DNA of 64,000 nucleotides from Chitinophaga vietnamensis (GTDB lineage Bacteria; Bacteroidota; Bacteroidia; Chitinophagales; Chitinophagaceae): NCBI RefSeq assembly GCF_902167635.1, contig NZ_CABHMS010000007.1, positions 186,001-250,000 on the forward strand, written 5' to 3'. The notes under the pieces were generated by a model. It was not told where the DNA came from, did no database searches, and saw only the letters and a program-made list of their open reading frames with translations. This document shows, in pieces, positions 1 to 64,000 of this stretch. Positions within the stretch are counted from its first letter, which is position 1. Each line of letters begins with the position of its first letter. The position numbers and the translations under genes were made by a program.

Positions 1-303
1 GCCAGGCATCCTATGCACTTCCACTTTTCGGAACAATTCCGCAACTCGCCACTGATCCATCAGCAGATCGTAAAGGAAGAGGTGTTCCGCAATGCCATGC
101 GCCGCTTTGTGAAGAACGCCGTGAAAAAGAAACAGCTCGCCGATCTGCCGGTAGAAGTGTTCTGGGCCCTGGCTTACGGACCTTTTTATGTACTGGTGAA
201 ATTTCACCTGGATAATAGTAATATGTCGGGCAAACCCTTCTCGCTCAGCGAACAGAAATTGAAACAGGCCTTTGAACGCGTGATTAAAGCATTGAAACCT
301 TAA
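1..303 (+). CDS. TetR-family regulator, C-terminal part (cut by window start)
   Basis: The frame is open from base 1, so the gene begins before the window; only about 100 C-terminal residues are present. No DNA-binding helix-turn-helix is left. The visible part has the helical look of a TetR ligand-binding domain, including a VEVFWALAYGPFYVLVKFH stretch and a final helix ending LKQAFERVIKALKP, which is typical of TetR C-termini. A perfect TetR-like operator lies just downstream, ahead of the VOC gene, which supports the family call. The ligand cannot be inferred. Confidence 0.7.
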   Translation, partial: ARHPMHFHFSEQFRNSPLIHQQIVKEEVFRNAMRRFVKNAVKKKQLADLPVEVFWALAYGPFYVLVKFHLDNSNMSGKPFSLSEQKLKQAFERVIKALKP

Positions 304-320
304 AAAATTTTTATCATAAA

Positions 321-338
321 AACGAACGAATGTTCGTT
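321..338. promoter_or_regulatory. Perfect inverted repeat, probable TetR operator
   Basis: AACGAAC-GAAT-GTTCGTT is a perfect 7-bp inverted repeat with a 4-bp spacer. It lies between the TetR-type gene and the VOC gene, 15 bp before the VOC start codon. Its size and symmetry are typical of TetR operators. That the upstream regulator binds here is inferred. Confidence 0.6.
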
Positions 339-353
339 AATTAAAAACATACT

Positions 354-716
354 ATGACTATCAATCATCTTAACCTGCCGCTGGCCGATGTACCAGCCGC
401 AACTGACATCTTCACCCGCTGCCTCGGTTTCCGCACTATCGAAACCAAAGGCAATAATGATATTGTGGTGCTAGCCAATGAGGCGGGCTTCACCCTCGTG
501 CTCATGGCCAACAGAAAGGCTACGCCCATGTATCCTGATAACTTCCACTTCGGATTTTTCCTGGACTCCACCGAGGCGGTGGATGCATGTTTCCGGCAAC
601 TACAAAACAGCTCCGTGCAGGCGGATCGCGCACCCGGGAAGATACGCAACAGCTATACCTTTTATTGCTTTCTCGAACCTGGTGTGATGATGGAAGTGAG
701 TTATCAGTATCCTTAA
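354..716 (+). CDS. VOC (glyoxalase/bleomycin resistance fold) protein
   Basis: This 120-residue protein has the size and beta-alpha-beta-beta-beta layout of a single-module VOC protein. It opens TINHLNLPLADVPAATDIFT, has a FHFGFFLDSTEAVDACF segment in the middle and ends with LEPGVMMEVSYQYP, the usual position of the second metal-ligand Glu (MMEVS). It may bind or modify a small hydrophobic compound, or act as a sequestering resistance protein. The TetR-like gene and operator directly upstream suggest ligand-induced expression. The substrate is unknown. Confidence 0.75.
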   Translation: MTINHLNLPLADVPAATDIFTRCLGFRTIETKGNNDIVVLANEAGFTLVLMANRKATPMYPDNFHFGFFLDSTEAVDACFRQLQNSSVQADRAPGKIRNSYTFYCFLEPGVMMEVSYQYP

Positions 717-739
717 TGGAATAAGATTATCTTTCAGGT

Positions 740-1249
740 ATGAAACGATTGCTCACCATCCTATTCGTACTGGCGTCAACGTTATACAGCGGACAGGCGG
801 CCAACCGGCTGCAAGTGCTGAAAGCCGCCTCCCCTGCCCAACACAGGCCTACCGCCCGGCAAACGGATAGCCTTAGAAAGCAATGGATGCATCAACAAGC
901 CATGGTGAATATCATAGATAGCGCAAAGCCGCCATTGATCACCACCTGCGAAGCGCATGAACAATGGCTGCACACCTTACAGCAATGTCCTCCACAGCAA
1001 CAGCTGGAAATGCTTACTGACAGATACTGCCACCTGCCTGCAACAGCCAATGCCGGATCGTATCATACTGCGCGCAGACACAAACAGGCAGCGTGTTTGT
1101 TGCAAACCAATAATTATTATCGACGGAAAGCCCGTAGACCAGGACCTGAGCAGCCAAGCGGCTTTGCAGCTGGTACGCCGGCTGAGGAAAAGAAAAACAG
1201 TGATCTCAATAGCTGCACCCACAACCAAAGTAGTAGCTTAAGCCCTTGA
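740..1249 (+). CDS. Secreted hypothetical protein, probably frameshifted
   Basis: The N-terminus is a clear signal peptide (MKRLLTILFVLASTLYSGQAA). In the annotated frame the last 55 or so residues become low-quality sequence, rich in R, Q and S. The +1-shifted frame, open from 939 to its TAA at 1239-1241, instead reads as a plausible domain containing CCKPIIIIDGKPVDQDLSS, reminiscent of the VDGKPV segment of TonB-receptor plugs. The natural product therefore probably switches frame between about 1030 and 1075. This is either a true frameshift or an assembly error. Both stop codons fall inside the palindrome at 1236-1278. Function unknown. Confidence 0.5.
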   Translation: MKRLLTILFVLASTLYSGQAANRLQVLKAASPAQHRPTARQTDSLRKQWMHQQAMVNIIDSAKPPLITTCEAHEQWLHTLQQCPPQQQLEMLTDRYCHLPATANAGSYHTARRHKQAACLLQTNNYYRRKARRPGPEQPSGFAAGTPAEEKKNSDLNSCTHNQSSSLSP

Positions 1250-1278
1250 AGCGCTTAAAGCGCTTCAAGGGCTTAAGC
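1236..1278. repeat. Palindrome of the GAAGCGCT family (copy 1)
   Basis: Two 21-nt arms (1236-1256 and 1258-1278) match perfectly around one central base. The core GCCCTTGAAGCGCTT recurs at 44043, 47796, 50653 and 50739. This copy lies between the convergent ends of the secreted protein gene and the SDR gene, so it could act as a bidirectional terminator or mRNA-protecting hairpin. It is also a dispersed repeat. Confidence 0.8.
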
Positions 1279-1281
1279 ATT

Positions 1282-2001
1282 TTAAAGATGCAAACCGCCA
1301 TCGCAACGTATAACCGTTCCAGTTATATTACCATTCCGCATCAGGAACACAATGGCATCGGCCACTTCTTCAGGCTGCCCTACCCTGCCTACGGCAGTTT
1401 GACTGGCAAACTGTCCGAAAGCCTCTTTCCTGGCTGCTTCGGGGAGGAAATCCCACCAGGGAGTATCTACTACGCCAGGTGAAACAGCGTTTATCCGTAA
1501 GGGTTGTATCTCTTTGGCGATGCCAGGCACCATCAGCTCCAGCGCGCCGTTGATAGCAGCCAGACCGGAAGTGCCGGGCAAAGCAGCCACGGAAGAAATA
1601 GCACTGATAAGCGTAATACTACCATTCTTTTGCAGATAAGGCAATGCCGCCTGTATAGTGTTCAGCTGCGGCCAGAACTTGCCTTCGAAGCCTTCGCGCA
1701 GTTCGTCTAAAGAGAGATCGGCAAACAGGCCACCACCCTTGGCGCCGCTGAGCGCCACCACCAGGTGATCTACCGGGCCATAGCCTGCAAAGAAACTATC
1801 AATAGCTGCACGGTTGCAGCTGTCGAGCACCGCTGATTGTAAGCCCTCCACCTCCCTGGTGGCGGCTTCCAGCCTGTCTGCCGATCTGCCGGTGATGGTT
1901 ACTGCCGCTTTCTCTTTGGCCAACAATTTTGCGGTGGCCAGGCCAATGCCTGAAGAGCCGCCAGCGATCACTACTTTCCTGTTTTCAAATGAGGTGCTCA
2001 T
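1282..2001 (-). CDS. SDR-fold oxidoreductase lacking the YxxxK motif
   Basis: The start at 2001 gives a 239-residue protein, the usual SDR length; the frame is open 10 codons further up but those residues are atypical. The Rossmann glycine motif is clear (AGGSSGIG, residues 13-20), as is the Ser loop (LISAISS) and the SPGVVDTPWW segment. The catalytic YxxxK is replaced by LAAIN (residues 147-151). To my knowledge the same loss occurs in a known subfamily resembling PRK07041, so it may be a family trait. The gene lies downstream of, and in line with, an AraC-type regulator (79-bp gap), suggesting co-regulation. Confidence 0.85.
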   Translation of the reverse strand: MSTSFENRKVVIAGGSSGIGLATAKLLAKEKAAVTITGRSADRLEAATREVEGLQSAVLDSCNRAAIDSFFAGYGPVDHLVVALSGAKGGGLFADLSLDELREGFEGKFWPQLNTIQAALPYLQKNGSITLISAISSVAALPGTSGLAAINGALELMVPGIAKEIQPLRINAVSPGVVDTPWWDFLPEAARKEAFGQFASQTAVGRVGQPEEVADAIVFLMRNGNITGTVIRCDGGLHL

Positions 2002-2080
2002 GTTGTAATTTTTAGTACAACAAAATTGCAACAGAAAACAGTGGGGATCATTGGCTCAATTATGCATTGTATTAACCCGA

Positions 2081-2998
2081 TCATGCATTGCGGCGGAAAG
2101 CCATCGGGGTAATGCCCGTTTGCTCGCGGAAGAAACGGCTGAAAGCCGCGGGATCGCTGAAATCCAGTTGATAGGATACTTCTGAAACAGATGCATCTGT
2201 ATATTTAAGCACCGCTTTTGCTTCGCGCAACAGCATCTCTGAAATGGCCGCAGAAGCTGTATTACCGGTGCTATTCTTCACCGTTCTGTTAAGATGGTTG
2301 GCCGTCACATTCAACAGCTCTGCATAATCAGATACTTTTCTTTTAGTGAGAAAATGCTGGCTCACCAGTTTGCGGAAACGCGCCACCAGGTAATCATTTC
2401 CATTGGTGGCGGGTTGCTGCGTATCGTAGCAACGTTTCACGCCGAGCAACAAAAGATAGAGGTACATCTTTATCGCCTTCTCTCTACCAGTGCGCATCTC
2501 CTGCACTTCTTCATTCATCTTTTTAAGCAGGTCTTCGGTTGCGGCCACTACCTCCAGCGGCAATACCACATGCGGCATGCCGCTGTAATCAAAGAAAGGA
2601 AATTCCTGCACAAGACGGTCGGCCGGCATCACCTCTTCCATAAAATCTTTATCAAACAGGATATAATACCCGAAAGCATCTGCGCTGATATTCCTTTTAC
2701 TGAACACCTGACCCGGAAAGGTGAAAGCCACAGAGCCCGGGCGGCAGGAAAATTCTTCCAGCCCGATCTGCACATCCACACTGCCTTTCACGGAAAAGCT
2801 CATACGGTAGAACAATGATTTGAGCGGGCCCAGCGCCGGCTTCACGCCTTCGCTGGAATATATTTCAAAGCCTTTGATCTTCTTGCTATCGGGCAGATTG
2901 CTGTAGCCAAAGTGGCTGCTATCGTTCTCCTGGCGGTGTTCCTGCCGGAAATTAGTAAGCACAAATTGCGGGATATCGGGCTTCACTGGCATATGCAT
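2081..2998 (-). CDS. AraC-family transcriptional regulator
   Basis: This 305-residue protein has an N-terminal cupin-like sensing region (RPGSVAFTFPGQVF) and a C-terminal AraC DNA-binding domain from about residue 205. The second helix-turn-helix is visible as VSEVSYQLDFSDPAAFSRFF followed by REQTGITPMAFRR. It lies upstream of the SDR gene on the same strand and probably regulates it. A start at 2992 (second Met) is equally possible. The ligand is unknown. Confidence 0.9.
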   Translation of the reverse strand: MHMPVKPDIPQFVLTNFRQEHRQENDSSHFGYSNLPDSKKIKGFEIYSSEGVKPALGPLKSLFYRMSFSVKGSVDVQIGLEEFSCRPGSVAFTFPGQVFSKRNISADAFGYYILFDKDFMEEVMPADRLVQEFPFFDYSGMPHVVLPLEVVAATEDLLKKMNEEVQEMRTGREKAIKMYLYLLLLGVKRCYDTQQPATNGNDYLVARFRKLVSQHFLTKRKVSDYAELLNVTANHLNRTVKNSTGNTASAAISEMLLREAKAVLKYTDASVSEVSYQLDFSDPAAFSRFFREQTGITPMAFRRNA

Positions 2999-3036
2999 AA
3001 TTTGTATCTTGTGAAATTAGATAAATAACCTGATGT

Positions 3037-3381
3037 ATGGAACTTACGATATTGTATCGCCCTGTGGGCGCTAAAGAACTGGCACTCATCGAAGAATCCG
3101 GATGGAAACGTTTTCCGCCGCGATTGCCCGACCAGCCTATCTTTTACCCGGTGATGAATGAAGCATACGCTATCCAGATATCTGTGGAATGGAATGTGCC
3201 GGCCTATGGCGCCGGCTTTGTTACACGCTTTGCCGTACAAACAGATTACGTGAAGCAATTCAAAGTAGAAAATGTTGGCGGCGAGATCCATAACGAACTA
3301 TGGGTGCCGGCGGAAGAACTGGAAACATTCAACGATCATATTGTAGGCCTGATCGAGGTTACACAATCATTCACGGCGTAA
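3037..3381 (+). CDS. ADP-ribosylation/crystallin J1-like conserved protein
   Basis: A 114-residue soluble protein. The opening ELTILYRPVGAKELALIEES, the block FPPRLPDQPIFYPVMN and the segment GGEIHNELWVPAEELETFN match, from memory, a small conserved Bacteroidota family annotated as ADP-ribosylation/crystallin J1. No enzymatic role is established for this short family, and the name may be inherited from weak similarity. It is transcribed away from the AraC gene and ends at a strong terminator hairpin. Confidence 0.7.
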   Translation: MELTILYRPVGAKELALIEESGWKRFPPRLPDQPIFYPVMNEAYAIQISVEWNVPAYGAGFVTRFAVQTDYVKQFKVENVGGEIHNELWVPAEELETFNDHIVGLIEVTQSFTA

Positions 3382-3418
3382 AAACAGAAGGTCCCGGCTA
3401 ACCGGGACCTTCTGTTTT
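3381..3418. terminator. Bidirectional intrinsic terminator
   Basis: A perfect 17-bp stem (3381-3397 with 3402-3418) closes a CTAA loop and is bounded by A4 on the left and T4 on the right. It sits exactly between the convergent ends of the J1-like gene and the helicase gene. Confidence 0.9.
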
Positions 3419-4745
3419 ATTTTGCTACATCTATCTTCACTTTTTTATTCTTGATCTTTTCATCTTTGATGAGCTGCAAAGTATGGCTCACCTTCGATTT
3501 CACAACGGCCACAAAGGAAAAGAAGTCCTTCACTTCTATCAGCCCCACATCTTCTTTCTTCAATCTTCCTTTGTTGGTAAGAAAACCGACGATATCGATC
3601 TTGTTCACCTTGTCTTTCTTGCCGGCGGCAATGAAAAGCGTGGTCCATTTGGGTTTGTCGGGCAGCACTGCTTTTTCCGGCAGTGTGATCTCTTCCACTT
3701 CTTCCGTGATGTAAGGCATCAGCGTTTCTTCAGGCGAGAGGATGATAATGGCGGTACCACTGGCTTCCATGCGGGCGGTGCGACCGTTGCGGTGCACGAA
3801 ACTATCCTGCGTATGCGGCAGGTGGTAATGAATGATATAACGGATATTAGGAATATCCAGCCCGCGTGCGGCGAGGTCGGTGGTGACCAGCACATTCACG
3901 CTGCCATTGCGGAACTTGCAAAGGGCGCTGTCGCGATCCCGCTGTTCCATGGCGCCATGATAGAAAGTGTTGATGATCCCTTTTTCGGCCAGCAGTGCGC
4001 TGGTACGTTCTACCGCTTCGCGGTGATTGCAGAACACGATAGTAGAACGATTGCCGAGATGACAGATAAGACGGAAGAGCGTATCCACTTTATCATTTTC
4101 GGGAGATAATACCTTTTTAATAGCCAGACGTTCTGCAGGTGCGCCGCCTTCTGGCAGGAAATTCAGTCTGGCAGGGTCTTTCAGCGCTACGAAGGCCGGT
4201 ATCTCCACGGCTTCTGTGGCAGAAGTGAGGATATGTTTTTTTACGGCGGGCAATTGCTCCGTAATAAACGACACTTCTTCCTGGAAGCCGAGTTCCAGGG
4301 TTTTATCAAATTCGTCGAGCACCAGGGTGGTGATGCTGTCGGTGGTGATGTTACCACGGCGGATATGATCGCCGAGGCGACCAGGCGTACCAACGATCAC
4401 GGCAGGCGCTTCGATGAGGTTGTTCTCTTCTGTTTCGCGCAGGTGGCCGCCGTAGCAGGCAGTGATCTTGTAGCCGCTGCCCATCTGGCGGAAAACCTTT
4501 TCTATCTGTAAGGCCAGCTCGCGGGAAGGCACTACAATGAGTGCCTGCGTTTTTTTGCTGGCGCGGTCCAGCAAAGCCACTACAGGCAGCAGGAAAGCGA
4601 GCGTTTTGCCGGAGCCGGTGGCCGACAACAATATTACATCATCATGTTGCGTATTGGCAGCGATAGATGCTTGTTGCATCTCGTTGAGCGTATCAATTCC
4701 CAGGTTGGCGAGCAACTGGTCTGCCATGAACTTTTCTTTTTGCAT
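3417..4745 (-). CDS. DEAD-box-type RNA helicase with DbpA-like RNA-binding domain
   Basis: The 442-residue protein has all helicase motifs in order: Q motif (LNEMQQASI), Walker A (SATGSGKT), PSRELALQ, GTPGR, DEFD in place of DEAD, TSAT, TDLAARGLD and HRNGRTAR. The last 75 residues (KWTTLFIAAGKKDKVNKIDI onward) resemble the DbpA RNA-binding domain, which targets 23S rRNA in the DbpA family. A role in 50S ribosome assembly is likely by family. The DEFD variant of motif II is unusual but keeps the catalytic D-E pair. The gene stands alone between two terminators. Confidence 0.9.
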   Translation of the reverse strand: MQKEKFMADQLLANLGIDTLNEMQQASIAANTQHDDVILLSATGSGKTLAFLLPVVALLDRASKKTQALIVVPSRELALQIEKVFRQMGSGYKITACYGGHLRETEENNLIEAPAVIVGTPGRLGDHIRRGNITTDSITTLVLDEFDKTLELGFQEEVSFITEQLPAVKKHILTSATEAVEIPAFVALKDPARLNFLPEGGAPAERLAIKKVLSPENDKVDTLFRLICHLGNRSTIVFCNHREAVERTSALLAEKGIINTFYHGAMEQRDRDSALCKFRNGSVNVLVTTDLAARGLDIPNIRYIIHYHLPHTQDSFVHRNGRTARMEASGTAIIILSPEETLMPYITEEVEEITLPEKAVLPDKPKWTTLFIAAGKKDKVNKIDIVGFLTNKGRLKKEDVGLIEVKDFFSFVAVVKSKVSHTLQLIKDEKIKNKKVKIDVAK

Positions 4746-4766
4746 TGCCGCAAAAGTACAATAAAA

Positions 4767-4821
4767 GCATCAATAGCAGAGAGGTCCCACCCTAAGGGTG
4801 GGACCTCTCTGCTATTGATGC
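4767..4821 (-). terminator. Long perfect hairpin, terminator of the TonB receptor gene
   Basis: Two 27-nt arms (4767-4793 and 4795-4821) are exactly complementary around a single base. The hairpin begins 4 bp after the receptor stop codon and is followed on the minus strand by TTTTATTG, as expected for an intrinsic terminator. Confidence 0.85.
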
Positions 4822-4824
4822 GAA

Positions 4825-7212
4825 CTAGAACCTGTAAGATACTGTTCCGGTAAACTGTGTTGGCGGGATCGGGTTGATGCTGTAGTTCTCATGCACGTAA
4901 TAGTTATAGGTGTTGGTGATGTTAGACACCTTGCCCATTACGGCAAAACGTTTGAAGTTATAGCCAGCGCTGAGATCCAGCGTAGCATAGCCTGGTACGG
5001 AGATCAACCTGTTTTTGGCGATGTTGCCGTTGGCATCGAGGGTATTGTTCCATCCTGCGAAACGTTGTCCGAGGTAATAGAAGCCTGCACCCACTTTCAG
5101 CCCTTTGAGCCTGGTTTGTTGCAACGTATAGAACACGCTGGCATTGGCGGTGTGATTCGGGTTACCTACCAGTCGCTCGCCGGATACTGAGCTGCCGAAC
5201 TTGCCCGGTGTATTTTCGATGGTCATGTTGTTATAGCTGTAACCTGCGATCACGTCCAGTCCTGGCAACGGATGGCCTGCAATATCCACTTCTACGCCCT
5301 GGCTCAATGTTTCACCGATCAGCGCCTTGATAGCCGTATTGTTGTTGGGTTTGCCGGCAGAGTCGAATGGCGCCGTTTGTGCGTAGTTGTTATTCTTGAT
5401 GCGGTACAGGGTAAGGTTCACAGATAACAAACCATGGAAGAAATCATTCTTCACACCTGCTTCATACTGATCGATCAGGGAAGGAGGCAATTGTTTGCCG
5501 TAGATGTCCAGCGCATTGTTGGGTGTAAATGAGTTGGAGTAGCTGGCAAAGAGCGCCGTGTTGGGCGTTGGCTTGTACACGATGCCCAGCTTGGGAGAGA
5601 AGGCATGGTCGTATCTTGCCTTCTGGGTAGTGCTGTTCTTGTTGGTCAGGAAATTATACGTTTCCTGTTCTGCGGTTTGCAGGTAAGAGAAACGCACGCC
5701 AGCCAATACTTTCAGCTTTTCGGAGATGCTGATCAGGTCTTGCACGTACACGCCTACACGATTGATCGGATTGTTGTTGCGTGTTTTGAGGGTATCGCCC
5801 GGCATATCAGTACGACGGGGATATTTATTAAGATCGTATACATTCACTACATCGTAAGAAGCAGGAACGCCGTAAACATAGTTACCGGTGAGATACCTGT
5901 CGCCGTCTACACCCGCCAGCACTGTGTGTTCTATGGAGCCAGTGCTGAATTTACCGGTGAGGTCGATCTGTGCGGCGTAGTAATCTTCGTTGGTAGCGTT
6001 ACGTCCCAGCGGACGTTTCCACAGACTGTCTTTAGTGGCTTGTATACGCTCGATGGAATAATAATCGCGCTGGTATTTGGAATAGGCTACGGTAGCATTG
6101 ATGGCCCAGCGGTCGTTCAGCTGGTGTTTCAGCGTAGCAGATGTGGTAGCCTGTTGGGTGTGCGCGTATTGCCATGGCGCGCCGTAGAAGGTGTTGCGTG
6201 GCACTTTGATGATGGCGGTGTCGGCGATGGAGCCGATACCGAAATCAGGAGTGAAATCATGTTTGAGGTAATCGCCTTGTACCAGCAGCGTCGTTTTTTT
6301 GCCGAGGTTAAAGAGGAAAGACGGATTTACGTAATAGCGTTTGGAATGTACCTGATCGCGGTAGCTGTCGGCCGTTTCAAAGGTACCGTTTACACGGAAG
6401 GCGATATTTTTTGACAGCGGGCCATATACGTCGAAAGCGGGTTTGAAGAGGCCATAGCTGCCGGCGCGGAGGTTCACTTCGCCGCCGAAATCAAATTTAG
6501 GTTGTTTGGTAACCATGTTCATCACCGCGCCGGGTGTTACGTTACCATAGAGGATGGCTGCGCTGCCTTTGAGTATTTCCACTCTTTCGAGGGAGCTCAT
6601 TTCGGGCATGGCGCCGGCATTTACACGAGTACCATTTTTGAACATATTGGTAGAAGAGAAACCATAGCCGCGGGCATTAAAGGTTTCCTGCGTGCCGGCG
6701 CGCTGTGAGGCCATATAGATACCATTCACATTCTTCACCACATCGCTGAGGCGTTGCGCCTGTTGATCTTCCAGTACTTCATGTCCAATGATGGCCACGC
6801 TCTGTGGCAGGTCCATCGCGGGAACGGGCAATTTACCGATGGTGACAGGTCTTTTATTGATGGTGCGGGTGCGGGTACCGTCTACCACTACTTCGCCGAG
6901 CTGGCTGGAAGTGGATTGCAGGGTGTAGGCCACTTCCGTAGGTTTGTCTGCAATAACGGTGACGGTATTATGGAGGGTTTGCATGCCGGTAAAGGATATG
7001 ACCAATACATGGCTGCCAGCTTTCACATTTTTGAGGATGAAGCTACCTGCTTCATCTGTGATAGTGCCTTTCTTTGTGTCTTTTACGCCAACCGTTACAT
7101 AAGCTGCCGGTTGTCCGTCTGCGGTGCTGATCTTTCCTTTGATAGTTCCAGTTTGTGCCAGTACAGTCAGGTTAAGGAGCAGCAGGCCGATAATTGTATA
7201 AACCTGTTTCAA
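4825..7212 (-). CDS. TonB-dependent siderophore-type outer membrane receptor
   Basis: The 795-residue protein starts with a signal peptide (cleavage after VLAQ). A carboxypeptidase-regulatory-like beta domain follows (about residues 22-100, GTIKGKISTADGQPAAYVTV), then a plug (about 120-240, with PQSVAIIGHEVLEDQQ and LERVEILKGSAAILYG) and a beta barrel ending in aromatic Phe (TGTVSYRF). The FhuA-like plug signature MDLPQSVAII and the overall length fit TonB-dependent siderophore receptors, so ferric-siderophore uptake is the likely role. No clear Fur box was recognised upstream. No siderophore genes are nearby. Confidence 0.9.
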   Translation of the reverse strand: MKQVYTIIGLLLLNLTVLAQTGTIKGKISTADGQPAAYVTVGVKDTKKGTITDEAGSFILKNVKAGSHVLVISFTGMQTLHNTVTVIADKPTEVAYTLQSTSSQLGEVVVDGTRTRTINKRPVTIGKLPVPAMDLPQSVAIIGHEVLEDQQAQRLSDVVKNVNGIYMASQRAGTQETFNARGYGFSSTNMFKNGTRVNAGAMPEMSSLERVEILKGSAAILYGNVTPGAVMNMVTKQPKFDFGGEVNLRAGSYGLFKPAFDVYGPLSKNIAFRVNGTFETADSYRDQVHSKRYYVNPSFLFNLGKKTTLLVQGDYLKHDFTPDFGIGSIADTAIIKVPRNTFYGAPWQYAHTQQATTSATLKHQLNDRWAINATVAYSKYQRDYYSIERIQATKDSLWKRPLGRNATNEDYYAAQIDLTGKFSTGSIEHTVLAGVDGDRYLTGNYVYGVPASYDVVNVYDLNKYPRRTDMPGDTLKTRNNNPINRVGVYVQDLISISEKLKVLAGVRFSYLQTAEQETYNFLTNKNSTTQKARYDHAFSPKLGIVYKPTPNTALFASYSNSFTPNNALDIYGKQLPPSLIDQYEAGVKNDFFHGLLSVNLTLYRIKNNNYAQTAPFDSAGKPNNNTAIKALIGETLSQGVEVDIAGHPLPGLDVIAGYSYNNMTIENTPGKFGSSVSGERLVGNPNHTANASVFYTLQQTRLKGLKVGAGFYYLGQRFAGWNNTLDANGNIAKNRLISVPGYATLDLSAGYNFKRFAVMGKVSNITNTYNYYVHENYSINPIPPTQFTGTVSYRF

Positions 7213-7296
7213 TGCTGCTAATTTTTTTGCAAAGGAACAGCATATCCATTAGCGGCCCTGCTCGTAACGGGAAAACCATTTACGCGATCGGGAAAA

Positions 7297-8349
7297 TCAG
7301 TCGGCAGCGGTCATTTCATGGATCAGTTTTGTTTCTGCCGGATCGAAGGGCGCGCCATTGGGCCGGAAGATATCATGATACCAAAGTGCAGGCTCCTCCA
7401 GCGTTTCAGGCTTACCCTGCGGGTAGTTGGTCTGCGTTTTACCGGCCACCAGGCCCCAGTTGATAGCTCCCACTTTATTTTTTTTCATCATAGGTAGATG
7501 CGTAGCGAACCTGCTGCCATTGGGTCTTTTCATATATTCGGTGCAGATGATGGGGCGGCCGCTGGCGAGCAGCGTATCAATAGCGCCCTGCATGGAGGCG
7601 CTGTCGGCATAATTGTGAAAGGTGATCACATCCGATTGCGCCAGCTGGTACTGATTGAAATCGCTGAACTCTTTACGCCAGATGCCAATGGTGATAGGCT
7701 GTTGCAGCGGCACCGCCCTGGCCCAGGCCACCACATTACGAAGCAGGGGCCAGCTTTTGGCGCCGTGGCCGAAATGGCCCGGCTCATTGTAGAGGTCCCA
7801 CATCAGGATGCGGTCATCATTGCGGAAGGTTTGCAGCACATCGGTCACGTAATGTTGCAGGGTGTCCATCAGCAGTGGCAGGGAGTCGATGCGGTTGCCG
7901 GGATCTTTGAGCCAGCGGCTGTTGTGCCTCGCTGGCAGCGGCGCCGGCTGCGGACCGGAAGCATAATGATCATTCCAGCAATCATCAAAAAAAACGAACA
8001 CGGTTTTGATATGATGCGCGGCCGCAATGCTCAGATACTGTCCCATGCGCCGTTTGAAGCCTTCGGGATCATCAGCCCAGGCCACATGATGCAGATATAC
8101 CCGCATGCAATTCATACCAATACTTTCCGCATAGCCCAACTCCCGGTTGATGGTAGCCGTATCAAAAGTAGCGGCCTGCCACATTTCCAGCTGGTTCACG
8201 GCAGTAGACGGCGTAAAATTAGCTCCCACGGGCCAGGGCTGCTGCTGATACCAGGCGGCGGCACGCGCAATACTCCATCGCTCCTGCGAACGGACATTCA
8301 CATGTAGTAACAGTAATAAAATAATGGCTGGTAAATACTTTGGAGTCAT
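7297..8349 (-). CDS. Secreted GH5-like (clan A) glycoside hydrolase
   Basis: The 350-residue protein has an N-terminal signal peptide (LPAIILLLLLHVNVRS) and a TIM-barrel glycosidase pattern: GMNCMRVYLHH early, the acid/base in WDLYNEPGH (Glu189) and the nucleophile in ICTEYM (Glu271), then AINWGLVAGKTQTNYP near the end. These are the two catalytic Glu of clan GH-A; the closest named type is cellulase/GH5-like. The substrate cannot be read from sequence. It is transcribed in the same direction as the TonB receptor, with an 84-bp gap, but no SusCD pair is present. Confidence 0.8.
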   Translation of the reverse strand: MTPKYLPAIILLLLLHVNVRSQERWSIARAAAWYQQQPWPVGANFTPSTAVNQLEMWQAATFDTATINRELGYAESIGMNCMRVYLHHVAWADDPEGFKRRMGQYLSIAAAHHIKTVFVFFDDCWNDHYASGPQPAPLPARHNSRWLKDPGNRIDSLPLLMDTLQHYVTDVLQTFRNDDRILMWDLYNEPGHFGHGAKSWPLLRNVVAWARAVPLQQPITIGIWRKEFSDFNQYQLAQSDVITFHNYADSASMQGAIDTLLASGRPIICTEYMKRPNGSRFATHLPMMKKNKVGAINWGLVAGKTQTNYPQGKPETLEEPALWYHDIFRPNGAPFDPAETKLIHEMTAAD

Positions 8350-8443
8350 GGTTCTTTAAGGGGAATGGTTAGGTGATCAAGTTCGGAAATAAAACGAAGC
8401 AAGGAAGAGGAAGGTTAGGAATTTTGACTTTTCTATGATAGAA

Positions 8444-8636
8444 CGCGAAGGTTGTCTTTGCTCAGGATTATTTTGATTGAAAGGATTACCATGATTTTTT
8501 TTACAGGATTTTTAAAGATTAAGAAAGATTTTCGATTTGATCTTCGCGAATCCTTTTTTTAATCTTCAGAAATCCTGTAAAAAAATCATGGCAATCCTTT
8601 CAATCAAAATAATCCTGAGCAAAGACAACCTTCGCG
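8444..8636. repeat. Large inverted-repeat element, copy 1
   Basis: The element starts CGCGAAGGTTGTCTTTGCTC and ends with its reverse complement; the arms run about 85 bp, with repeated AGGATT motifs and a T-rich block. The centre contains GATCTTCGCGAA. It abuts the TAG stop of the diheme cytochrome gene (8637-8639). Related copies lie at 43933-44185 and 47691-47946. It could form a very long RNA hairpin, acting as terminator or stabiliser, or be a miniature mobile element. No target-site duplication was seen. Confidence 0.85.
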
Positions 8637-9677
8637 CTACTTCTTCATTTCGTTAATCCATTTCGTGATCAACGCCACGCCTTCTTTGTGGATGACGGTG
8701 CGGGCGAGTTCAGGCATGGCGGTGCCGGGCTCGGTGCTGTTCATGCGATATGGGAGGATGGAGTGGGCGGCATCGCCGGGGATGATATCGTAGTTGAGGC
8801 CACCAGCGCCGCCGCCGGCGGAAACGGGCGATTTGAGCAAACCGAGATGTTCGTCGGGTGCATCATAGTTGAGGAAAAGGCCGGTGTTGTAAGCATCGCC
8901 GCCTTTGATGTGGCAGTGCGCACAATTTACATCGAGGTAGGCGCGGGCGCGCTGGCTGACGGTGAAATGAATGCTATCCTGCCAGGCGGGCAGCTGCGCT
9001 ACTTCGCTGAGCGCCGGCAATCCTTTGAGGATACCTGATGAAGCCCATTGCTGCAATTGATTGGTGGCAGCGCCTTTGCGCGTGAAGTTGAGATTGCGCA
9101 GCTTCGGACCTATCGGCGTAAGAACGCTGTTGTTAATATGACAACGTTTGCAATCATTGGTGTTAGGCATCTGGTAAGTGGTAGACTGCTGCTGGCCGCT
9201 GTCGTCGAGGAAAGTGATGGGTATCTTTTTACCAACGATCCATTTCACGGCGTCGGACTGATCATCTTTCCAGAGATAGTTCATCACCTTCCACTGCTGA
9301 TCATATGGATCTTTAAACAGGATACGCGTTTCTATCATCACCTTCTGATGCGATGGATTCGTATAGGCGAAGTTCTTTACAATGAAAGTGGAGTCCGGAA
9401 AATCAGGCAGGCCGGCATCTTTGTACTGCAAGGCCGTTCCTGCGGGCAGTACAATGAAACGGTCTTTCACGGCATAGTCGGTGAATAAGGGCGTGGCCAG
9501 TTCATAATTTTCCACGCCCCTGCGCGGCGTGAGCGCTTTCAGTGTACCGGTGAAAAAGCCATAGTCGGACAGTTTTTCTTTGAACTCAAACGGGCCACTG
9601 TGGCGGGTATACGCTCCCTTTTGCTGACAGGCAAAAAGGAGTGCTATCCCTAAAAATAAAATGCATCGTTTCCTCAT
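8637..9677 (-). CDS. Diheme c-type cytochrome lipoprotein (HNE_0200/SO2930-neighbour type)
   Basis: The 346-residue protein carries a lipoprotein signal (lipobox around Cys17, ALLFACQ) and two CxxCH haem-binding motifs, CKRCH (176-180) and CAHCH (252-256). The opening SDYGFF and ELATPLFTDYAVKDRFIVLP match, from memory, a conserved family found beside parallel beta-helix proteins like the gene just upstream. It is the last gene of the operon TonB receptor, beta-helix protein, cytochrome, with an 11-bp gap to its neighbour. A periplasmic or surface redox role is likely; the partner is unknown. Confidence 0.85.
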   Translation of the reverse strand: MRKRCILFLGIALLFACQQKGAYTRHSGPFEFKEKLSDYGFFTGTLKALTPRRGVENYELATPLFTDYAVKDRFIVLPAGTALQYKDAGLPDFPDSTFIVKNFAYTNPSHQKVMIETRILFKDPYDQQWKVMNYLWKDDQSDAVKWIVGKKIPITFLDDSGQQQSTTYQMPNTNDCKRCHINNSVLTPIGPKLRNLNFTRKGAATNQLQQWASSGILKGLPALSEVAQLPAWQDSIHFTVSQRARAYLDVNCAHCHIKGGDAYNTGLFLNYDAPDEHLGLLKSPVSAGGGAGGLNYDIIPGDAAHSILPYRMNSTEPGTAMPELARTVIHKEGVALITKWINEMKK

Positions 9678-9688
9678 CTCTCAAAAAA

Positions 9689-10972
9689 TTATTTACAAAC
9701 AAACGGCGACACATCTGTTGTCGGGCGCCAGTTTTTCTTCATGATATTCATCGCATCTGCATTTACAAAAAGATTATCCTGCTTTTGACGGATGCACAAC
9801 GAATCAGGATTGGCCGCCGTGCCATGTGTGAGGATGTTGGTGCTGATACCATCCCAGGTAATGAAAGGTATGCGTTTGTTCTTACGGGCAGGGTCCTGCG
9901 CTTTCAGCTGCTGCTCAATGGCCACCAGCACTTTACCGGTGTGATGCTCATATACCGCAGGCGGGAAGCTGTCTGCAATCTGCAGGTCATTATCATGGAT
10001 CGATACATTTTTCGGGATCGGGAAATAGTGATCGTTCATCTTCTCTCCTGCTTTCTCATCAATAAAAAATCCTGATACCACTGATATTACGCTGGAATTA
10101 TTGTTGATGATACGGTTGTTATACAGCTCGATATCTGATGCGGCAAGTATCACCACTCCACTGCCGGGTGCGGCATTGCCAACGCCCCAGGTACTGCCGA
10201 AGCTGCCGGATTTAGCGAAGTTCTTTTCGTTGTTGTCGTGAAAATAATTGTTGTAGGCTTTTACATGACCACCACGTTTGGAGAGGTCTGGCAGGTCGAA
10301 GATGAGAAAGCCTGCCGTGTTGCCCCAAAATTCGTTATCATATACCTGTGCATTGGAAGTATTTTCTATCTCGCAGCCGGCCACATTTTTAAAAGCTTTG
10401 CATTTACGCACGATGGCGCTGTCGGTTTGTCCGACGTAGATGCCCGCATCGGAAGCGCCTTGCGCATAGCAGTTTTCCACCAGCACACGTTTGCACATCA
10501 CGGGATAGATGGCATAGCCGCCGCTGGCGGAATCCGCTACCTGCCAGATGGCGTGCAGGTTGGTGATCACCACATCTTCGCTCTTGTTGATCTTGATGAG
10601 ATCTCCTTTGGAGTCGCGGAGCGTCATGCCATCGATATGAAATCCTTTTACGTCGGTCACGCGGATGCCTTCCCCACCCTGACTTTGCGCGGAGAAGTCG
10701 AAGATGGTTTTATCGGGGCCGGCGCCTTTGATGCTGATATTTTTCAGCTGGGCCAGACTGAGATTATCGAACTTGTAGGTGCCGGGCTGCAAGGATACTT
10801 CGCTGCTGTCTTTCATGGTGAGAAAAGCCTCTACGATTTTAGCTTCATCGCCGGGACCAAAAGAGAGCTGATGCCGGAAACCATTGTCGTTAGCGGGTTT
10901 CCCCTGGTTGCAGGCCATCAGCCATGCTGATGCCGCCAGTAACAGATAGTGTTTATAACGATATAACTGCAT
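9689..10972 (-). CDS. Parallel beta-helix repeat lipoprotein (cytochrome-associated)
   Basis: The 427-residue lipoprotein (lipobox at Cys21, WLMACNQ) is built of right-handed beta-helix coils from about residue 55 to 300, for example VTNLHAIWQV, VLVENCYAQGAS, SAIVRKCKAF and VSIHDNDLQI. It resembles the SO2930-type beta-helix family that pairs with diheme cytochromes. It sits 24 bp after the TonB receptor gene and 11 bp before the cytochrome gene, so the three are very probably one transcript. The conserved trio suggests joint work at the outer membrane on an unknown substrate. Confidence 0.85.
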   Translation of the reverse strand: MQLYRYKHYLLLAASAWLMACNQGKPANDNGFRHQLSFGPGDEAKIVEAFLTMKDSSEVSLQPGTYKFDNLSLAQLKNISIKGAGPDKTIFDFSAQSQGGEGIRVTDVKGFHIDGMTLRDSKGDLIKINKSEDVVITNLHAIWQVADSASGGYAIYPVMCKRVLVENCYAQGASDAGIYVGQTDSAIVRKCKAFKNVAGCEIENTSNAQVYDNEFWGNTAGFLIFDLPDLSKRGGHVKAYNNYFHDNNEKNFAKSGSFGSTWGVGNAAPGSGVVILAASDIELYNNRIINNNSSVISVVSGFFIDEKAGEKMNDHYFPIPKNVSIHDNDLQIADSFPPAVYEHHTGKVLVAIEQQLKAQDPARKNKRIPFITWDGISTNILTHGTAANPDSLCIRQKQDNLFVNADAMNIMKKNWRPTTDVSPFVCK

Positions 10973-10996
10973 AAGAATGATTTTTTCGGGAGATGA

Positions 10997-13744
10997 TCAG
11001 AATACATTGTAAGCGAAGGTGACGTAATACATACCGCCGATACCGGGGCTGCCAAAGCCTGTTCTGTAATAGGTATTAGTGAGATTGGTAGCGCCCAGCT
11101 TTATTTTCGAATGTGCCTGTAGCAATTTATAACTTATCTGTGCATCTACCACAGCAGATGCAGGTACCGTGCCGCTGCCAAAGCCGATCTGGTAATAGTA
11201 TGCGGGCCGGTAACGGAAAGTGGTAGCAAAAGAGTAACGTTGTTTTTTGCCAAAGCCTTCATTGCCAAAATCTATATTGAACTTGTAATTCGGCGTATTG
11301 AAATTATTCACCTGGCTGTTGTTCCTGTTCTTGAGGAAGTCGGACGAGAAGTTCGCTTTCGCCATAAAATGATGCGTGAGGTCCACTTCCACGCTGGCGG
11401 CATAACCATAAGTATTCACTCCTTCGGCGCCATTGTAGGCGATGTTGTATTGCACATAAGTGCTGTGGTCCTTGAATTTCGTGACATCGTCGGAGCCGGG
11501 CGTATTGGCAACATTCGTATAGCCGATGAAGTTCTTCCAGGTAGAATAATAGCCGAGCACATCAACGAGCACATGGCCGCCCAGCAAGGCGGAGTAGCCT
11601 AACTCGAACGCATCTACGGACTGCGGCTTGATATCTTTCAGCACAAATTTTTGCAGGTCGGCGGGGTTGTTGCTTTTCTGGTATTTCGTTACGCTTTCCA
11701 GTGTGTAGGCCGGGTATTTATCGAATTGGTATACGCCGTTGAGCAAGCGCCCGGAGCCGCCGGAGGCAAAGCTGTTATAATCAATGGGCGTGCTTTGCAG
11801 CGATTGTATGTTCGATGGAAAACTATAAGCATTCTGATAGGAGAAGCGGATATAATTCTCTTTAGCGGCTTCAAACACGGCGGAGGTGCGCGTGGTGATG
11901 CGCGGCTTTTCAAAGAGGGTATTTTTATCATAACGCAGGGCAGCGCTGAGACTTAATTTTTCCCGGATCACTTTTTTGGTCGCCTGCACATAGGCGCTGT
12001 ATTCCGCTACATCGATGGGCCCATCGTTATCCGGGAATAGCGTGCCTTTAGAGTTGAGGCGGTACAGGCGATAGTTGAGGCCCGCGATCACCTGCGCAAA
12101 TTTGATCAGGTCACTGAAATTATATTGCGCTTCGGCGTTGTGCAAACGGCTTTTATCGAGAAAGAGGGTGCCGCCCTGCGACGTAGGCTTGCCGGCGATG
12201 CTGTCTTTCAGGTGCAGGAACAGTGGACTGCCGGCGTCGGGGCGGCCCTGGTCCGCGAAGCGGCGCGCGATCATGCTGGCATCAGTATAGCTGCTGCCGG
12301 CGGCCATGGCCTGCAGGAGCGCGCCAACATATTGCGGATACCAGCCATCGCCGGTATTGGCGTTGTAGCTGGGCTTCCAGGCTTCGTTGATCAGTTGTGC
12401 GGTAGGACTGGCAATAATCGTGTTACCGGAATTTTCGGTGGTGGAATAAGCGCGCACAAACCAGCGCTGGCTCCGCAGCTCAATGCGGTATTGCCCCAGC
12501 TCATAGCCTGTGAGCGCGTAGCGGGTATCGTTGCTATACACGGCGTTACCCTTGCCGAAAGTGGCGCTGGTAATGAGTTGCAGGCGGGAAGTGAGTTTGA
12601 AGCGCACTTCTGCATTGGCCTTAAACAGTTTGGCGTCGCTGCTGAGGTAACCGTGTTCGGGATAGCCGGTGCGGGCTACATAGTTGTTGGCGCTGTCCAG
12701 CAAGGGGTTGATGATGGGCGCCAGTGCAGGGTTCTGCGCCAGCGCGCCTTGCAGGAAAGGGTTGATATCTACAGAGGTCTTGCTGCCGTAGAAATTGACG
12801 CCGTTGTAATTCGGATCGGTATATTGAGAGCCGGGGCCATTGGTGTTGGTGGTATCGGCGGCTACCCAGTCTTTGCCCTGAACGTATTGCACGTTGAGTT
12901 TGAAGGCGATCTTGTCGTTGACTTTTTTACCCCAGCGAAGGGTCCAGTCGTAGTATGGAGATGGCCCGACAGGATCATTGGCGACACCTTTTTTAATATG
13001 GTTCACCCCTTGTGTGATCTGCACGCTGAGGCCCTGGTATTTAAAAGGGTCTTTGCCGGTCATCACCATGGTGCCGTTGAGGCCGCGGGAGCCGTAGAGT
13101 GCGGAGGAAGCGCCAGACAGTACTTCGAGGTTATCGACGTCCAGTTCGGTGAGGCCGATGGCTGCGCCCAGTGCGAAGTTGAGGCCGGGGGCCTGGTTGT
13201 CCATCCCGTCCACGATCTGTGTGAAATTGGTATTGCCGCTGGTATTGAACCCGCGGGTGGTGACCGTGGTGAAGGTGAGGCTGGATGTGGTGATGTCTAC
13301 TCCTTTCAGTCCCTGTAACATATTATAGTAGTTGGGCTGTGGCGAGTTGATGATGTCTTTGTTGCCGATCCTTTCGATGGTAACCGGTGATTCAATTTTC
13401 TTCTGTACGTTGCGGCTGGCGGAAACCACTACCTCCTTTCCCAGTACAGATACGGGTTCCAGCTCGATGCGGATGGCGCCCGCGCTATTTACCACCAGTT
13501 CTTTTGTTTCAAATCCGAGCGAGGAGAAGATGAGGGTAAAGGGATAAACAGCGCGGGTGGAAAAGCGAAAATTTCCCTGGTCGTTGGTGTAGTCGCCATT
13601 GGGTCGGTCTTTGATTGTTACGGAAACAGCCGGCACTGCTTCTTTGGTAACGCTGTTACGCACATTTCCTGAAATAACGTTTTGCGCATTTGCCATCAGG
13701 GAGGCAAACAGGCAGGCGGTGATGAATAGTAGGCATCTATGCAT
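10997..13744 (-). CDS. TonB-dependent outer membrane receptor (operon head)
   Basis: The 915-residue protein has a signal peptide (cleavage after MANAQ), a carboxypeptidase-regulatory-like domain (VISGNVRNSVTKEAVPAVSV, residues 22-105) and a plug with NYYNMLQGLKGVDITTSS and LEVLSGASSALYGSRGLNG. A large barrel ends YYVTFAYNVF. It heads the operon with the beta-helix and diheme cytochrome genes. There is no SusD-like partner, so glycan uptake of the SusCD type is unlikely. Uptake of a metal complex or small organic nutrient linked to the cytochrome is an inference. Confidence 0.9.
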   Translation of the reverse strand: MHRCLLFITACLFASLMANAQNVISGNVRNSVTKEAVPAVSVTIKDRPNGDYTNDQGNFRFSTRAVYPFTLIFSSLGFETKELVVNSAGAIRIELEPVSVLGKEVVVSASRNVQKKIESPVTIERIGNKDIINSPQPNYYNMLQGLKGVDITTSSLTFTTVTTRGFNTSGNTNFTQIVDGMDNQAPGLNFALGAAIGLTELDVDNLEVLSGASSALYGSRGLNGTMVMTGKDPFKYQGLSVQITQGVNHIKKGVANDPVGPSPYYDWTLRWGKKVNDKIAFKLNVQYVQGKDWVAADTTNTNGPGSQYTDPNYNGVNFYGSKTSVDINPFLQGALAQNPALAPIINPLLDSANNYVARTGYPEHGYLSSDAKLFKANAEVRFKLTSRLQLITSATFGKGNAVYSNDTRYALTGYELGQYRIELRSQRWFVRAYSTTENSGNTIIASPTAQLINEAWKPSYNANTGDGWYPQYVGALLQAMAAGSSYTDASMIARRFADQGRPDAGSPLFLHLKDSIAGKPTSQGGTLFLDKSRLHNAEAQYNFSDLIKFAQVIAGLNYRLYRLNSKGTLFPDNDGPIDVAEYSAYVQATKKVIREKLSLSAALRYDKNTLFEKPRITTRTSAVFEAAKENYIRFSYQNAYSFPSNIQSLQSTPIDYNSFASGGSGRLLNGVYQFDKYPAYTLESVTKYQKSNNPADLQKFVLKDIKPQSVDAFELGYSALLGGHVLVDVLGYYSTWKNFIGYTNVANTPGSDDVTKFKDHSTYVQYNIAYNGAEGVNTYGYAASVEVDLTHHFMAKANFSSDFLKNRNNSQVNNFNTPNYKFNIDFGNEGFGKKQRYSFATTFRYRPAYYYQIGFGSGTVPASAVVDAQISYKLLQAHSKIKLGATNLTNTYYRTGFGSPGIGGMYYVTFAYNVF

Positions 13745-13890
13745 ATTTTCGGATTTTGGAATGTGAGCATTTCTTGATTTGATCCGATCAGGAAATTCTC
13801 ATATCCTTACTTCCAAAAATATTTGATCCTTTTTGCTAAAGTGCTGATTGCACGGGCTTTGGGGCGAAATTGTGCCTGCGCGGGGTGAAA

Positions 13891-14781
13891 TCAGCAGGCC
13901 GGTGCAAACCTTTCTATGAAAACCGGCAGATAGGATCCGGATACCGGCACTTCCATATCATCGAGGCCTTCGATATGCAGGTAATGCCCTTTGGTATGCT
14001 TGCGGAAAAATACCACCTTGCCGATATTTACCAGGTAGGAACGGTGCGACCGTGCAAAGCCGAAACCGGCGATATCTGCTTCCACTTTTTTCAGTGCGGT
14101 GCGGATCAATTCTTTTTTGAGAGATGATCCGGCGAGATAATAGACGTGGACGTAATTATCTTCCGCCTTTACCATCAGTAATTTTGCAGGATGCAGGGTG
14201 AGCACCGGCTTGCCATGTTCATCGCGAAGCAGCAGGTGCTGTTCCTGTGCCTGCTCTTTTTCTTCCGGGATGGCGCTTTCGAGGTCGCGCAGGCGGGCGC
14301 ATTTCTCTTCTTTATAAAACCATAGCAATGCCACGCAATAGGGCAGCGCTACAATGAGCGAGGTATATTGCAAAGTATGGGTATACTCCTGCCAGCTGAG
14401 GAAGAAGTTAGGGCTGATACACACATCTACCAAGGTTACTATCGCGGCAATGAGGGCCAGTTCGCCCAGGAACCAGCATATATACGTGCTGTTGGTGAAA
14501 TGCAGCCTGCAACGGAGTTTGTACAATCCGAACTGCGAGATGCCCATGGCCGTCAGTCCGCACAAAGTGAAGATGAGCAACACCTGCACCAGTGAAATAT
14601 CCTGGCCTTCGTACCATTTATTAATATTAAATGGCAGGAAGATGTACATAAACAGGAAGCTGAACACGCCGCAGAAGATCATCAGGTTGATCCTGTTCCT
14701 GACGGTATCGAGCAGGCTGAAACGCCTTTTCAGTCCGGCGCCCGCTGGCAATGCTGGCAGCCCTAAGGAAATACTTTTCAT
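13891..14781 (-). CDS. Membrane-bound LytTR-domain transcriptional regulator
   Basis: The 296-residue protein has four hydrophobic segments (about residues 32-52, 63-84, 102-122 and 136-156) and then a LytTR DNA-binding domain (about 195-296, including LLMVKAEDNYVHVYYL and FARSHRSYLVNIGKVVFF). This membrane-plus-LytTR layout is common in Bacteroidota. It is encoded upstream of the TonB/beta-helix/cytochrome operon on the same strand (146-bp gap) and is a candidate regulator for it. The signal sensed is unknown. Confidence 0.85.
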   Translation of the reverse strand: MKSISLGLPALPAGAGLKRRFSLLDTVRNRINLMIFCGVFSFLFMYIFLPFNINKWYEGQDISLVQVLLIFTLCGLTAMGISQFGLYKLRCRLHFTNSTYICWFLGELALIAAIVTLVDVCISPNFFLSWQEYTHTLQYTSLIVALPYCVALLWFYKEEKCARLRDLESAIPEEKEQAQEQHLLLRDEHGKPVLTLHPAKLLMVKAEDNYVHVYYLAGSSLKKELIRTALKKVEADIAGFGFARSHRSYLVNIGKVVFFRKHTKGHYLHIEGLDDMEVPVSGSYLPVFIERFAPAC

Positions 14782-14860
14782 AACACGGAAACATTGGTTC
14801 TGCTATAGAAAGGTAAATAAAAAACCTGTAAAATAGCCGCATGCTTTTTATCTTGCGCAG

Positions 14861-15337
14861 ATGAAATGGTATGTACCCGAAAGTTTTACGTTACCCCGGT
14901 TCCAGCTGGTGCTGTTCCGTATCATGGCAGTGATGATGGTGTTTATGGCAGGCGCTATGATCCTGATGATCCACGAATCGCCGATGTTCATCTTCCTCAC
15001 CCTCATCTTCCTCTTCCTTGCCTGGTCTATGTACGCTTACACGCGGCTCGTGCTCACCCTTTCCGATAGCGGTATTACCCTGAAAGGCGGCCTGCGTCCG
15101 CACGACTTTCCCTGGAGCGCTATTGAGCAAGCGGATATGGAATTATTGGGGAAATACAGTACTCCTTATATTATGTTGTATTATAAAAATACGGACGGAT
15201 CACAACGGAAACTGGAGATATCCCGCAGCTATTATTTTAAAAAGCGGTTCCTTGCCATCATGGAGCTGCTGGAGCAGCAGATACCACGGGAGAAATATAC
15301 GGGGAGATACTGGCAGCTGAGGCCTCAGCAGAGGTGA
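14861..15337 (+). CDS. Two-TM membrane protein with PH-like domain
   Basis: A 158-residue protein with two adjacent transmembrane helices (about residues 17-36 and 42-60), then a soluble part of about 95 residues. The segment LVLTLSDSGITLKGGLRPHD followed by FPWSAIEQADM has the beta-strand pattern of bacterial PH-like domains found in small membrane proteins. Function unknown. It is divergent from the LytTR gene. Confidence 0.6.
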   Translation: MKWYVPESFTLPRFQLVLFRIMAVMMVFMAGAMILMIHESPMFIFLTLIFLFLAWSMYAYTRLVLTLSDSGITLKGGLRPHDFPWSAIEQADMELLGKYSTPYIMLYYKNTDGSQRKLEISRSYYFKKRFLAIMELLEQQIPREKYTGRYWQLRPQQR

Positions 15338-15448
15338 AATATCTTTGCGCATAGCTGCGCGTGGCAACATACATAAATATTTCATAGTGATAATGATAAT
15401 ACCTGTAATTTAGGCCGCCAAAATAATTTTATCAATTACCCTGTTTTT

Positions 15449-16060
15449 ATGTTAAAGAAAACCAGTACTGCCAACCGTTTCCTGCTGATTTATTCCGGTA
15501 TCACCACCATCGCGCTGGCGATGATGCTGATGGCCTTCAGGAATGTAAAAGAAAGTTTCGAAGAGATATCTGTAAAACGTATCAACATTGTGGATGAACA
15601 AGGCCATAACCGCATCGTGATCTCTAATGAAGAGCATATGCCGCCGCCGCTGGTAGGAGGTAAAACGTACAAGCGGATATTCAATCCTGCCGGCTTTGTC
15701 TTTTATGATGAAAAAGGGAATGAATGTGGCGGCATCGCGCTGGCCAATCCTGATAAAAAGACCGGTGTGCGCGCCCTCGCCTTCGACTACAACAACAGCG
15801 ATGCCATCGGCCTGATGACGCAGGAAGATATTGAAGGCAATCACTTCCGCTCCGGCTTCGCCATCAATGACAAGAAACCTGGCGGCCCCGTGGGCAGCGG
15901 CGTTAACCGGGTGATGCTGCACACCGTGAACGGCGTTGCCGGCCTGGAGATCAATGGTCCGGATGGTAAAGTTCGTATACGCCTGACCGTAGACACACTC
16001 GGTAATCCTTTATTTGAAACCATCGACGCTAAAGGAAAAGTGGTGAAGAAAGTATTCTGA
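15449..16060 (+). CDS. Hypothetical protein with N-terminal membrane anchor
   Basis: This 203-residue protein has one N-terminal hydrophobic helix (FLLIYSGITTIALAMMLMAF) and then a beta-rich exported region containing RINIVDEQGHNRIVISN, GFVFYDEKGNECGGIAL and LEINGPDGKVRIRLTVD. The three similar strand-turn units (VDEQGHNRIVI, YDEKGNECGGI, NGPDGKVRIRL) suggest a small repeat. I do not recognise the family by function. A terminator hairpin follows the stop codon. Confidence 0.6.
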   Translation: MLKKTSTANRFLLIYSGITTIALAMMLMAFRNVKESFEEISVKRINIVDEQGHNRIVISNEEHMPPPLVGGKTYKRIFNPAGFVFYDEKGNECGGIALANPDKKTGVRALAFDYNNSDAIGLMTQEDIEGNHFRSGFAINDKKPGGPVGSGVNRVMLHTVNGVAGLEINGPDGKVRIRLTVDTLGNPLFETIDAKGKVVKKVF

Positions 16061-16074
16061 TGTGATACCTTAAT

Positions 16075-16106
16075 GTGGATGGTCTTGATGGCCATCCACT
16101 ATTTTT
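16075..16106 (+). terminator. Intrinsic terminator after the hypothetical gene
   Basis: GTGGATGG (16075-16082) pairs with CCATCCAC (16092-16099), followed by TATTTTTC. It lies 15 bp after the stop codon at 16060. Confidence 0.75.
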
Positions 16107-16155
16107 CTAATGATGCAGATGATCAGATATTCGCTGTCATGATGCTTCGATTTCA

Positions 16156-16582
16156 TTATTTCGTCCTTCCTACCCTCAGCGGCAGCCACAGTAGCAGGTT
16201 CAGGAAGGCACAGGTAGCGAGTAGCACGCCAGCACCAAAGGCCGGACTGATATTAATGGTACTTCGCAGATCACTGGCGCTATCCATCAAACTGTTGTGA
16301 TATAAAGCGAGGATGGTTGCACTCAGTGGCACTGCCAGCAGATCCAGCAGCAGGAATGCGCAGAGTATACCGGGATGATTGGAGTGTACAGCTTTCATGA
16401 TAAACATCGTAGCCACGCAGGTAATGAGCGTATGCCACCATGATATAAAAAGCTGTTAACCCTGAAGATAGTTCCGTAGTGGTGTATTGTACTACTGAAA
16501 ACCTTTGCATAACCCAATAGATACTATTCGTGCCGTATAGCAATAATATTAAGGCATATAGTATGTAGATGATGATCTTCAT
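16156..16582 (-). pseudogene. Frameshifted four-helix small membrane protein
   Basis: From the ATG at 16582 the frame reads MKIIIYILYALILLLYGTNS through SSGLTAF, then degrades into a polar tail. The +1 frame, open from a TAA near 16452, continues as ISWWHTLITCVATMFIMKAV and three hydrophobic helices ending LLLWLPLRVGRTK, with stop at 16156. Joined at the CTTTTTATATC run near 16440-16450 they give a coherent protein of about 145 residues. One extra base, real or a sequencing artefact, explains it. Its start overlaps the stop of the upstream membrane gene by 4 bp, so the two were translationally coupled. Confidence 0.65.
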
Positions 16583-16959
16583 TGTGTGCGGTTTAGCCGT
16601 TTTTCAAAATAAGATTGGATGAGCGGGATATTCACTATTAAAAATAGCAGCATTACCAATAGTGAAAACTCCTGTATTTGCAGCTCCGGATTGATATGAC
16701 TAAAGGTAAATCCAATGTAGTACCTGGTAACGGTGGGCGTAAATTCAAGTACATCCAATGTTCCGAGTAATAAAGTAACAAAAGTCAAGTGCCTGCCTAT
16801 TCGTGGTTTTCGAATCAGGAAAATAATACTCAAAGCAACAAACAACATTCCCGCATAGTGCTTAGCCACCAAAACTACATTGGAGTTCGATGTGACAATA
16901 ATACTATAGGCGAGTGCCAGGATCAGTACAGCTATAGGTGCATATTTTATTCTCTTCAT
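16579..16959 (-). CDS. Small four-TM membrane protein
   Basis: A 126-residue, very hydrophobic protein with about four transmembrane helices (VLILALAYSIIVTSN, YAGMLFVALSIIFLI, LTFVTLLLGTLDVL, FSLLVMLLFLIVNIPLI). No family recognised. Its stop overlaps the start of the following frameshifted membrane gene (ATGA-type overlap). It follows the MarR gene by 14 bp, so it may be the end of the SRPBCC-EVE-MarR operon. Confidence 0.55.
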   Translation of the reverse strand: MKRIKYAPIAVLILALAYSIIVTSNSNVVLVAKHYAGMLFVALSIIFLIRKPRIGRHLTFVTLLLGTLDVLEFTPTVTRYYIGFTFSHINPELQIQEFSLLVMLLFLIVNIPLIQSYFEKRLNRTQ

Positions 16960-16973
16960 AACTGGAAAATATG

Positions 16974-17432
16974 CTATTCTTTCCAGCTCAGCAAGCTTTG
17001 CAACTTCTTGTTAAAAGCGCCTGTTTTGTCGCCCAGCACACTGAAAAATTCTTTATCGAATTGCTCTACCGTTTTCACGGCCTGCTTTACAAGCGCCTTG
17101 CCTTCTTCAGTGAGGGCAACAGTTTTGGCGCGGGTATCGGTAGCATGTTCCTTGCGCTTGAGCAAGCCTTTGCTTTGCAGGTTGCGGAGCACTGTGGAGG
17201 TGGTCATCGGGTCTATTTTGGAATGCGACGACAGCAGCACCTGAGTTACGGGCTGGTCCTGCGTGCTGAGCCAGAAGGCACTGGCCAGCAGCACAAACTG
17301 CGAATGAGTGATATCATATTTCTCCAATGCCTTGCGGATGCCACGTTGCCAAAGACTGGTGACCTGCCATAGCAGGAAGCCGGAGCTTTCGTCGGCATTA
17401 TCAACAGAGAATATCTTTTCTTCTTTCTTCAT
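16974..17432 (-). CDS. MarR-family winged-helix regulator
   Basis: The start at 17432 (MKKEEKIF) gives 152 residues, the usual MarR length; the frame is open 17 codons further up but those lie deep in the EVE gene. Winged-helix features are visible: ITHSQFVLLASAFWL, then SSHSKIDPMTTSTVLRNLQS as the recognition region and the wing RKEHATDTRAKTVALTEEG. The start overlaps the end of the EVE gene by 32 bp. A perfect 14-bp palindrome ahead of the first operon gene is its likely operator. Confidence 0.85.
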   Translation of the reverse strand: MKKEEKIFSVDNADESSGFLLWQVTSLWQRGIRKALEKYDITHSQFVLLASAFWLSTQDQPVTQVLLSSHSKIDPMTTSTVLRNLQSKGLLKRKEHATDTRAKTVALTEEGKALVKQAVKTVEQFDKEFFSVLGDKTGAFNKKLQSLLSWKE

Positions 17433-17844
17433 CGGGTAGCATTTTTGATTTGATAAGATGGAAATCATGCGCATTGATTTCAAGGAACCCGAAACGAAAG
17501 GGGTATCCCCATTTGTCTTTCTGAGGGATGAAATCCAGTTGACTTACAAGCGGCAAGATAGGCGTTTCATGGCAATCATAAAACTGTACGTCTCTTCTGA
17601 AGGGGATGAAATCCGGGAACATCCGGAACGGATATACGTTATCACCAGTTACTTGTCCGATAGCGGTGAAGGCCTGGCATTTTTCAGCACCTGCCATAGA
17701 CTGTTTGGGAGAATAAAAGATGACCCAGTCTTGCTGGCTCATACGCCTGAGCGGTGCTGCTTTGCCATGGCAGGCCTGCATAAAGCAGCCTGCCACGCCG
17801 CGCATGGTGTGTTCTTTTGATACCACTGCGATCCAGTATTTCAT
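17401..17844 (-). CDS. EVE-domain protein (UPF0310-like)
   Basis: A 147-residue protein with the EVE fold pattern: MKYWIAVVSKEHTMRGV at the start, QDWVIFYSPKQSM in the middle and WGYPFRFGFLEINAHDFHLI near the end. EVE domains are PUA-like modules that bind modified bases in RNA or DNA. The ATG overlaps the SRPBCC stop codon (ATGA at 17841-17844), so translation is coupled. The association with SRPBCC and MarR genes gives no clear target. Confidence 0.8.
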   Translation of the reverse strand: MKYWIAVVSKEHTMRGVAGCFMQACHGKAAPLRRMSQQDWVIFYSPKQSMAGAEKCQAFTAIGQVTGDNVYPFRMFPDFIPFRRDVQFYDCHETPILPLVSQLDFIPQKDKWGYPFRFGFLEINAHDFHLIKSKMLPDEERRKDILC

Positions 17845-18266
17845 GCTTGCAATTTTTTAGCGTTGTTGATCTGTGCCTGGAGATCGGCCTCCATTCCGGC
17901 GATGATGTTTTTCATAACGATCTTGTTCCAGAGTGGCGCTAGTAAGCCTTTCATGGTCATGGTAACGGTGAGCCTGGTGCCATCGGGGGTATCTTCATAC
18001 CAGTGTTCGCCATACATTTTCGCCAAAGGGAAGGAAGTCTTGTCGCGGAAATACGCGTTCGTGCGGGTTTCTTCGATGAGGATTTTCACTTTAGGGCCGC
18101 CTTTAGGTTTGAGGGTAAAGTAGTTGCCGGCGGCGAAGTTGCCGTGCAGTTCGGCGGTTTCTACGCCTTCATCCCATTGGGACCATGCGTTTACGTTAGA
18201 CATGAGTTTCCAGAGTTGAGCGCTGGTAGCGGCGGTAGTGGTGGTGGAGATGGTAGCTGTTATCAT
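17841..18266 (-). CDS. SRPBCC (START-like) ligand-binding protein
   Basis: The start at 18266 (MITATIS) gives 141 residues and follows a compact AT-rich promoter; the longer open frame (65 more codons) runs through the promoter palindrome and is not credible. The pattern STTTTAATSAQLWKLMSNVN, then WSQWDEGVETAEL and the C-terminal long helix (NIIAGMEADLQAQINNAKKL) are typical of polyketide-cyclase/SRPBCC proteins. First gene of the SRPBCC-EVE-MarR operon. Confidence 0.8.
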   Translation of the reverse strand: MITATISTTTTAATSAQLWKLMSNVNAWSQWDEGVETAELHGNFAAGNYFTLKPKGGPKVKILIEETRTNAYFRDKTSFPLAKMYGEHWYEDTPDGTRLTVTMTMKGLLAPLWNKIVMKNIIAGMEADLQAQINNAKKLQA

Positions 18267-18293
18267 AGTGCGTTTATTGTACGTGCAAATATA

Positions 18294-18307
18294 ATAAGTA
18301 TACTTAT
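18294..18307. promoter_or_regulatory. Palindromic MarR-type operator
   Basis: ATAAGTATACTTAT is a perfect 14-bp palindrome in an AT-rich promoter, 28 bp before the SRPBCC start codon. The operon encodes a MarR regulator, so autoregulation through this site is the simplest reading. This is inferred from position and symmetry. Confidence 0.55.
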
Positions 18308-18449
18308 AATAATGAAATTTATTTTTTGGGGAGAGGGATAAAAAAAGCCGCAGGTAACGAATGCCTAGTGAAAATATGTTCACAGGCAGTGTTAAAGCAA
18401 CTCCCCACAGCACCCAATCTCCATATAGCAAGTCGGTCGGGTACATTGA

Positions 18450-18584
18450 ACACAGGCACAAGGTGGAAAAGCCGAGCTGCTGGATAAAATTTCTGAAGAA
18501 GATCGTAATACTATTCTGCGCGTGGTAGATGCGTTCTTAAAAGAAGCTCAGCTTACTACTACCGCTAAAAAATTAAAAGCATAA
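18450..18584 (+). pseudogene. Remnant of an XRE-type regulator, C-terminal end only
   Basis: A 44-codon open stretch follows a TGA at 18447 and has no start codon. It reads GGKAELLDKISEEDRNTILR and then VVDAFLKEAQL before a TAA at 18582. This matches the usual C-terminal tail of Bacteroidota XRE-family helix-turn-helix regulators (elldkis-eedR-til-vvda). The DNA-binding part is missing, so it is a gene fragment left beside the RHS locus. Confidence 0.5.
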
Positions 18585-18702
18585 AAGACCGCAAGCTGTG
18601 ATACCTATTTTATGAGCGAGATCTTTGCTTTGTCGAGTATTTGTGCTATTGACGTGTCCCATATTCCAAAAGACATCAGCAAAAGGAAAATAATCTTATA
18701 TT

Positions 18703-19257
18703 TTATAAAAATCTAAACCCCTCCAGATATTCGCTAAACTTATTAAAGTTCTCGGAAGTGATATTATATAATAATATCGTTGCTGCTTCTTTCTTTATAA
18801 CACGTTGCTTTCTTTGAGGATTAAATTTAATCTTGCGTATATCATATTTGCCATGATCGGGAGTGCTGCTATTGATAAAATTATCTAATTCGGCTCCTGT
18901 CGGTTCATACATCGTATCCCGCATAAATGCTTTATTGGATAAATCTATATTGATAGCAACTACCTGCTGATGGGAGTAATAAAACACAAATGATTGTGAG
19001 TTCGCTATTGAGTACCATTTTAACCCTTTGGGAAGTTTTGCATAAAATGGTTTAGGTTTTAAAACCTCGTTATCCATCCTTAACCCGACACCACTTCTAT
19101 AGATCAATATATTACTGTCCGGATAAAAGGTCATATCACCCTGCATTATTTGCATCTTCTTTTCTCCTGTTACTTTATCAATATGATGATTACAGGAACT
19201 TGTTTGAAGTAGCAGCAGTAATAAAAGACAAAAAACTACTGAATACGTTAATTTCAT
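18703..19257 (-). CDS. Lipoprotein, candidate immunity protein for the RHS-JAB toxin
   Basis: The 184-residue protein starts with a hydrophobic signal and a lipobox (LLLLQTSSC, Cys22). The mature part is soluble and mixed alpha/beta (MTFYPDSNILIYRSGVGLRM, SFVFYYSHQQVVAINIDLSN). I recognise no family. It begins 10 bp after the RHS toxin gene on the same strand, the standard position of a cognate immunity gene. Base composition is more AT-rich than most neighbours, like the toxin tip. Lipoprotein location would place immunity in the periplasm or at a membrane. Confidence 0.7.
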   Translation of the reverse strand: MKLTYSVVFCLLLLLLLQTSSCNHHIDKVTGEKKMQIMQGDMTFYPDSNILIYRSGVGLRMDNEVLKPKPFYAKLPKGLKWYSIANSQSFVFYYSHQQVVAINIDLSNKAFMRDTMYEPTGAELDNFINSSTPDHGKYDIRKIKFNPQRKQRVIKKEAATILLYNITSENFNKFSEYLEGFRFL

Positions 19258-19267
19258 AAATTAATTT

Positions 19268-22200
19268 TTATTTATTTATCTTTTTTACTGCGTCTTTAAA
19301 ATCATTAAATTTTATTGTAATTATAGTTCCACCAGAGTTATAAAACCCGATTGTCCTTTTGGTTTCCACCGTTCCACTACCACCTATTTGACCAGCAGGT
19401 GGAGGAGTAACAGTTTGTGTATATCCCAGAACAATATTAGGTCTAGTATCTGAGCCCGACATGTCTGCCTGGGATGGATTAGGCGTACCCACATTGACAA
19501 TATTTCCATTCTGATCTTTTTCCAGAGGATGGGTGTGAGCATCATAATTAAATAAATCTCCTTGAGCCACCAGATCTTTCCTTGCATCCATTATCTCTTT
19601 ATTCTCAACTTTTCCCTCTGATCCTTCCACTGTCTTTGATATTTTGCCCTCATTACCTACTGCAAAGTAATGCTCTTTTCCATTTCCCTCTGTTTTGGTA
19701 TAAGCATCTTCCATTTTATCCGTTAGCGAGGCTCCTGGATTCTTTAACGTGTGGCCGTTGTCAATTGCTGTATTCACATCTGCTTCTTTCTTACTAAACG
19801 TCAGAAGCATTACTTTATCAGTTTTACCATCATCAACATGCTTTACCATTTTGCCATTAAGGTTATAGTAATCTGTAAATGGTGCCATTCCATCAGGATC
19901 TATGAATCTAATAGGATTATCAAAGGCATAATTATATGGTGACCATCTCCTCATTTTCTCCGCAAGAGGGTCAACAGTATGCCACCTCCCTATCTGCGCA
20001 TCATACATCCTCGCTCCATAATCATACCACTCCAGACCGCTACCATCATTGAACTCTTTACTCTGCAACTCCTTGCCATTATACTTCAACCTATTTTCAG
20101 GATAGTTACTTCCTTTCAGCGCATTTGAACTTATTCCACTCATGGTGAGTCCAAACGGATAGTAGTGCGTTTCCTCCAATACCGGGCCGCTGGCCTGCGT
20201 TACCACCAGGTTGTCAAAGTACACGGGCTGCACACTTTCGTTGCTGGTGTATACATACAGGAAGCCGCTTTTCTTGATCGGCATCTTATCCTGCGCCAGT
20301 GTTTGCAGCTGATCAGGTTCGCCTTGTACCTGTTTTACCCCGCTGTTCTCATCTACTAATTTAAACTGATCGTCGAACAAAACGAAATTTAGATAGGCTT
20401 TCGGTTTGTCATTGCGGTTTTGATTCGGGTCCTTTTCTTTCAGGTGACGATAGTCGTTGTTGTAGAAGTTGTTATTGAAAGGTGTGGTGTTATCCAAAGC
20501 TGCACCGTGCGTATTGCTGGAAGAACCGTTGCCACCGAAGGCCTGAATCAGGTCTGCCAGCATGTTTTCCGGGTTGGCATCGGACTTTTTGTTCGGGCCC
20601 TGCGATTTGTAGAAGGCCTTAGCGCCGATCTGGATCGTATCGCCGGCCATGACGCGCAGCACAATGGATGGGCCGATCTTTTTGCCACCACTTTCTGCAT
20701 TCAGTTTGGCAACAGATTCATTCTTACCGGTGCTTTCATCTGCGGGATAGCCTGCTGGCTTGGCGGCACGGGTATTGTCGATGTTGCTGAACAAGGCGGT
20801 TTCAGTGGCGGCCATCGGGGCTTCCATGGTAGCGGCGTAGATGCTTACGTCATTTTTCTCTGTGAGCACCAGGCGGGTATTGCCCAGGTGGTCTTTGACA
20901 AAATAATCGTAGATATACATGGGTGATTGGTTGGTTTTATATACCAGCCGCACACGGCCTTCTTCATGGGAAGCAAATTGCAAGGTATCATTTTGATACA
21001 CGAAACCGCTGATATAGTCCGTGGTGGTCACTTTTGAGGCGCCGCCGGTGTTGTCAGTGACGATCTTTTTCAGTTTGTTACCCGCTGCATCGTATTGATA
21101 ACTGATCGTGCCTTTGTTGGTGATCGTGATGTCTGTAGGCAGGTTCAGGTGGTTGTAGACGATAGAGGCGATGCCTTTGTTCAGGTCTTGTTTCAGGTTG
21201 CCCATAGCGTCGTAGTCGTAGTCATCGCCGGTGTTGGCGCCGTTTTTGAAATCGCCGAGCGGCGTGGTAACAGCGCTGGAATCATACACAGCAGCCAGTT
21301 TGTTACTATTGGGGCGGTAAGTATAGGCGAGACGATCTATCTGTGATTTGGTCACGCCATCCATGCCCCACTGGCTCATCTTGTTAATATTACCATTGGC
21401 GTCATAGGTGATCCAGTCGGTGGAGAAATTGATGTTATCTTTGGTCCAGGCCGCGCCGGCAGCATTCTGCTGACTGAAATTAGCGCTCACCAGGCGGTTG
21501 GTGCTATCGTAGTTGTAGCCATAGGCCCGTGGTGTAGGGTCATTCCAGCCTTTCCAACGGATACCGGAAATGTTACCATTGAAAGTGCTATCCTTGAAAC
21601 CATAATCGTAGTTCAGCTCCTGACCAAAGTGGGATGCGGTAGTGCTGCCATTGAGATAATCCTTGCTGATGCTGCGCAGCCAGCCACGGATATTGTATTC
21701 ATAGGAAAGCTGCTCCAGTGGCGCACTCGTACCGTTGATTCCCAACTTCTTTGTTTTCAGCTGTCCCAGCTCATCGTAATCGTTGAGGGCAACTGTGCGT
21801 TCAAGACTGTCCTGATCATTGAGTTTTTTCTTGACGCTGAGCAGGCGGCCGGCATCGCTGTAGGCCATCGTGGTGAGCACCGTGGTTTGCGGGGTGGCGC
21901 CACTACGCGGATTCTTGTGGCGGTGATAAGTGCTTAACACCTTGCCGCTGAAATCATAACGCGTAGTGAGTATATCCTGGCCGCCGGAGGCGTTGTCGCT
22001 GATCACTTGTGACACACGGCCTTTGTCGTTGTAATAAGTGGTAGTGGTGAGCCAGGTGTTGGTATTTAAAATTCGTGTACGCGTCCCCGTTACCAGGCCT
22101 TTTGTCATGCTGCTATTGCTCACCGGTTCGTAGTAATCTCCGGTGGGGGCTGGTTTGGTAAAATCGGCGCTAACAGCCGCCTGTGCGCCGGAGAAATTAT

Positions 22201-23617
22201 AATTATCGTAGAACGTATATGTAAGCGGTGTGAGCGATGATGCGGGAATATTAGGCAGCGGGTTGCTCACCGTTATATTCACTACATCCATGCTGGGGCT
22301 GGTATTGATCACCATATCCAGTTCAGCGCCGCTGTTGGAATCGAAGCCATTTTCTACGCTGATGCTGTTAGAAGCCTCATAGAGATTACGGTCATTGGTA
22401 GCTACTACCAGATCCGCCACACGTGGTACAGTATAACTGGTGGCGCCGGTAGTGCCGGATACCCCGTTCATCGTTGTTTGCAGCGCATCGCGGGAAGAGG
22501 AAGAGGCATATATCGCCGTTTCCACCGGCCGGTTCAGGTTATCGTAGAAAGTGACCAGCCACTGGTTCTTATTACTCAAGTTATTATCTCTGGTAAACAC
22601 CAGTCTGTCGCGCAGATCATATACCATTTCCACGGGGCCGGCGCCGGGTACCTGTTTTACGATCATACGGTTACGGCCATCATAAGTATACTGGAAACAC
22701 AATTCTGAGGCCACAGTATTTACATTCCAATTACTGGTGATCTTCTCTACCGCCAGTGGAGGGATCACAAAGCGGAGATTACCAAGATCATCATAGATAT
22801 AGTAAGTACAAAGCCAACCCATATGGCCGGTTCCATTCACTCCGCTCAGCTGTACCTTCTTCAACACTACATGATTCTCTTTATCCTTGAACTCTATTAC
22901 CTGGCCGCGGTTTTCATCCACGGTTACATTCTTGTACAACTGTCCTGCTGCATAAACGGCCGTGGTAGTTGGATAGCCACTCGCCGGCATCGTCCAGATG
23001 CGGACTGAATCCGTAACAGTGTTCACAAGATACTGTTGCGAAGCGCCGTGGCCATTGCCTTTGGCCCAGCTATTACCTGCTGCATAGGTACCCAGCACAC
23101 GATTCAGCGGCGAGGCTTCAAATTCTACCTGGCTATAATAAATGCTCTCCCCTGCTGCACCGGGATTCAAACCGGCATTCTGATAAAATGTTTTTTGTGT
23201 ATTAAAGGGATCTGTCTTGAACTTCCCGTCACTGGCGCCTTGCGCAGCATAAGGCAGGTACTTGAACTGCTCCCGGCCGAACTCGTCGTACACCATTGGC
23301 GTTACAATATCGTTACCGCTATTGCTCATCCCTTTAGCCACCGTTTGTAATGGCCGGCCCAGGCCATCAAAGTACTGGGTGTTCTGCTTTACTTCTTTAA
23401 CAGTACGCGCAGCAGCCGTCACAGCGGCTGTATCAGACAAAGGCGCACTCGGCTCCCAGGTGCGTATATAGTTCACCGTAGTATTCGTATAGGCGCCGGG
23501 GGTAGTGGCTGGCGTAGCAGCACGACGCACAACGGAAGGGTCGGGGATATTTTGGGCATGCGATATTTTGGTACTCAAAATACTCGCCACACCTAATATA
23601 TAAATATATTTTTTCAA
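19268..23617 (-). CDS. RHS-repeat polymorphic toxin with JAB/JAMM-like tip
   Basis: The 1449-residue protein has a signal peptide (residues 1-21), an N-terminal region with [13 protein letters not shown] and [13 protein letters not shown] as in Bacteroidota DUF6443 proteins, many YD repeats ([29 protein letters not shown]) and the RHS core ([43 protein letters not shown] near 1240). A variable 203-residue tip follows (1247-1449) with YDAHTHPLE (His1361, His1363) and PSQADM (Ser1382, Asp1385). This HxHP..SxxD pattern is the JAMM metalloprotease signature known from JAB-like toxins. Third of four co-oriented genes. The tip DNA (19268-19879) looks more AT-rich than the body. Confidence 0.85.
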
Positions 23618-23642
23618 GTTAGTGCTATTAAAATGGATAAAA

Positions 23643-26600
23643 TTATTGTGTGACAGGGGCTTTGTATTCGTAACTTATTCTCTTGAGTATGTTTCCATCG
23701 AGGTCTCGCACAGTTACCAATCTACCTAATGCATCATACTCATAATAACTGATCTGTCCTTTGGCATCACATTGGCTGGTTACCCCGATTTCAGGTTCAT
23801 AAGTATAGGTCACAGACTGCGCATTTGCGGGGTAAATTTTCACTTCATCAAGAAACCCACTACCAGCAAGAGATACACTATTCACGCCCGTAATCCGATG
23901 CTCGAAATAGTTCCACCCATTGAAACTTCTGCCTTTTACTGTGCTGGTTGTTCCCGCAATATTCAATGCGCTCGTGTTTTTGGTCCAGTAGGAAACTATA
24001 TAGTTAGTACCTGTCTGCAATCCGGATCGCGTAACAGGACCGCCAGCCAAATCATAGTACCTTTTGCCAGTTATGGCTTTTGCGGCAGTATAGGTAGGGC
24101 CAGCATAAGACCAATAACCTTTTCCATCGGCCTCGAAGGAAGTATAAGCAATAGAAGAACTATCGGCATTCCTGAATTGTGCTATTGGATAATTGCCGGC
24201 ATAGTCCCAGATAATGGATTGTGGAATATCATCTGTATTCAATACCAAGGTCATATTTCCCTTGGAAGGTTCATAAGCAGCAATAGTCCTCAATTTATAA
24301 TCGACAGGTACTACTACATTTCTATCATGTGATAATGTATCTCTGGGATTCACATTTTCATACGCAAAAAGATTAACAGGTTGTCCATTTGAATTATACT
24401 TGTATACCTGTCCCTTCACTAGTTTACCAGCAACGGAGGTCTCCTGTTTAACAGGTACCTCTACGATATTTTTACCAACCAATGTATTAAAACCATAGCC
24501 TGTAATATCATTGTAGTCGCCAGGATACCATGTCCTGTCCTCTATGATTCCGCCTTTACTATTAATGGCTCGTGTATTTGATAGTGTATAATTGTTAGCC
24601 TTGTTATAATAGTTAGCTATAACATCTCGTATTTCAGCCTGCAGACTACCATCGACATTATAGGTATAGTATTTATTGACAGTCGAATCCAATGTATACC
24701 ACTCTGTAGCGAATTGCCCTAAAGCGGAGCTATAGGTCTGATAGCTGGCATCCGGGCTGATCCTGATGTCATGATACTTAAAGTAGGTATCATGATTTCC
24801 ATAGAACCAATAATTATTTGTCAGTATCCGATATGTATTATTACTAAGTTTTTCATACTCACGTTTTCGTTCCAAAATACCTGTACGCCAATCAGCTGCA
24901 ACGTTTGCAGGGTAAGGATATTTGGTACTGGGTTCGACAAAGCCAAGGAAATCATAAGAGAACTCATATTCAGTCTTCATGTTGGCGTTATTTTCATCCC
25001 GGTATTCTGTAACATTTCTGTAAACGATACCTTGTCCATCATTGGCGAATAGCGGCAATGCATTTTGCGAAGCGCGTCTCAATACCGAAGGCATCGTTTC
25101 ACCTGATATTCCACAATAAATATTAAACGCAAAAACTGGTATATTCTTCAGTAATCCGCTACTATTGCCCGGCTTCTCGAAGTCCTTATACTCGAATTGT
25201 TTTACCAATCGTCCACCGTAGCCATCTTCATTGATAACTTTCTTTACACGCAGCCCCCCCACGATAAGATTTTTGATATAATTTGAATCTAATTCCTGCC
25301 AATATACTTCCACCTGAAAATCCTGATCAGGTTTGTCCGAGTCAACGATTGTTTTGATTTGATACTTTCCAGGGGCTAGCGGGCCTTTGATTTGAGGGTG
25401 CTTAATCCATAAATAATATGAAGGATCTGTTATTCCTGTAATAGTGATTTTCAGCGGGCAACTGATAGTATTAAATGCATCGCAGCCCTTAGCCACGATG
25501 AGTCCTGAGGTGCCAGGAGCACTATTGCCTACTGTAAAGGTATCTATATATATATTCGATCCCGGCGGCTGCTGAAATTGATTGGCTTTATAAAAAAAAT
25601 AAGCCCGATTTATTCTTCCGGAAAGTTGAAATCCATTCTTCAACAAGTTCATATTACTGCCATCCACAGTATTACTTTCATAAGTGAATGAAGAAGTCCC
25701 CCCGCCTGGATACTGTATTCGCGACAACGTTCCAGCCATTGCTTCAGGCAGACTCACCGTCCTATCAGCACCATCCAACCCTTGTGCTTCAAATGCGGGG
25801 ATCATCTGACTATTACTTTTGCCGTTGTAGTATCCCCACAAATCCTGTGAAGCGGACAATCTATTGGGTAATGAAGGGCTCGTATTATATGTGAATATAT
25901 GGGAGAGCTGAAGAGCATTATCAAGGCTCACCTCTCTCAATGATTTCAGGTAGAGCCGTCGCTTGACAATATTTGTTACATTCCCGACACCCGGGCACAG
26001 GATATCACTTGTTTCACTACTCACAAAGTAGTCGTAGTCGAAAACGAAATTTTTCACTCTGGTGTTTGCCGAGTTTATTACAACAATGCTATCCAGTTGT
26101 TTCCCTTCTCCCATTACATCAAGCCTGTTGGCAGCAGAACGGATAAAATTCACAGTAACGTTGTCGCTCACAATACTCCGGAGTATTGATTTAGAGGTCA
26201 ATTGCTTATAATAAGAAGTAGTAACATTTCCGGTAACTGCCTGACATCTGCCTGCCTGAGCGAAGTCTTTCACTTCCGAACCCCGACCAAAATCAGTAGC
26301 CCGATACGTTTCATAGCTGTAACTAATAATGCGATTCTCAGGAGAAACAATATCCATCAACTGCCATGCACTAATGTGCGGTGCGGTATTATCGGGTTCG
26401 CCTAAAGAAATCCCACCCGGCGTACTTTTATTGGTAACGAAGTTATTCTGAACTACATCTGTTGCCTGTCTCAGATTATCTTTGGATATACCGAAATAAT
26501 ATTTCATTCCATTTGGCATTGTTAGTTGAAATGCCTTTATGCGATTGTTCGCATCCACCTGATAGTCTATTTTGATCCTTTGTAATGGCGTCAGGATGAA

Positions 26601-27137
26601 TTTCTTTTCCTGTTGATCAAAATAAAAGCGGCCCGAGTAACCGGGTACAGAGAACATAAATACATCGGGCTCGATATCCAGTGTTCCTCGTGCATAATTC
26701 GTGTACATGATATCGTAATATTCCCGACTGGTATGGTCCAATCCAATAATATATTCAACTGTTTTGGGTGTATACATATATCCATATGGGTCAACATCGT
26801 CCGGCAACCCGCGTACAACACGATTGATGGAGCCTCCGCCACGCAAGTTCCATCCCAGCCCCGTCCAGGAAGCCGTTTCTTCCACTTTGATACCACTGGC
26901 ATTATAACTCAATCCTACCGGCACTGATAACTTACCTTGCTGGAGCGTATACAAAGGAATATTGATTTCCGGAGTCCCGGTACTCAATCCCACCGGCATT
27001 TCTATATATTTCCCCATGGCAGAAGCTTCCGGCGTAGGCGGGAAAATGTTGGTAACATTAAATGGATTCTGATTTTGCGCATTTACAATGAAACACGAAA
27101 ATAGTGCGAATAATAATAGTCTAAACTTCACAAGCAC
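23643..27137 (-). CDS. Large secreted YD/RHS-repeat shell protein without toxin tip
   Basis: The 1164-residue protein has a signal peptide (cleavage after FIVNAQ) and then [20 protein letters not shown] and [20 protein letters not shown], a SpvB-like or Tc-toxin-B-like opening that often precedes RHS proteins in Bacteroidota. The body is beta-rich with scattered YD-type repeats. Its end is a clean RHS repeat ([19 protein letters not shown]) with no toxin extension. It lies 25 bp before the RHS toxin gene on the same strand, so the pair probably assemble one cage. The exact role is inferred. Confidence 0.75.
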
Positions 27138-27193
27138 GGTTTAAAAGGGCTTTGAGCCCAGGGTTAAAAAAGTACAGATATATTTTCCGGTTA

Positions 27194-28618
27194 TTAAAAA
27201 TTATACCCCATCCTCAACTTCACAGGATCGGTCATAGGTACATGCTGATTGTACAGAAAATCAAAGAGCAGCATCACGCTCCCTTTCAGTTTGGAGTTGA
27301 TCTTGTATTTTTTGCTGATGCCCAATAAGGCGCTGGATGTCCATTGCTGACCGGCGCCATTGGGTATAGAGGTATATTCGGGTTGATAGTTCTGTTCATA
27401 GCCGCCATTCATGAAAAAGGTGCCTTTCAGCTTCCAGTCTATAAATGAACGGATGCCGAGGCCCTGGCTTGTGAACTGTATGTGATCGAAGCCGGTGCCC
27501 ATACCCAATTTGTAGGAAGCGCCGATGCCCAGGCTACCGTTTTTGTGAAAGCGGTAGGCTACCTGTCCGGCGAGGTCGCTGGTGCTGGGGAAGAACTTGG
27601 TGCTACGCTGGAACTGTATGTTGCTGCCGAATTCCAGGCGTTGCAGGAAGCTCTTGGTCTTCATTTCATTGGGCTTGAAGTTGGGCATTTCGCCGGCATT
27701 GTCGAGATCGGGGAATTTGCTTTTGAGCTCATCGAACTTGCTGCGGGCTTCTGCCATCTGCTGACTCACCGCTGCCGAAGCATTGGGGCCATTGCCGATC
27801 CTTTGCTGGATCAGCCTTTCCACTTGTGAACGGGTTTGCAGCCCTTCGAGGTTGGGCGTGGCGCCACCGCCGCCGCCTTGTATGTTGAACAGGCTGGCGA
27901 GGTAGGAATGTTTCTGCATAAAGTCGTTGAATGCAGGCACCTTGGTGATGGCCTCCATCACTTTCCGTTCGGCTTTCTTCTTGTCTTTAAAGATCTCTTT
28001 ATATTCTTTCAGCTGTTGCGCATAGTAATAGGCTTCCTTGTTCATCTTTTGCAGATCCTTGGTGAAGCCAGTGTATTGCGACAGCTGCTCCTGTAACAGT
28101 TTCTTACGCTCACGGATATACGCTTTGATCTCTTCCGCCGCTTGCAATTTTTCTTTCAGCTGATCGATAGATTGCATGGAGCCATTGAGCTTGTCGCTAA
28201 GGCCTTTCGACTGATTCAGCAAGCCTTTGGAGTCTTTTAAAAATGCCAGCGAATTTTGCAGGGAATCCAGGTACATATTACCGGCCAGCATGTTAGCGCC
28301 GGGCACCTTACCCAGTTTACCACGCAACCGTTGTTTCAGGTTAGCCAGTGAATCGGCAGAGCGGCTGAACAGGCGCCTGGCAGCTGAAGAGTCCATTCCC
28401 ATCAGGCGGCGGCGCATGCGGTCTTCTTCCTTCATCATCCGGCTCAGGGCCTGCTGCGAACGTTTGGTGACCTGACTTTCCAGTCGGGAAGCCTTGCGGT
28501 TTACTTCAGAAAAATATTTATCGGGAACTTTTAATGCTTTATGCACGGTACTGTCCTGCGCGTACGTCACAGACAATTGAAGGATCAGGGTCAAAACAAA
28601 TAGATACAGGAACTTCAT
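27194..28618 (-). CDS. Secreted coiled-coil protein with C-terminal outer-membrane barrel
   Basis: The 474-residue protein has a signal peptide (cleavage after VTYAQ) and a long helical, Lys/Gln/Leu-rich region (about 30-240) likely to form coiled coils. A linker with a GGGGG run follows, then from about 330 alternating beta strands (FGSNIQFQRSTKFFPST, LGIGASYKLGMGTGF) ending MLLFDFLYNQHV and LRMGYNF with terminal Phe, the signature of an outer membrane barrel. It is the first gene of the RHS operon (56-bp gap). A role in anchoring or exporting the RHS proteins is inferred; no named family was recognised. Confidence 0.7.
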   Translation of the reverse strand: MKFLYLFVLTLILQLSVTYAQDSTVHKALKVPDKYFSEVNRKASRLESQVTKRSQQALSRMMKEEDRMRRRLMGMDSSAARRLFSRSADSLANLKQRLRGKLGKVPGANMLAGNMYLDSLQNSLAFLKDSKGLLNQSKGLSDKLNGSMQSIDQLKEKLQAAEEIKAYIRERKKLLQEQLSQYTGFTKDLQKMNKEAYYYAQQLKEYKEIFKDKKKAERKVMEAITKVPAFNDFMQKHSYLASLFNIQGGGGGATPNLEGLQTRSQVERLIQQRIGNGPNASAAVSQQMAEARSKFDELKSKFPDLDNAGEMPNFKPNEMKTKSFLQRLEFGSNIQFQRSTKFFPSTSDLAGQVAYRFHKNGSLGIGASYKLGMGTGFDHIQFTSQGLGIRSFIDWKLKGTFFMNGGYEQNYQPEYTSIPNGAGQQWTSSALLGISKKYKINSKLKGSVMLLFDFLYNQHVPMTDPVKLRMGYNF

Positions 28619-28846
28619 AATTAAGTCGAAATGCTACACACTACAAAGAAAACAATATTAATCGAGGGCGATAATACAACTTTAATGTTACATTTTTTGA
28701 AATATTTTGATCCTGTCAAAATAGTTTAGAAAACCAGTTTGTCTTTGTTGAATTTTGAACTCCGAAAAGTATTTCCCAAGCATCAATATCCGTTGACTGC
28801 TACTTGCTACCAACAGGGAATCTTCTTTTTTTTCCGACAGCCATCA

Positions 28847-29183
28847 TTAAATGAACTTACTCCCTGCTACAAAAACAGTCGTCAATGTTCCCCATGATAT
28901 AAGCCACTCCTTCCACCCTTTCCCACGTGTGCATATCAGCCAGACGGCAAGAGAAATAAATGCCAGCTGAAAACAGACCAACCACTTCGACTGGATCAGC
29001 ATCACTGTCCAAGCAAATCTCGCTGAATCTATAGGTGTTTTAAGATTTTCCAGAATTATCTACTAATGTGCCTGCCATGCTTACTATCACCATCTGGTAC
29101 AGGAAGGCATAGACCCAGCCAAGCAATATCGCCACAATGCTGATCCGTCCTACTTCTTTCCGCGCTATTCTATTTTTTCTCAT
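28847..29183 (-). pseudogene. Frameshifted small membrane protein
   Basis: From the ATG at 29183 the frame reads MRKNRIARKEVGRISIVAIL and one helix, stopping at TAA after DNSGKS. The -1 frame continues as ENLKTPIDSARFAWTVMLIQ with two more hydrophobic helices and ends GTLTTVFVAGSKFI with a TAA at 28847-28849. Joined near 29045-29055 they give a plausible three-helix protein of about 112 residues. One extra G in the TCTGGAAAATC region would explain the break. No family recognised. The rest of the 28619-29265 intergenic region shows nothing else. Confidence 0.55.
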
Positions 29184-29265
29184 ACCGCAAAAATCAAAAA
29201 AAGATCTCAAATAAAACTACTATTCTCTCCCCATAATCTTACCTTTATACCTCAACAAAAATTTC

Positions 29266-30000
29266 ATGCTACTCACAAGAAAACTAGGTGCTACACTACT
29301 GGCATGGTGCCTGCCCATGCTGCTTTTCGCGCAATCAAAGAAGCCATCACTGCGCATCTCCCATCTCACGGGCAACTGCTACGTGTTCACGTCATGGAAC
29401 ATGTATCGATCAGAACCCGTACCGGCCAACGGCCTGTATGTGCTCACACCGAAAGGCGCTGTACTGCTCGACAGCCCCTGGGACACTACCGAATGCAAGC
29501 CGCTGCTGGACAGCATCTACGCCAGGCATCATCAAAAGGTGGTGCTGTGCATTGCCACACATTCCCATGGCGACCGTACCGGCGGATTCGGCATATTGCA
29601 AAGGGAAGGTATCGCTACCTGGTCATCACAGGAAACGTATGATACCTGCGTGGTGCATCATGAGCATACCGCCGCCTACCGGTTTCTGAAAGATACTACC
29701 TTTAATATCGGTGGATGCCGCATCCAGACCTACTATCCCGGCCCAGGCCATACGGCCGATAACATCGTGCTATGGCTACCGCAAAATAAAGTCCTGTATG
29801 GTGGATGTTTCGTAAAATGTACAGAAGATACCGGCCTCGGTTACATCGCGGAAGCCAATCTCGAAGCCTGGCCCGCCTCCATCCGCAACGTACAAAAACG
29901 TTTTCCGCATCCGGCATATGTGATCCCCGGCCACGGCAGCTGGGAAAATATCGCCTCGCTGGACCATACCTTCCAACTATTGAAAGAAAGAAAAAAGTAA
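29266..30000 (+). CDS. bla: Subclass B1 metallo-beta-lactamase
   Basis: A 244-residue secreted protein (signal peptide cleaved after LLFAQ) with the complete B1 zinc set: HSHGD (His99, His101, Asp103), GPGHTADN (His162), GGCFVK (Cys181, Lys184) and IPGHGSW (His223). Cys181 and Lys184 in this arrangement are diagnostic of subclass B1 enzymes, which hydrolyse most beta-lactams including carbapenems. Chromosomal B1 enzymes are common in Bacteroidota. It is 6 bp upstream of a serine beta-lactamase-family hydrolase, and no mobile element is visible. The exact spectrum cannot be read from sequence. Confidence 0.9.
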   Translation: MLLTRKLGATLLAWCLPMLLFAQSKKPSLRISHLTGNCYVFTSWNMYRSEPVPANGLYVLTPKGAVLLDSPWDTTECKPLLDSIYARHHQKVVLCIATHSHGDRTGGFGILQREGIATWSSQETYDTCVVHHEHTAAYRFLKDTTFNIGGCRIQTYYPGPGHTADNIVLWLPQNKVLYGGCFVKCTEDTGLGYIAEANLEAWPASIRNVQKRFPHPAYVIPGHGSWENIASLDHTFQLLKERKK

Positions 30001-30006
30001 GCACCT

Positions 30007-31008
30007 ATGCGCGCCTGCTGGCTCCTGCTGTTAATCGTCTGCTGTTTTCATACAGCCACCGCCCAACTGGATTCCCTGTTCCGGCTTGTTCAGCCACGAC
30101 CCTTCAATGGCGTGGTCCTCATCTCCCAAAATGGTAAAACCATTTATCAACTGGCCCATGGCGTACGTGGCGATAAAGACTCTCCGCCATTACAAATGGA
30201 GGATCAGTTCATCATCGCCTCCGTGAGCAAACAGTTCACCGCCGTGATGGTGCTGCAACTGGTAGATAAAGGCATGCTGCAACTGAACATCCCGGTAAAG
30301 CGCTACCTGCCCGATCTGCAATACCCCTGGGCCGATAGCGTCACCATTCATCAGTTGCTCAATCATACTTCAGGCCTTACCTCTCCCAATGGTATCGATC
30401 TCGACGCTGCGCTGGCATTTCCCGCTGGTTCCCGTTTTGCTTATGCGAATATCGACTACAGCCTCCTGGAAAAGATATTGGAGAAAGTAAGTGGCCAATC
30501 CTTCGAAACGCTGGCCAACAGCCTGTTTCAGCGCTATGGGTTAAAACATACCACCGCCTCGCTGCATGCCGCACACCTGGTGGCCGGTCACAAAGAAATG
30601 CCCGATGGCAGCCTGCACACCAACACAGGCCCCTACCGCATACCGCTGGCTCCCGCCGGCATCATCACCAATGCAGCCGACCTCGCGAAATGGAATGAAC
30701 TGCTGCATGGCGGCCAACTCCTGTCCGACAGCAGCTACCGGCACATGACCACTAACGGTTCCGCCTACACGCACAGCGTATTTGGCAATAACCATTACAG
30801 TTATGGTATTATGAGCGATGAAAACGACGGCGCCACGGCCTTCTGGCATACCGGCTACATCGATGGCGGATTCATCTCCCTCAATCTCTACTACCCGGCT
30901 AAACACCTGAGCATCGTGATGCTGGAAAATGTAGCTTACAGTACCAGCAACTTTCCACGCGCTTTCTTCTTTGAAAAACAATGCCGCGAGCTGGCAAAAA
31001 AATATTGA
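30007..31008 (+). CDS. Serine hydrolase of the class C beta-lactamase family
   Basis: The 333-residue secreted protein (signal cleaved after TATAQ) has the penicillin-binding-like triad of motifs: SVSK (Ser72, Lys75), YAN (Tyr146-Asn148) and HTG near the end (FWHTGYIDGG). LLNHTSGL is also typical of this family. Members include esterases, DD-peptidases and peptide hydrolases, so beta-lactam hydrolysis is not assured. It starts 6 bp after the B1 metallo-beta-lactamase gene, so the two are almost certainly co-transcribed. Confidence 0.85.
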   Translation: MRACWLLLLIVCCFHTATAQLDSLFRLVQPRPFNGVVLISQNGKTIYQLAHGVRGDKDSPPLQMEDQFIIASVSKQFTAVMVLQLVDKGMLQLNIPVKRYLPDLQYPWADSVTIHQLLNHTSGLTSPNGIDLDAALAFPAGSRFAYANIDYSLLEKILEKVSGQSFETLANSLFQRYGLKHTTASLHAAHLVAGHKEMPDGSLHTNTGPYRIPLAPAGIITNAADLAKWNELLHGGQLLSDSSYRHMTTNGSAYTHSVFGNNHYSYGIMSDENDGATAFWHTGYIDGGFISLNLYYPAKHLSIVMLENVAYSTSNFPRAFFFEKQCRELAKKY

Positions 31009-31031
31009 TCTTTATACACAAGCACCAAAAT

Positions 31032-31703
31032 ATGAGAACACCTGACACCACCCATAGCCGCAGGGACTTCCTGAGATCCGGCTCCATACTGGCCGCAGGC
31101 CTCGGCATCCTGCCACTGGCCGGCTTCTCAGCGCCAGCCGTGATGAGCGGCACTGCCGATAATATCAATTTCGTAGGCCCCAAACCCGGCTACAGCCCGC
31201 AGATAGGCACACTCGTATCCATGATGAACTGGATGCGCAATGTTGTACTGATGTCTGTACAAGGCATGCACCAGGAAGAACTCGACTTCCTCTTCGACGA
31301 TAAAGCCAACACCATCGGCGCCATGCTGCTGCACCTGGCCGCCACCGAACGTTTCTACCAGATGCACTGCTTCGACGGACTGAAATGGGGCGCCTGGCCC
31401 GACGCCGAAAAAAAACGCTGGCATGCCGCCTCCGAACTGGGCGACGCCGGCCGCAAAGAGATCAAAGGCCACGACCTTAAATTCTACCTCGACACGCTCG
31501 ATGAAGTACGCAACCATACCCTGGAGGAACTGAAGAAGAGAGACGACCAATGGCTGCTCGCCACCGACGATAAATGGTTCTGGGGCCCCACCAACAACTA
31601 CTGCAAATTTTTCCACGTAGTAGAACACGAATCCAATCACAACGGCCAGATCAAATGGCTGCGAGGCCGCTACCCTGGCGCTAAGAAAGGGAACGAATCA
31701 TAA
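31032..31703 (+). CDS. Tat-exported DinB-family protein
   Basis: The start at 31032 gives 223 residues and places a Tat signal (SRRDFLRSGSILAAGLGIL) at the N-terminus; the open frame runs 17 codons further up, overlapping the previous gene. The rest is a four-helix DinB-like domain with three spaced His expected to bind metal: LLHLAATERF, then the EVRNHTLEEL region and FHVVEHESNHNGQIKWLRGR. DinB proteins are metal-dependent, often thiol-transferase-like. It belongs to the run starting with the beta-lactamase genes (23-bp gap). Confidence 0.8.
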   Translation: MRTPDTTHSRRDFLRSGSILAAGLGILPLAGFSAPAVMSGTADNINFVGPKPGYSPQIGTLVSMMNWMRNVVLMSVQGMHQEELDFLFDDKANTIGAMLLHLAATERFYQMHCFDGLKWGAWPDAEKKRWHAASELGDAGRKEIKGHDLKFYLDTLDEVRNHTLEELKKRDDQWLLATDDKWFWGPTNNYCKFFHVVEHESNHNGQIKWLRGRYPGAKKGNES

Positions 31704-31704
31704 C

Positions 31705-32589
31705 ATGCACCTCACGATCACCGGATATTCCACCGCGCTCTTTTCCACCTGGTATTTTGTGGAAGAAGCAGGCATCCTCTTCGATGCCGGCGATGGCCTG
31801 ATCTCCGCATTGCTGCAAAAAAGCCGGAAGATCGATCATGTGTTCATCTCACATGCCGACAGAGACCATCTCACCGGCCTGCTGCAACTCAACCAGCTCA
31901 ATGCGCGCGAAGGATATCCGGTGATCTGCTACCCGCGCGATAGCCGCTCCTTTCCAGCCCTGCAACAGTTCTCCGTCTTATTCGACCCACATGTATCAGG
32001 CGCTATCTGGAAACCCGTATCAGCAACGGATGAAATCTGGCTGCGCGACGACCTGCTGGTAAAACCTGTCCGCAACGGGCATGTGCCCGCAGCGGATCAC
32101 ATCACCCGCAGCCTCAGCTACCTGCTCATACAAACCCGCCAGAAAGTAATACCCGAACTCGCGCAACTACCACCGGAAGAACTGCGCCGCATCATCATGG
32201 AACGCGGCAAGGCGCACACCACCATGGAAGTACGTGATACCCTCCTCGCCTACTCCGGCGACACCCCCGTGGAAGACTGGCAACGCTTCGATGGCAGCGA
32301 AGTGCTCATCCACGAAGCCACCTTCCTTGGCGGAACAGAAAAGATCAAAGAGAAACCGCATGCCAACAAACACAGCACACTGGAAGAAGTGATGGAGATG
32401 GTCAGCCATATCCGGATCGGCAAGCTGATACTGGGGCACTTTTCATCAAGATACTCACTGGAACAGATCGACACCGCCATCCGGCAGTGCTGTCACAAAT
32501 ACGGCATCAGCATACCGGTGTACAGGATACCGCCCGGACTAACGGTAACGGATATACTGCACACCAGCCCTGTGAATGCTTCTTTATAA
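31705..32589 (+). CDS. RNase Z-like MBL-fold hydrolase with variant metal motif
   Basis: The 294-residue soluble protein has the RNase Z-type C-terminal signatures IHEATFLGG, KHSTLEEV and LILGHFSSRYS, and an early FDAGDG. The first metal motif is HADRDH (50-55), so the canonical HxHxDH has Asp instead of the second His, as in ComEC-type domains. It starts 1 bp after the DinB stop codon and its end overlaps the convergent GAPDH gene by 6 bp. tRNA 3' processing is possible but not assured. Confidence 0.75.
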   Translation: MHLTITGYSTALFSTWYFVEEAGILFDAGDGLISALLQKSRKIDHVFISHADRDHLTGLLQLNQLNAREGYPVICYPRDSRSFPALQQFSVLFDPHVSGAIWKPVSATDEIWLRDDLLVKPVRNGHVPAADHITRSLSYLLIQTRQKVIPELAQLPPEELRRIIMERGKAHTTMEVRDTLLAYSGDTPVEDWQRFDGSEVLIHEATFLGGTEKIKEKPHANKHSTLEEVMEMVSHIRIGKLILGHFSSRYSLEQIDTAIRQCCHKYGISIPVYRIPPGLTVTDILHTSPVNASL

Positions 32590-33564
32590 GGTTGACACCA
32601 GCGCTGCCAGCCGGTTGGAAATACCCACTTCATTATCATACCATGCTACCACTTTCGCAGTGTTACCGATGATCCTTGTGAGCAGACTGTCTACGATCGC
32701 GGAATGCGTATTGCCAAGAATATCGGAAGATACCAATGGCTCATCGGAATATTCCATGATGCCAAGCATATCGCCTTCGGCATGCGCTTTCAGCATAGCG
32801 TTGATTTCCGCTGCTGTAGGCGTTTTCCGGAGATTAACGGTCAGCTCGGCGATAGAACCGTCGATCACCGGCACACGGTAAGAGAAGCCATCCAGCTTGC
32901 CTTTGAGCTGCGGCAGCACATCGCCGATAGCTTTAGCTGCGCCGGTAGTAGTGGGGATGATGGATTGCGTAGCAGCACGGGCGCGGCGCAGGTCTTTGTG
33001 CGGACCATCCTGCAACATCTGGTCCATCGTGAAAGCATGGATGGTGGTCATGTAACCGGATTCAATACCGTATTCCTTATCCAGCAGGTGCAGCACCGGG
33101 GCAATGCAGTTGGTGGTACAGGAAGCGGAAGATAATATTTCATCTTCCGGGGAGATGATATGATTGTTCACGCCGTCCACAACGGTTTTCACGCCGCCGC
33201 TGGCCGGCGCAGTGATCAGCACTTTTTTGGCGCCAGCCTGGAGGTGCGCAGCCGCCTGCTCCCGCTGGGTAAAGCGGCCGGTGGATTCAATCACCGCATG
33301 CACGCCCAGCTCGCCCCAGGGCAGTTTCAGCGGGTCTCTTTCATTCAACAATAAAACCGGTTTGCCGTTGATGATAATATGACGGCCATCTTCCGTAACG
33401 ACGCCCGGAAATTTTCCATGTGCCGTATCATGCTTGAAAAGATGTGTGAGGGTTTTGATATCGGCCAGGTCATTGATGGCTACTACTTCTACGCCCGGCT
33501 GCTGTTGCAGGACTCTCATCGTCATTCTTCCGATACGTCCGAATCCATTGATTGCGACTTTCAT
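32584..33564 (-). CDS. gap: Glyceraldehyde-3-phosphate dehydrogenase, type I
   Basis: A full-length 326-residue GAPDH: NAD-binding INGFGRIGR at the start, the catalytic SASCTTNC (Cys149), the base in TTIHAFT (His176) and WYDNEVGIS near the end. It interconverts glyceraldehyde-3-phosphate and 1,3-bisphosphoglycerate in glycolysis. It follows the GlxA-type regulator gene on the same strand (28-bp gap) and is otherwise isolated from glycolytic genes, so it may be a second isoform; this cannot be settled from the window. Confidence 0.95.
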   Translation of the reverse strand: MKVAINGFGRIGRMTMRVLQQQPGVEVVAINDLADIKTLTHLFKHDTAHGKFPGVVTEDGRHIIINGKPVLLLNERDPLKLPWGELGVHAVIESTGRFTQREQAAAHLQAGAKKVLITAPASGGVKTVVDGVNNHIISPEDEILSSASCTTNCIAPVLHLLDKEYGIESGYMTTIHAFTMDQMLQDGPHKDLRRARAATQSIIPTTTGAAKAIGDVLPQLKGKLDGFSYRVPVIDGSIAELTVNLRKTPTAAEINAMLKAHAEGDMLGIMEYSDEPLVSSDILGNTHSAIVDSLLTRIIGNTAKVVAWYDNEVGISNRLAALVSTL

Positions 33565-33592
33565 GATTATAATTTTTTTGGTAGATGATAGA

Positions 33593-34576
33593 TCAGTTCA
33601 GGGCCAGCGAGGTGCGGAAACTATTCCGGTAGGTACTGGGCGACACTTCCAGGTGCCGTAAAAAGACGCGGCGCATCGACACGAGGCCGCCGAGGCCGCA
33701 CTTCACCGCGATCTGTTCAATATTCAGGTCGCTGTTTTCAAGATAGTTGCGGGCCAGCTCCAGGCGCAGCTTTTCGATGAATTTTGCCGGTGTTAGACCG
33801 GTATCTTTCAAAAATACTCTTGCAAAATTGCGGGCGCTCATGTTCATGTAATCCGCCATCTGCTCCACGCGCAGGTCTTCATCGATATGGTCCATGATCC
33901 AGGGGCGCAGCTTACGCAACAGGTGACTGTTCAGCTCATAGTCGGGCAGCAGCGCACCAAACTGCGACTGGTTACCTGGGCGTTTGAGATGCACCACCAT
34001 CTTGCGCGCCACGCGCAGGGCCAGTTCGCGGCCGAGGTCTTCTTCCACCATCGCCAGCGCCAGGTCAATGCCGGAAGTAACGCCGCCGGAAGTATAGATG
34101 TTACCGTCTTTGATAAAGAAAGGAGTGGTATCTACCTGGATATCGGGATACATGCTTTGCAGCTGCTCATAGCGCTCCCAGTGCGTTGTGGCGCGCTTGT
34201 TATGCAGCAGCCCCGCTTTTGCCAACACAAAAGTGCTGACGCACACCGAACCGATCCTGCGTATCTGCGGCGCCCGGCGTTGTAGCCATTGATAAAATTT
34301 CTTATAGTCTTCACTTTCTTCCGGCAGGTTGTAGCCGATGATGATGAGCGTATCGATCTTTTTCCTGATCTCATGTACAGAGGCCGGCGTGAGCAGGTCA
34401 ATACCGGAATTGGTATGCACCTGTCTGGACACGGTGGCCGCTGCAATCATCACTTCATATTCCTCGTTATTGCTGTAGGTCGCCGCCAGGCCGAATACGT
34501 CGGAAGGCCCTGCCAGCGTGAGCAAACGGGTACCGGGCAGCGAAACGATTACAATTAGTTTTTTGTTATCAGCCAT
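33593..34576 (-). CDS. GlxA-family regulator (DJ-1/PfpI domain plus AraC HTH)
   Basis: The start at 34576 (MADNKK) gives 327 residues; a start 8 codons upstream is possible. The N-terminal half is a DJ-1/PfpI-like domain (LAGPSDVFGLAATYS, IGSVCVSTFVLAKAGLL with the nucleophile-like Cys, SGGVTSGIDLALAMVEE) and the C-terminal 100 residues are an AraC DNA-binding domain (ARNFARVFLKDTGLTPAKFI). In this family the first domain senses ligand and has no known enzymatic role. It lies upstream of GAPDH. Confidence 0.9.
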   Translation of the reverse strand: MADNKKLIVIVSLPGTRLLTLAGPSDVFGLAATYSNNEEYEVMIAAATVSRQVHTNSGIDLLTPASVHEIRKKIDTLIIIGYNLPEESEDYKKFYQWLQRRAPQIRRIGSVCVSTFVLAKAGLLHNKRATTHWERYEQLQSMYPDIQVDTTPFFIKDGNIYTSGGVTSGIDLALAMVEEDLGRELALRVARKMVVHLKRPGNQSQFGALLPDYELNSHLLRKLRPWIMDHIDEDLRVEQMADYMNMSARNFARVFLKDTGLTPAKFIEKLRLELARNYLENSDLNIEQIAVKCGLGGLVSMRRVFLRHLEVSPSTYRNSFRTSLALN

Positions 34577-34722
34577 ACCCAAAAGTACCACATCCGGCAC
34601 TTGTCTGCAATGACAAAAATTAAACAGATACTGCCATATTTGTTTTATTTACCATATTTATTTTCCAAGTGCGAAATGATACCACAAAGATAGCATGAGA
34701 GGCAACATACGCGGGGTTCGTC

Positions 34723-35127
34723 TTATTTAATTCTCACCATACAAATCATCTCCTCTCCACTTCGATACCACGACAGCAAGGGCGCGGCGCTATCTATGCG
34801 CGGATCCTCTTCCAATACATCAAATGCTTCATCAATCTTTTCCAGATGGCACATCCATGCTGTGATGGTGGCTGTAATATATTTGCCACCGGCGATGGTA
34901 TAGCTTTCGCAGCCATAGGCCTCCGCTTCGCCATCATACAGCGCGGATACGGCCACTTTAAACAAGGGGCCATTATCTTCACGGAACAGCAGCCCGAAAA
35001 GGGAACGCCCTTCAAAGCCTTGCAGGCGGAGCTCCAATGCATCAAAGGCTTCGGCCACGCCAGCAGGGTAAGTGGCAACTGTAAGGCAGCATACGGCTAC
35101 CGGTTGTTCAAGCGTATATGTTTCCAT
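34723..35127 (-). CDS. Small GyrI-like/effector-binding-type protein
   Basis: The 134-residue soluble protein opens VAVCCLTVATYPAGVAEAFD, has a central YTIAGGKYITATITAWMCHL and ends LLSWYRSGEEMICMVRIK. The repeated pattern of a strand with a G-Y-T-A-type turn and a closing charged strand suggests the GyrI-like effector-binding fold. It lies 5 bp downstream of the HxlR gene in the same operon, so it may be the small-molecule partner of that regulator. The family call is tentative. Confidence 0.45.
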   Translation of the reverse strand: METYTLEQPVAVCCLTVATYPAGVAEAFDALELRLQGFEGRSLFGLLFREDNGPLFKVAVSALYDGEAEAYGCESYTIAGGKYITATITAWMCHLEKIDEAFDVLEEDPRIDSAAPLLSWYRSGEEMICMVRIK

Positions 35128-35132
35128 GATTG

Positions 35133-35519
35133 TCAGGACGCCTTTTTTGCACGGCGCTCTTCTTCCAGTAAGTTGAAGGTGTCGAGATACTGATCACCCC
35201 AGGTTTCCATGGCAGCGATCACAGGCAGCAATGATTCTCCAAAATCGGTCAGGTAATATTCCACGCGCAGCGGCAGCTCGGCATAGATGGTTCTTTTGAT
35301 GATGCCATGATCTTCCAGTTCGCGCAATTGCAAGTTGAGCACCCGGCGGGAAGCCGTATGGATGCGGCGTTGCAGGTCGCTGGGGCGGCGCACGCCATGA
35401 TTGATGCAATGTATCAGATAGGCCTTCCATTTGCCGCCGATGATCTCCATAATCACCGACATGCCACAAGCAAATGTTTTCCGCATTTTTTTCTCGTACA
35501 TAAGGTTCGTATTAGGCAT
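35133..35519 (-). CDS. HxlR-family winged-helix regulator
   Basis: The start at 35519 gives 128 residues; later Met codons are possible. HxlR hallmarks are clear: CGMSVIMEIIGGKWKAYLIH with the conserved Cys and GGKW, RRPSDLQRRIHTASRRVLNL as recognition helix region, LRVEYYLTDFGESLLPV and a closing WG. Divergent from the NAD(P)-binding oxidoreductase gene at 35641 across a 121-bp intergenic region, the usual arrangement for HxlR and its target. Confidence 0.9.
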   Translation of the reverse strand: MPNTNLMYEKKMRKTFACGMSVIMEIIGGKWKAYLIHCINHGVRRPSDLQRRIHTASRRVLNLQLRELEDHGIIKRTIYAELPLRVEYYLTDFGESLLPVIAAMETWGDQYLDTFNLLEEERRAKKAS

Positions 35520-35640
35520 CACAAATTTACGCCTATGGTTTAAAATTACCCGCAGGGAAAAAATTATCCCTACCCGCAAATTTTCACCCTTATTGTTTAC
35601 AAACCTTGATTGGCGTCACTTTGCAGCAAATTATGCATAT

Positions 35641-36513
35641 ATGACCAACAACACCAAAACGGCCACCGTCATAGGTCTTGGCGCAATGGGCTCCGTACTG
35701 GCAGCCTTGCTGCTGAAAAATGGATATCAGGTAACCGTATGGAACAGATCGGCCGACAAGGCGGCGGCGCTCGTACAGCAGGGCGCTACTTTAGCGCAAG
35801 ATGTAGCATCAGCCGTAGCGGCCAGCTCCGTGATCATCGTTTGTGTAGCCGACTACGCCACCACTGAACAATTGCTCGATCAGCCGGAAGTAAGGCAGGC
35901 GCTCAAAAACAAAACATTGGTACAGCTCAGCACCGGCACGCCCGAGGCTGGCAGGAAAGCAGCCGCCTGGGCTGCGGGCCATGGCATCCATTATCTCGAT
36001 GGCGCTATCCTCGCTACCCCGCCACAGATGGGCCGTCCGGATACCACCATCTTCCTGTCGGGTAACGCTGCCGCCTATACGCAAAGTGAAGCGGTGCTGA
36101 AGGCACTCGGCGGCAACCTCCTCCTGATGGGCGATGATGCCGGCGTAGCCTCTGCCTGGGACTTCGCCCTGCTGTCCACCCTCTTCGGCGCCATCACCGG
36201 CTTCCTGCACGGTATGCGCATCAGTCAGGCGGAACGCATACCTGAAGCGGCTTTCAATCATCTCGTGAGCCAAATGTGGCCCGCCCTCGGCGAAATGATC
36301 CGCGACAGCGGCGACAAGATCGTTGCCAAAGATCACAGCCAACCGCAAAGCTCCGTGAAAACCTGTGCCGCCGGCGCCGACATGCTGATAGCGCATGCCC
36401 GCGAAACCGGTATCGACACTCATTTCCCCGGACTGCTGCAAACCCTCTTCAAAAAAGCCATGGACGCAGGCTTTAGCGATGAGCAGGTATCCGCCGTTAT
36501 CAAAGTGATGTAA
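35641..36513 (+). CDS. NAD(P)-binding imine reductase/6PGDH-like oxidoreductase
   Basis: The start at 35641 gives 290 residues; a 70-codon open extension upstream overlaps the divergent HxlR promoter and is not credible. The N-terminus is a Rossmann dinucleotide site (VIGLGAMGSVLAALLLKNG, then VWNRSADKA). The C-terminal half is the helical dimer domain typical of imine reductases and beta-hydroxyacid dehydrogenases (GDDAGVASAWDFALLSTLFG). NADPH use is suggested by the Arg/Ser in WNRS. It is the likely target of the divergent HxlR gene. Confidence 0.85.
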   Translation: MTNNTKTATVIGLGAMGSVLAALLLKNGYQVTVWNRSADKAAALVQQGATLAQDVASAVAASSVIIVCVADYATTEQLLDQPEVRQALKNKTLVQLSTGTPEAGRKAAAWAAGHGIHYLDGAILATPPQMGRPDTTIFLSGNAAAYTQSEAVLKALGGNLLLMGDDAGVASAWDFALLSTLFGAITGFLHGMRISQAERIPEAAFNHLVSQMWPALGEMIRDSGDKIVAKDHSQPQSSVKTCAAGADMLIAHARETGIDTHFPGLLQTLFKKAMDAGFSDEQVSAVIKVM

Positions 36514-36566
36514 TACCATTGTGTTGCCCGGGATTAACTTTATCTTCGGGCAACATAATTTTTATC

Positions 36567-37139
36567 ATGCATTCGCTCCTCACTGCCATACAACATTTCA
36601 TTCACCTGGATGATGCTGAAAAAATACAGGTAAGCCATCTCTTTAAAGAAAAACATTATCCCAAAGGCAGCTACTTCCTCCGCGAAGGCCAGGTATGCCG
36701 CGAAGTAGGCTTCATAGAACAGGGACTGGTCAGGTACTTCACCAACCACGATGGCGAAGAGCTCATCTTCGACTTCGGGAAAGAATATGATTTTGTCTGC
36801 AATTATCAGAGCTTCCTCGATCATTCCATCTCTACCAGGAGCATACAGGCTATTGAAGACAGCCTCCTGTATATCATCTCTTATGATGACCTGCAAATAT
36901 TATATGAGACGATCAGGGAAGGACAGAAATTTGGCCGGCTGGCCTGTGAGATGATTTATGTAGATGCCATCAGCAAAGTACATTCGATGTACATCGATTC
37001 GCCGGAACAGCGCTACCTGCGGTTCATGGCCACCTATCCCGACCTGCTGCAACGTTTGCCGCAATACTATATCTCCTCTTATGTAGGCGTGAAACCACAG
37101 TCGCTCAGCCGTATCAGGAAAAGATTGGCAGCTACCTGA
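36567..37139 (+). CDS. Crp/Fnr-family transcriptional regulator
   Basis: The start at 36567 (MHSLLTAIQ) gives 190 residues; 16 more open codons upstream look non-coding. The cyclic-nucleotide-binding fold is visible (LREGQVCREVGFIEQGLVRY, FDFGKEYDFVCNYQSF) and the C-terminal helix-turn-helix reads YYISSYVGVKPQSLSRIRKRL, the usual short Bacteroidota form. It precedes two small membrane protein genes on the same strand and may control them. Confidence 0.85.
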   Translation: MHSLLTAIQHFIHLDDAEKIQVSHLFKEKHYPKGSYFLREGQVCREVGFIEQGLVRYFTNHDGEELIFDFGKEYDFVCNYQSFLDHSISTRSIQAIEDSLLYIISYDDLQILYETIREGQKFGRLACEMIYVDAISKVHSMYIDSPEQRYLRFMATYPDLLQRLPQYYISSYVGVKPQSLSRIRKRLAAT

Positions 37140-37199
37140 TTTATTAACCCAGGTGCATGAAATCCTTCCGGGTGGCCGCTAGTTTTGTGATCATAAAAA

Positions 37200-37601
37200 A
37201 TGAACATCATGAAACAAGCTACTAAAACAACCGCCTTCGTACTCTCCCTCTTAACGGGTATTTGCCTGATCTATATCGGCGCACATTTTCTGTTGAGCCC
37301 GCAGGAAAGTGAATGGCAGTTCGGCATCCATGTCAGCACCAGCGATGCCTCTTTCCATTATATCAAAGGTATACGCGACCTCTGTTACGGGTTGATATTG
37401 TGCGTGCTGCTGTTCACCCGCGAATACCGCGGCCTCGGCTGGGTGCTGCTGCTCGCCGTTATCATACCTGCAGTTGATTTCAGCATAGTGTATATGCATC
37501 CCGATCATATTCCTGCCCGGCTGATCGCGCACGCCGTTGCTGTTGTGCTGTGCCTGCTCCTCGGACCTTATTATCTGCTCACCACTTCAAAAACAAAATA
37601 A
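37200..37601 (+). CDS. DUF4267-like small membrane protein
   Basis: The 133-residue protein has four hydrophobic helices and the segment FHYIKGIRDLCYGLILCVLL, where the KGIRD motif is typical of the DUF4267 family. Function unknown. Its TAA overlaps the next ATG (TAATG at 37599-37603), so the two membrane proteins are translationally coupled and may work together. Confidence 0.75.
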   Translation: MNIMKQATKTTAFVLSLLTGICLIYIGAHFLLSPQESEWQFGIHVSTSDASFHYIKGIRDLCYGLILCVLLFTREYRGLGWVLLLAVIIPAVDFSIVYMHPDHIPARLIAHAVAVVLCLLLGPYYLLTTSKTK

Positions 37602-37930
37602 TGTTGTTCTTCAATATCCTGCTGCTCGTACATTTCTGTGCCTTCCTTGCCTATGTGGCTTTGCTTGTATCCATGTTAAGGGTACCGCCGGTAAAGAAAG
37701 AGTATACCGGCTTGATACTGGGTATCACTATCCTGCTCACCGGCATCGCGCTGGTAGCGCTGAAATACCCTGCTATCAACTATTACAAGGTAGTGCCCAA
37801 GACGGGGCTGTTCCTGGCCGTAACGGTGATCAATGCCATCGGCGGCAACAAACTACCCAGCAGGAAAACGATCATCACGCTGCTGACACTAACGGTAACG
37901 GCTGCACTAATTGCGGTGCTGAAATTTTAA
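37601..37930 (+). CDS. Small membrane protein coupled to the DUF4267 gene
   Basis: The start at 37601 gives 109 residues; the longer frame overlaps the previous gene. There are three to four hydrophobic helices (LFFNILLLVHFCAFLAYVAL, LILGITILLTGIALVAL, FLAVTVINAIGG, TLLTLTVTAALIAVLKF). No named family recognised. Its end overlaps the convergent reductase gene by 4 bp. Confidence 0.65.
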   Translation: MLFFNILLLVHFCAFLAYVALLVSMLRVPPVKKEYTGLILGITILLTGIALVALKYPAINYYKVVPKTGLFLAVTVINAIGGNKLPSRKTIITLLTLTVTAALIAVLKF

Positions 37931-38502
37931 AACCCCTTGAGATACCGGCACAATACCACGCCATTGCTGAAAGGCCTTACTTCCAACAGCCGTAGTTGCT
38001 GTTGTTGTAAGGCCTCGCGGAAGAGCGGCTTGCCGCGGCCTATCACCACCGGGCTTACAAAGATGCGGTACTCATCGATCAGGTTGAGCTTTACGAAGCT
38101 GGATACAATACCTACGCCGCCCCACATGATCATATCCATGCCGGGTTGCCGCTTGAGACGCTGGACCTCTTCGCTGATATGATCTTTCACCAGTCTTGAA
38201 TTATTCCAGTATACTTTTTTGAGCGTAGTGGAGAACACTATTTTAGGCAGCTGGTTCATACGGTCGGCAAATGCAATATCCTGTTGCTTTGCCCCGTTGT
38301 GGCGCGAAGCATGTGGCCAGTGGCTGGCCATGGTTTCATAGGTACGGCGGCCTACGAGGATCGTATCCATCGTGTGTAACTGTTCGTAGGCATATACGCC
38401 CAGCTCTTCATTCCAGTTACAGAAATGCCAATCCAGCTCTCCGTTAGGCCCGGACATAAAACCGTCCAGGGTCACGTTGGCGGATAAAACTACTTTTCTC
38501 AT
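37927..38502 (-). CDS. DHFR-fold RibD C-terminal-like reductase
   Basis: The 191-residue protein matches the dihydrofolate-reductase/RibD C-terminal family: VVLSANVTLDGFMSGPNGEL at the start, ILVGRRTYETMASHWP, MIMWGGVGIVSSFVKLNLID and VSPVVIGRGKPLF. These are NADPH-dependent reductases whose substrates in stand-alone versions are mostly unknown. It is a single gene convergent with the membrane pair. Confidence 0.85.
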   Translation of the reverse strand: MRKVVLSANVTLDGFMSGPNGELDWHFCNWNEELGVYAYEQLHTMDTILVGRRTYETMASHWPHASRHNGAKQQDIAFADRMNQLPKIVFSTTLKKVYWNNSRLVKDHISEEVQRLKRQPGMDMIMWGGVGIVSSFVKLNLIDEYRIFVSPVVIGRGKPLFREALQQQQLRLLEVRPFSNGVVLCRYLKGF

Positions 38503-38597
38503 TGCATCGGGTTTGCAAGATAAAAGTAGTGTCCTTTGCCGGCTTGCAAGCGGGCCATATCGGACATTCTCAGGGGGGTAATTTACCGGGCAGCCGC

Positions 38598-39593
38598 TCA
38601 GCTGGCCGTTTCGCCGGGTATTACTGTTACATTTGTCTTATGTCCGCCTCTCAGCACTTCCACTATCACACGGCGGCCGATCTGGTTGGCCGACAGTAAC
38701 TGGTGCAGGTCGTCGACCGTAGCCACGGGCTGGTGATCGAAGGAGATAATGATATCACCGATATGCAGCTCACTGTTATAGAAATTGCCATCGGGCACGA
38801 TCTCGAACACATACACGCCGGTGTGGGCATTCAGTTTATTGGCTGCCACCATGCGGTTGCTGAGGTTCACCGGCTGTGCGGCAACACCCAGCTGCGCCCG
38901 GCGGATGCGGCCATGCAGGATCAGCTGTCCTGCAATCTGTGCGGCCAGGTTAGAGGAGATGGCGAAGCAAAGCCCTTGTGCAGAGGCGATCATGGCGGTG
39001 TTCACGCCGATCACCTGTCCGCTTGAATTTACCAGCGGGCCGCCGCTGTTGCCGGGATTGAGCGCTGCGTCTGTCTGGATCACGTTATCGATCAGGCGGC
39101 CGTTGCTGGCGCGCAGCGTACGTCCCAAAGCGCTCACCACGCCGGCGGTAACGGTGTATTGCAAACCCATCGGGTTACCGATCGCGATGGCGATCTGTCC
39201 TACCTGCAAAGTGGAGGAATCCGCCAGCGTCAAGGCTTTGAGGCCGGTTTCATCGATCTTCAGCACTGCCAGGTCCGTAGAAGGATCGGCGCCTTTGACC
39301 TCTGCATTTACCTTGCGCCCATCCACGAAAGATACGCGGATACTTTCGGCCTGCTCCACTACGTGATTATTGGTGATGATAAAACCATCGGAGGAGATGA
39401 TGAACCCGGAGCCGGTACCAGCTTGCGTTCTGCGCTCCGGGGTATTCCTGTTGGCCACCTTTTTCTGTACTTCTATGTGTACCACAGATTCAGCTACAGT
39501 GCCCACTACGCCGGTGATGGTCCTGGAATAAGCATCCAGCAGGGCCGTATCGTTGGCGGTATTTTGTGCGAGTAATGAGATAATATTTTCCAT
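38598..39593 (-). CDS. HtrA/DegP-like serine protease with one PDZ domain, no signal peptide
   Basis: The 331-residue protein has the trypsin-like triad His77 (ITNNHVVE), Asp107 (DPSTDLAVLKI) and Ser183 (LNPGNSGGPLVN), followed by one PDZ domain (about 235-330, VFEIVPDGNFYNSELHIGDI). The N-terminus MENIISLLAQNTANDTALLD has no signal peptide or membrane helix, unusual for HtrA proteins, which normally act in the periplasm. Either it acts in the cytoplasm or the true start differs. Family identity is secure. Confidence 0.85.
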   Translation of the reverse strand: MENIISLLAQNTANDTALLDAYSRTITGVVGTVAESVVHIEVQKKVANRNTPERRTQAGTGSGFIISSDGFIITNNHVVEQAESIRVSFVDGRKVNAEVKGADPSTDLAVLKIDETGLKALTLADSSTLQVGQIAIAIGNPMGLQYTVTAGVVSALGRTLRASNGRLIDNVIQTDAALNPGNSGGPLVNSSGQVIGVNTAMIASAQGLCFAISSNLAAQIAGQLILHGRIRRAQLGVAAQPVNLSNRMVAANKLNAHTGVYVFEIVPDGNFYNSELHIGDIIISFDHQPVATVDDLHQLLSANQIGRRVIVEVLRGGHKTNVTVIPGETAS

Positions 39594-39665
39594 ACATGGG
39601 CTGGCTCAAAATCTTCACCAGTTTGGATCATGCGCCTTTTTGGCATCTTGCCGGCCTGCTCCCTG

Positions 39666-40160
39666 TCAATCCTGGTATTTCGCGGGTTGTAAAACGGCAA
39701 TAATGCAGGCCAGCGCAGCGAGGATATTGGCCCAGGTGCGCACGGTATGCCAGCCATTCCAGGGGCCTTCAAACTGCGTGCGGGCAGCGGCCATCTGCTG
39801 CGGCGTGGCGCCTGCCAGCTGGAACTTTGCGATGGCGTCGTTCATCGGAACGTTGAAAGCAGAGGTGATGAACAGCACGCCTATCACATACAACAAGGTA
39901 GCGATCAGCAGCCAGCGGAAACGCGGCGAACGACGATGCGCCACTGTAGCCCATACCAGGAAAGCGCCCGCCCCCAGGAAACAAAACATAAATGCAGGGT
40001 TGATGATCGCAATATTGATCGCCTGAAAAGCAGCGATATATTGTTGATCCGTCAGCATACCCAGGCCGGGATTAACGGCCACGGAAAAGCCATAGAAAAG
40101 GCCCGCCATTAAAGCGGTAGTCATGAATGCGAGTACGAGTGAAAAGTTTTGCTTGTTCAT
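39666..40160 (-). CDS. DUF1772 (anthrone-oxygenase-like) membrane protein
   Basis: The 164-residue protein has four helices and the DUF1772 features: LMAGLFYGFSVAVNPGLGML with the conserved NPGL, FQAINIAIINPAFM and FNVPMNDAIAKFQL, and the W-x-GPWNGWHTVRTWANIL closing segment. Family members are small membrane proteins, some called anthrone oxygenases. No pathway neighbours are visible. It follows the AraC gene on the same strand. Confidence 0.8.
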   Translation of the reverse strand: MNKQNFSLVLAFMTTALMAGLFYGFSVAVNPGLGMLTDQQYIAAFQAINIAIINPAFMFCFLGAGAFLVWATVAHRRSPRFRWLLIATLLYVIGVLFITSAFNVPMNDAIAKFQLAGATPQQMAAARTQFEGPWNGWHTVRTWANILAALACIIAVLQPAKYQD

Positions 40161-40234
40161 AGTGTGTGATAAATTGATAACACAAAACTAGAACAAGGTC
40201 ATACCTTAAAATAGAACAAATCCGACACGCGGCA

Positions 40235-41047
40235 TTAATTGATGAACAGGGTGAAATTTTCCGCTACTTCTTCCAGTTGTTTCTGGTATTGATAAGGAGA
40301 GAACCCGGTGAACTCTTTGAAGGTGCGGATGAAGTGAGATTGGTCGGCATAGTCATTTTCAAATGCCACATCCGACAGCTTGCTGTAGTGATTGGCGCGC
40401 AACTGGCTCAGGGAGGCCTGGAAGCGGCATATGCGCGAGAACAATTTTGGGGTGATACCTACATGTTCTTTGAAACGGCGTTCAAAACTTCTCTCCGTCA
40501 TCCGCAGATCGTCCTGCAGATCTTTTAAAGAGATGGCGCCTTTTGTTTTGGCGATCTGCGCAATCGCATATTGGGTAAGATCATTCTCCTGTTGATTGGA
40601 AGCGATCTGTTTAAAGAGATAATCCGACAAGATGTTGATCTGTTCTGTCAGCGAACTCGCATGCTGCAATTTGCCGGATAATTCGGCAGTCTGGCGGGCG
40701 GGCAGCAGCTCCAGGTCTGTACAGGCATTCGTTAATTCGCCGGCATTGATACCAAAGATGGATTTCAGTGCATTGGGATAGAATACAATACCAACCAGGT
40801 GCAACTGCCCGGTGAAGGTGAGCACTGAATGTTTGGTAGACTGCCCATATATCGCGATATCCGCCAGCTGCTTGTTTCCCTGGGAAAAAGCGCCCATATC
40901 CGGTTGCTGGAACATCAGGCCGGGACAGCCATCCACCACCGGGCCGAACACTTTTGGCAAAGTCTCTGTGGCGCTGCTTTCCAGCGTCCAGAAGTAGCGG
41001 ACATGGTGCCTCAAAAAATCAGGTGGCGGTATCTGTGCATATTGCAT
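40235..41047 (-). CDS. AraC-family regulator with DUF6597-type N-terminus
   Basis: The 270-residue protein opens AQIPPPDFLRHHVRYFWTLE, a DUF6597-like sensing domain with the block VDGCPGLMFQQPDM. The AraC DNA-binding domain (about 165-265) reads ISLKDLQDDLRMTERSFERR and VAFENDYADQSHFIRTFKEF. It precedes the DUF1772 gene (75-bp gap), so it probably regulates it. The regulator at 62438 belongs to the same family. Confidence 0.9.
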   Translation of the reverse strand: MQYAQIPPPDFLRHHVRYFWTLESSATETLPKVFGPVVDGCPGLMFQQPDMGAFSQGNKQLADIAIYGQSTKHSVLTFTGQLHLVGIVFYPNALKSIFGINAGELTNACTDLELLPARQTAELSGKLQHASSLTEQINILSDYLFKQIASNQQENDLTQYAIAQIAKTKGAISLKDLQDDLRMTERSFERRFKEHVGITPKLFSRICRFQASLSQLRANHYSKLSDVAFENDYADQSHFIRTFKEFTGFSPYQYQKQLEEVAENFTLFIN

Positions 41048-41139
41048 ACACTAAAGATAACAAGACTTTTTTAAATCTCTTGATGTGAGATGAATTCGGT
41101 GCGCCGGAATTTATTGCCACGGGTTTACACATTTTGATG

Positions 41140-41410
41140 CCCGGGCTGACGCTCCTACGGAGCTGATCGCAGCGTAGATCGCCGATTTTTTACCGGGTTT
41201 TCGCCCCTAGGGGGCGATATATTGGTAGCAGGCATCACATCCTACCAATCTGCCGCCCCTACGGGGCGGTAACGATCGTATTAATCACGCCCCGCGTGGG
41301 TATGATCTACGCTACGATCAGCTCCGTAGGAGCGTTAGCCCGGTAGGCCCGGGCGTCAACCCGGGTACCAAAATGCGATCTACGCTACAATCAGCCCCGT
41401 AGGGGCGGCA
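41140..41410. repeat. Cluster of GCCCC-TACG-GGGC palindromes inside an inverted repeat
   Basis: The 479-bp gap between the AraC gene and the acyltransferase gene holds no gene. It contains palindromes at 41151-41163 (GCTCCTACGGAGC), 41201-41217, 41253-41269 and 41396 onward, and the companion motif GATATATTGGTAGCA at 41215. The segment 41140-41180 is repeated, almost perfectly inverted, at 41304-41344. The same palindromes occur at 53037-53118 and in the 60-kb array. Confidence 0.8.
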
Positions 41411-41526
41411 GATTTATGCAGCATTTATTTTGTAGTGGTTTGTTACGAAATAGCTGTAACCATACTCTATACCGGCTTATGACTGGCTTGATCCATACAG
41501 TATCCATACTGTCACCACGCCTACGC

Positions 41527-42705
41527 CTATACGTAGCGCAACCACCATTGCCGGTGTTCCTGCTTATAACGCCGGAACCAGCGGCAGGGATAATACAAGG
41601 AGGCTACCACTGCGATCCAGATGAGATACACCACCGGCAGACTGAAACCAAATTGTTGCGGCCGGAAATAGAAAGGCACATTCGCGATCTGGTCCGCACT
41701 ATGGCCGGTAGCGAAAAACACTACTACCAGTAAGGTATGCAGAAGATAGAAATGGAGCACATAGTAAAAGAACGGCACGCTGCCATATACTTCTGCTACA
41801 GCCGCCCATTTGCCGCGTACCTGCTCGAGGAGGGAAAGCAGTACCAGTGCGGATCCCAGCGTGATGCAATCATACATCAGAGAAGGCGGGTATTTGCTCA
41901 CGTCAAAAAATACATATAACGTTTTCAGGAAACTGTCTTGCTTTTGCCAGGGTACCGGATCGCCGTAAACATTGATAAAGCGCAATACAAAGAAGAGCGC
42001 TATCAAGGCAAAACCGGCACTGCGGATGAGTCTTTGTCTTTTCTCTGCCGGATAGGATTCGCGGTAGAGCGTGCCGGTGCAATAGCCAAGGAACATGATG
42101 CCCGTCCATGGCAGGATGGCGTAGAAATCACCGACGAGATGCGTGGGCGATAACACGATCACGGTACCTCTTGCCGTTAACAACAGATGCCACCAGTTGC
42201 CGGCGGCGCCGGCCTGTGGCAGTTTGAGGAGGTCTGTGATATTATGTCCGCAACAGAGCAGGATGCCTGTTACCAGCACCAGCCGGAAAGAGATACGGCT
42301 GAAGATGCCCAGTAGCACCATGCTCCAGCTGATGGCCCATATCACCTGCAGGATGATAAATCCGTAGTGCGGGTTGAAGGTGAGCCCCATCGTGATGATC
42401 GCTATTTCCACGAACACCAGCCACAGGCCACGTTTGACGAGCCCGCCGGCGGCTTCGCCGGGAGATTTCTTTTGTGAAGAGAGATAAGCGGAAAGCCCTG
42501 ACAAGAACACGAACACCGGCGCGCAGAAATGTGTGACCCAACGGGTAAAATACAAAGCTGGCGAAGTGGTGGCGGCATTCAGGGGATCGGCCGTCATGGC
42601 TGTAACATGAAAATAATCACGTGTATGATCCAGCGCCATAATGATCATCACGATGCCGCGCAGGATATCGACGGAACGTGCGCGGTAGGAACGCAATAGT
42701 GACAT
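41527..42705 (-). CDS. DUF1624/heparan-acetyltransferase-like membrane protein
   Basis: The 392-residue protein has about ten hydrophobic helices and opens RARSVDILRGIVMIIMALDH followed by TRDYFH, the signature of DUF1624 and related acyltransferases; the conserved catalytic-type His is in this block. FYYVLHFYLLHTLLV near the end also fits. The likely role is transfer of acyl groups to a surface sugar or polymer across the membrane. The substrate is unknown. The gene stands alone. Confidence 0.8.
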   Translation of the reverse strand: MSLLRSYRARSVDILRGIVMIIMALDHTRDYFHVTAMTADPLNAATTSPALYFTRWVTHFCAPVFVFLSGLSAYLSSQKKSPGEAAGGLVKRGLWLVFVEIAIITMGLTFNPHYGFIILQVIWAISWSMVLLGIFSRISFRLVLVTGILLCCGHNITDLLKLPQAGAAGNWWHLLLTARGTVIVLSPTHLVGDFYAILPWTGIMFLGYCTGTLYRESYPAEKRQRLIRSAGFALIALFFVLRFINVYGDPVPWQKQDSFLKTLYVFFDVSKYPPSLMYDCITLGSALVLLSLLEQVRGKWAAVAEVYGSVPFFYYVLHFYLLHTLLVVVFFATGHSADQIANVPFYFRPQQFGFSLPVVYLIWIAVVASLYYPCRWFRRYKQEHRQWWLRYV

Positions 42706-42782
42706 GAAATGATGGTTGATATATTACATTAAATATACCGCTATCTGTTGATAATCCCTCCGTCGTTTATTGCTTTTTATCA

Positions 42783-43916
42783 TCAGATGACTAACATATC
42801 CTGACCAGCCGGCGGATCGTTGTGACGGCGCGTCCGTATGGCCTTTCGTGCCAGCCAGGATTTGAATACGGTATGGAATACTGCCAGTATGATAGCGCCT
42901 TTGAACATACCTGTAAAGCCCCATGCCGCCAAACCGCCGATCACGCCAAGGAACAGCACCATGAACGGCAGCTTGCCGCCGCTCTTGGCAATGAGCACCG
43001 GCTTGAGGATTGCATCCACCACGAGCAGGCCAGCGCCATAGATGGCGAGGAATACCGTCATGCCCGGATGCCCTTGCGTAGCCATCCAGATGATGAGCGG
43101 CAGCCACACCACCAGCGGGCCTACTTGTATCAGCACACAGAAAAACACCAGGGCCGACAGCAACAAAGTATAATGCACGCCTGCGATCGTGAAGCCGATC
43201 CAGGAAATAACCGTTGCAATAAAAGCAGTTCCCATCACGCCAATAGATACGCCTTTGATCGCGCTGGCGGTGGCATTCATCAGGGTAAGCCCGTCGCGGC
43301 GACCGAGCAGATGCTGCAAAGTAGTTTTCAACGGTTGGAAAAATTTCTGTCCGCTCACCAGCATAAACGCAGAGATAAAGATGCCCAGCACAAACTGTGC
43401 AGCTGCGCCCAATATGCCTGCACCGCCACTGAGCAGGTGCCGCAATACCATCCGGATATGGTGTTCATAACCAGCAATCGTTTCCTTGGGATTATCGCGC
43501 AGCTGCTGCCAGAAAGCAGCAACGCTCTCGCCTACCATCGGCATATGCGTGATGCCATCCGGCAAAGGCGGCAAGCCATTCACCCGAATATCATCGATGA
43601 GCAGCAAGGTATCTTTCAAATGCCGTCCCAGTGCAGCAACCAGGTATATCAAGGGTAAGGCCACAATGATCACCAACACTACCGCATACAGCACTGCCGC
43701 CAGTTTGCGGCGCTTGTTGAGCTTGCGTACCAGCCACTCATAGGGTTGTGAAAATGAAACAAAAAAGATCAACGCAAAAGTGAATACTCCAAAAAATACT
43801 TTCAGTACATCATACAATGCATACAGCAACCCCAGCAGCAAAAGCAGCACCAGGATGGATTCTACAACACTCCGCGAAGATGGTATTTGGGTCTGCCGCA
43901 TAAGATACGTTTGCAT
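42783..43916 (-). CDS. AI-2E family (PerM-type) transporter
   Basis: The 377-residue membrane protein has the layout of the AI-2 exporter/PerM family: two close N-terminal helices, a soluble loop (about 95-165), then a helical bundle with GVSIGVMGTAFIATVISWIG and LVFFCVLIQVGPLVVWLPLI and a closing FMVLFLGVIGGLAAWGFTGM. Family members export small molecules or act as ion antiporters; autoinducer-2 export is not implied. A start at codon 6 is possible. Confidence 0.85.
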   Translation of the reverse strand: MQTYLMRQTQIPSSRSVVESILVLLLLLGLLYALYDVLKVFFGVFTFALIFFVSFSQPYEWLVRKLNKRRKLAAVLYAVVLVIIVALPLIYLVAALGRHLKDTLLLIDDIRVNGLPPLPDGITHMPMVGESVAAFWQQLRDNPKETIAGYEHHIRMVLRHLLSGGAGILGAAAQFVLGIFISAFMLVSGQKFFQPLKTTLQHLLGRRDGLTLMNATASAIKGVSIGVMGTAFIATVISWIGFTIAGVHYTLLLSALVFFCVLIQVGPLVVWLPLIIWMATQGHPGMTVFLAIYGAGLLVVDAILKPVLIAKSGGKLPFMVLFLGVIGGLAAWGFTGMFKGAIILAVFHTVFKSWLARKAIRTRRHNDPPAGQDMLVI

Positions 43917-43932
43917 AAATATATGCTTTTTG

Positions 43933-44185
43933 AGCGAAGGTTGTCTGGCTCAGGATTATAGGATTGAAAGGATTACCAGGATTTTTTTTGTCAGGATTAA
44001 AAAAGGATTCTTGAAGATTGATAAGAAGATCTTCGCGACGATAGCCCTTGAAGCGCTCAAAGCGCTTCAAGGGCTGGAACCTCGTTGATCTTCCCATCAA
44101 TCTTCAAGAATCCTTTTTTAATCCTGACAAAAAAAATCCTGGTAATCCTTTCAATCCTATAATCCTGAGCCAGACAACCTTCGCT
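43933..44185. repeat. Large inverted-repeat element, copy 2
   Basis: Outer ends AGCGAAGGTTGTCTGGCTC and its reverse complement; arms are about 85-100 bp with the repeated AGGATT motif. The centre holds the GAAGCGCT palindrome (44043-44075), flanked by TCGCGACGAT on the left and GGAACCTCGTTGATC on the right. The right edge supplies two bases of the TAG stop of the PL6 gene (44184-44186). Confidence 0.85.
44043..44075. repeat. GAAGCGCT palindrome, copy 2
   Basis: Arms AGCCCTTGAAGCGCT (44043-44057) and their exact complement (44061-44075) surround CAA. It is nested at the centre of the large inverted repeat 43933-44185. Confidence 0.85.
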
Positions 44186-46235
44186 ATTGCTTCTGCACTT
44201 TTTTCGTATATACCTTTCCGTTACAGCCGAGTTGCAGGATATAAACACCCGGGGGCAGGCTGCCGGCATCGAAGGGGATGGTGTGCGCGCCGGCGGGCAG
44301 CAGGCCGTTGGCCAGTACTTTTACCACTTTGCCGTTGATATCGTATATGAGCAGGGAGGTATGGCCGGCCTGTTTGAGTATGAAAGAAGTGGTAACGTTG
44401 GTGGTGAACGGGTTGGGATAGGCGTTCAGAACAATGCTGTTATCGGCTGTTTTGCTGGCGGCGAGGGCGCCGGTTTGCACTTTTACTTCTGTATAGCTGT
44501 TCCAGAGGTTGGTACTGTTGCCATGCCCTACAATACGAACGTATTTGCCGCTGCGCGGCGTGAATGAAAACGTTTCCAGATCGAGAGAGGCGCCACTGCT
44601 CACCAGGCCGCTGGCGGCGGTGATCCAGCTGATGGTATCGTTTGCCACGAGCGCATCAAAAGTGGATTTGCGGATGTTGCCGTTGAAGAACGCGATCTGT
44701 ACGCCGGATATTTGCAGCGTGTCGCCCAAACAGAATTGTATCCACTGGCCGTCGCCATTGGCCGACCAACGGGTGGCGAGATTATTATCAAGTACATTGG
44801 CTGGTACATTGCCGTCATCGGCGCTGGCGCTAACAGGCAGGCAGGGCGCTTGCGGCGCTGCGGCATTTGCGCCCACCATGGAAGGCGATAATATCTGTGC
44901 GATCACCGGTGCGTTGGATACTTCATCAGCGCCTTTGTCGAGCGGCGCAATGCGTGGCTGTCCATCCATGTCCACTGTTACATCCGGGTAGGAACCTGCG
45001 GCTGCATCGATGGCCGGACTGCCGCCCTGCAAATGATAAGTGCCTGTTGCATCCCTTGCCAGCAAAGGGTTGGCGGTGGTATAGCCACTGTCAGGCATTG
45101 CGCCGGCGCCATTGGTGTTGTAGAGCAGGTTGCCGCTCCATACCGCATCGGTATAAGGGCCGGCGATACTGGCTGCTGTCCCGCCGCCCTGAATGATGTT
45201 GTTGGCAAAAATGGTAGCGGTAGCGCCAAGGCCATTCGTACGGCCACTTTGCACGTAGTTGGCCGGATTATCTACCAGCGTGTTGAAGGCGATGAGTGTG
45301 CGATCGGGACGATCGTGCGAGGTGAGCGGCGCGCCATCGGCCACTTCTCCATCTCCATTACCAATGTTGATGGCAGGATTACAGTTTTCAAAATAGTTGC
45401 TGAATATTTTGTGATCATCGCCGAATATCCTTATCCCTGGCGTATTAACGAAGTAGTTACCATATACGACGCTCTTGTTGCCATGACGCAGCGTGAACTG
45501 TGCCGGGCAATTACGGATGGTATTGTAACGGATAGTAAGGGCAGATGCCTTCACAGATATCAATTCGTTTTCTCCCGCACATTGCTCAAAAAGATTGTAC
45601 TCTACGATACTGTTGGAAGAAGAAAGACTGAAGCCGCTGAGGCCGAACTGGAGCGTTTCTGCGCCATTCGCGGTTTGTGGCTGCTGATCAAAAAAGTAGT
45701 TGTGATGGATGTACAGCCGCTGCGCGATCTGGCTGCCAGTGCCGCGTATCGCGAGAAAGCGGCCCATCGCATTCTTGTGCTGGAAAGTGTTGTAATCCAC
45801 TTCGTGATCGTCGCCATTGATGAGCAGGTTCTCTCCTGCCCCGGGCGTTTCGAAGATGTTGCGCGTCCAGCGGCAAAAGCTGGTACCCGCTGCGGACGAG
45901 GCTTTAGAGGCGCTGAAGGTGAATTTAAAACCTTTGATGATGATGTATTTCGCCGGGCTCACCAAAGTGATGCCCGCGGTGCCAGTGATCTCCGCGCCAC
46001 CAACACTTTGTGCCATGATGGTGATCGGCTGTGCCGCCGTGCCCTGCCTGTTGATGCTGATGCTGGCAGATGCTGTATAAACGCCATTGGCCAGTACGAT
46101 CACATCGCCAGGAACGGCGTTGTTGATGGCAGACTGCAAGGCTTGCAGTGAATTAACAGGGATGTTAGCCGCAGATGCAAAGGCGGGAATAAGAAAGCAA
46201 AAAAGGAAGTACAGACGTTGATAAAAAGGGTTCAT
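44184..46235 (-). CDS. T9SS-exported PL6-family polysaccharide lyase
   Basis: The 683-residue protein has a signal peptide (cleavage after FASAA), a parallel beta-helix of PL6 type (about 25-430) with the catalytic Lys in ISVKA (Lys229) and Arg in FTLRHGN (Arg250), then a discoidin-like carbohydrate-binding region (about 470-595, NVLDNNLATRWSANGDGQWI). A T9SS type A sorting domain closes it (AYPNPFTTNVTTSF to the end). PL6 enzymes cleave alginate or chondroitin-type chains by beta-elimination. The nearby GntP permease and dehydrogenase could handle uronic-acid products. Confidence 0.85.
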   Translation of the reverse strand: MNPFYQRLYFLFCFLIPAFASAANIPVNSLQALQSAINNAVPGDVIVLANGVYTASASISINRQGTAAQPITIMAQSVGGAEITGTAGITLVSPAKYIIIKGFKFTFSASKASSAAGTSFCRWTRNIFETPGAGENLLINGDDHEVDYNTFQHKNAMGRFLAIRGTGSQIAQRLYIHHNYFFDQQPQTANGAETLQFGLSGFSLSSSNSIVEYNLFEQCAGENELISVKASALTIRYNTIRNCPAQFTLRHGNKSVVYGNYFVNTPGIRIFGDDHKIFSNYFENCNPAINIGNGDGEVADGAPLTSHDRPDRTLIAFNTLVDNPANYVQSGRTNGLGATATIFANNIIQGGGTAASIAGPYTDAVWSGNLLYNTNGAGAMPDSGYTTANPLLARDATGTYHLQGGSPAIDAAAGSYPDVTVDMDGQPRIAPLDKGADEVSNAPVIAQILSPSMVGANAAAPQAPCLPVSASADDGNVPANVLDNNLATRWSANGDGQWIQFCLGDTLQISGVQIAFFNGNIRKSTFDALVANDTISWITAASGLVSSGASLDLETFSFTPRSGKYVRIVGHGNSTNLWNSYTEVKVQTGALAASKTADNSIVLNAYPNPFTTNVTTSFILKQAGHTSLLIYDINGKVVKVLANGLLPAGAHTIPFDAGSLPPGVYILQLGCNGKVYTKKVQKQ

Positions 46236-46341
46236 GGGCGATGAGTTTAGGATGATGCATCTAAACTAGGAAAATCCCATGAAAAATGCAAACGTTTGCA
46301 CAAATCTCTCTCAAAACGCTGAAACTCAATACCCGTCATAT

Positions 46342-47667
46342 TTACAGCAAAAATGACAGCAAGTATATAAATAAGATAGCGGTGATACCCATCACCGCAC
46401 TACCGGTACTGTATACACGAAGCATATCTTTGATTTCCAGTCCGGAGAATTTAGAGATCACCCAGAAATACGCATCATTGGTATGGGAGATCATCATGGA
46501 CCCTGCGCCCATCGCCAGCACACAGAGGAGCGGGCCGTGGCCGGCATCCATGCCCAATGCGGGCAGCAGCGGCTGCAAGATGGAAGCCGCCGTAATAATC
46601 GCTACGGTAGAAGAACCTTGCGCTGTTTTCAGCAGGGCCGTTACCAGGAAAGGCAGGAACAAACCCATCGCTGCGAGCGACTGATACTGTGCGATATGCC
46701 CGCCAATACCGGCTTTGGCAAGTATCGCCCCGAAGGCGCCACCACCGCCGATGATCACCAGTATACCTGCGGCTTTCTCCGCACCTTCGCGCAGCAGACG
46801 GGGCAACTCATTACGTCTTACCGACGGGCCGCCCGCCAGGGCCAGCAGGATACCCGCACTGATCGCTACTTCCGGCATACCGGCCACATTGATCAATTGC
46901 AATAACATGCCCGGTGGCGCCGTTTCCATACCTGCTAAAGAACGTAAGGCAATCAACAATACCGGCACAGCAATCGGCAACACCGACATCAGCACCGAAG
47001 GTCCCTGCACCGTTTCCTGCAAAGCCTCTTCCTCTTCTATCACAGCCGGCGGCAGTTTCCTGCCCATCAGCAGCGACCAGCTATAACCCGCCACCGCAGC
47101 GGGTATCGCGATCAGCAAACCATACAGCATCACTTGTCCTACTTCCGCGTGTATAGTACCCGCAGCTGCCGTAATGCCCGGATGCGGCGGCATCATACAA
47201 TGCACCGCATACAAGCCCGTTGCCAGCGAGGAAGCCATTATCACCATCGAAACGCCGGAACGCCTTGCCAGCGCCTTGTTCAGCCCACTCAGCACAATAA
47301 ACCCGGAATCACAAAAGATAGGCATGCCAACAATATACCCGATCATGCTCATCGCCATCGCTGCGCGCTGCGTACCTGTCTGCCGCAGCACATAACTGGC
47401 CAGCACGGCGGTACTACCGGTATGTTCCAGTATCAGTCCCAGCGTAGTACCCAATACAATCAACAATCCCAATGCCCCCATGATGTTGCCAAACCCGCTT
47501 TTGATCACCGTCAAAATCTCAGCAAAAGTCAATCCCAGCAACATCCCCGTAAGGATAGCCGCCAGCAGCAAGGCAAAAAATGCATGTACCCTGAAACGCG
47601 CTGTCAGCAATACGATCAGCGTAATCCCTGCCAACAGGGCGATCAGGCTTTGTGTGATTGACACCAT
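46342..47667 (-). CDS. GntP-family gluconate/sugar-acid permease
   Basis: The 441-residue protein has about 12 hydrophobic helices and clear GntP signatures: GIIMGALGLLIVLG-type start (NIMGALGLLIVLGTTLGLIL), MPIFCDSGFIVL, CMMPPHPGITAAAGTI and KTAQGSSTVAIITAAS, with SHTNDAYFWVI. The family imports gluconate and related sugar acids with protons. Location between the PL6 lyase gene and a hydroxyacid-dehydrogenase-like gene suggests uptake of a uronate-derived acid. The exact substrate is unknown. Confidence 0.9.
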   Translation of the reverse strand: MVSITQSLIALLAGITLIVLLTARFRVHAFFALLLAAILTGMLLGLTFAEILTVIKSGFGNIMGALGLLIVLGTTLGLILEHTGSTAVLASYVLRQTGTQRAAMAMSMIGYIVGMPIFCDSGFIVLSGLNKALARRSGVSMVIMASSLATGLYAVHCMMPPHPGITAAAGTIHAEVGQVMLYGLLIAIPAAVAGYSWSLLMGRKLPPAVIEEEEALQETVQGPSVLMSVLPIAVPVLLIALRSLAGMETAPPGMLLQLINVAGMPEVAISAGILLALAGGPSVRRNELPRLLREGAEKAAGILVIIGGGGAFGAILAKAGIGGHIAQYQSLAAMGLFLPFLVTALLKTAQGSSTVAIITAASILQPLLPALGMDAGHGPLLCVLAMGAGSMMISHTNDAYFWVISKFSGLEIKDMLRVYSTGSAVMGITAILFIYLLSFLL

Positions 47668-47690
47668 AGGATTAATGAGGTTTTACGCGA

Positions 47691-47946
47691 AGGTTGTCTT
47701 TGCTCAGGATTATAAGGATTGAAAGGATTACCAGGATTTTTTTTTCAGGATTAATAAGGATTAGCGGAGATTAATGAGAAGATCAACAAGGTTTCAGCCC
47801 TTGAAGCGCTTTGAGCGCTTCAAGGGCTATTGTCGCGAATATCTTCGAAATAATCTTCTCATTAATCTTCGTCAATCTTTATTAATCCTGATAAAAAAAA
47901 TCCTGGTAATCCTTTCAATCCATATAATCCTGAGCAAAGACAACCT
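47691..47946. repeat. Large inverted-repeat element, copy 3
   Basis: Left end AGGTTGTCTTTGCTCAGGAT, with its reverse complement at the right; AGGATT motifs recur along the arms and a T-rich block is present. The centre holds the GAAGCGCT palindrome (47796-47828), here flanked by GATCAACAAGGTTTC on the left and ATTGTCGCGAA on the right, the reverse orientation of copy 2. The right edge supplies part of the TAG stop of the dehydrogenase gene. Confidence 0.85.
47796..47828. repeat. GAAGCGCT palindrome, copy 3
   Basis: Arms AGCCCTTGAAGCGCT (47796-47810) and complement (47814-47828) around TTG, at the centre of the large inverted repeat 47691-47946. Confidence 0.85.
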
Positions 47947-48793
47947 ACAAGCTGTTCTTCGCGATCACTGTCCAATCATCGCCACCATGGCCTTTGGCGA
48001 TCCAGCGGTCCATTTCTTCGGCGATGGCGGGTATTACGGCCAGCGGCACGCCGGCTTTGGCGGCAGCGTCGAGGAAAAGGCCGGTATCTTTGCGGGCCAT
48101 GTTGAGTTCCCAGGAAGGTTTATCGTAGCTGCCGGAGGTCATGCGTTGGATGCGGCCATGCAGCATGGTAGCCGGGTTCCAGGTATCGAAGAGGGAGGTG
48201 ATGTCGCTGAGCGGCACGTGCAGCGCTTTTGCGAGCGATAAGGTGTCGGCGATACCTGCGGTGAAAGTGACGAGGAAGAGATTGCCGATGAGCTTCATAG
48301 CGGCAGCCCTGCCCTCTTCCGGACCGAAGTTGAGCACCTTGCCCGTCATTTTTGAAAGCGTAGGCTCCCATTTTTTCACCACTTCCTGATCGCCGGAAAC
48401 CAGCATGGTACCAGTACTTTCCAACGCATTCACAGGCCCCATGAATACCGGCGCATGCAAATACGTATAGCCGCGGGCTTTCCAGTCTTTCGTGCGTTGT
48501 ATCGCGCCGGCTGCCGAGGTGGTGGTATGATCGATGATGGTGGCGCCAGGTTTCAGCCCTGCCGCGGCGGCAGCCAGCACTTCATCAACGGTGCTGTCGT
48601 CTTTCAAAGTGAGGTGGATGACATCCGCGCCTTTCACGGCATCCGTCACCTGCGCAAATGCTTTGGCGCCATAAGTTTCCAGCGCCGTTGCTTTTGATGC
48701 GGTACGGTTCCATACCTGTACCTGTTCTCCTTTGGCGAGCAGCGCCTGAACAAAGTTCGCCCCCAAAAGGCCCATACCTAAGAATGCTACCAT
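47945..48793 (-). CDS. 3-hydroxyisobutyrate-dehydrogenase-like oxidoreductase
   Basis: The 282-residue protein opens VAFLGMGLLGANFVQALLAK with a Rossmann site and VWNRTASKA, followed by the beta-hydroxyacid dehydrogenase features IDHTTTSAAG and MKLIGNLFLVTFTAGIADTL, in which Lys of the KLIGN segment is the usual catalytic residue. NADPH preference is suggested by the Arg in WNRT. It reduces or oxidises a beta-hydroxyacid-type substrate. It is upstream of GntP and PL6 on the same strand. Confidence 0.85.
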   Translation of the reverse strand: MVAFLGMGLLGANFVQALLAKGEQVQVWNRTASKATALETYGAKAFAQVTDAVKGADVIHLTLKDDSTVDEVLAAAAAGLKPGATIIDHTTTSAAGAIQRTKDWKARGYTYLHAPVFMGPVNALESTGTMLVSGDQEVVKKWEPTLSKMTGKVLNFGPEEGRAAAMKLIGNLFLVTFTAGIADTLSLAKALHVPLSDITSLFDTWNPATMLHGRIQRMTSGSYDKPSWELNMARKDTGLFLDAAAKAGVPLAVIPAIAEEMDRWIAKGHGGDDWTVIAKNSL

Positions 48794-48861
48794 TGTAATT
48801 ATTTTTTAGATGATGAAATTACTTTTTATTACCGTGAACGCCTATACGATAAATGACAGGA

Positions 48862-49323
48862 TTATATGGCGATACCATATCCTACTTTCACGCGGTCCAT
48901 CACCACATGCGTATAAAAGTGCTTCACGTTGGGATTGTCCATCAGCCATTGCTTGCTGAAGTCTTCATAGTGGCGCATATCGCGGGTATTCACGATCACC
49001 ACGAAATCATAGGTGCCGGTAACGAAATAACACTGCATTACTTCCGGGCATTGGCGCATGGTGGCTTTGAATTTTTCCAGCTCGCGGGAATTGCCATCCT
49101 GCAATACCACATCCACTACGCAGGTGATGCCGATGCCGGCTACTTCGGGCGAGATGATCGATACATCTGCCTCTATCACCTTCTCTTCGCGCAGCTTCTT
49201 CAGGCGGCGCTGCACTGCGGAAGGGCTGAGATTAACGGTAGCGGCCAGCTCGTCGGCGGTGAGGCGGTTGTTCTGTTGCAGCAGGCGTAGCAGCTGTTTA
49301 TCGAAATCATCCAGTTCATGCAT
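48862..49323 (-). CDS. Lrp/AsnC-family regulator
   Basis: The 153-residue protein opens LDDFDKQLLRLLQQNNRLTA, followed by the helix-turn-helix LAATVNLSPSAVQRRLKKLR, and ends with an AsnC/RAM domain (MQCYFVTGTYDFVVIVNTRD). It is transcribed divergently from the class V aminotransferase at 49438 (114-bp gap), so it probably senses an amino acid and controls that gene. Confidence 0.9.
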   Translation of the reverse strand: MHELDDFDKQLLRLLQQNNRLTADELAATVNLSPSAVQRRLKKLREEKVIEADVSIISPEVAGIGITCVVDVVLQDGNSRELEKFKATMRQCPEVMQCYFVTGTYDFVVIVNTRDMRHYEDFSKQWLMDNPNVKHFYTHVVMDRVKVGYGIAI

Positions 49324-49437
49324 TTTTTCCGCGTTTTAGCTATCAAAACTACCTAAAAAAACCGTGAGCGAGCTTCCTTTGCAGAAAAAAAGCAGCACGC
49401 TGAAAATAGCTTTGTGACAGCAAAAAACAACAGCGAT

Positions 49438-50652
49438 ATGCCCACACTTTTTACACCGGAAGAGATACAAGGCTTCCGCAAGGACACCGCCGGATGCGCG
49501 CAGGTGATCCATCTCAATAACGCAGGCGCCAGCCTCATGCCCGACAGCGTCACACAGGCGCTGCAAGCGCACATCACGCTGGAATCCACCATCGGCGGCT
49601 ATGAGGCGGCAGCGCTCCGCGCCAAAGAGATCCGTCACTTTTATACGCTGGCAGCGCAGCTCATCAACTGCCATGCGGATAACATCGCTTTCACGGCCAG
49701 TGCAACGGACTCGTATACACGCGCTTTGTCGGCCATCCCTTTTGAACGCGGAGATATCATCCTCACGGATAACGACGATTTCATCTCCAATCAATTGCAG
49801 TTCCTCTCCTGTCAGAAACGTTTTGGTATCCGGATCGTGCATATCAGGAATGCGCCGGAAGGCGGCGTGGACCTGCACGACCTGCAACAGCAGCTACACC
49901 GCCTGCAACCGCGGCTGCTGGCCATTACGCACATCCCTACCAATGCGGGGCTGGTACAACCGGTACAGGCGATCGGCAAGATCTATAAAGATTATATCAA
50001 CACGCACGAAGGCAAAACATGGTACATCCTCGATGCCTGCCAGTCGATCGGGCAGATGAAACTCGACGTACAAAGCCTCCACTGCGATTTCCTCAGCGTC
50101 ACCAACCGCAAATTCCTGAGAGGGCCGCGCGGCGCGGGTTTCCTGTACATCTCCGACAAGGCGCTGCAAGCAGGACTGGAACCACTTTTCATCGATATGC
50201 GCGGTGCGGAGTGGGTAGCCAAAGACCGCTACGAGCCACGCAAAACAGCCATGCGCTTCGAAGACTGGGAATTTGCCTATTCGCTGGTACTCGCCACCAG
50301 CAAGGCAATAGCGTACTGCCTGCATATCGGTGAAGAAAGGATATGGGAACAGGTGAAATACCTGTCGGGCCTCCTGCGGCGCGAACTGGCCACCATCAAA
50401 GGTTTACGGGTGCTCGATACCGGCCCGGAAAAAGGTGGTTTGGTAACTTTCACCATCGCTGGCGCACAGCCAGATACCCTGGTGCAGCAACTGCTGCAAC
50501 GCAGGATCAATGTAGTGCCGAGCTACCGCAATTTTGCCGTGATAGATTTTGATGAGAAGCAGGTGCAATGGGCGCTACGCGCCTCTCCGCATTATTTTAA
50601 TACGGAGGAAGAGATCAACATTTTTGTAGACACGTTGAAGACGTTGGTTTGA
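49438..50652 (+). CDS. Class V PLP-dependent aminotransferase (cysteine-desulfurase-like)
   Basis: The ATG at 49438 gives 404 residues; a GTG at 49414 would add eight. The PLP-enzyme pattern is clear: HLNNAGASLMPDSV at the start, FTASATDSYTRAL, HIPTNAGLVQPVQAIG, YILDACQSIGQM (the Asp binding the PLP pyridine) and the Schiff-base Lys in SVTNRKFLRGPRGAGFLY. SLIQ-free cysteine desulfurase activity is not assured, as no clear active-site Cys loop is seen. Divergent from an Lrp-type regulator. Confidence 0.85.
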   Translation: MPTLFTPEEIQGFRKDTAGCAQVIHLNNAGASLMPDSVTQALQAHITLESTIGGYEAAALRAKEIRHFYTLAAQLINCHADNIAFTASATDSYTRALSAIPFERGDIILTDNDDFISNQLQFLSCQKRFGIRIVHIRNAPEGGVDLHDLQQQLHRLQPRLLAITHIPTNAGLVQPVQAIGKIYKDYINTHEGKTWYILDACQSIGQMKLDVQSLHCDFLSVTNRKFLRGPRGAGFLYISDKALQAGLEPLFIDMRGAEWVAKDRYEPRKTAMRFEDWEFAYSLVLATSKAIAYCLHIGEERIWEQVKYLSGLLRRELATIKGLRVLDTGPEKGGLVTFTIAGAQPDTLVQQLLQRRINVVPSYRNFAVIDFDEKQVQWALRASPHYFNTEEEINIFVDTLKTLV

Positions 50653-50685
50653 AGCCCTTGAAGCGCTCAAAGCGCTTCAAGGGCT
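50653..50685. repeat. GAAGCGCT palindrome, copy 4
   Basis: Perfect 15-bp arms (50653-50667 and 50671-50685) around CAA, starting right after the aminotransferase stop codon. A plausible terminator, and the same sequence family as the other copies. Confidence 0.85.
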
Positions 50686-50738
50686 ATGAGCCGCGAACGT
50701 GACACATTTATACTTGCCAGAAGCATACAAAGGTTGCC

Positions 50739-50769
50739 GCCCTTGAAGCGCTTAAAGCGCTTCAAGGGC
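50739..50769. repeat. GAAGCGCT palindrome, copy 5
   Basis: Arms GCCCTTGAAGCGCTT (50739-50753) and complement (50755-50769) around one base. It lies 10 bp beyond the 3' end of the Crp-type gene, so two copies separate the convergent genes. Confidence 0.85.
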
Positions 50770-50779
50770 TCTAATCGCG

Positions 50780-51364
50780 TCAAACACTCCTTCTTCTGAA
50801 AACCGCATGCCTTATCCTGCTCAGCGATTCCCGGGTGATGCCCAGATAAGAAGCGATCTGATGTTGCGGGATATGCTGCTCAAAATGCGGGTAACGTTCC
50901 AGGAAATCGAGGTAGCGGGCTTCCGCAGGCTGTTGCAATAACAACACGCGCCGCTGTGTAGCGATGAAAGCGTTTTCCATGATGATACGCCAGTAGATAT
51001 TCATGGCAGGGATTTCGCGGAAGAGCGCTTCCCGCATGGAATGGTCGAGCAGCAGTACTTCTGCATCTTCCAATGCGTCGATATTGTAAGCGGAGGGCGT
51101 ATGGGTGAGCAGGCTGTAGAGGTCGGCGATCCACCAGTCGCTGAGGGCAAACTGCACTACGTTTTCGCGGCCATCGTTGCTGGTTTCGTACATGCGCAGG
51201 CAGCCGCTGAGCACAAAGCAATCGGCCCTGCATACGTTGCCTTCTTCCAGCAGCCAGGTTTTCTTTTTCACCTTACGGTATTGGAAGAAGGCAGGTATGC
51301 GCGCGATATCCGCCGGTGTAAGCGTGATATGCCGGCTGCAATTCCGGATCAGTAACTCGTGCAT
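50780..51364 (-). CDS. Crp/Fnr-family transcriptional regulator
   Basis: The 194-residue protein has a cyclic-nucleotide-binding-like fold (LLEEGNVCRADCFVLSGCLR, VQFALSDWWIADLYSLL) and a C-terminal helix-turn-helix (HQIASYLGITRESLSRIRH). This short Bacteroidota type often controls a neighbouring detoxification or transport gene. It is upstream of the SnoaL-like gene only in opposite order (that gene starts at 51885 and ends before this one starts), so the two may be co-transcribed. Confidence 0.85.
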   Translation of the reverse strand: MHELLIRNCSRHITLTPADIARIPAFFQYRKVKKKTWLLEEGNVCRADCFVLSGCLRMYETSNDGRENVVQFALSDWWIADLYSLLTHTPSAYNIDALEDAEVLLLDHSMREALFREIPAMNIYWRIIMENAFIATQRRVLLLQQPAEARYLDFLERYPHFEQHIPQHQIASYLGITRESLSRIRHAVFRRRSV

Positions 51365-51405
51365 GGCCGTGAGTATTTACCATGCATAGATACAACATTC
51401 CGTTA

Positions 51406-51885
51406 TTATGGCACAAAACCCAGCTGCCGCATCAGGGTGAGATCGTCGGTAACGCGCCAGTGTTCTGCGATGCGGCCATTCACGATCTTTTCAATATTGA
51501 TCTGGTTTACGGTGATCTTTTTACCGGTAGGCGGAAGGTTGAAGAGACTGTCTTGCTGGGTGCCGGTCATCACCAGGCGGGCAACGGCCATGCTGTCGTT
51601 CACCACCATATCCTTTATCTCGAAATGGAGGTCGGGGAATGCCCGGCGGATGGCGGCCACAATGGGTTTCAGGCCGCCGGGGCCTACTGGCGGATTGGGC
51701 GTGCTGGGCGTATGATTGATGTATTGTGGGGCCAGCAACTGGTCCAGCACATCCAGCTGGCCGCCGTTCCATACTTCCGTAAAATAACGTTCTACGATCT
51801 TCCTGTTCTGTGCCGCCTTTCCGGGCGATTGCACACAGGCGTATACCAGCAGCCACAAGGGCAGGTATAACAACATTCTTCGCAT
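51406..51885 (-). CDS. SnoaL-like/ester-cyclase lipoprotein
   Basis: The start at 51885 gives 159 residues and a tight lipoprotein signal (MRRMLLYLPLWLLVYAC); a start at 51906 adds seven. The mature part matches the SnoaL-like polyketide-cyclase fold: VERYFTEVWNGGQLDVLDQL, YINHTPSTP, FPDLHFEIKDMVV and GRIAEHWRVTDDLTLMRQLG. Such proteins bind or isomerise small molecules. It precedes the Crp gene by 41 bp on the same strand. Confidence 0.75.
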   Translation of the reverse strand: MRRMLLYLPLWLLVYACVQSPGKAAQNRKIVERYFTEVWNGGQLDVLDQLLAPQYINHTPSTPNPPVGPGGLKPIVAAIRRAFPDLHFEIKDMVVNDSMAVARLVMTGTQQDSLFNLPPTGKKITVNQINIEKIVNGRIAEHWRVTDDLTLMRQLGFVP

Positions 51886-51961
51886 GATGCTTTTTTTATG
51901 CATCAAAATTCCGTTAGCGGCAGCAGATTTTTTGTGATCTGGATCAATGGATATCTGCGCA

Positions 51962-53002
51962 TTAATGTATCGCTACACGGATCATCACCGGGTATTTGTT
52001 GGAGAACTGAAACAGTGCATCCAGTACGGCCTGCGGCGCAATGCTGTTATGATCATTGAGGTCGGCGTTGATCCGGTTGCCATCATTACCTACGGCCTGA
52101 TACGAACCTTTTACGTACTGCATATGGTTGCTGCCACTCAGCAATGGTCTTGAAATAAAAATATGATCGAACCAGGATTTAGCGCCACCGCTGGTACCAC
52201 AGCTGTTCGGCACGGTGGCCAGCAAACGGGTGGAGGTAGTGAGATAAGGCGCTACCAATGCAGGGTTTACGTCCCAGTTCACAGGATAATGCGCATTGCC
52301 ATCCGGGAAGAAAGGCGGATCATACATGGCGGTAGTGCTATCTCCCGATACAATGGTCTGATATCCATCTTCCATACTGCTATGTGTATTGAAGTCTCCC
52401 ATATTGATCACATTGGGCAGCACCTTGAATTGCCGGCGCAATGCCTGCATTTCCGCCGTCACCTGCTGATCACGGGTAGCGCTGTTGCTGCCGGATTTGG
52501 TATGGTTCACCACTACATACAGGAAGAGGGAATCATGCGTTTGCGCAAGCGTACTGTCTTTATAATATAATTTGTAGAGATCGAAGTCGGTGATGTTGGA
52601 TACTAACGTTTCCGTATATACGTAACCCAGTTTTTGCTTGTTGTAGAACAGCACGGAAACATCATCTCCGTTAGTGGTGTTGGTGGGTTTGGCATAGTCG
52701 TAACATTGCGGAAACGCCACGTTCAGCACTTGCGATGCAATCGTTTCCGCCGGATGGCCGGGGGCGTACATCTTTTCACAGCTGAGTATATCGGGTTGCG
52801 TGTACCGGATGATGGTGCGGAAATAAGCGTTTAGTGAATCCATATTGCCCTGACAGCCATCGCCATAGTTGAGCACATTGTAAGCCATCACGCGGAGGGT
52901 GTCAGGGTTGTAATTGCGGGCTGGTACAGGTTCGCTGTTGTTGCCTTTCCCGCAGCAAGACATAGCGGCTATGATAGCGGCCAGGGAAAACATTCTTCTC
53001 AT
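51962..53002 (-). CDS. Endonuclease/exonuclease/phosphatase-family lipoprotein
   Basis: The start at 53002 gives 346 residues with a lipobox (LAAIIAAMSC, Cys16); 11 more open codons upstream fall in a repeat. The EEP fold is shown by RVMAYNVLNYGD, PDILSCEKM (metal Glu), NHTKSGS, NVINMGDFNTHS and the closing SWFDHIFIS and NDHNSI. It should hydrolyse phosphodiester or phosphomonoester bonds at the cell surface. It follows the beta-helix lipoprotein and TonB receptor genes on the same strand and probably works with them. Confidence 0.85.
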   Translation of the reverse strand: MRRMFSLAAIIAAMSCCGKGNNSEPVPARNYNPDTLRVMAYNVLNYGDGCQGNMDSLNAYFRTIIRYTQPDILSCEKMYAPGHPAETIASQVLNVAFPQCYDYAKPTNTTNGDDVSVLFYNKQKLGYVYTETLVSNITDFDLYKLYYKDSTLAQTHDSLFLYVVVNHTKSGSNSATRDQQVTAEMQALRRQFKVLPNVINMGDFNTHSSMEDGYQTIVSGDSTTAMYDPPFFPDGNAHYPVNWDVNPALVAPYLTTSTRLLATVPNSCGTSGGAKSWFDHIFISRPLLSGSNHMQYVKGSYQAVGNDGNRINADLNDHNSIAPQAVLDALFQFSNKYPVMIRVAIH

Positions 53003-53036
53003 CAGAAAAATTTTTAACAAAAAGCCTGTCGACATT

Positions 53037-53118
53037 CCGCCCCTACGGGGGCGGGATGCCGGCAGGTCATATTTTTTTATCTACCAATATAACGCCCCGC
53101 AGGGGCGAAATGTTGGTA
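53037..53118. repeat. Pair of GCCCC-GGGGC palindromes
   Basis: CCGCCCCTACGGGGGCGG at 53037-53054 and a larger imperfect palindrome at 53081-53118 (CTACCAATATAACGCCCC against GGGGCGAAATGTTGGTAG). They lie in the 128-bp gap between the beta-helix and EEP genes and belong to the family of the 41-kb cluster and the 60-kb array. Confidence 0.8.
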
Positions 53119-53130
53119 GATCATATTTCA

Positions 53131-54528
53131 TCAATGTTGGTTACCGGAACCATTCACCTGGTAGCAACCGAGATCGCTGCCGGGCGGCGTTACTTCCGTT
53201 GCGCCGAAGATCGGATCGATCGGTACTACCACCAGCGGATGTACGGCGGTATAGCCTTTACCGATCAGGGGTGATCCCGGCTTGATATGAAAATTGTAGG
53301 CGCCTATGGCAGTAAGGCCCCAGGGCGAATAAGGGCTGGGCAATGGATAATTTACAAACATCGGGTTGAGCTTCTGCACAACGGGCGTACCGTCGTACTT
53401 CGGATTCATATAGTCGAAGTTAGCAGGCAGGTAGCTGGAGGGAGCAGGCAGGTCGGTCGCTTGCGGTTTCGTACATACGGTACCGGTAGTGAAGAAGTTG
53501 TTGGCGATCACCAGTGAGTCGGCATACTGATAGTTGTTGCCATAGCTCAGGTTAGCGGTATCGGCGGCGGGATTGTTTACTACGCGGTAGCCTACACGAC
53601 AATTAACCGCTACGTTGTTATAGTACGCGCCTCTGGCGCCTTCTTCAAAGTTAGTGGTAGAACCGCGCTGGCCGGGCACTACGCCCCTGCCGCCATTGAT
53701 GAAGGTGCTGTTGTACATCACCACGCTCGTTTGCGGCGCACCTACGGGCTGGCCTTTGTTGGAAGCTTTCTGTCCGTTATAGGCGCTGCCGATAAAGAAG
53801 TTATAAGCCATGGTGCCTACGGTGCCGCCTTTTACATTCACTACGTCGCCACCGGTGCCATTACATTTTTCGAAAGTGTTACGGAACACATGGATCCTGC
53901 CATTAGACACGCGGATACAATCATCCGTACCACCCCATACCCAGCTGTCTTCCATGATGAAAGCGCCATTAGGATTCTGGAATAACAGGTTGTAGGCGGT
54001 AGTAGCTTTCTGCTGCACGGCCGGACCAAATGATTTACCATAGCTGGCGCCGGCGAAATCGATATGCGTCCATTTAATTACGAGCATGGGGCAGGAAGTA
54101 TCGGCGGCAATACCTTTCCAGAGGCGGTTGCTGCTGTGTGCTGAATCTGCCGCGTAGGCAAGACCGGGCGTATAATCTTTCTTCAGGCCGGGCACCGTCA
54201 TCGTTACCGGGCTTGCCTGTGTACCAAGACTTACAAGGATACCACGCACTACGATACCTGCGCTGTTGGTCACATTGATGGTAACGCCAGGCTGGATCAG
54301 CAGCGTATCGCCATGATTTATGTATACGTCGCCGCCGATGGTGTAGGTTTTACCGGAGAGCATTACGCCTTTGATAGCGCCACTGAGCGGCGTAGCGTCG
54401 CTCACCGCCTGGCCCGGAGGCGGGGTGTATTTATAAATATCTGTTTTCTCATCCGCCCATTTCTTACAGCCGGTGCCTAAGCTCAGTACCGCCAGCATAG
54501 TGATCACTGGAATGAATATCTTTCTCAT
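53131..54528 (-). CDS. Right-handed beta-helix surface lipoprotein
   Basis: The 465-residue lipoprotein (lipobox LSLGTGC, Cys21) has beta-helix coils from about residue 75 to 330, for example LLIQPGVTINVTNSAGIVVR, DCIRVSNGRIHVFRNTFEKC and TAYNLLFQNPNGAFIMEDSW, then an Asn/Pro-rich C-terminal part. No catalytic pattern is recognised. It starts 20 bp after the TonB receptor gene, so receptor, beta-helix protein and EEP hydrolase form one operon. Confidence 0.8.
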   Translation of the reverse strand: MRKIFIPVITMLAVLSLGTGCKKWADEKTDIYKYTPPPGQAVSDATPLSGAIKGVMLSGKTYTIGGDVYINHGDTLLIQPGVTINVTNSAGIVVRGILVSLGTQASPVTMTVPGLKKDYTPGLAYAADSAHSSNRLWKGIAADTSCPMLVIKWTHIDFAGASYGKSFGPAVQQKATTAYNLLFQNPNGAFIMEDSWVWGGTDDCIRVSNGRIHVFRNTFEKCNGTGGDVVNVKGGTVGTMAYNFFIGSAYNGQKASNKGQPVGAPQTSVVMYNSTFINGGRGVVPGQRGSTTNFEEGARGAYYNNVAVNCRVGYRVVNNPAADTANLSYGNNYQYADSLVIANNFFTTGTVCTKPQATDLPAPSSYLPANFDYMNPKYDGTPVVQKLNPMFVNYPLPSPYSPWGLTAIGAYNFHIKPGSPLIGKGYTAVHPLVVVPIDPIFGATEVTPPGSDLGCYQVNGSGNQH

Positions 54529-54548
54529 GTATTTTGTATTAAGGATGA

Positions 54549-57371
54549 TTAGAACTTGTATTTAAAGCCAGCCAGGAAGCTCAGGTAAACGATCTGTTTT
54601 TCCATGTTGATGATATGATCGCCGGAACCCTGGTTAGGTAATCCCTGTGCAACGAAGTAGTCGTGTACGGCAGGATCCACTTTGATATACAGTCTGGATG
54701 CGGAGTTGGTGATGTTATTCACTTTCGTGTAGAAAGAGAAGTGTTTTGCCAAACGCTGTTCCAGGGAGAAGTCCAGCTGGGTATAAGGCTTCTGCCAGAT
54801 ATCCAGTCCGTACCAGGCAGACACCTGCGCGATCCTGTCGCCAGTGTAAGAGAATGCCACCTGCATATCCAGTCCGATCTTCGGATTCTTATACAACACG
54901 GATGCATTGCCGATGTGCGCCGCCTGGCCTTGCAGCGGCCTTGTTTGCGTGGTAACGCCGGTTTGCGTTTGCGCCAGTACCTTATCGTAGTATTTGGTGG
55001 TTTTCAGCGTCGTTACTTCGGAGTGCGTATAGGTGTAGTTAGCTGATACGCCGAACATACCGAAATATTTGGTGTACACGGCTTCAAAACCGAAGTTGGT
55101 GGCCTTATCGGTGTTCTGTGCCTGTATGTTCAGGTTGCTGGGGCCGCCCTGGTTGATCACGAAATACTCAATCGGGTCTTGCAGTTGTTTGTAGAAACCG
55201 CCCAGCAGCAATTGATTGGAGCCGCCCGGGAACAGTTCATAGCGCAGGTCGATATTGTCTGCGCGTACGTGTTTCAGGTGCGGGTTGCCCATCTCGGTGA
55301 ATTGTTCGCCATGAACTGAATACGGATCGATCTCTCCAAAGCCCGGTCTGCTGATGGATTTGAAGTACGACAGGCGCAGTTGCTGGTTGCCCATCATATA
55401 CCTGAAGTGTATGCTGGGCAATACATCCGTATAATGAATTTTACCATAGCGGGCGTCAAATTCAGCAGGCATTACAGTGGTGTAATCCTGTTGGGTATTT
55501 TCGATGCGCACACCGCCCAGTACCTGCAACTTCGGCAGCAGCAGGAATTTCACTTGCACGTATCCTGCGGTGATATATTCGTGCGCGGTGTAAGTATTAG
55601 GCGTGATAGCTGTTACGCTGCCGCTGCCATTTGAAGAAGGGTTGAAGAAGAGAGACAGGGTATCGATGGTATGAAAGGCCTGCGTGGTGCCGTAGAATGG
55701 TTTCAGGGAATAATCGTTGTAGTAATTGTCTCTGGTTTTATAGCGGTATAATCCACCGCCCTGGAATGCTACTTCCTGACCAAACAAACGTGGCGTATAG
55801 GCGAGGTTGGCATAAGCAGCCCAGTCTTTGTCGGTATTGTGCTGCCAGGTATGGCCTACTCCCGCACCATAGGTGGAAGAGTCGGCGCCGGTAGCTTTGC
55901 CATTGCCGTTAAAGAATACGTTGGAGTTGAAATTGTAAGACGACATATCCGGCACATTGCTCTTGGCGATAGAATATACGCCGGTCCAGTCGAACCTTAC
56001 ACGATCGCTCAGCTGATGATCGCCATGCAGGGTAGCATTGTAGATATCCTGTATCTGCCATCTGCTCCTGTATTCTACGTCAACAGATTTTTGTACGGCA
56101 GAAGAGTTGGTGCCAAAGGTGGTATCATTGGTGTACCTGGTCTGGTACTCGTTCTGATGTACATAGAAATTATACAGGGAGATGCTGTTACGGCTGTTGA
56201 ACACATAGTCGATCTTGTTGTGCACCGCGATCCTGTTGGTTTGCGTTGAATATCTTCTGTCCATCACATCGGTGATCATCAGGCGGGTAGGCTCCGGCAC
56301 GATGTCGGTGTTGGCGCTGGGGATGATGGTTTGTGTGTTGGAACCACGGAAGAAATTCTGGTAGCTGGCAGAAACGATCACGCCCAGTTTCTTGTTGATG
56401 AAACGGTCGCCGATGGTCAGACCAGCAGTCATGTTCACCGGGGCAGATTTATCGTTATAATGAAACTGGTTGATGGAGAAATCTTTTGCTGTGGCCGTAT
56501 AGCCGTTGCCGTTAATCTCGGCGGGTGATGATTTACCGAGGCCGCTATGGTCGAAGGCGCTGAAAGGCCTGTTGGAGAAGAGCGTGGAGTAACCGCCTGC
56601 TACGTTAGCGGTGAGCAGGAAATGATCCGGCGCGCTTTTCATGACGAGGTTCATGGTGCCGCCGATCGCATCGCCTTCCATGTTGGCGGTCAGCGCTTTG
56701 ATCACTTCCAGTCTTTCCAGCATTTCTGAAGGGAAGAGGTCCATCGGTACGAAGCGGTATTTATCATCCGGGCTGGGTATCTTGATACCATTCACCAGTG
56801 TGTTGTTATAACGCTGCGCCATCCCGCGGATGATCGCGTAACGGCCTTCACCGCTGTTATCACGCTGGATGGTAACGCCACTCACGCGTTGTAATGCGTT
56901 GGCAACGGTTACATCGGGCAGCAGCTGGATGGCCCTTTCAGAGAGGATGTTGAGGATCACATCGCGGTTCTTTTCCAGGCCGCGCGCGTAGCTGTCGCTA
57001 TGCACATTGCCGCTGGTAACGTTTACGGCATGCAGTTCCTTTATATCATCTTTCAGTTCAACGTTCCCCAGTGTTTCTGCAGCGTTTACATCTTTCAACG
57101 TTACCTTGAATGCATCGGAAGTTTTATAGCCAACAGATTTGATCCTGATCTCGTAGCTACCTTGCGGCAGGTTGCGGAATACGAAGCTGCCATCGAGATT
57201 AACAGCGGTCCTGTATTTGGCATTTCCATTCTCTGCTTCTACTACCGCGCCCACCACAGGCTCGTGCGTTTTTGAATCAGATACTTTTCCTTTGATGATG
57301 CCAGCGAAGGCCGGCAGGGAAAAACAAATTCCACCTAATAATGACAATAGTTTACAGGGAGAAGAGGGCAT
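54549..57371 (-). CDS. TonB-dependent receptor with carboxypeptidase-like domain (operon head)
   Basis: The start at 57371 (MPSSPCKLLSLLGGICF) gives 940 residues and a good signal peptide; the frame is open 18 codons further up. A regulatory-like domain (IIKGKVSDSKTHEPVVGAVV) is followed by a plug with ILNILSERAIQLLPDVTVAN, QRYNNTLVNGIKIPSPDDKY and LEVIKALTANMEGDAIGGTM, the TonB-Xanth-Caul-like type, and the barrel ends YLSFLAGFKYKF. It heads the operon with a beta-helix and an EEP lipoprotein, so phosphate- or nucleotide-related uptake is a reasonable guess. No SusD partner is seen. Confidence 0.9.
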   Translation of the reverse strand: MPSSPCKLLSLLGGICFSLPAFAGIIKGKVSDSKTHEPVVGAVVEAENGNAKYRTAVNLDGSFVFRNLPQGSYEIRIKSVGYKTSDAFKVTLKDVNAAETLGNVELKDDIKELHAVNVTSGNVHSDSYARGLEKNRDVILNILSERAIQLLPDVTVANALQRVSGVTIQRDNSGEGRYAIIRGMAQRYNNTLVNGIKIPSPDDKYRFVPMDLFPSEMLERLEVIKALTANMEGDAIGGTMNLVMKSAPDHFLLTANVAGGYSTLFSNRPFSAFDHSGLGKSSPAEINGNGYTATAKDFSINQFHYNDKSAPVNMTAGLTIGDRFINKKLGVIVSASYQNFFRGSNTQTIIPSANTDIVPEPTRLMITDVMDRRYSTQTNRIAVHNKIDYVFNSRNSISLYNFYVHQNEYQTRYTNDTTFGTNSSAVQKSVDVEYRSRWQIQDIYNATLHGDHQLSDRVRFDWTGVYSIAKSNVPDMSSYNFNSNVFFNGNGKATGADSSTYGAGVGHTWQHNTDKDWAAYANLAYTPRLFGQEVAFQGGGLYRYKTRDNYYNDYSLKPFYGTTQAFHTIDTLSLFFNPSSNGSGSVTAITPNTYTAHEYITAGYVQVKFLLLPKLQVLGGVRIENTQQDYTTVMPAEFDARYGKIHYTDVLPSIHFRYMMGNQQLRLSYFKSISRPGFGEIDPYSVHGEQFTEMGNPHLKHVRADNIDLRYELFPGGSNQLLLGGFYKQLQDPIEYFVINQGGPSNLNIQAQNTDKATNFGFEAVYTKYFGMFGVSANYTYTHSEVTTLKTTKYYDKVLAQTQTGVTTQTRPLQGQAAHIGNASVLYKNPKIGLDMQVAFSYTGDRIAQVSAWYGLDIWQKPYTQLDFSLEQRLAKHFSFYTKVNNITNSASRLYIKVDPAVHDYFVAQGLPNQGSGDHIINMEKQIVYLSFLAGFKYKF

Positions 57372-57561
57372 GATGAATTTTGGTTTAGTGAAACAAATCT
57401 CTTCAAAAAGAGAGATGCCTTTCAAGCCCTTCCATTCATTTAATTATTTGATAAACTTAAATTAACCTTTTGTTATTATTAAAGGGATAGATTATGCGGT
57501 TTTCTCTGCGTAAAAAAATTACTTTATCCTTCAAAAGTGCCTGCTACTATTGATATGCAAA

Positions 57562-57626
57562 AAATCTGGAGCAATTCTGTGGCCGTCATCTTATCATGAT
57601 AACCACTACAGAATTGCTCCAGATTT
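57562..57626 (-). terminator. Terminator of the lectin lipoprotein gene
   Basis: Perfect 19-nt arms (57562-57580 and 57608-57626) with a 27-nt loop, beginning 2 bp after the stop codon and followed on the minus strand by a run of six T. The rest of 57372-57561 shows no gene, only AT-rich sequence that includes the promoter of the TonB receptor. Confidence 0.8.
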
Positions 57627-57628
57627 CA

Positions 57629-59083
57629 TTACTGCTTCACGAAGCGGAAACGCTGTGCGGGCGATGTGTTGCTGCCCCATATTTCTATCTTGGTACCGTT
57701 GGCGGTATTGTTGGCATAAACATCCAGCGAGGAGCCGGTAGCGCAGGCGGGCGACAGGCTATAAATACCATTGCCTACAGCGGTGATCTTCCATCGCTGG
57801 CCGCTGGCGCCATTATCCGTAGCGATAGTTACCTGTGTGCCGTCAGCGCTGGCATTGCCGGTTACGTTCATCACTTTAGCGGGCGCGTTCTGCGGCTGCA
57901 GTTTATAATAGCCGTTGCCGGTACTGGTCACCATCCATTGCTGGTTGGCTGTGATGGGAGCGTTCTCGCTCCACAGTTCCACTTTGGTACCGTCGGCGGT
58001 GGCGCTGCCGGTAACATCCAGTACGCTGCTGTTGTTGGTGGTAGAAACTATTTTATATACGGCGCCGGATACGATACCGGTATCAGCAGGAGCGCTGCCG
58101 CCGAAATAAAAATCCACTTCTCCATTTTGTGTGCTGCTATTGACGATCACGGTATTATTGCCGGATGGCGTGGTGATAGCGCCGCCGGATACAGACCAGC
58201 TGAAATTGGCCGGGGGCGTGCCGCTGCGGGTAGTGAGCTGGATGTTTGTCATTGTGGCTTTGTCGGTGTTCGGCCACTGTGTGAGGATATTCGTATAGGC
58301 TTCCCAGCATTCGATTACGCCGGTAGCTTCTGTGGGTCGTACTACCGTTACATCTGCGGCGGGATAGCCGGTGAATGATTCTTTGTAGGTCCAGTTGGCG
58401 CCATCATAGGAGATGTAGGTGATCACACCTTCGAGCGGCGTGCCGGGAGATACATTCACATAGGTGCCATGGAAGTAATTGCCGCCAAGGAAGTACCAGT
58501 TGGCGATCGCATAGAAAGCGCCGCCGGCGGTAGCGCCCCACATCAGCACGGGTTGCAGCGAGCCGCGATCGATACCATTCCACAGGAAGGTAGTAGCTGT
58601 ACTGGTAGATTCCTGTGGCACCGGCGGCACAGTCCATTTAGTGGAAAAGGACTGGATGTTGGTAGCTGACGCCTGCGCCGTATAGCCGGGATAGTTAGTG
58701 CCGGTAAGTTCGGTGCTGACAGCCTGTTGACCAGCGGGCATGCCCAGCGGCTCTTTACGCAGGCGGGCCGCAAACAGGTATGGGTCGCGGCTTTGCAGCT
58801 CTTCAGCGGAGAGCTGCCCGAAATCCTGTAATACCTTGCCGCTGGCAATATCTACTTTCTGCAAGTGGCCATTAGCGATGCGGGCAGTGGTATGGTTATC
58901 CACCGCAATCACGCGCGCGGCTGGTACTTTGCCATAGGGCGTTGCTACCATACCGTCTTTGTCGGGCTTCAGTGCTGCGGGGGTGTTGGCGTTGCCGGCG
59001 TCCTGCTCTTTGCGGCAGGCAGTGAAAAAGAGGGTAGTGCTGACTGCAATGGCAGCCAATGACAGGAGTTTTTGTTTTTTCAT
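57629..59083 (-). CDS. Lipoprotein with glutamic-peptidase-like domain and ricin-type lectin
   Basis: The 484-residue lipoprotein (lipobox at Cys23, TTLFFTACR) has a middle domain (about 140-290) resembling G1 eqolisin glutamic peptidases: TKWTVPPV, WNGIDRGSLQPVLMWG (candidate catalytic Gln), ANWYFLGG with YVNVSPGTPLEGVITY, and ECWEAY (candidate catalytic Glu). The C-terminal 135 residues are a ricin-type beta-trefoil (SSVLDVTGSATADGTKVELW, KVMNVTGNASADGTQV, QRFRFVKQ). Role: a surface protein that binds glycans and may cleave protein. It lies downstream of three RiPP genes on the same strand, separated by a terminator. Confidence 0.65.
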   Translation of the reverse strand: MKKQKLLSLAAIAVSTTLFFTACRKEQDAGNANTPAALKPDKDGMVATPYGKVPAARVIAVDNHTTARIANGHLQKVDIASGKVLQDFGQLSAEELQSRDPYLFAARLRKEPLGMPAGQQAVSTELTGTNYPGYTAQASATNIQSFSTKWTVPPVPQESTSTATTFLWNGIDRGSLQPVLMWGATAGGAFYAIANWYFLGGNYFHGTYVNVSPGTPLEGVITYISYDGANWTYKESFTGYPAADVTVVRPTEATGVIECWEAYTNILTQWPNTDKATMTNIQLTTRSGTPPANFSWSVSGGAITTPSGNNTVIVNSSTQNGEVDFYFGGSAPADTGIVSGAVYKIVSTTNNSSVLDVTGSATADGTKVELWSENAPITANQQWMVTSTGNGYYKLQPQNAPAKVMNVTGNASADGTQVTIATDNGASGQRWKITAVGNGIYSLSPACATGSSLDVYANNTANGTKIEIWGSNTSPAQRFRFVKQ

Positions 59084-59245
59084 CGGATCAGTTTTTGTTT
59101 AGGATAGAAAAAATAAAGACGTGGTTGATACATCCCTGGCACGGGTTTCATCGTTCACTGATGACAATAGGGCTATTGATTCTTTTATTTGCTCTCCAAC
59201 ATAAAAACTGTTATCTGTAAAAATTATTGTGAAAGGCTAAATAAA

Positions 59246-59275
59246 AAGGCTGTATCGGGGGAGTGATACAGCCTT
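59246..59275 (-). terminator. Terminator of RiPP precursor gene 1
   Basis: AAGGCTGTATC (59246-59256) pairs with GATACAGCCTT (59265-59275) over an 8-nt loop, followed on the minus strand by TTTTTAT. It is 31 bp after the stop codon of the last precursor gene. Confidence 0.85.
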
Positions 59276-59305
59276 CGTTGCATTGCTTACCACGAACAGT
59301 ACTAC

Positions 59306-59452
59306 TTAGCAGAAATCAGAGCAGGTGCGGCGCGCCGTGCAGAGGTCAGTGCAGGTGTAGATGGTGAGCTTGGCATTGGCAGGAACTTCCTGTGAAAGAT
59401 TGGCTACTTTGATAGTGCCGAGTGTCAGTTTTTTGGAGTTTTGTTTTTTCAT
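59306..59452 (-). CDS. RiPP (lanthipeptide-like) precursor 1
   Basis: A 48-residue peptide, too short for routine gene finders. The leader has KKLTLGTIKVANLSQ, a pattern like the KLxL..IA.L leader of Bacteroidota class I lanthipeptides. The candidate core ends in a Thr/Ser/Cys-rich tail with Cys34, 38, 44 and 48 (spacing 3, 5, 3) and the final residue Cys; Thr33, 35, 39, 43 and Ser45 are possible dehydration sites. Two paralogues follow upstream on the same strand, each with the same MKKQ...KK start. No LanB, LanC or transporter is nearby. Class assignment is inferred from the leader. Confidence 0.75.
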   Translation of the reverse strand: MKKQNSKKLTLGTIKVANLSQEVPANAKLTIYTCTDLCTARRTCSDFC

Positions 59453-59556
59453 AACATTTATTTTTTTGGGTTTATACCAGCAAATTAGTTTTGGCGACTG
59501 CGCTATTATCGCATTTTCAATAAACCAGTAGTAGTACTTCAGTAGTTCTACTTACA

Positions 59557-59590
59557 AAAGAGGGGACGCCGAAAGTGGCGTCCCCTCTTT
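59557..59590 (-). terminator. Terminator of RiPP precursor gene 2
   Basis: Perfect 14-bp arms (59557-59570 and 59577-59590) with a GAAAGT loop, followed on the minus strand by TTTTGT. It ends each of the tandem units in the same position. Confidence 0.85.
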
Positions 59591-59605
59591 ATTTCCGGCA
59601 GTACC

Positions 59606-59752
59606 TCAGCAACGTGGCGTGAGGCATCCGGGGGCGCCGTGTGTACAAACAAAAGTGTAAACGGTAGCTGCTACTACCTGAGGCATTTGCTGGGAAAGGC
59701 GGGCCACTTTGAGGGAACCGAGTGTCAGTTTTTTGGTGGGTTGTTTTTTCAT
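59606..59752 (-). CDS. RiPP (lanthipeptide-like) precursor 2
   Basis: A 48-residue paralogue with leader KKLTLGSLKVARLSQ. Its core has three Cys (36, 43, 48) and again ends in Cys; the core is VVAATVYTFVCTHGAPGCLT and onward. The upstream ~90 bp (TTTGGTTTATTGGGTTTATAAAC-like promoter block, here ATTTTTTTGGGTTTACAACC) is clearly related to that of gene 1, and the units repeat every 300 bp. Confidence 0.75.
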   Translation of the reverse strand: MKKQPTKKLTLGSLKVARLSQQMPQVVAATVYTFVCTHGAPGCLTPRC

Positions 59753-59840
59753 AACATTATTTTTTTGGGTTTACAACCACCAAATTAGTTTTACTAACTG
59801 CGTTATTGATGCTCTTATGAAAAATCAGTAGTAGTACTGA

Positions 59841-59876
59841 CAAAAACAGAGGCACCTGAAAGTGGCGCCCCTGCTT
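59841..59876 (-). terminator. Terminator of RiPP precursor gene 3
   Basis: On the minus strand GCAGGGGCGCC and GGTGCCTCTGT pair around ACTTTCA through several G-U pairs, then TTTTTGTC follows. It is a diverged version of the hairpin at 59557-59590. Confidence 0.65.
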
Positions 59877-59904
59877 CATTTCCGGTCATTACAATGAAAT
59901 TACA

Positions 59905-60054
59905 TCAACATAAATTCGTTGGACAAGTGAACCTCTCTGAACAAAGAAAAGTACAATTGCGAAGAGAAACAGGAATTTCTTTTGAAGCATCCTGTGAGAG
60001 ACGGGCAACTTTGATAGCGGCAAGTTTCAGTTTTTTGGTGGGTTGTTTTTTCAT
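59905..60054 (-). CDS. RiPP (lanthipeptide-like) precursor 3
   Basis: A 49-residue paralogue whose leader is KKLKLAAIKVARLSQ. The core has Cys34, 38, 44 and 49 (spacing 3, 5, 4), nearly the spacing of precursor 1, with the tail NCTFLCSERFTCPTNLC and a terminal Cys. It is the most diverged of the three and first in transcription order. The promoter block (TTTGGGTTTATAAAC) is conserved, but its flank merges into the repeat array at 60100 and beyond. Confidence 0.75.
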   Translation of the reverse strand: MKKQPTKKLKLAAIKVARLSQDASKEIPVSLRNCTFLCSERFTCPTNLC

Positions 60055-60110
60055 ACCATTTATGTTTGGGTTTATAAACAACGGGGTTGTTTGAATGATT
60101 ACGTAGTATC

Positions 60111-60752
60111 GCCCCTACGGGGCGACAGGTTGGTAAATAGCATTTCGTCTACCAATATTTCGCCCCTATGGGGCGGATTGCAGCGTAGACCACATATATG
60201 CTATCGAGCTATCGCCCCGTAGGGGCAACATATTGGTAGCAACACATTCAGCCAACAATGTTACGCCCCGTAGGGGCGATATATTGGTAGCAATGTATTC
60301 AGCCAACAATGTTACGCCCCGTAGGGGCGATATATTGGTAGCAACGCATCCAGCCACAATGTTACGCCCCGTAGGGGCGATATATTGGTAGCAATGTATT
60401 CAGCCAACAATGTTACGCCCCGTAGGGGCGACATATTGGTAGCAACGCATCCAGTCAACAATGTTACGCCCCGTAGGGGCGATATATTGGTAGCAACGCA
60501 TTCAGCCAACAATGTTACGCCCCGGAGGGGCAATATATTGGTAGCAACGCGTTCAGCCAACAATGTTACGCCCGGTAGGGGCGATATATTGGTAGCAACG
60601 CGTTCAGCCAACAATGTTACGCCCCGTAGGGGCGATATATTGGTAGCAATGTATTCAGCCAACAATGTTACGCCCCGTAGGGGCGATATATTGGTAGCAA
60701 TGTATTCAGCCAACAATGTTACGCCCCGTAGGGGCGATATATTGGTAGCACA
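60111..60752. repeat. Array of 51-bp tandem repeats built on a GCCCCGTAGGGGC palindrome
   Basis: Unit starts ACGCCCCGTAGGGGCG, then ATATATTGGTAGCAA, then a variable ATGTATTC or CGCATTC and CAGCCAACAATGTT. Starts at 60263, 60314, 60364, 60415, 60466, 60517, 60568, 60619, 60670 and 60721 show a period of 51 bp, once 50. A degenerate unit precedes at about 60212, and irregular palindromes lie at 60111-60123 and 60160-60175. The rest of the 60055-60806 gap has no gene. Confidence 0.9.
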
Positions 60753-60806
60753 AATTAACAGAGGCGCCTGCGTTATAACCGCAGGTGAAAAAATAAGCAT
60801 CGCTAA

Positions 60807-61727
60807 CTATTTCACGATCTCTCCCATAATCTCTTCTAACTGTTTTTCAAATGCCTGCGCTTGTTCAAACATCGGGAAGTGCCCGGAAGCCTGTATCCAA
60901 TACAGCTTTGCATCTGGGCGTATCATTTTCAGCTCGTAGGTGCAGAACGCCAGCAGGTCCTGACGGCCGCCGATAACATACACCGGGCCTTTGTAATGAA
61001 AGAGACTTTTGCTCAAATCGAAATGTATCCTTTGCAGATCCTGCCATATCAGGCCTTGCATGGTAGCATTGGATTTGGCGATATAGATCTTTTTCAGCAG
61101 GCTGTCGATGTTGGCTTTGTCGTAGACATAAGCCAGTCGCATGGTCCTGCTGTATTGCGCATTTTCTTCTTCGCTGCTTTTGCCTTCACTGATCTTTTTC
61201 TCCAGAGAATCCAACAGGGCCAGTTCGGCGCGCCCAACGCGCGCGCGCAGGTTGTTGGAGAGTGTTGTCATCCACTCATCGGAGAATTTGTAGAAACCAG
61301 GATTGGACAATACCAGCGCCTTTACCTTATCCGGATGTTCGGCGGCAAAGCTCATCGCCAGCATACCGCCCCAGGAGTGGCCAAAGATGATGGCATTGCG
61401 CAGCCCCAGGTGCTGCATCAACAAACGGATATCATCCACTGCCGATTGCAGGTTGATGGTAGTAGAATCAAAACGGGAAGGGATGGAAAGCCCGGTACCA
61501 CGCTGTTCCAGCAGGATGGCCCGGTAATGTTTACCCAGCGCGATCGCTACATCTTGTTGTTGCAGACAGGAATTGCCTGGCCCGCCAGACAAAACGATCA
61601 CCGGTGTTCCCCGGCCCCAGCTATGATAGTAAAGATGACCATAGGCATATTTGATAGAATCAAGCTGCTGGGCGGCAGCAAAGCGGGTACTGCATAGTAG
61701 CATGGTTAACCATATCCAGGTTTTCAT
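60807..61727 (-). CDS. Secreted alpha/beta hydrolase (prolyl-iminopeptidase-like)
   Basis: The 306-residue protein has a signal peptide (cleaved after FAAAQ) and an alpha/beta hydrolase fold: PVIVLSGGPGNSCLQQQD (oxyanion HGGPG-like motif), EQRGTGLS, the nucleophile in FGHSWGGML, acid in GGRQDLLAF and base in ASGHFPMFE. The GGPG and DQRGxGxS motifs are typical of prolyl iminopeptidases of peptidase family S33. The substrate may be a peptide or ester. It precedes no obvious partner except the GNAT gene 4 bp upstream. Confidence 0.85.
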   Translation of the reverse strand: MKTWIWLTMLLCSTRFAAAQQLDSIKYAYGHLYYHSWGRGTPVIVLSGGPGNSCLQQQDVAIALGKHYRAILLEQRGTGLSIPSRFDSTTINLQSAVDDIRLLMQHLGLRNAIIFGHSWGGMLAMSFAAEHPDKVKALVLSNPGFYKFSDEWMTTLSNNLRARVGRAELALLDSLEKKISEGKSSEEENAQYSRTMRLAYVYDKANIDSLLKKIYIAKSNATMQGLIWQDLQRIHFDLSKSLFHYKGPVYVIGGRQDLLAFCTYELKMIRPDAKLYWIQASGHFPMFEQAQAFEKQLEEIMGEIVK

Positions 61728-61731
61728 ATGT

Positions 61732-62379
61732 TTATATTTCTGTTTCGGGTATCACGGCGGTAGTATAAGGCGCGATGTATTCCCATCCCAGGGAATGATA
61801 CAGCTCCCTTCCCTGCGCAGTAGCCACCAGCAAGCCTTTGCGGGCTCCTCTCCCTTTGGCAACGGCTTCCAGCGTTTTCATGATCACGCTTCCCAGTCCA
61901 CGGCGACGGTGATCAGGATGGGTTTCTATGCGGTCGTAGATCGCGTAACCGTCTACCAAAGCAACGCGGCCTACTGCCGCTTCTTCACCGCGTGCGGTCA
62001 ATATCCGCACCAGTGGCACAGCGGCGTGTTTGTTGACATCTACATGATATTGCGGTAACAAGTGATGTTTGGCAGGATGCATGCCGTGGGGGCAGCTCAT
62101 CATGAAGGCCGGCGCCTCCAGCTTCCAGGCGGCAGGTAATATCGCCGCTACCTCTTCCACGGGTGCGCATACTTTCAGAAAGATATGCGGCGCATCAATT
62201 GTTGCCGCCAGTTCACGCACCATCGGCGTACAGGCCGGAAAAACATAACGGGTCTTGATCCCGGGCCAGCCCACCTCTGTACGGAAACCATCGCCAAACG
62301 GCTCTGGCGGCGGCACCTCACGAGCCATCGACCATCCCTTCACCCAGGTCTCTAATATACAAGCATCTACGGCGCTCAT
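61732..62379 (-). CDS. GNAT-family N-acetyltransferase
   Basis: The 215-residue protein has a GNAT domain in the C-terminal half with RIETHPDHRRRGLGSVIMKT (acetyl-CoA-binding Q/R-x-x-G-x-G/A) and ATAQGRELYHSLGWE, the usual C-terminal GNAT motif. The N-terminal 100 residues are family-specific. It ends 4 bp before the alpha/beta hydrolase gene and the two may be co-transcribed. It is divergent from the AraC gene. Confidence 0.85.
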   Translation of the reverse strand: MSAVDACILETWVKGWSMAREVPPPEPFGDGFRTEVGWPGIKTRYVFPACTPMVRELAATIDAPHIFLKVCAPVEEVAAILPAAWKLEAPAFMMSCPHGMHPAKHHLLPQYHVDVNKHAAVPLVRILTARGEEAAVGRVALVDGYAIYDRIETHPDHRRRGLGSVIMKTLEAVAKGRGARKGLLVATAQGRELYHSLGWEYIAPYTTAVIPETEI

Positions 62380-62437
62380 GGCAACAGGTTATGTGACCCT
62401 AAAGATAAGCAATCAAATATTTCACTACATTTATAGT

Positions 62438-63253
62438 ATGAAATACTGCGAGATCATTCCCGGAGATCAGTTGAAGCCTTACGTCAAGTGCTACTACACC
62501 TTCGAGTCCTACGCCAACGTAGAACTGGATGATACCGTATTTCCCGGGGGCCATATGGAGATCATCTTCAACCTGGGAGAAGGCAAATGGCAGTCGTCTG
62601 TAAATGATACCTACTATACTACCCCGCCGGTAGAACTATGGGGCAAACTTACCCAGCCCCTTCCCGTAAAATCGCTCGGCAAGCACCGGATGCTCGGTAT
62701 CCGCTTCCATGCGCATTCTGCGGCCTATTTCCTGCAAGATGAGATCTCACAGTTCAATAACCAGGTAGCCGATCTGCGCGACCTGCTCGGTGAACCAGTG
62801 CGCACACTGCATGCGCAATTACTGGAAGCTGTGAGTCTTGATGCGCGTATACAACTCATCGAAAAATTCCTGCTCAAACGATTGGCACAACAGGAAGGCA
62901 AGATGAACCATCTGGCCATGATCGGCCAGATCATCCGCGAGATGCAGCAAAGCGATAGCCAGGATCATATTGAAAGCATTGCTGCACGCTATCGCCTCTC
63001 CTCCCGTTATCTCCGCAAACTGTTCCTGCAATATACCGGTGTAAGCCCGAAGCTATACAATAAGATTAACCGCTTCCAGCATAGCTTGCAACTGATCACT
63101 GCCAACAGGTCTTCCCTTACTTCCATCACTTACGACTGCGGTTATTTCGATCAATCGCATTTCATCCGCGATTTCAAAACATTTGCAGGCATCACCCCTT
63201 CTGATTACTCACTGAACGCCTCTCCCGTATCGCAGGCAATAGCAGGTCATTAA
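62438..63253 (+). CDS. AraC-family regulator with DUF6597-type N-terminus
   Basis: The start at 62438 gives 271 residues; the longer open frame (61 codons more) overlaps the divergent GNAT gene and is not credible. N-terminus: IPGDQLKPYVKCYYTFESYA and the block PGGHMEIIFNLGEGKW. The AraC helix-turn-helix domain reads IAARYRLSSRYLRKLFLQYT and TYDCGYFDQSHFIRDFKTFA. It is 69 bp upstream of the PEP mutase-family gene, a likely target. Confidence 0.9.
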   Translation: MKYCEIIPGDQLKPYVKCYYTFESYANVELDDTVFPGGHMEIIFNLGEGKWQSSVNDTYYTTPPVELWGKLTQPLPVKSLGKHRMLGIRFHAHSAAYFLQDEISQFNNQVADLRDLLGEPVRTLHAQLLEAVSLDARIQLIEKFLLKRLAQQEGKMNHLAMIGQIIREMQQSDSQDHIESIAARYRLSSRYLRKLFLQYTGVSPKLYNKINRFQHSLQLITANRSSLTSITYDCGYFDQSHFIRDFKTFAGITPSDYSLNASPVSQAIAGH

Positions 63254-63322
63254 ATTGTTCCGTTTTATACAATTTGCGCTGCCGCACCCAGGCTACTTTT
63301 GTAGTGTTAAAACTACAAGATC

Positions 63323-64000
63323 ATGTTTTCCAAATTTGAACAATTCAAACACCTGCATACAGCGCCGGGGCTACTCGTATTACCCAACGCCTGGAATGCA
63401 AAGAGCGCACAGGTTTTCCAGGATGCCGGCGCTAAAGCCGTAGCCACTTCCAGCATGGCGGTAGCCAACAGTCTGGGCTATGACGACGGAGAAGCGATGT
63501 CCTTCGATGAATATCTTTTTATCGTCAAGAGGATATTATCCGCAGTAGATATTCCTGTATCGGTAGATATAGAGATGGGGTACGGCCATACGAAAGAGGA
63601 AATTTACGACCACATCGCTACGCTGGCACAATTGGGTGTGGCGGGTATCAACATCGAAGACTCACAGCTCAGTGATGGCGCCCGCAGCTTGCAAGCTGCC
63701 GAAACGTTTGCGGCCAATATCTCTTACATCAAAGAACAGCTCACAGCCGCGCAGCTGGCCATTTTCATCAATATCCGCTGCGATACTTATATTTTAAATG
63801 TAGATCATAAACAAGCTGCCACGCAGCAACGACTGGCGCTCTACGAACACACAGGCGCCGATGGTATTTTCCTGCCTTGTATTACAGCGCCGGAAGATAT
63901 CGCCGCCGCTGTAAAGGCCACCACGCTACCCCTGAATGTGATGTGCATTCCCGGCCTGCCCGATTTCCAGACCTTACAGCAACTGGGCGTGAAACGCGCC
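63323..64000 (+). CDS. Isocitrate lyase/PEP mutase-family protein, 5' part
   Basis: The reading frame is open to the window end: 226 residues with no stop, beginning MFSKFEQFKHLHTAPGLLVL. The family pattern is clear: LPNAWNAKSAQVFQDAGAKA, VSVDIEMGYGHTKEEI (Asp-x-Glu-x-Gly metal loop), GINIEDSQLSDG, INIRCDTYIL and GADGIFLPCIT. Such enzymes use PEP-mutase-like TIM barrels for phosphonopyruvate, methylisocitrate or oxaloacetate-type reactions. The substrate is not evident. Confidence 0.85.
   Translation, partial: MFSKFEQFKHLHTAPGLLVLPNAWNAKSAQVFQDAGAKAVATSSMAVANSLGYDDGEAMSFDEYLFIVKRILSAVDIPVSVDIEMGYGHTKEEIYDHIATLAQLGVAGINIEDSQLSDGARSLQAAETFAANISYIKEQLTAAQLAIFINIRCDTYILNVDHKQAATQQRLALYEHTGADGIFLPCITAPEDIAAAVKATTLPLNVMCIPGLPDFQTLQQLGVKRA

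Follow-up and report, generated by a model that had tools for sequence, protein, structure and literature searches.

The pinensins, products of the genus Chitinophaga, are of the same lanthipeptide class (class I) as the three small genes described here appear to be, and probably of the same genus. In the portion of Walker et al. (2020; PMC7268733) available to us, the pinensin LanB consists of two separate proteins, and class I precursors of Bacteroidota carry the leader motif LxLxKx5L, with Lys at the fifth motif position. Prochlorosins and synechococsins belong to class II, and according to the accessible part of their description (PMC10783134) one ProcM or SyncM acts on many precursors scattered over the genome. 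The available part of a further source (PMC8960859) deals with unclustered lanthipeptide proteases, a maturation step encoded outside the cluster, and connects precursors with such proteases.

The three genes (the trio) lie within the 64-kb stretch of DNA that was analysed, the window, which spans positions 186001-250000 of contig C7 in a 6.3-Mb genome of 15 contigs (G000; Table 1). Compared with the LxLxKx5L precursors as the available text presents them (PMC7268733), the trio agrees in leader spacing, in hydrophobic positions, in the presence of LanB and LanC in the genome and in cores with Cys and Ser/Thr, but it is unclustered, has Thr, Ser and Ala at the motif Lys, lacks a GG site and matches an island that has no C39 transporter. 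The likeness to the prochlorosins, so far as the accessible text goes (PMC10783134), lies in solo genes found genome-wide, conserved leaders and varied cores; judged by genes alone, our genome has scattered precursors and one matching LanB/LanC pair that may act on them. This pair, however, is class I LanB and LanC rather than a class II LanM, the leader is a different one, and part of the set appears to stand under one operator. In contrast to the split pinensin LanB (PMC7268733, as available), the LanB of the matching pair, on contig C4, is a single 1041-aa protein with both domains. The unclustered proteases (PMC8960859, as available) are alike in that a maturation step is encoded outside the cluster, whereas here it is the precursors themselves that lie outside.

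Leaders and cores of the three genes

The trio consists of open frames of 48, 48 and 49 aa arranged in tandem on the minus strand about 300 bp apart, in agreement with the initial annotation of this DNA, which had also given the Cys spacings (3-5-3, 6-4 and 3-5-4 in genes 1 to 3) and the C-terminal Cys of all three correctly. Its leader formula, KKLTLGxIKVAxLSQ, is exact for gene 1 and fails for the others: the corresponding string is KKLTLGSLKVARLSQ in gene 2 and KKLKLAAIKVARLSQ in gene 3, and the form common to the trio is KKLxLxxIKVAxLSQ, with Leu for Ile in gene 2.

Table 1. Positions of the features discussed, given as plain numbers within the window and as contig:position elsewhere in the genome
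Feature	Position	Strand	Remarks
Precursor 1	59306-59452	minus	48 aa; predicted ring pairs T35-C38, T39-C44, S45-C48
Precursor 2	59606-59752	minus	48 aa; predicted ring pairs T33-C36, T37-C43, T45-C48
Precursor 3	59905-60054	minus	49 aa, ATG start; predicted ring pairs T35-C38, S39-C44, T46-C49
Inverted repeat AAGTACTACTACTG	59526-59539	minus	upstream of precursor 1; differs at one position from the copy at precursor 2
Inverted repeat CAGTACTACTACTG	59826-59839	minus	upstream of precursor 2
Terminator-like hairpin with T tail	59245-59276	minus	after precursor 1; 1 found, 1.9 expected in shuffles, not significant alone
C4-type LanB	C4:249191-252316		1041 aa, one protein, both LanB domains
LanC adjoining it	C4:252816-254030		
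Solitary LanB (C1:787)	C1:786920-790063		both LanB domains
Eight other non-GG precursors	C4:252533, C2:202187, C2:380601, C2:919802, C2:931457, C3:212807, C1:165861, C1:410792		
Palindrome AAATCMCGNNTTTNCGKGAT, five sites	C4:252368; two between C2:202187 and C2:202616; C2:931373; C2:919973		

Between pairs of genes the leaders are 81-83% identical in DNA and differ, over 21 codons, by 3-5 silent and 4-6 replacing changes, and the cores are 52-55% identical; one core pair shuffled 20 times gave 44-55%. Although the cores are thus at about the level of the shuffles, their Ser/Thr-Cys layout is maintained and reads directly from all three sequences as [ST]xxC, [ST]x4-5C, [ST]xxC. A Ser or Thr three residues before the Cys, a spacing suited to ring formation and expected of a LanA core, is found for 6 of the 11 Cys of the trio (1.96 expected in shuffles, P 0.0037, with six distances examined). 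When the 11 cores of the whole family in the genome (see below) are taken together, this distance is not significant (P 0.08), and a Ser or Thr at five residues before the Cys occurs in 14 of 41 cases, against 6.76 expected (P 0.0029).

Replacement of the motif Lys occurs beyond the trio: the residue is present in 56 of 67 LanB-linked precursors and another takes its place in the remaining 11, and it is missing from 3 of the 14 operator-borne solo precursors that were caught by our search pattern. The curated leader models are not reached by the trio, whose best scores are 12.0 bits with NF038153 (lant_leader_L1a, cut-off 22) and 14.9 bits with NF038158 (lant_leader_L1b, cut-off 27). L1b was rejected as the family of the trio; nothing in the genome exceeds its cut-off, and weak matches appear in 5 of 14 control genomes at E 10.

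Candidate enzymes and related precursors in the genome

The 64-kb window yielded no LanB, LanC or peptidase-transporter, as the initial annotation had said. Its description of the genes as orphans without modification enzymes holds for the window and fails for the genome, where the search that it had called for returned four LanB (C4, C10, C1:787 and C1:838) and four LanC-type matches; a genome devoid of such enzymes, one half of a finding that it had named as speaking against its proposal, is not what we have. For the trio this is a matter of presence in the genome only, and a position beside LanB and LanC, which is usual but not universal for a LanA, is lacking.

The C4 island comprises a full LanB, one non-GG precursor, LanC and a LuxR-type response regulator, and the domains Lant_dehydr_N, Lant_dehydr_C and LANC_like are intact in the enzyme pair. 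A transporter search, likewise suggested by the initial annotation, found C39 peptidase-transporters in the C10 and C1:838 islands, each of which also has four GG-leader precursors and a LanC, and none in the 20-kb C4 locus. The C1:787 LanB is solitary; response regulators lie close by, and neither a LanC nor a precursor was found within its 20-kb locus. One of the four LanC-type matches, a LANC-like domain at C4:154738-155745, lies within a larger frame of roughly 890 aa that may encode a LanC-fusion protein.

Homology to LanB-adjacent precursors, a mark of a LanA, was found for the trio with profiles made without our own genome. One profile was built by position only, taking from 20 other species every ORF between a C4-type LanB and its LanC (75 ORFs, 73 distinct, probably including some that are not genes). 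Run against the window, which has 1774 six-frame stretches, it matched the three genes with E 1.8e-11, 5.9e-10 and 1.5e-9, the next stretch standing at 0.6. The second profile, of 70 precursors (68 distinct) chosen by leader pattern from whole 20-kb loci, is mildly circular because its rows were picked by that pattern; it gave E 9.3e-13, 6.5e-12 and 2.5e-11, with all other window frames worse than E 1. The position-only rerun yielded the same three window matches with weaker E-values than the pattern-chosen profile. Restricted to the leaders, the pattern-chosen set matched the trio with E 6.2e-13 to 1.9e-10, and gene 1 (46.7 bits) scored above the genome's own C4 precursor (42.5 bits). Profiles of the GG-type precursors of C10 and C1:838, which are less sensitive with four sequences each, gave the trio E 0.33 or worse over the full length, and a C10 leader profile (four sequences) E 0.1 or worse.

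Eleven non-GG precursors with the trio-type leader occupy nine places in the genome, the trio and eight singles, so that the search for further carriers of this leader proposed in the initial annotation found eight more at eight places. Ten of the eleven were rows of the broad profile used in the genome search and match it by construction, C2:919802 being the one that was not a row. A match of the broad profile at C8:280566 was judged to be chance. A profile of the trio only found C3:212807, C1:165861, C2:919802 and C2:202187 independently (E 6.8e-4 to 7.8e-3). With 23.7 bits the precursor beside the C4 LanB exceeds the L1a cut-off, and the other ten fall below the NCBIfam cut-offs. Genome mining relies on enzyme-adjacent precursors and curated leader models, and because a cut-off is reached only by the one precursor in eleven that adjoins a LanB, such sets are easily overlooked.

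Across 79 Chitinophaga genomes including our own, the trio profile (threshold E 0.01) has matches in 51 and a C4-type LanB is present in 48. This LanB is 46-64% identical in the 47 relatives, other LanB being at most 44% identical among the matches listed. The precursor profile was matched in all 48 genomes with a C4-type LanB versus 3 of the 31 without, although this co-occurrence is partly trivial because many precursors adjoin the LanB. The three exceptions (G018, G030 and G061) each have another LanB and are three of the eight genomes with other LanB alone, and none of the 23 genomes without any LanB at E 1e-60 has a match. Solo precursors far from a LanB are common to several relatives. 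Among the matches listed for the 78 relatives none comes near the trio's score, the best having 41.8 bits against 97-106.

We compared 21 loci of 20 kb, our own and those of 20 of the 47 relatives with an ortholog. The order LanB, one to six precursors, LanC, LuxR-type response regulator is found in all of them, the regulators of the relatives being 53-79% identical to ours, and no other gene of at least 100 aa is common to more than 9. The LanC motifs WCYG and CHG, which we take to be zinc ligands, are likewise present in every locus. A peptidase-transporter, on which such precursors had been said in the initial annotation to rely, was found in none of the 21 loci, and none of the trio leaders has a GG site; that part of the proposal does not fit. 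A stand-alone C39 peptidase lies beside LanB in L123, L124 and L127 (genomes G044, G062 and G024), exactly the loci with GG-ending leaders, and neither feature was found in the other 18, so that the leader-cleavage step seems to vary with leader type.

A shared palindrome and other upstream elements

Between LanB and the precursors, 11 of the 21 loci have the palindrome ATCACGnTTTTnCGTGAT or a closely similar sequence, and a looser form is present in 18 of the 20 relatives. In our genome AAATCMCGNNTTTNCGKGAT occurs with at most one mismatch at five sites, each of them before a precursor; a reversed control had none. With a similar pattern we searched 32 relatives, 16 with the LanB ortholog and 16 without, the former being a non-random choice, made for the known or expected presence of the ATCACG form in their islands. 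Palindrome-like sites number 52 in the 16 genomes with the ortholog versus 6 in the 16 without (reversed control pattern: 1 and 4, respectively).

Twenty of the 52 sites lie inside the LanB island and 32 elsewhere. Twenty-two of these unlinked sites have a solo precursor that starts 53-72 bp beyond the site, and 10 have none; precursors follow none of the six sites in genomes without the ortholog (Fisher P 0.0029, a value that overstates independence because many of the 22 sites are orthologs of each other). The 22 precursors fall into families also present in our genome, 13 being like C2:919802 and 2 like C2:931457, both with non-GG leaders, and 7 like C2:202616. Six of these seven reach only E 0.16 to 2.2 and were counted by shared sequence and distance; precursors at L182 and L197 were missed by the search pattern and found in a further search. 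C2:202616 itself, which has a GG leader in our genome, is matched better by the C10 profile than by the C4-type profile, and the palindrome may therefore extend to the substrates of a second LanB. A natural candidate for its binder is the LuxR-type response regulator of the island, and the palindrome offers a direct route to the members of the family and their inducing signal.

At C2:202187-202708 in our genome, a divergent pair of precursors, one non-GG and one GG, has two operator copies between them. Operator-like sites also occur at L187, L204 and L207 (G019, G077 and G078) near the start of an alike non-precursor frame of 987-993 aa.

A shared operator was rejected for the trio: it has no site at one mismatch or fewer, and a position matrix from 18 relatives gave no score above background in the 400 bp upstream, the null of this matrix having been sampled from own loci that contained operator sites, which makes its P values too high for true sites. 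Other palindrome-free precursors are C3:212807, C1:165861, C1:410792 and C2:380601. Since the solo family of C1:165861 is shared with G015, G017, G021 and G035, where it is preceded by a DUF805b RNA, a precursor without the palindrome need not be dead.

The inverted repeat upstream of precursors 1 and 2 has three matches in the window versus 0.16 expected. It was rejected as a network motif, with 5 matches in the genome versus 8 for a reversed control, and is therefore probably just a duplicate shared by the upstream regions. Rfam elements are absent from the 64-kb window and hence from the region before the trio. Sigma-70-type promoters are fewer at the trio than in shuffles, a comparison that tells us little for Bacteroidota. 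Just upstream of the trio, at positions 60213-60750, a 51-bp unit that includes the palindrome CGCCCCGTAGGGGCG is repeated in an array of 10.6 copies, and a similar motif is visible by eye in a translation near the C10 island.

The probable modifying pair, its alternatives and an RNA before related genes

Homology and genomic context give good support to the trio as class I lanthipeptide precursors. We propose that these are tandem-duplicated stand-alone LanA that are probably modified in trans by the C4 LanB and LanC, a pairing that is our best reading. The view of the initial annotation, lanthipeptide-like precursors perhaps modified in trans, thus survives as the reading best supported by the sequences, with the qualification that the NCBIfam leader cut-offs are not attained. 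The leader KKLxLxxIKVAxLSQ would act as a tag read by the C4 LanB dehydratase, which would dehydrate Ser and Thr of the core; LanC would then join the dehydrated residues to Cys in a three-pair ring layout, [ST]xxC, [ST]x4-5C, [ST]xxC. Because one LanB/LanC pair would serve eleven precursors at nine places, enzymes and precursors would meet in trans. Leader removal and export would fall to genes outside the C4 island, and we infer that the trio is expressed and that its products are cleaved, exported and active.

Several findings count against this reading, namely the lack of an enzyme nearby, the replaced motif Lys, the missed NCBIfam cut-offs, the absence of the operator and of an Rfam element, the distance in score from the best match listed for the relatives, the insignificance of the three-residue Ser/Thr spacing over all 11 cores, and the presence of three other LanB. 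Of these enzymes the solitary C1:787 enzyme is the most plausible rival, being complete in both domains with no precursor found in its own 20-kb locus, and it is also relevant that G018, G030 and G061 match the trio profile with another LanB and no C4-type ortholog, the leaders in G018 and G061 being similar. We nevertheless consider it unlikely that the trio are class I precursors served by another LanB, since their leaders and that of the genome's own C4 precursor fit the C4-type-linked profile about equally well, and since the profile matches no genome without LanB at the threshold and only three of eight with other LanB alone. It is slightly less likely again that the three genes are copies of an earlier precursor that, once duplicated, became detached from the shared operator and are now decaying or silent and no longer produced. 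Such copies would be expected to look like the trio in having neither operator nor enriched sigma-70-type promoter, no close match in relatives among the matches listed and a replaced motif Lys in all three; the frames, however, are all open, the leaders have accumulated silent changes beside replacing ones in the numbers given above, and cores at chance-level identity still hold the Cys/Ser/Thr layout. Four other solo precursors are operator-free too, and the C1:165861 family among them is common to relatives. We regard as very improbable that the trio encodes small Cys-rich peptides that are not RiPPs, such as disulphide peptides, which would accord with the failure to reach any curated family cut-off but not with a leader that the profile searches place with those of LanB-linked precursors.

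Modification by the C4 pair, the reading that we prefer, would fit a broader picture on which our judgement is evenly balanced. Chitinophaga would then possess an analogue of the prochlorosin system built on class I enzymes, in which a minimal LanB/LanC island with a LuxR-type regulator and no peptidase-transporter serves about a dozen scattered precursors, part of them under a shared palindromic operator, and in which species-specific tandem copies like the trio form a trial ground for new products. In the literature searched, which covered few subscription papers, we found no report of scattered class I precursors in Bacteroidota or of their regulation. If this picture is true, such a class I pair, with its many unlinked substrates, would lend itself naturally to tests of substrate tolerance.

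The DUF805b RNA (Rfam RF02914), whose name was not found in the literature searched, has 64 matches, and in 9 of 30 loci examined among them it lies some 20-40 nt ahead of RiPP-type genes. These nine are the sites at C1:837173, 837600 and 837832 in our genome, which precede three precursors with GG leaders in the C1:838 LanB island, and L214, L233, L234, L238, L239 and L240 in relatives, and the genes that follow the RNA include the C1:165861 solo family (G035 and G017), GG-type peptides (G015 and G017) and a LanB (G035). The remaining loci have small secreted-looking or larger proteins downstream. The RNA may control such RiPP-type peptides, and our own site at C1:165796 also precedes the C1:165861 solo family.
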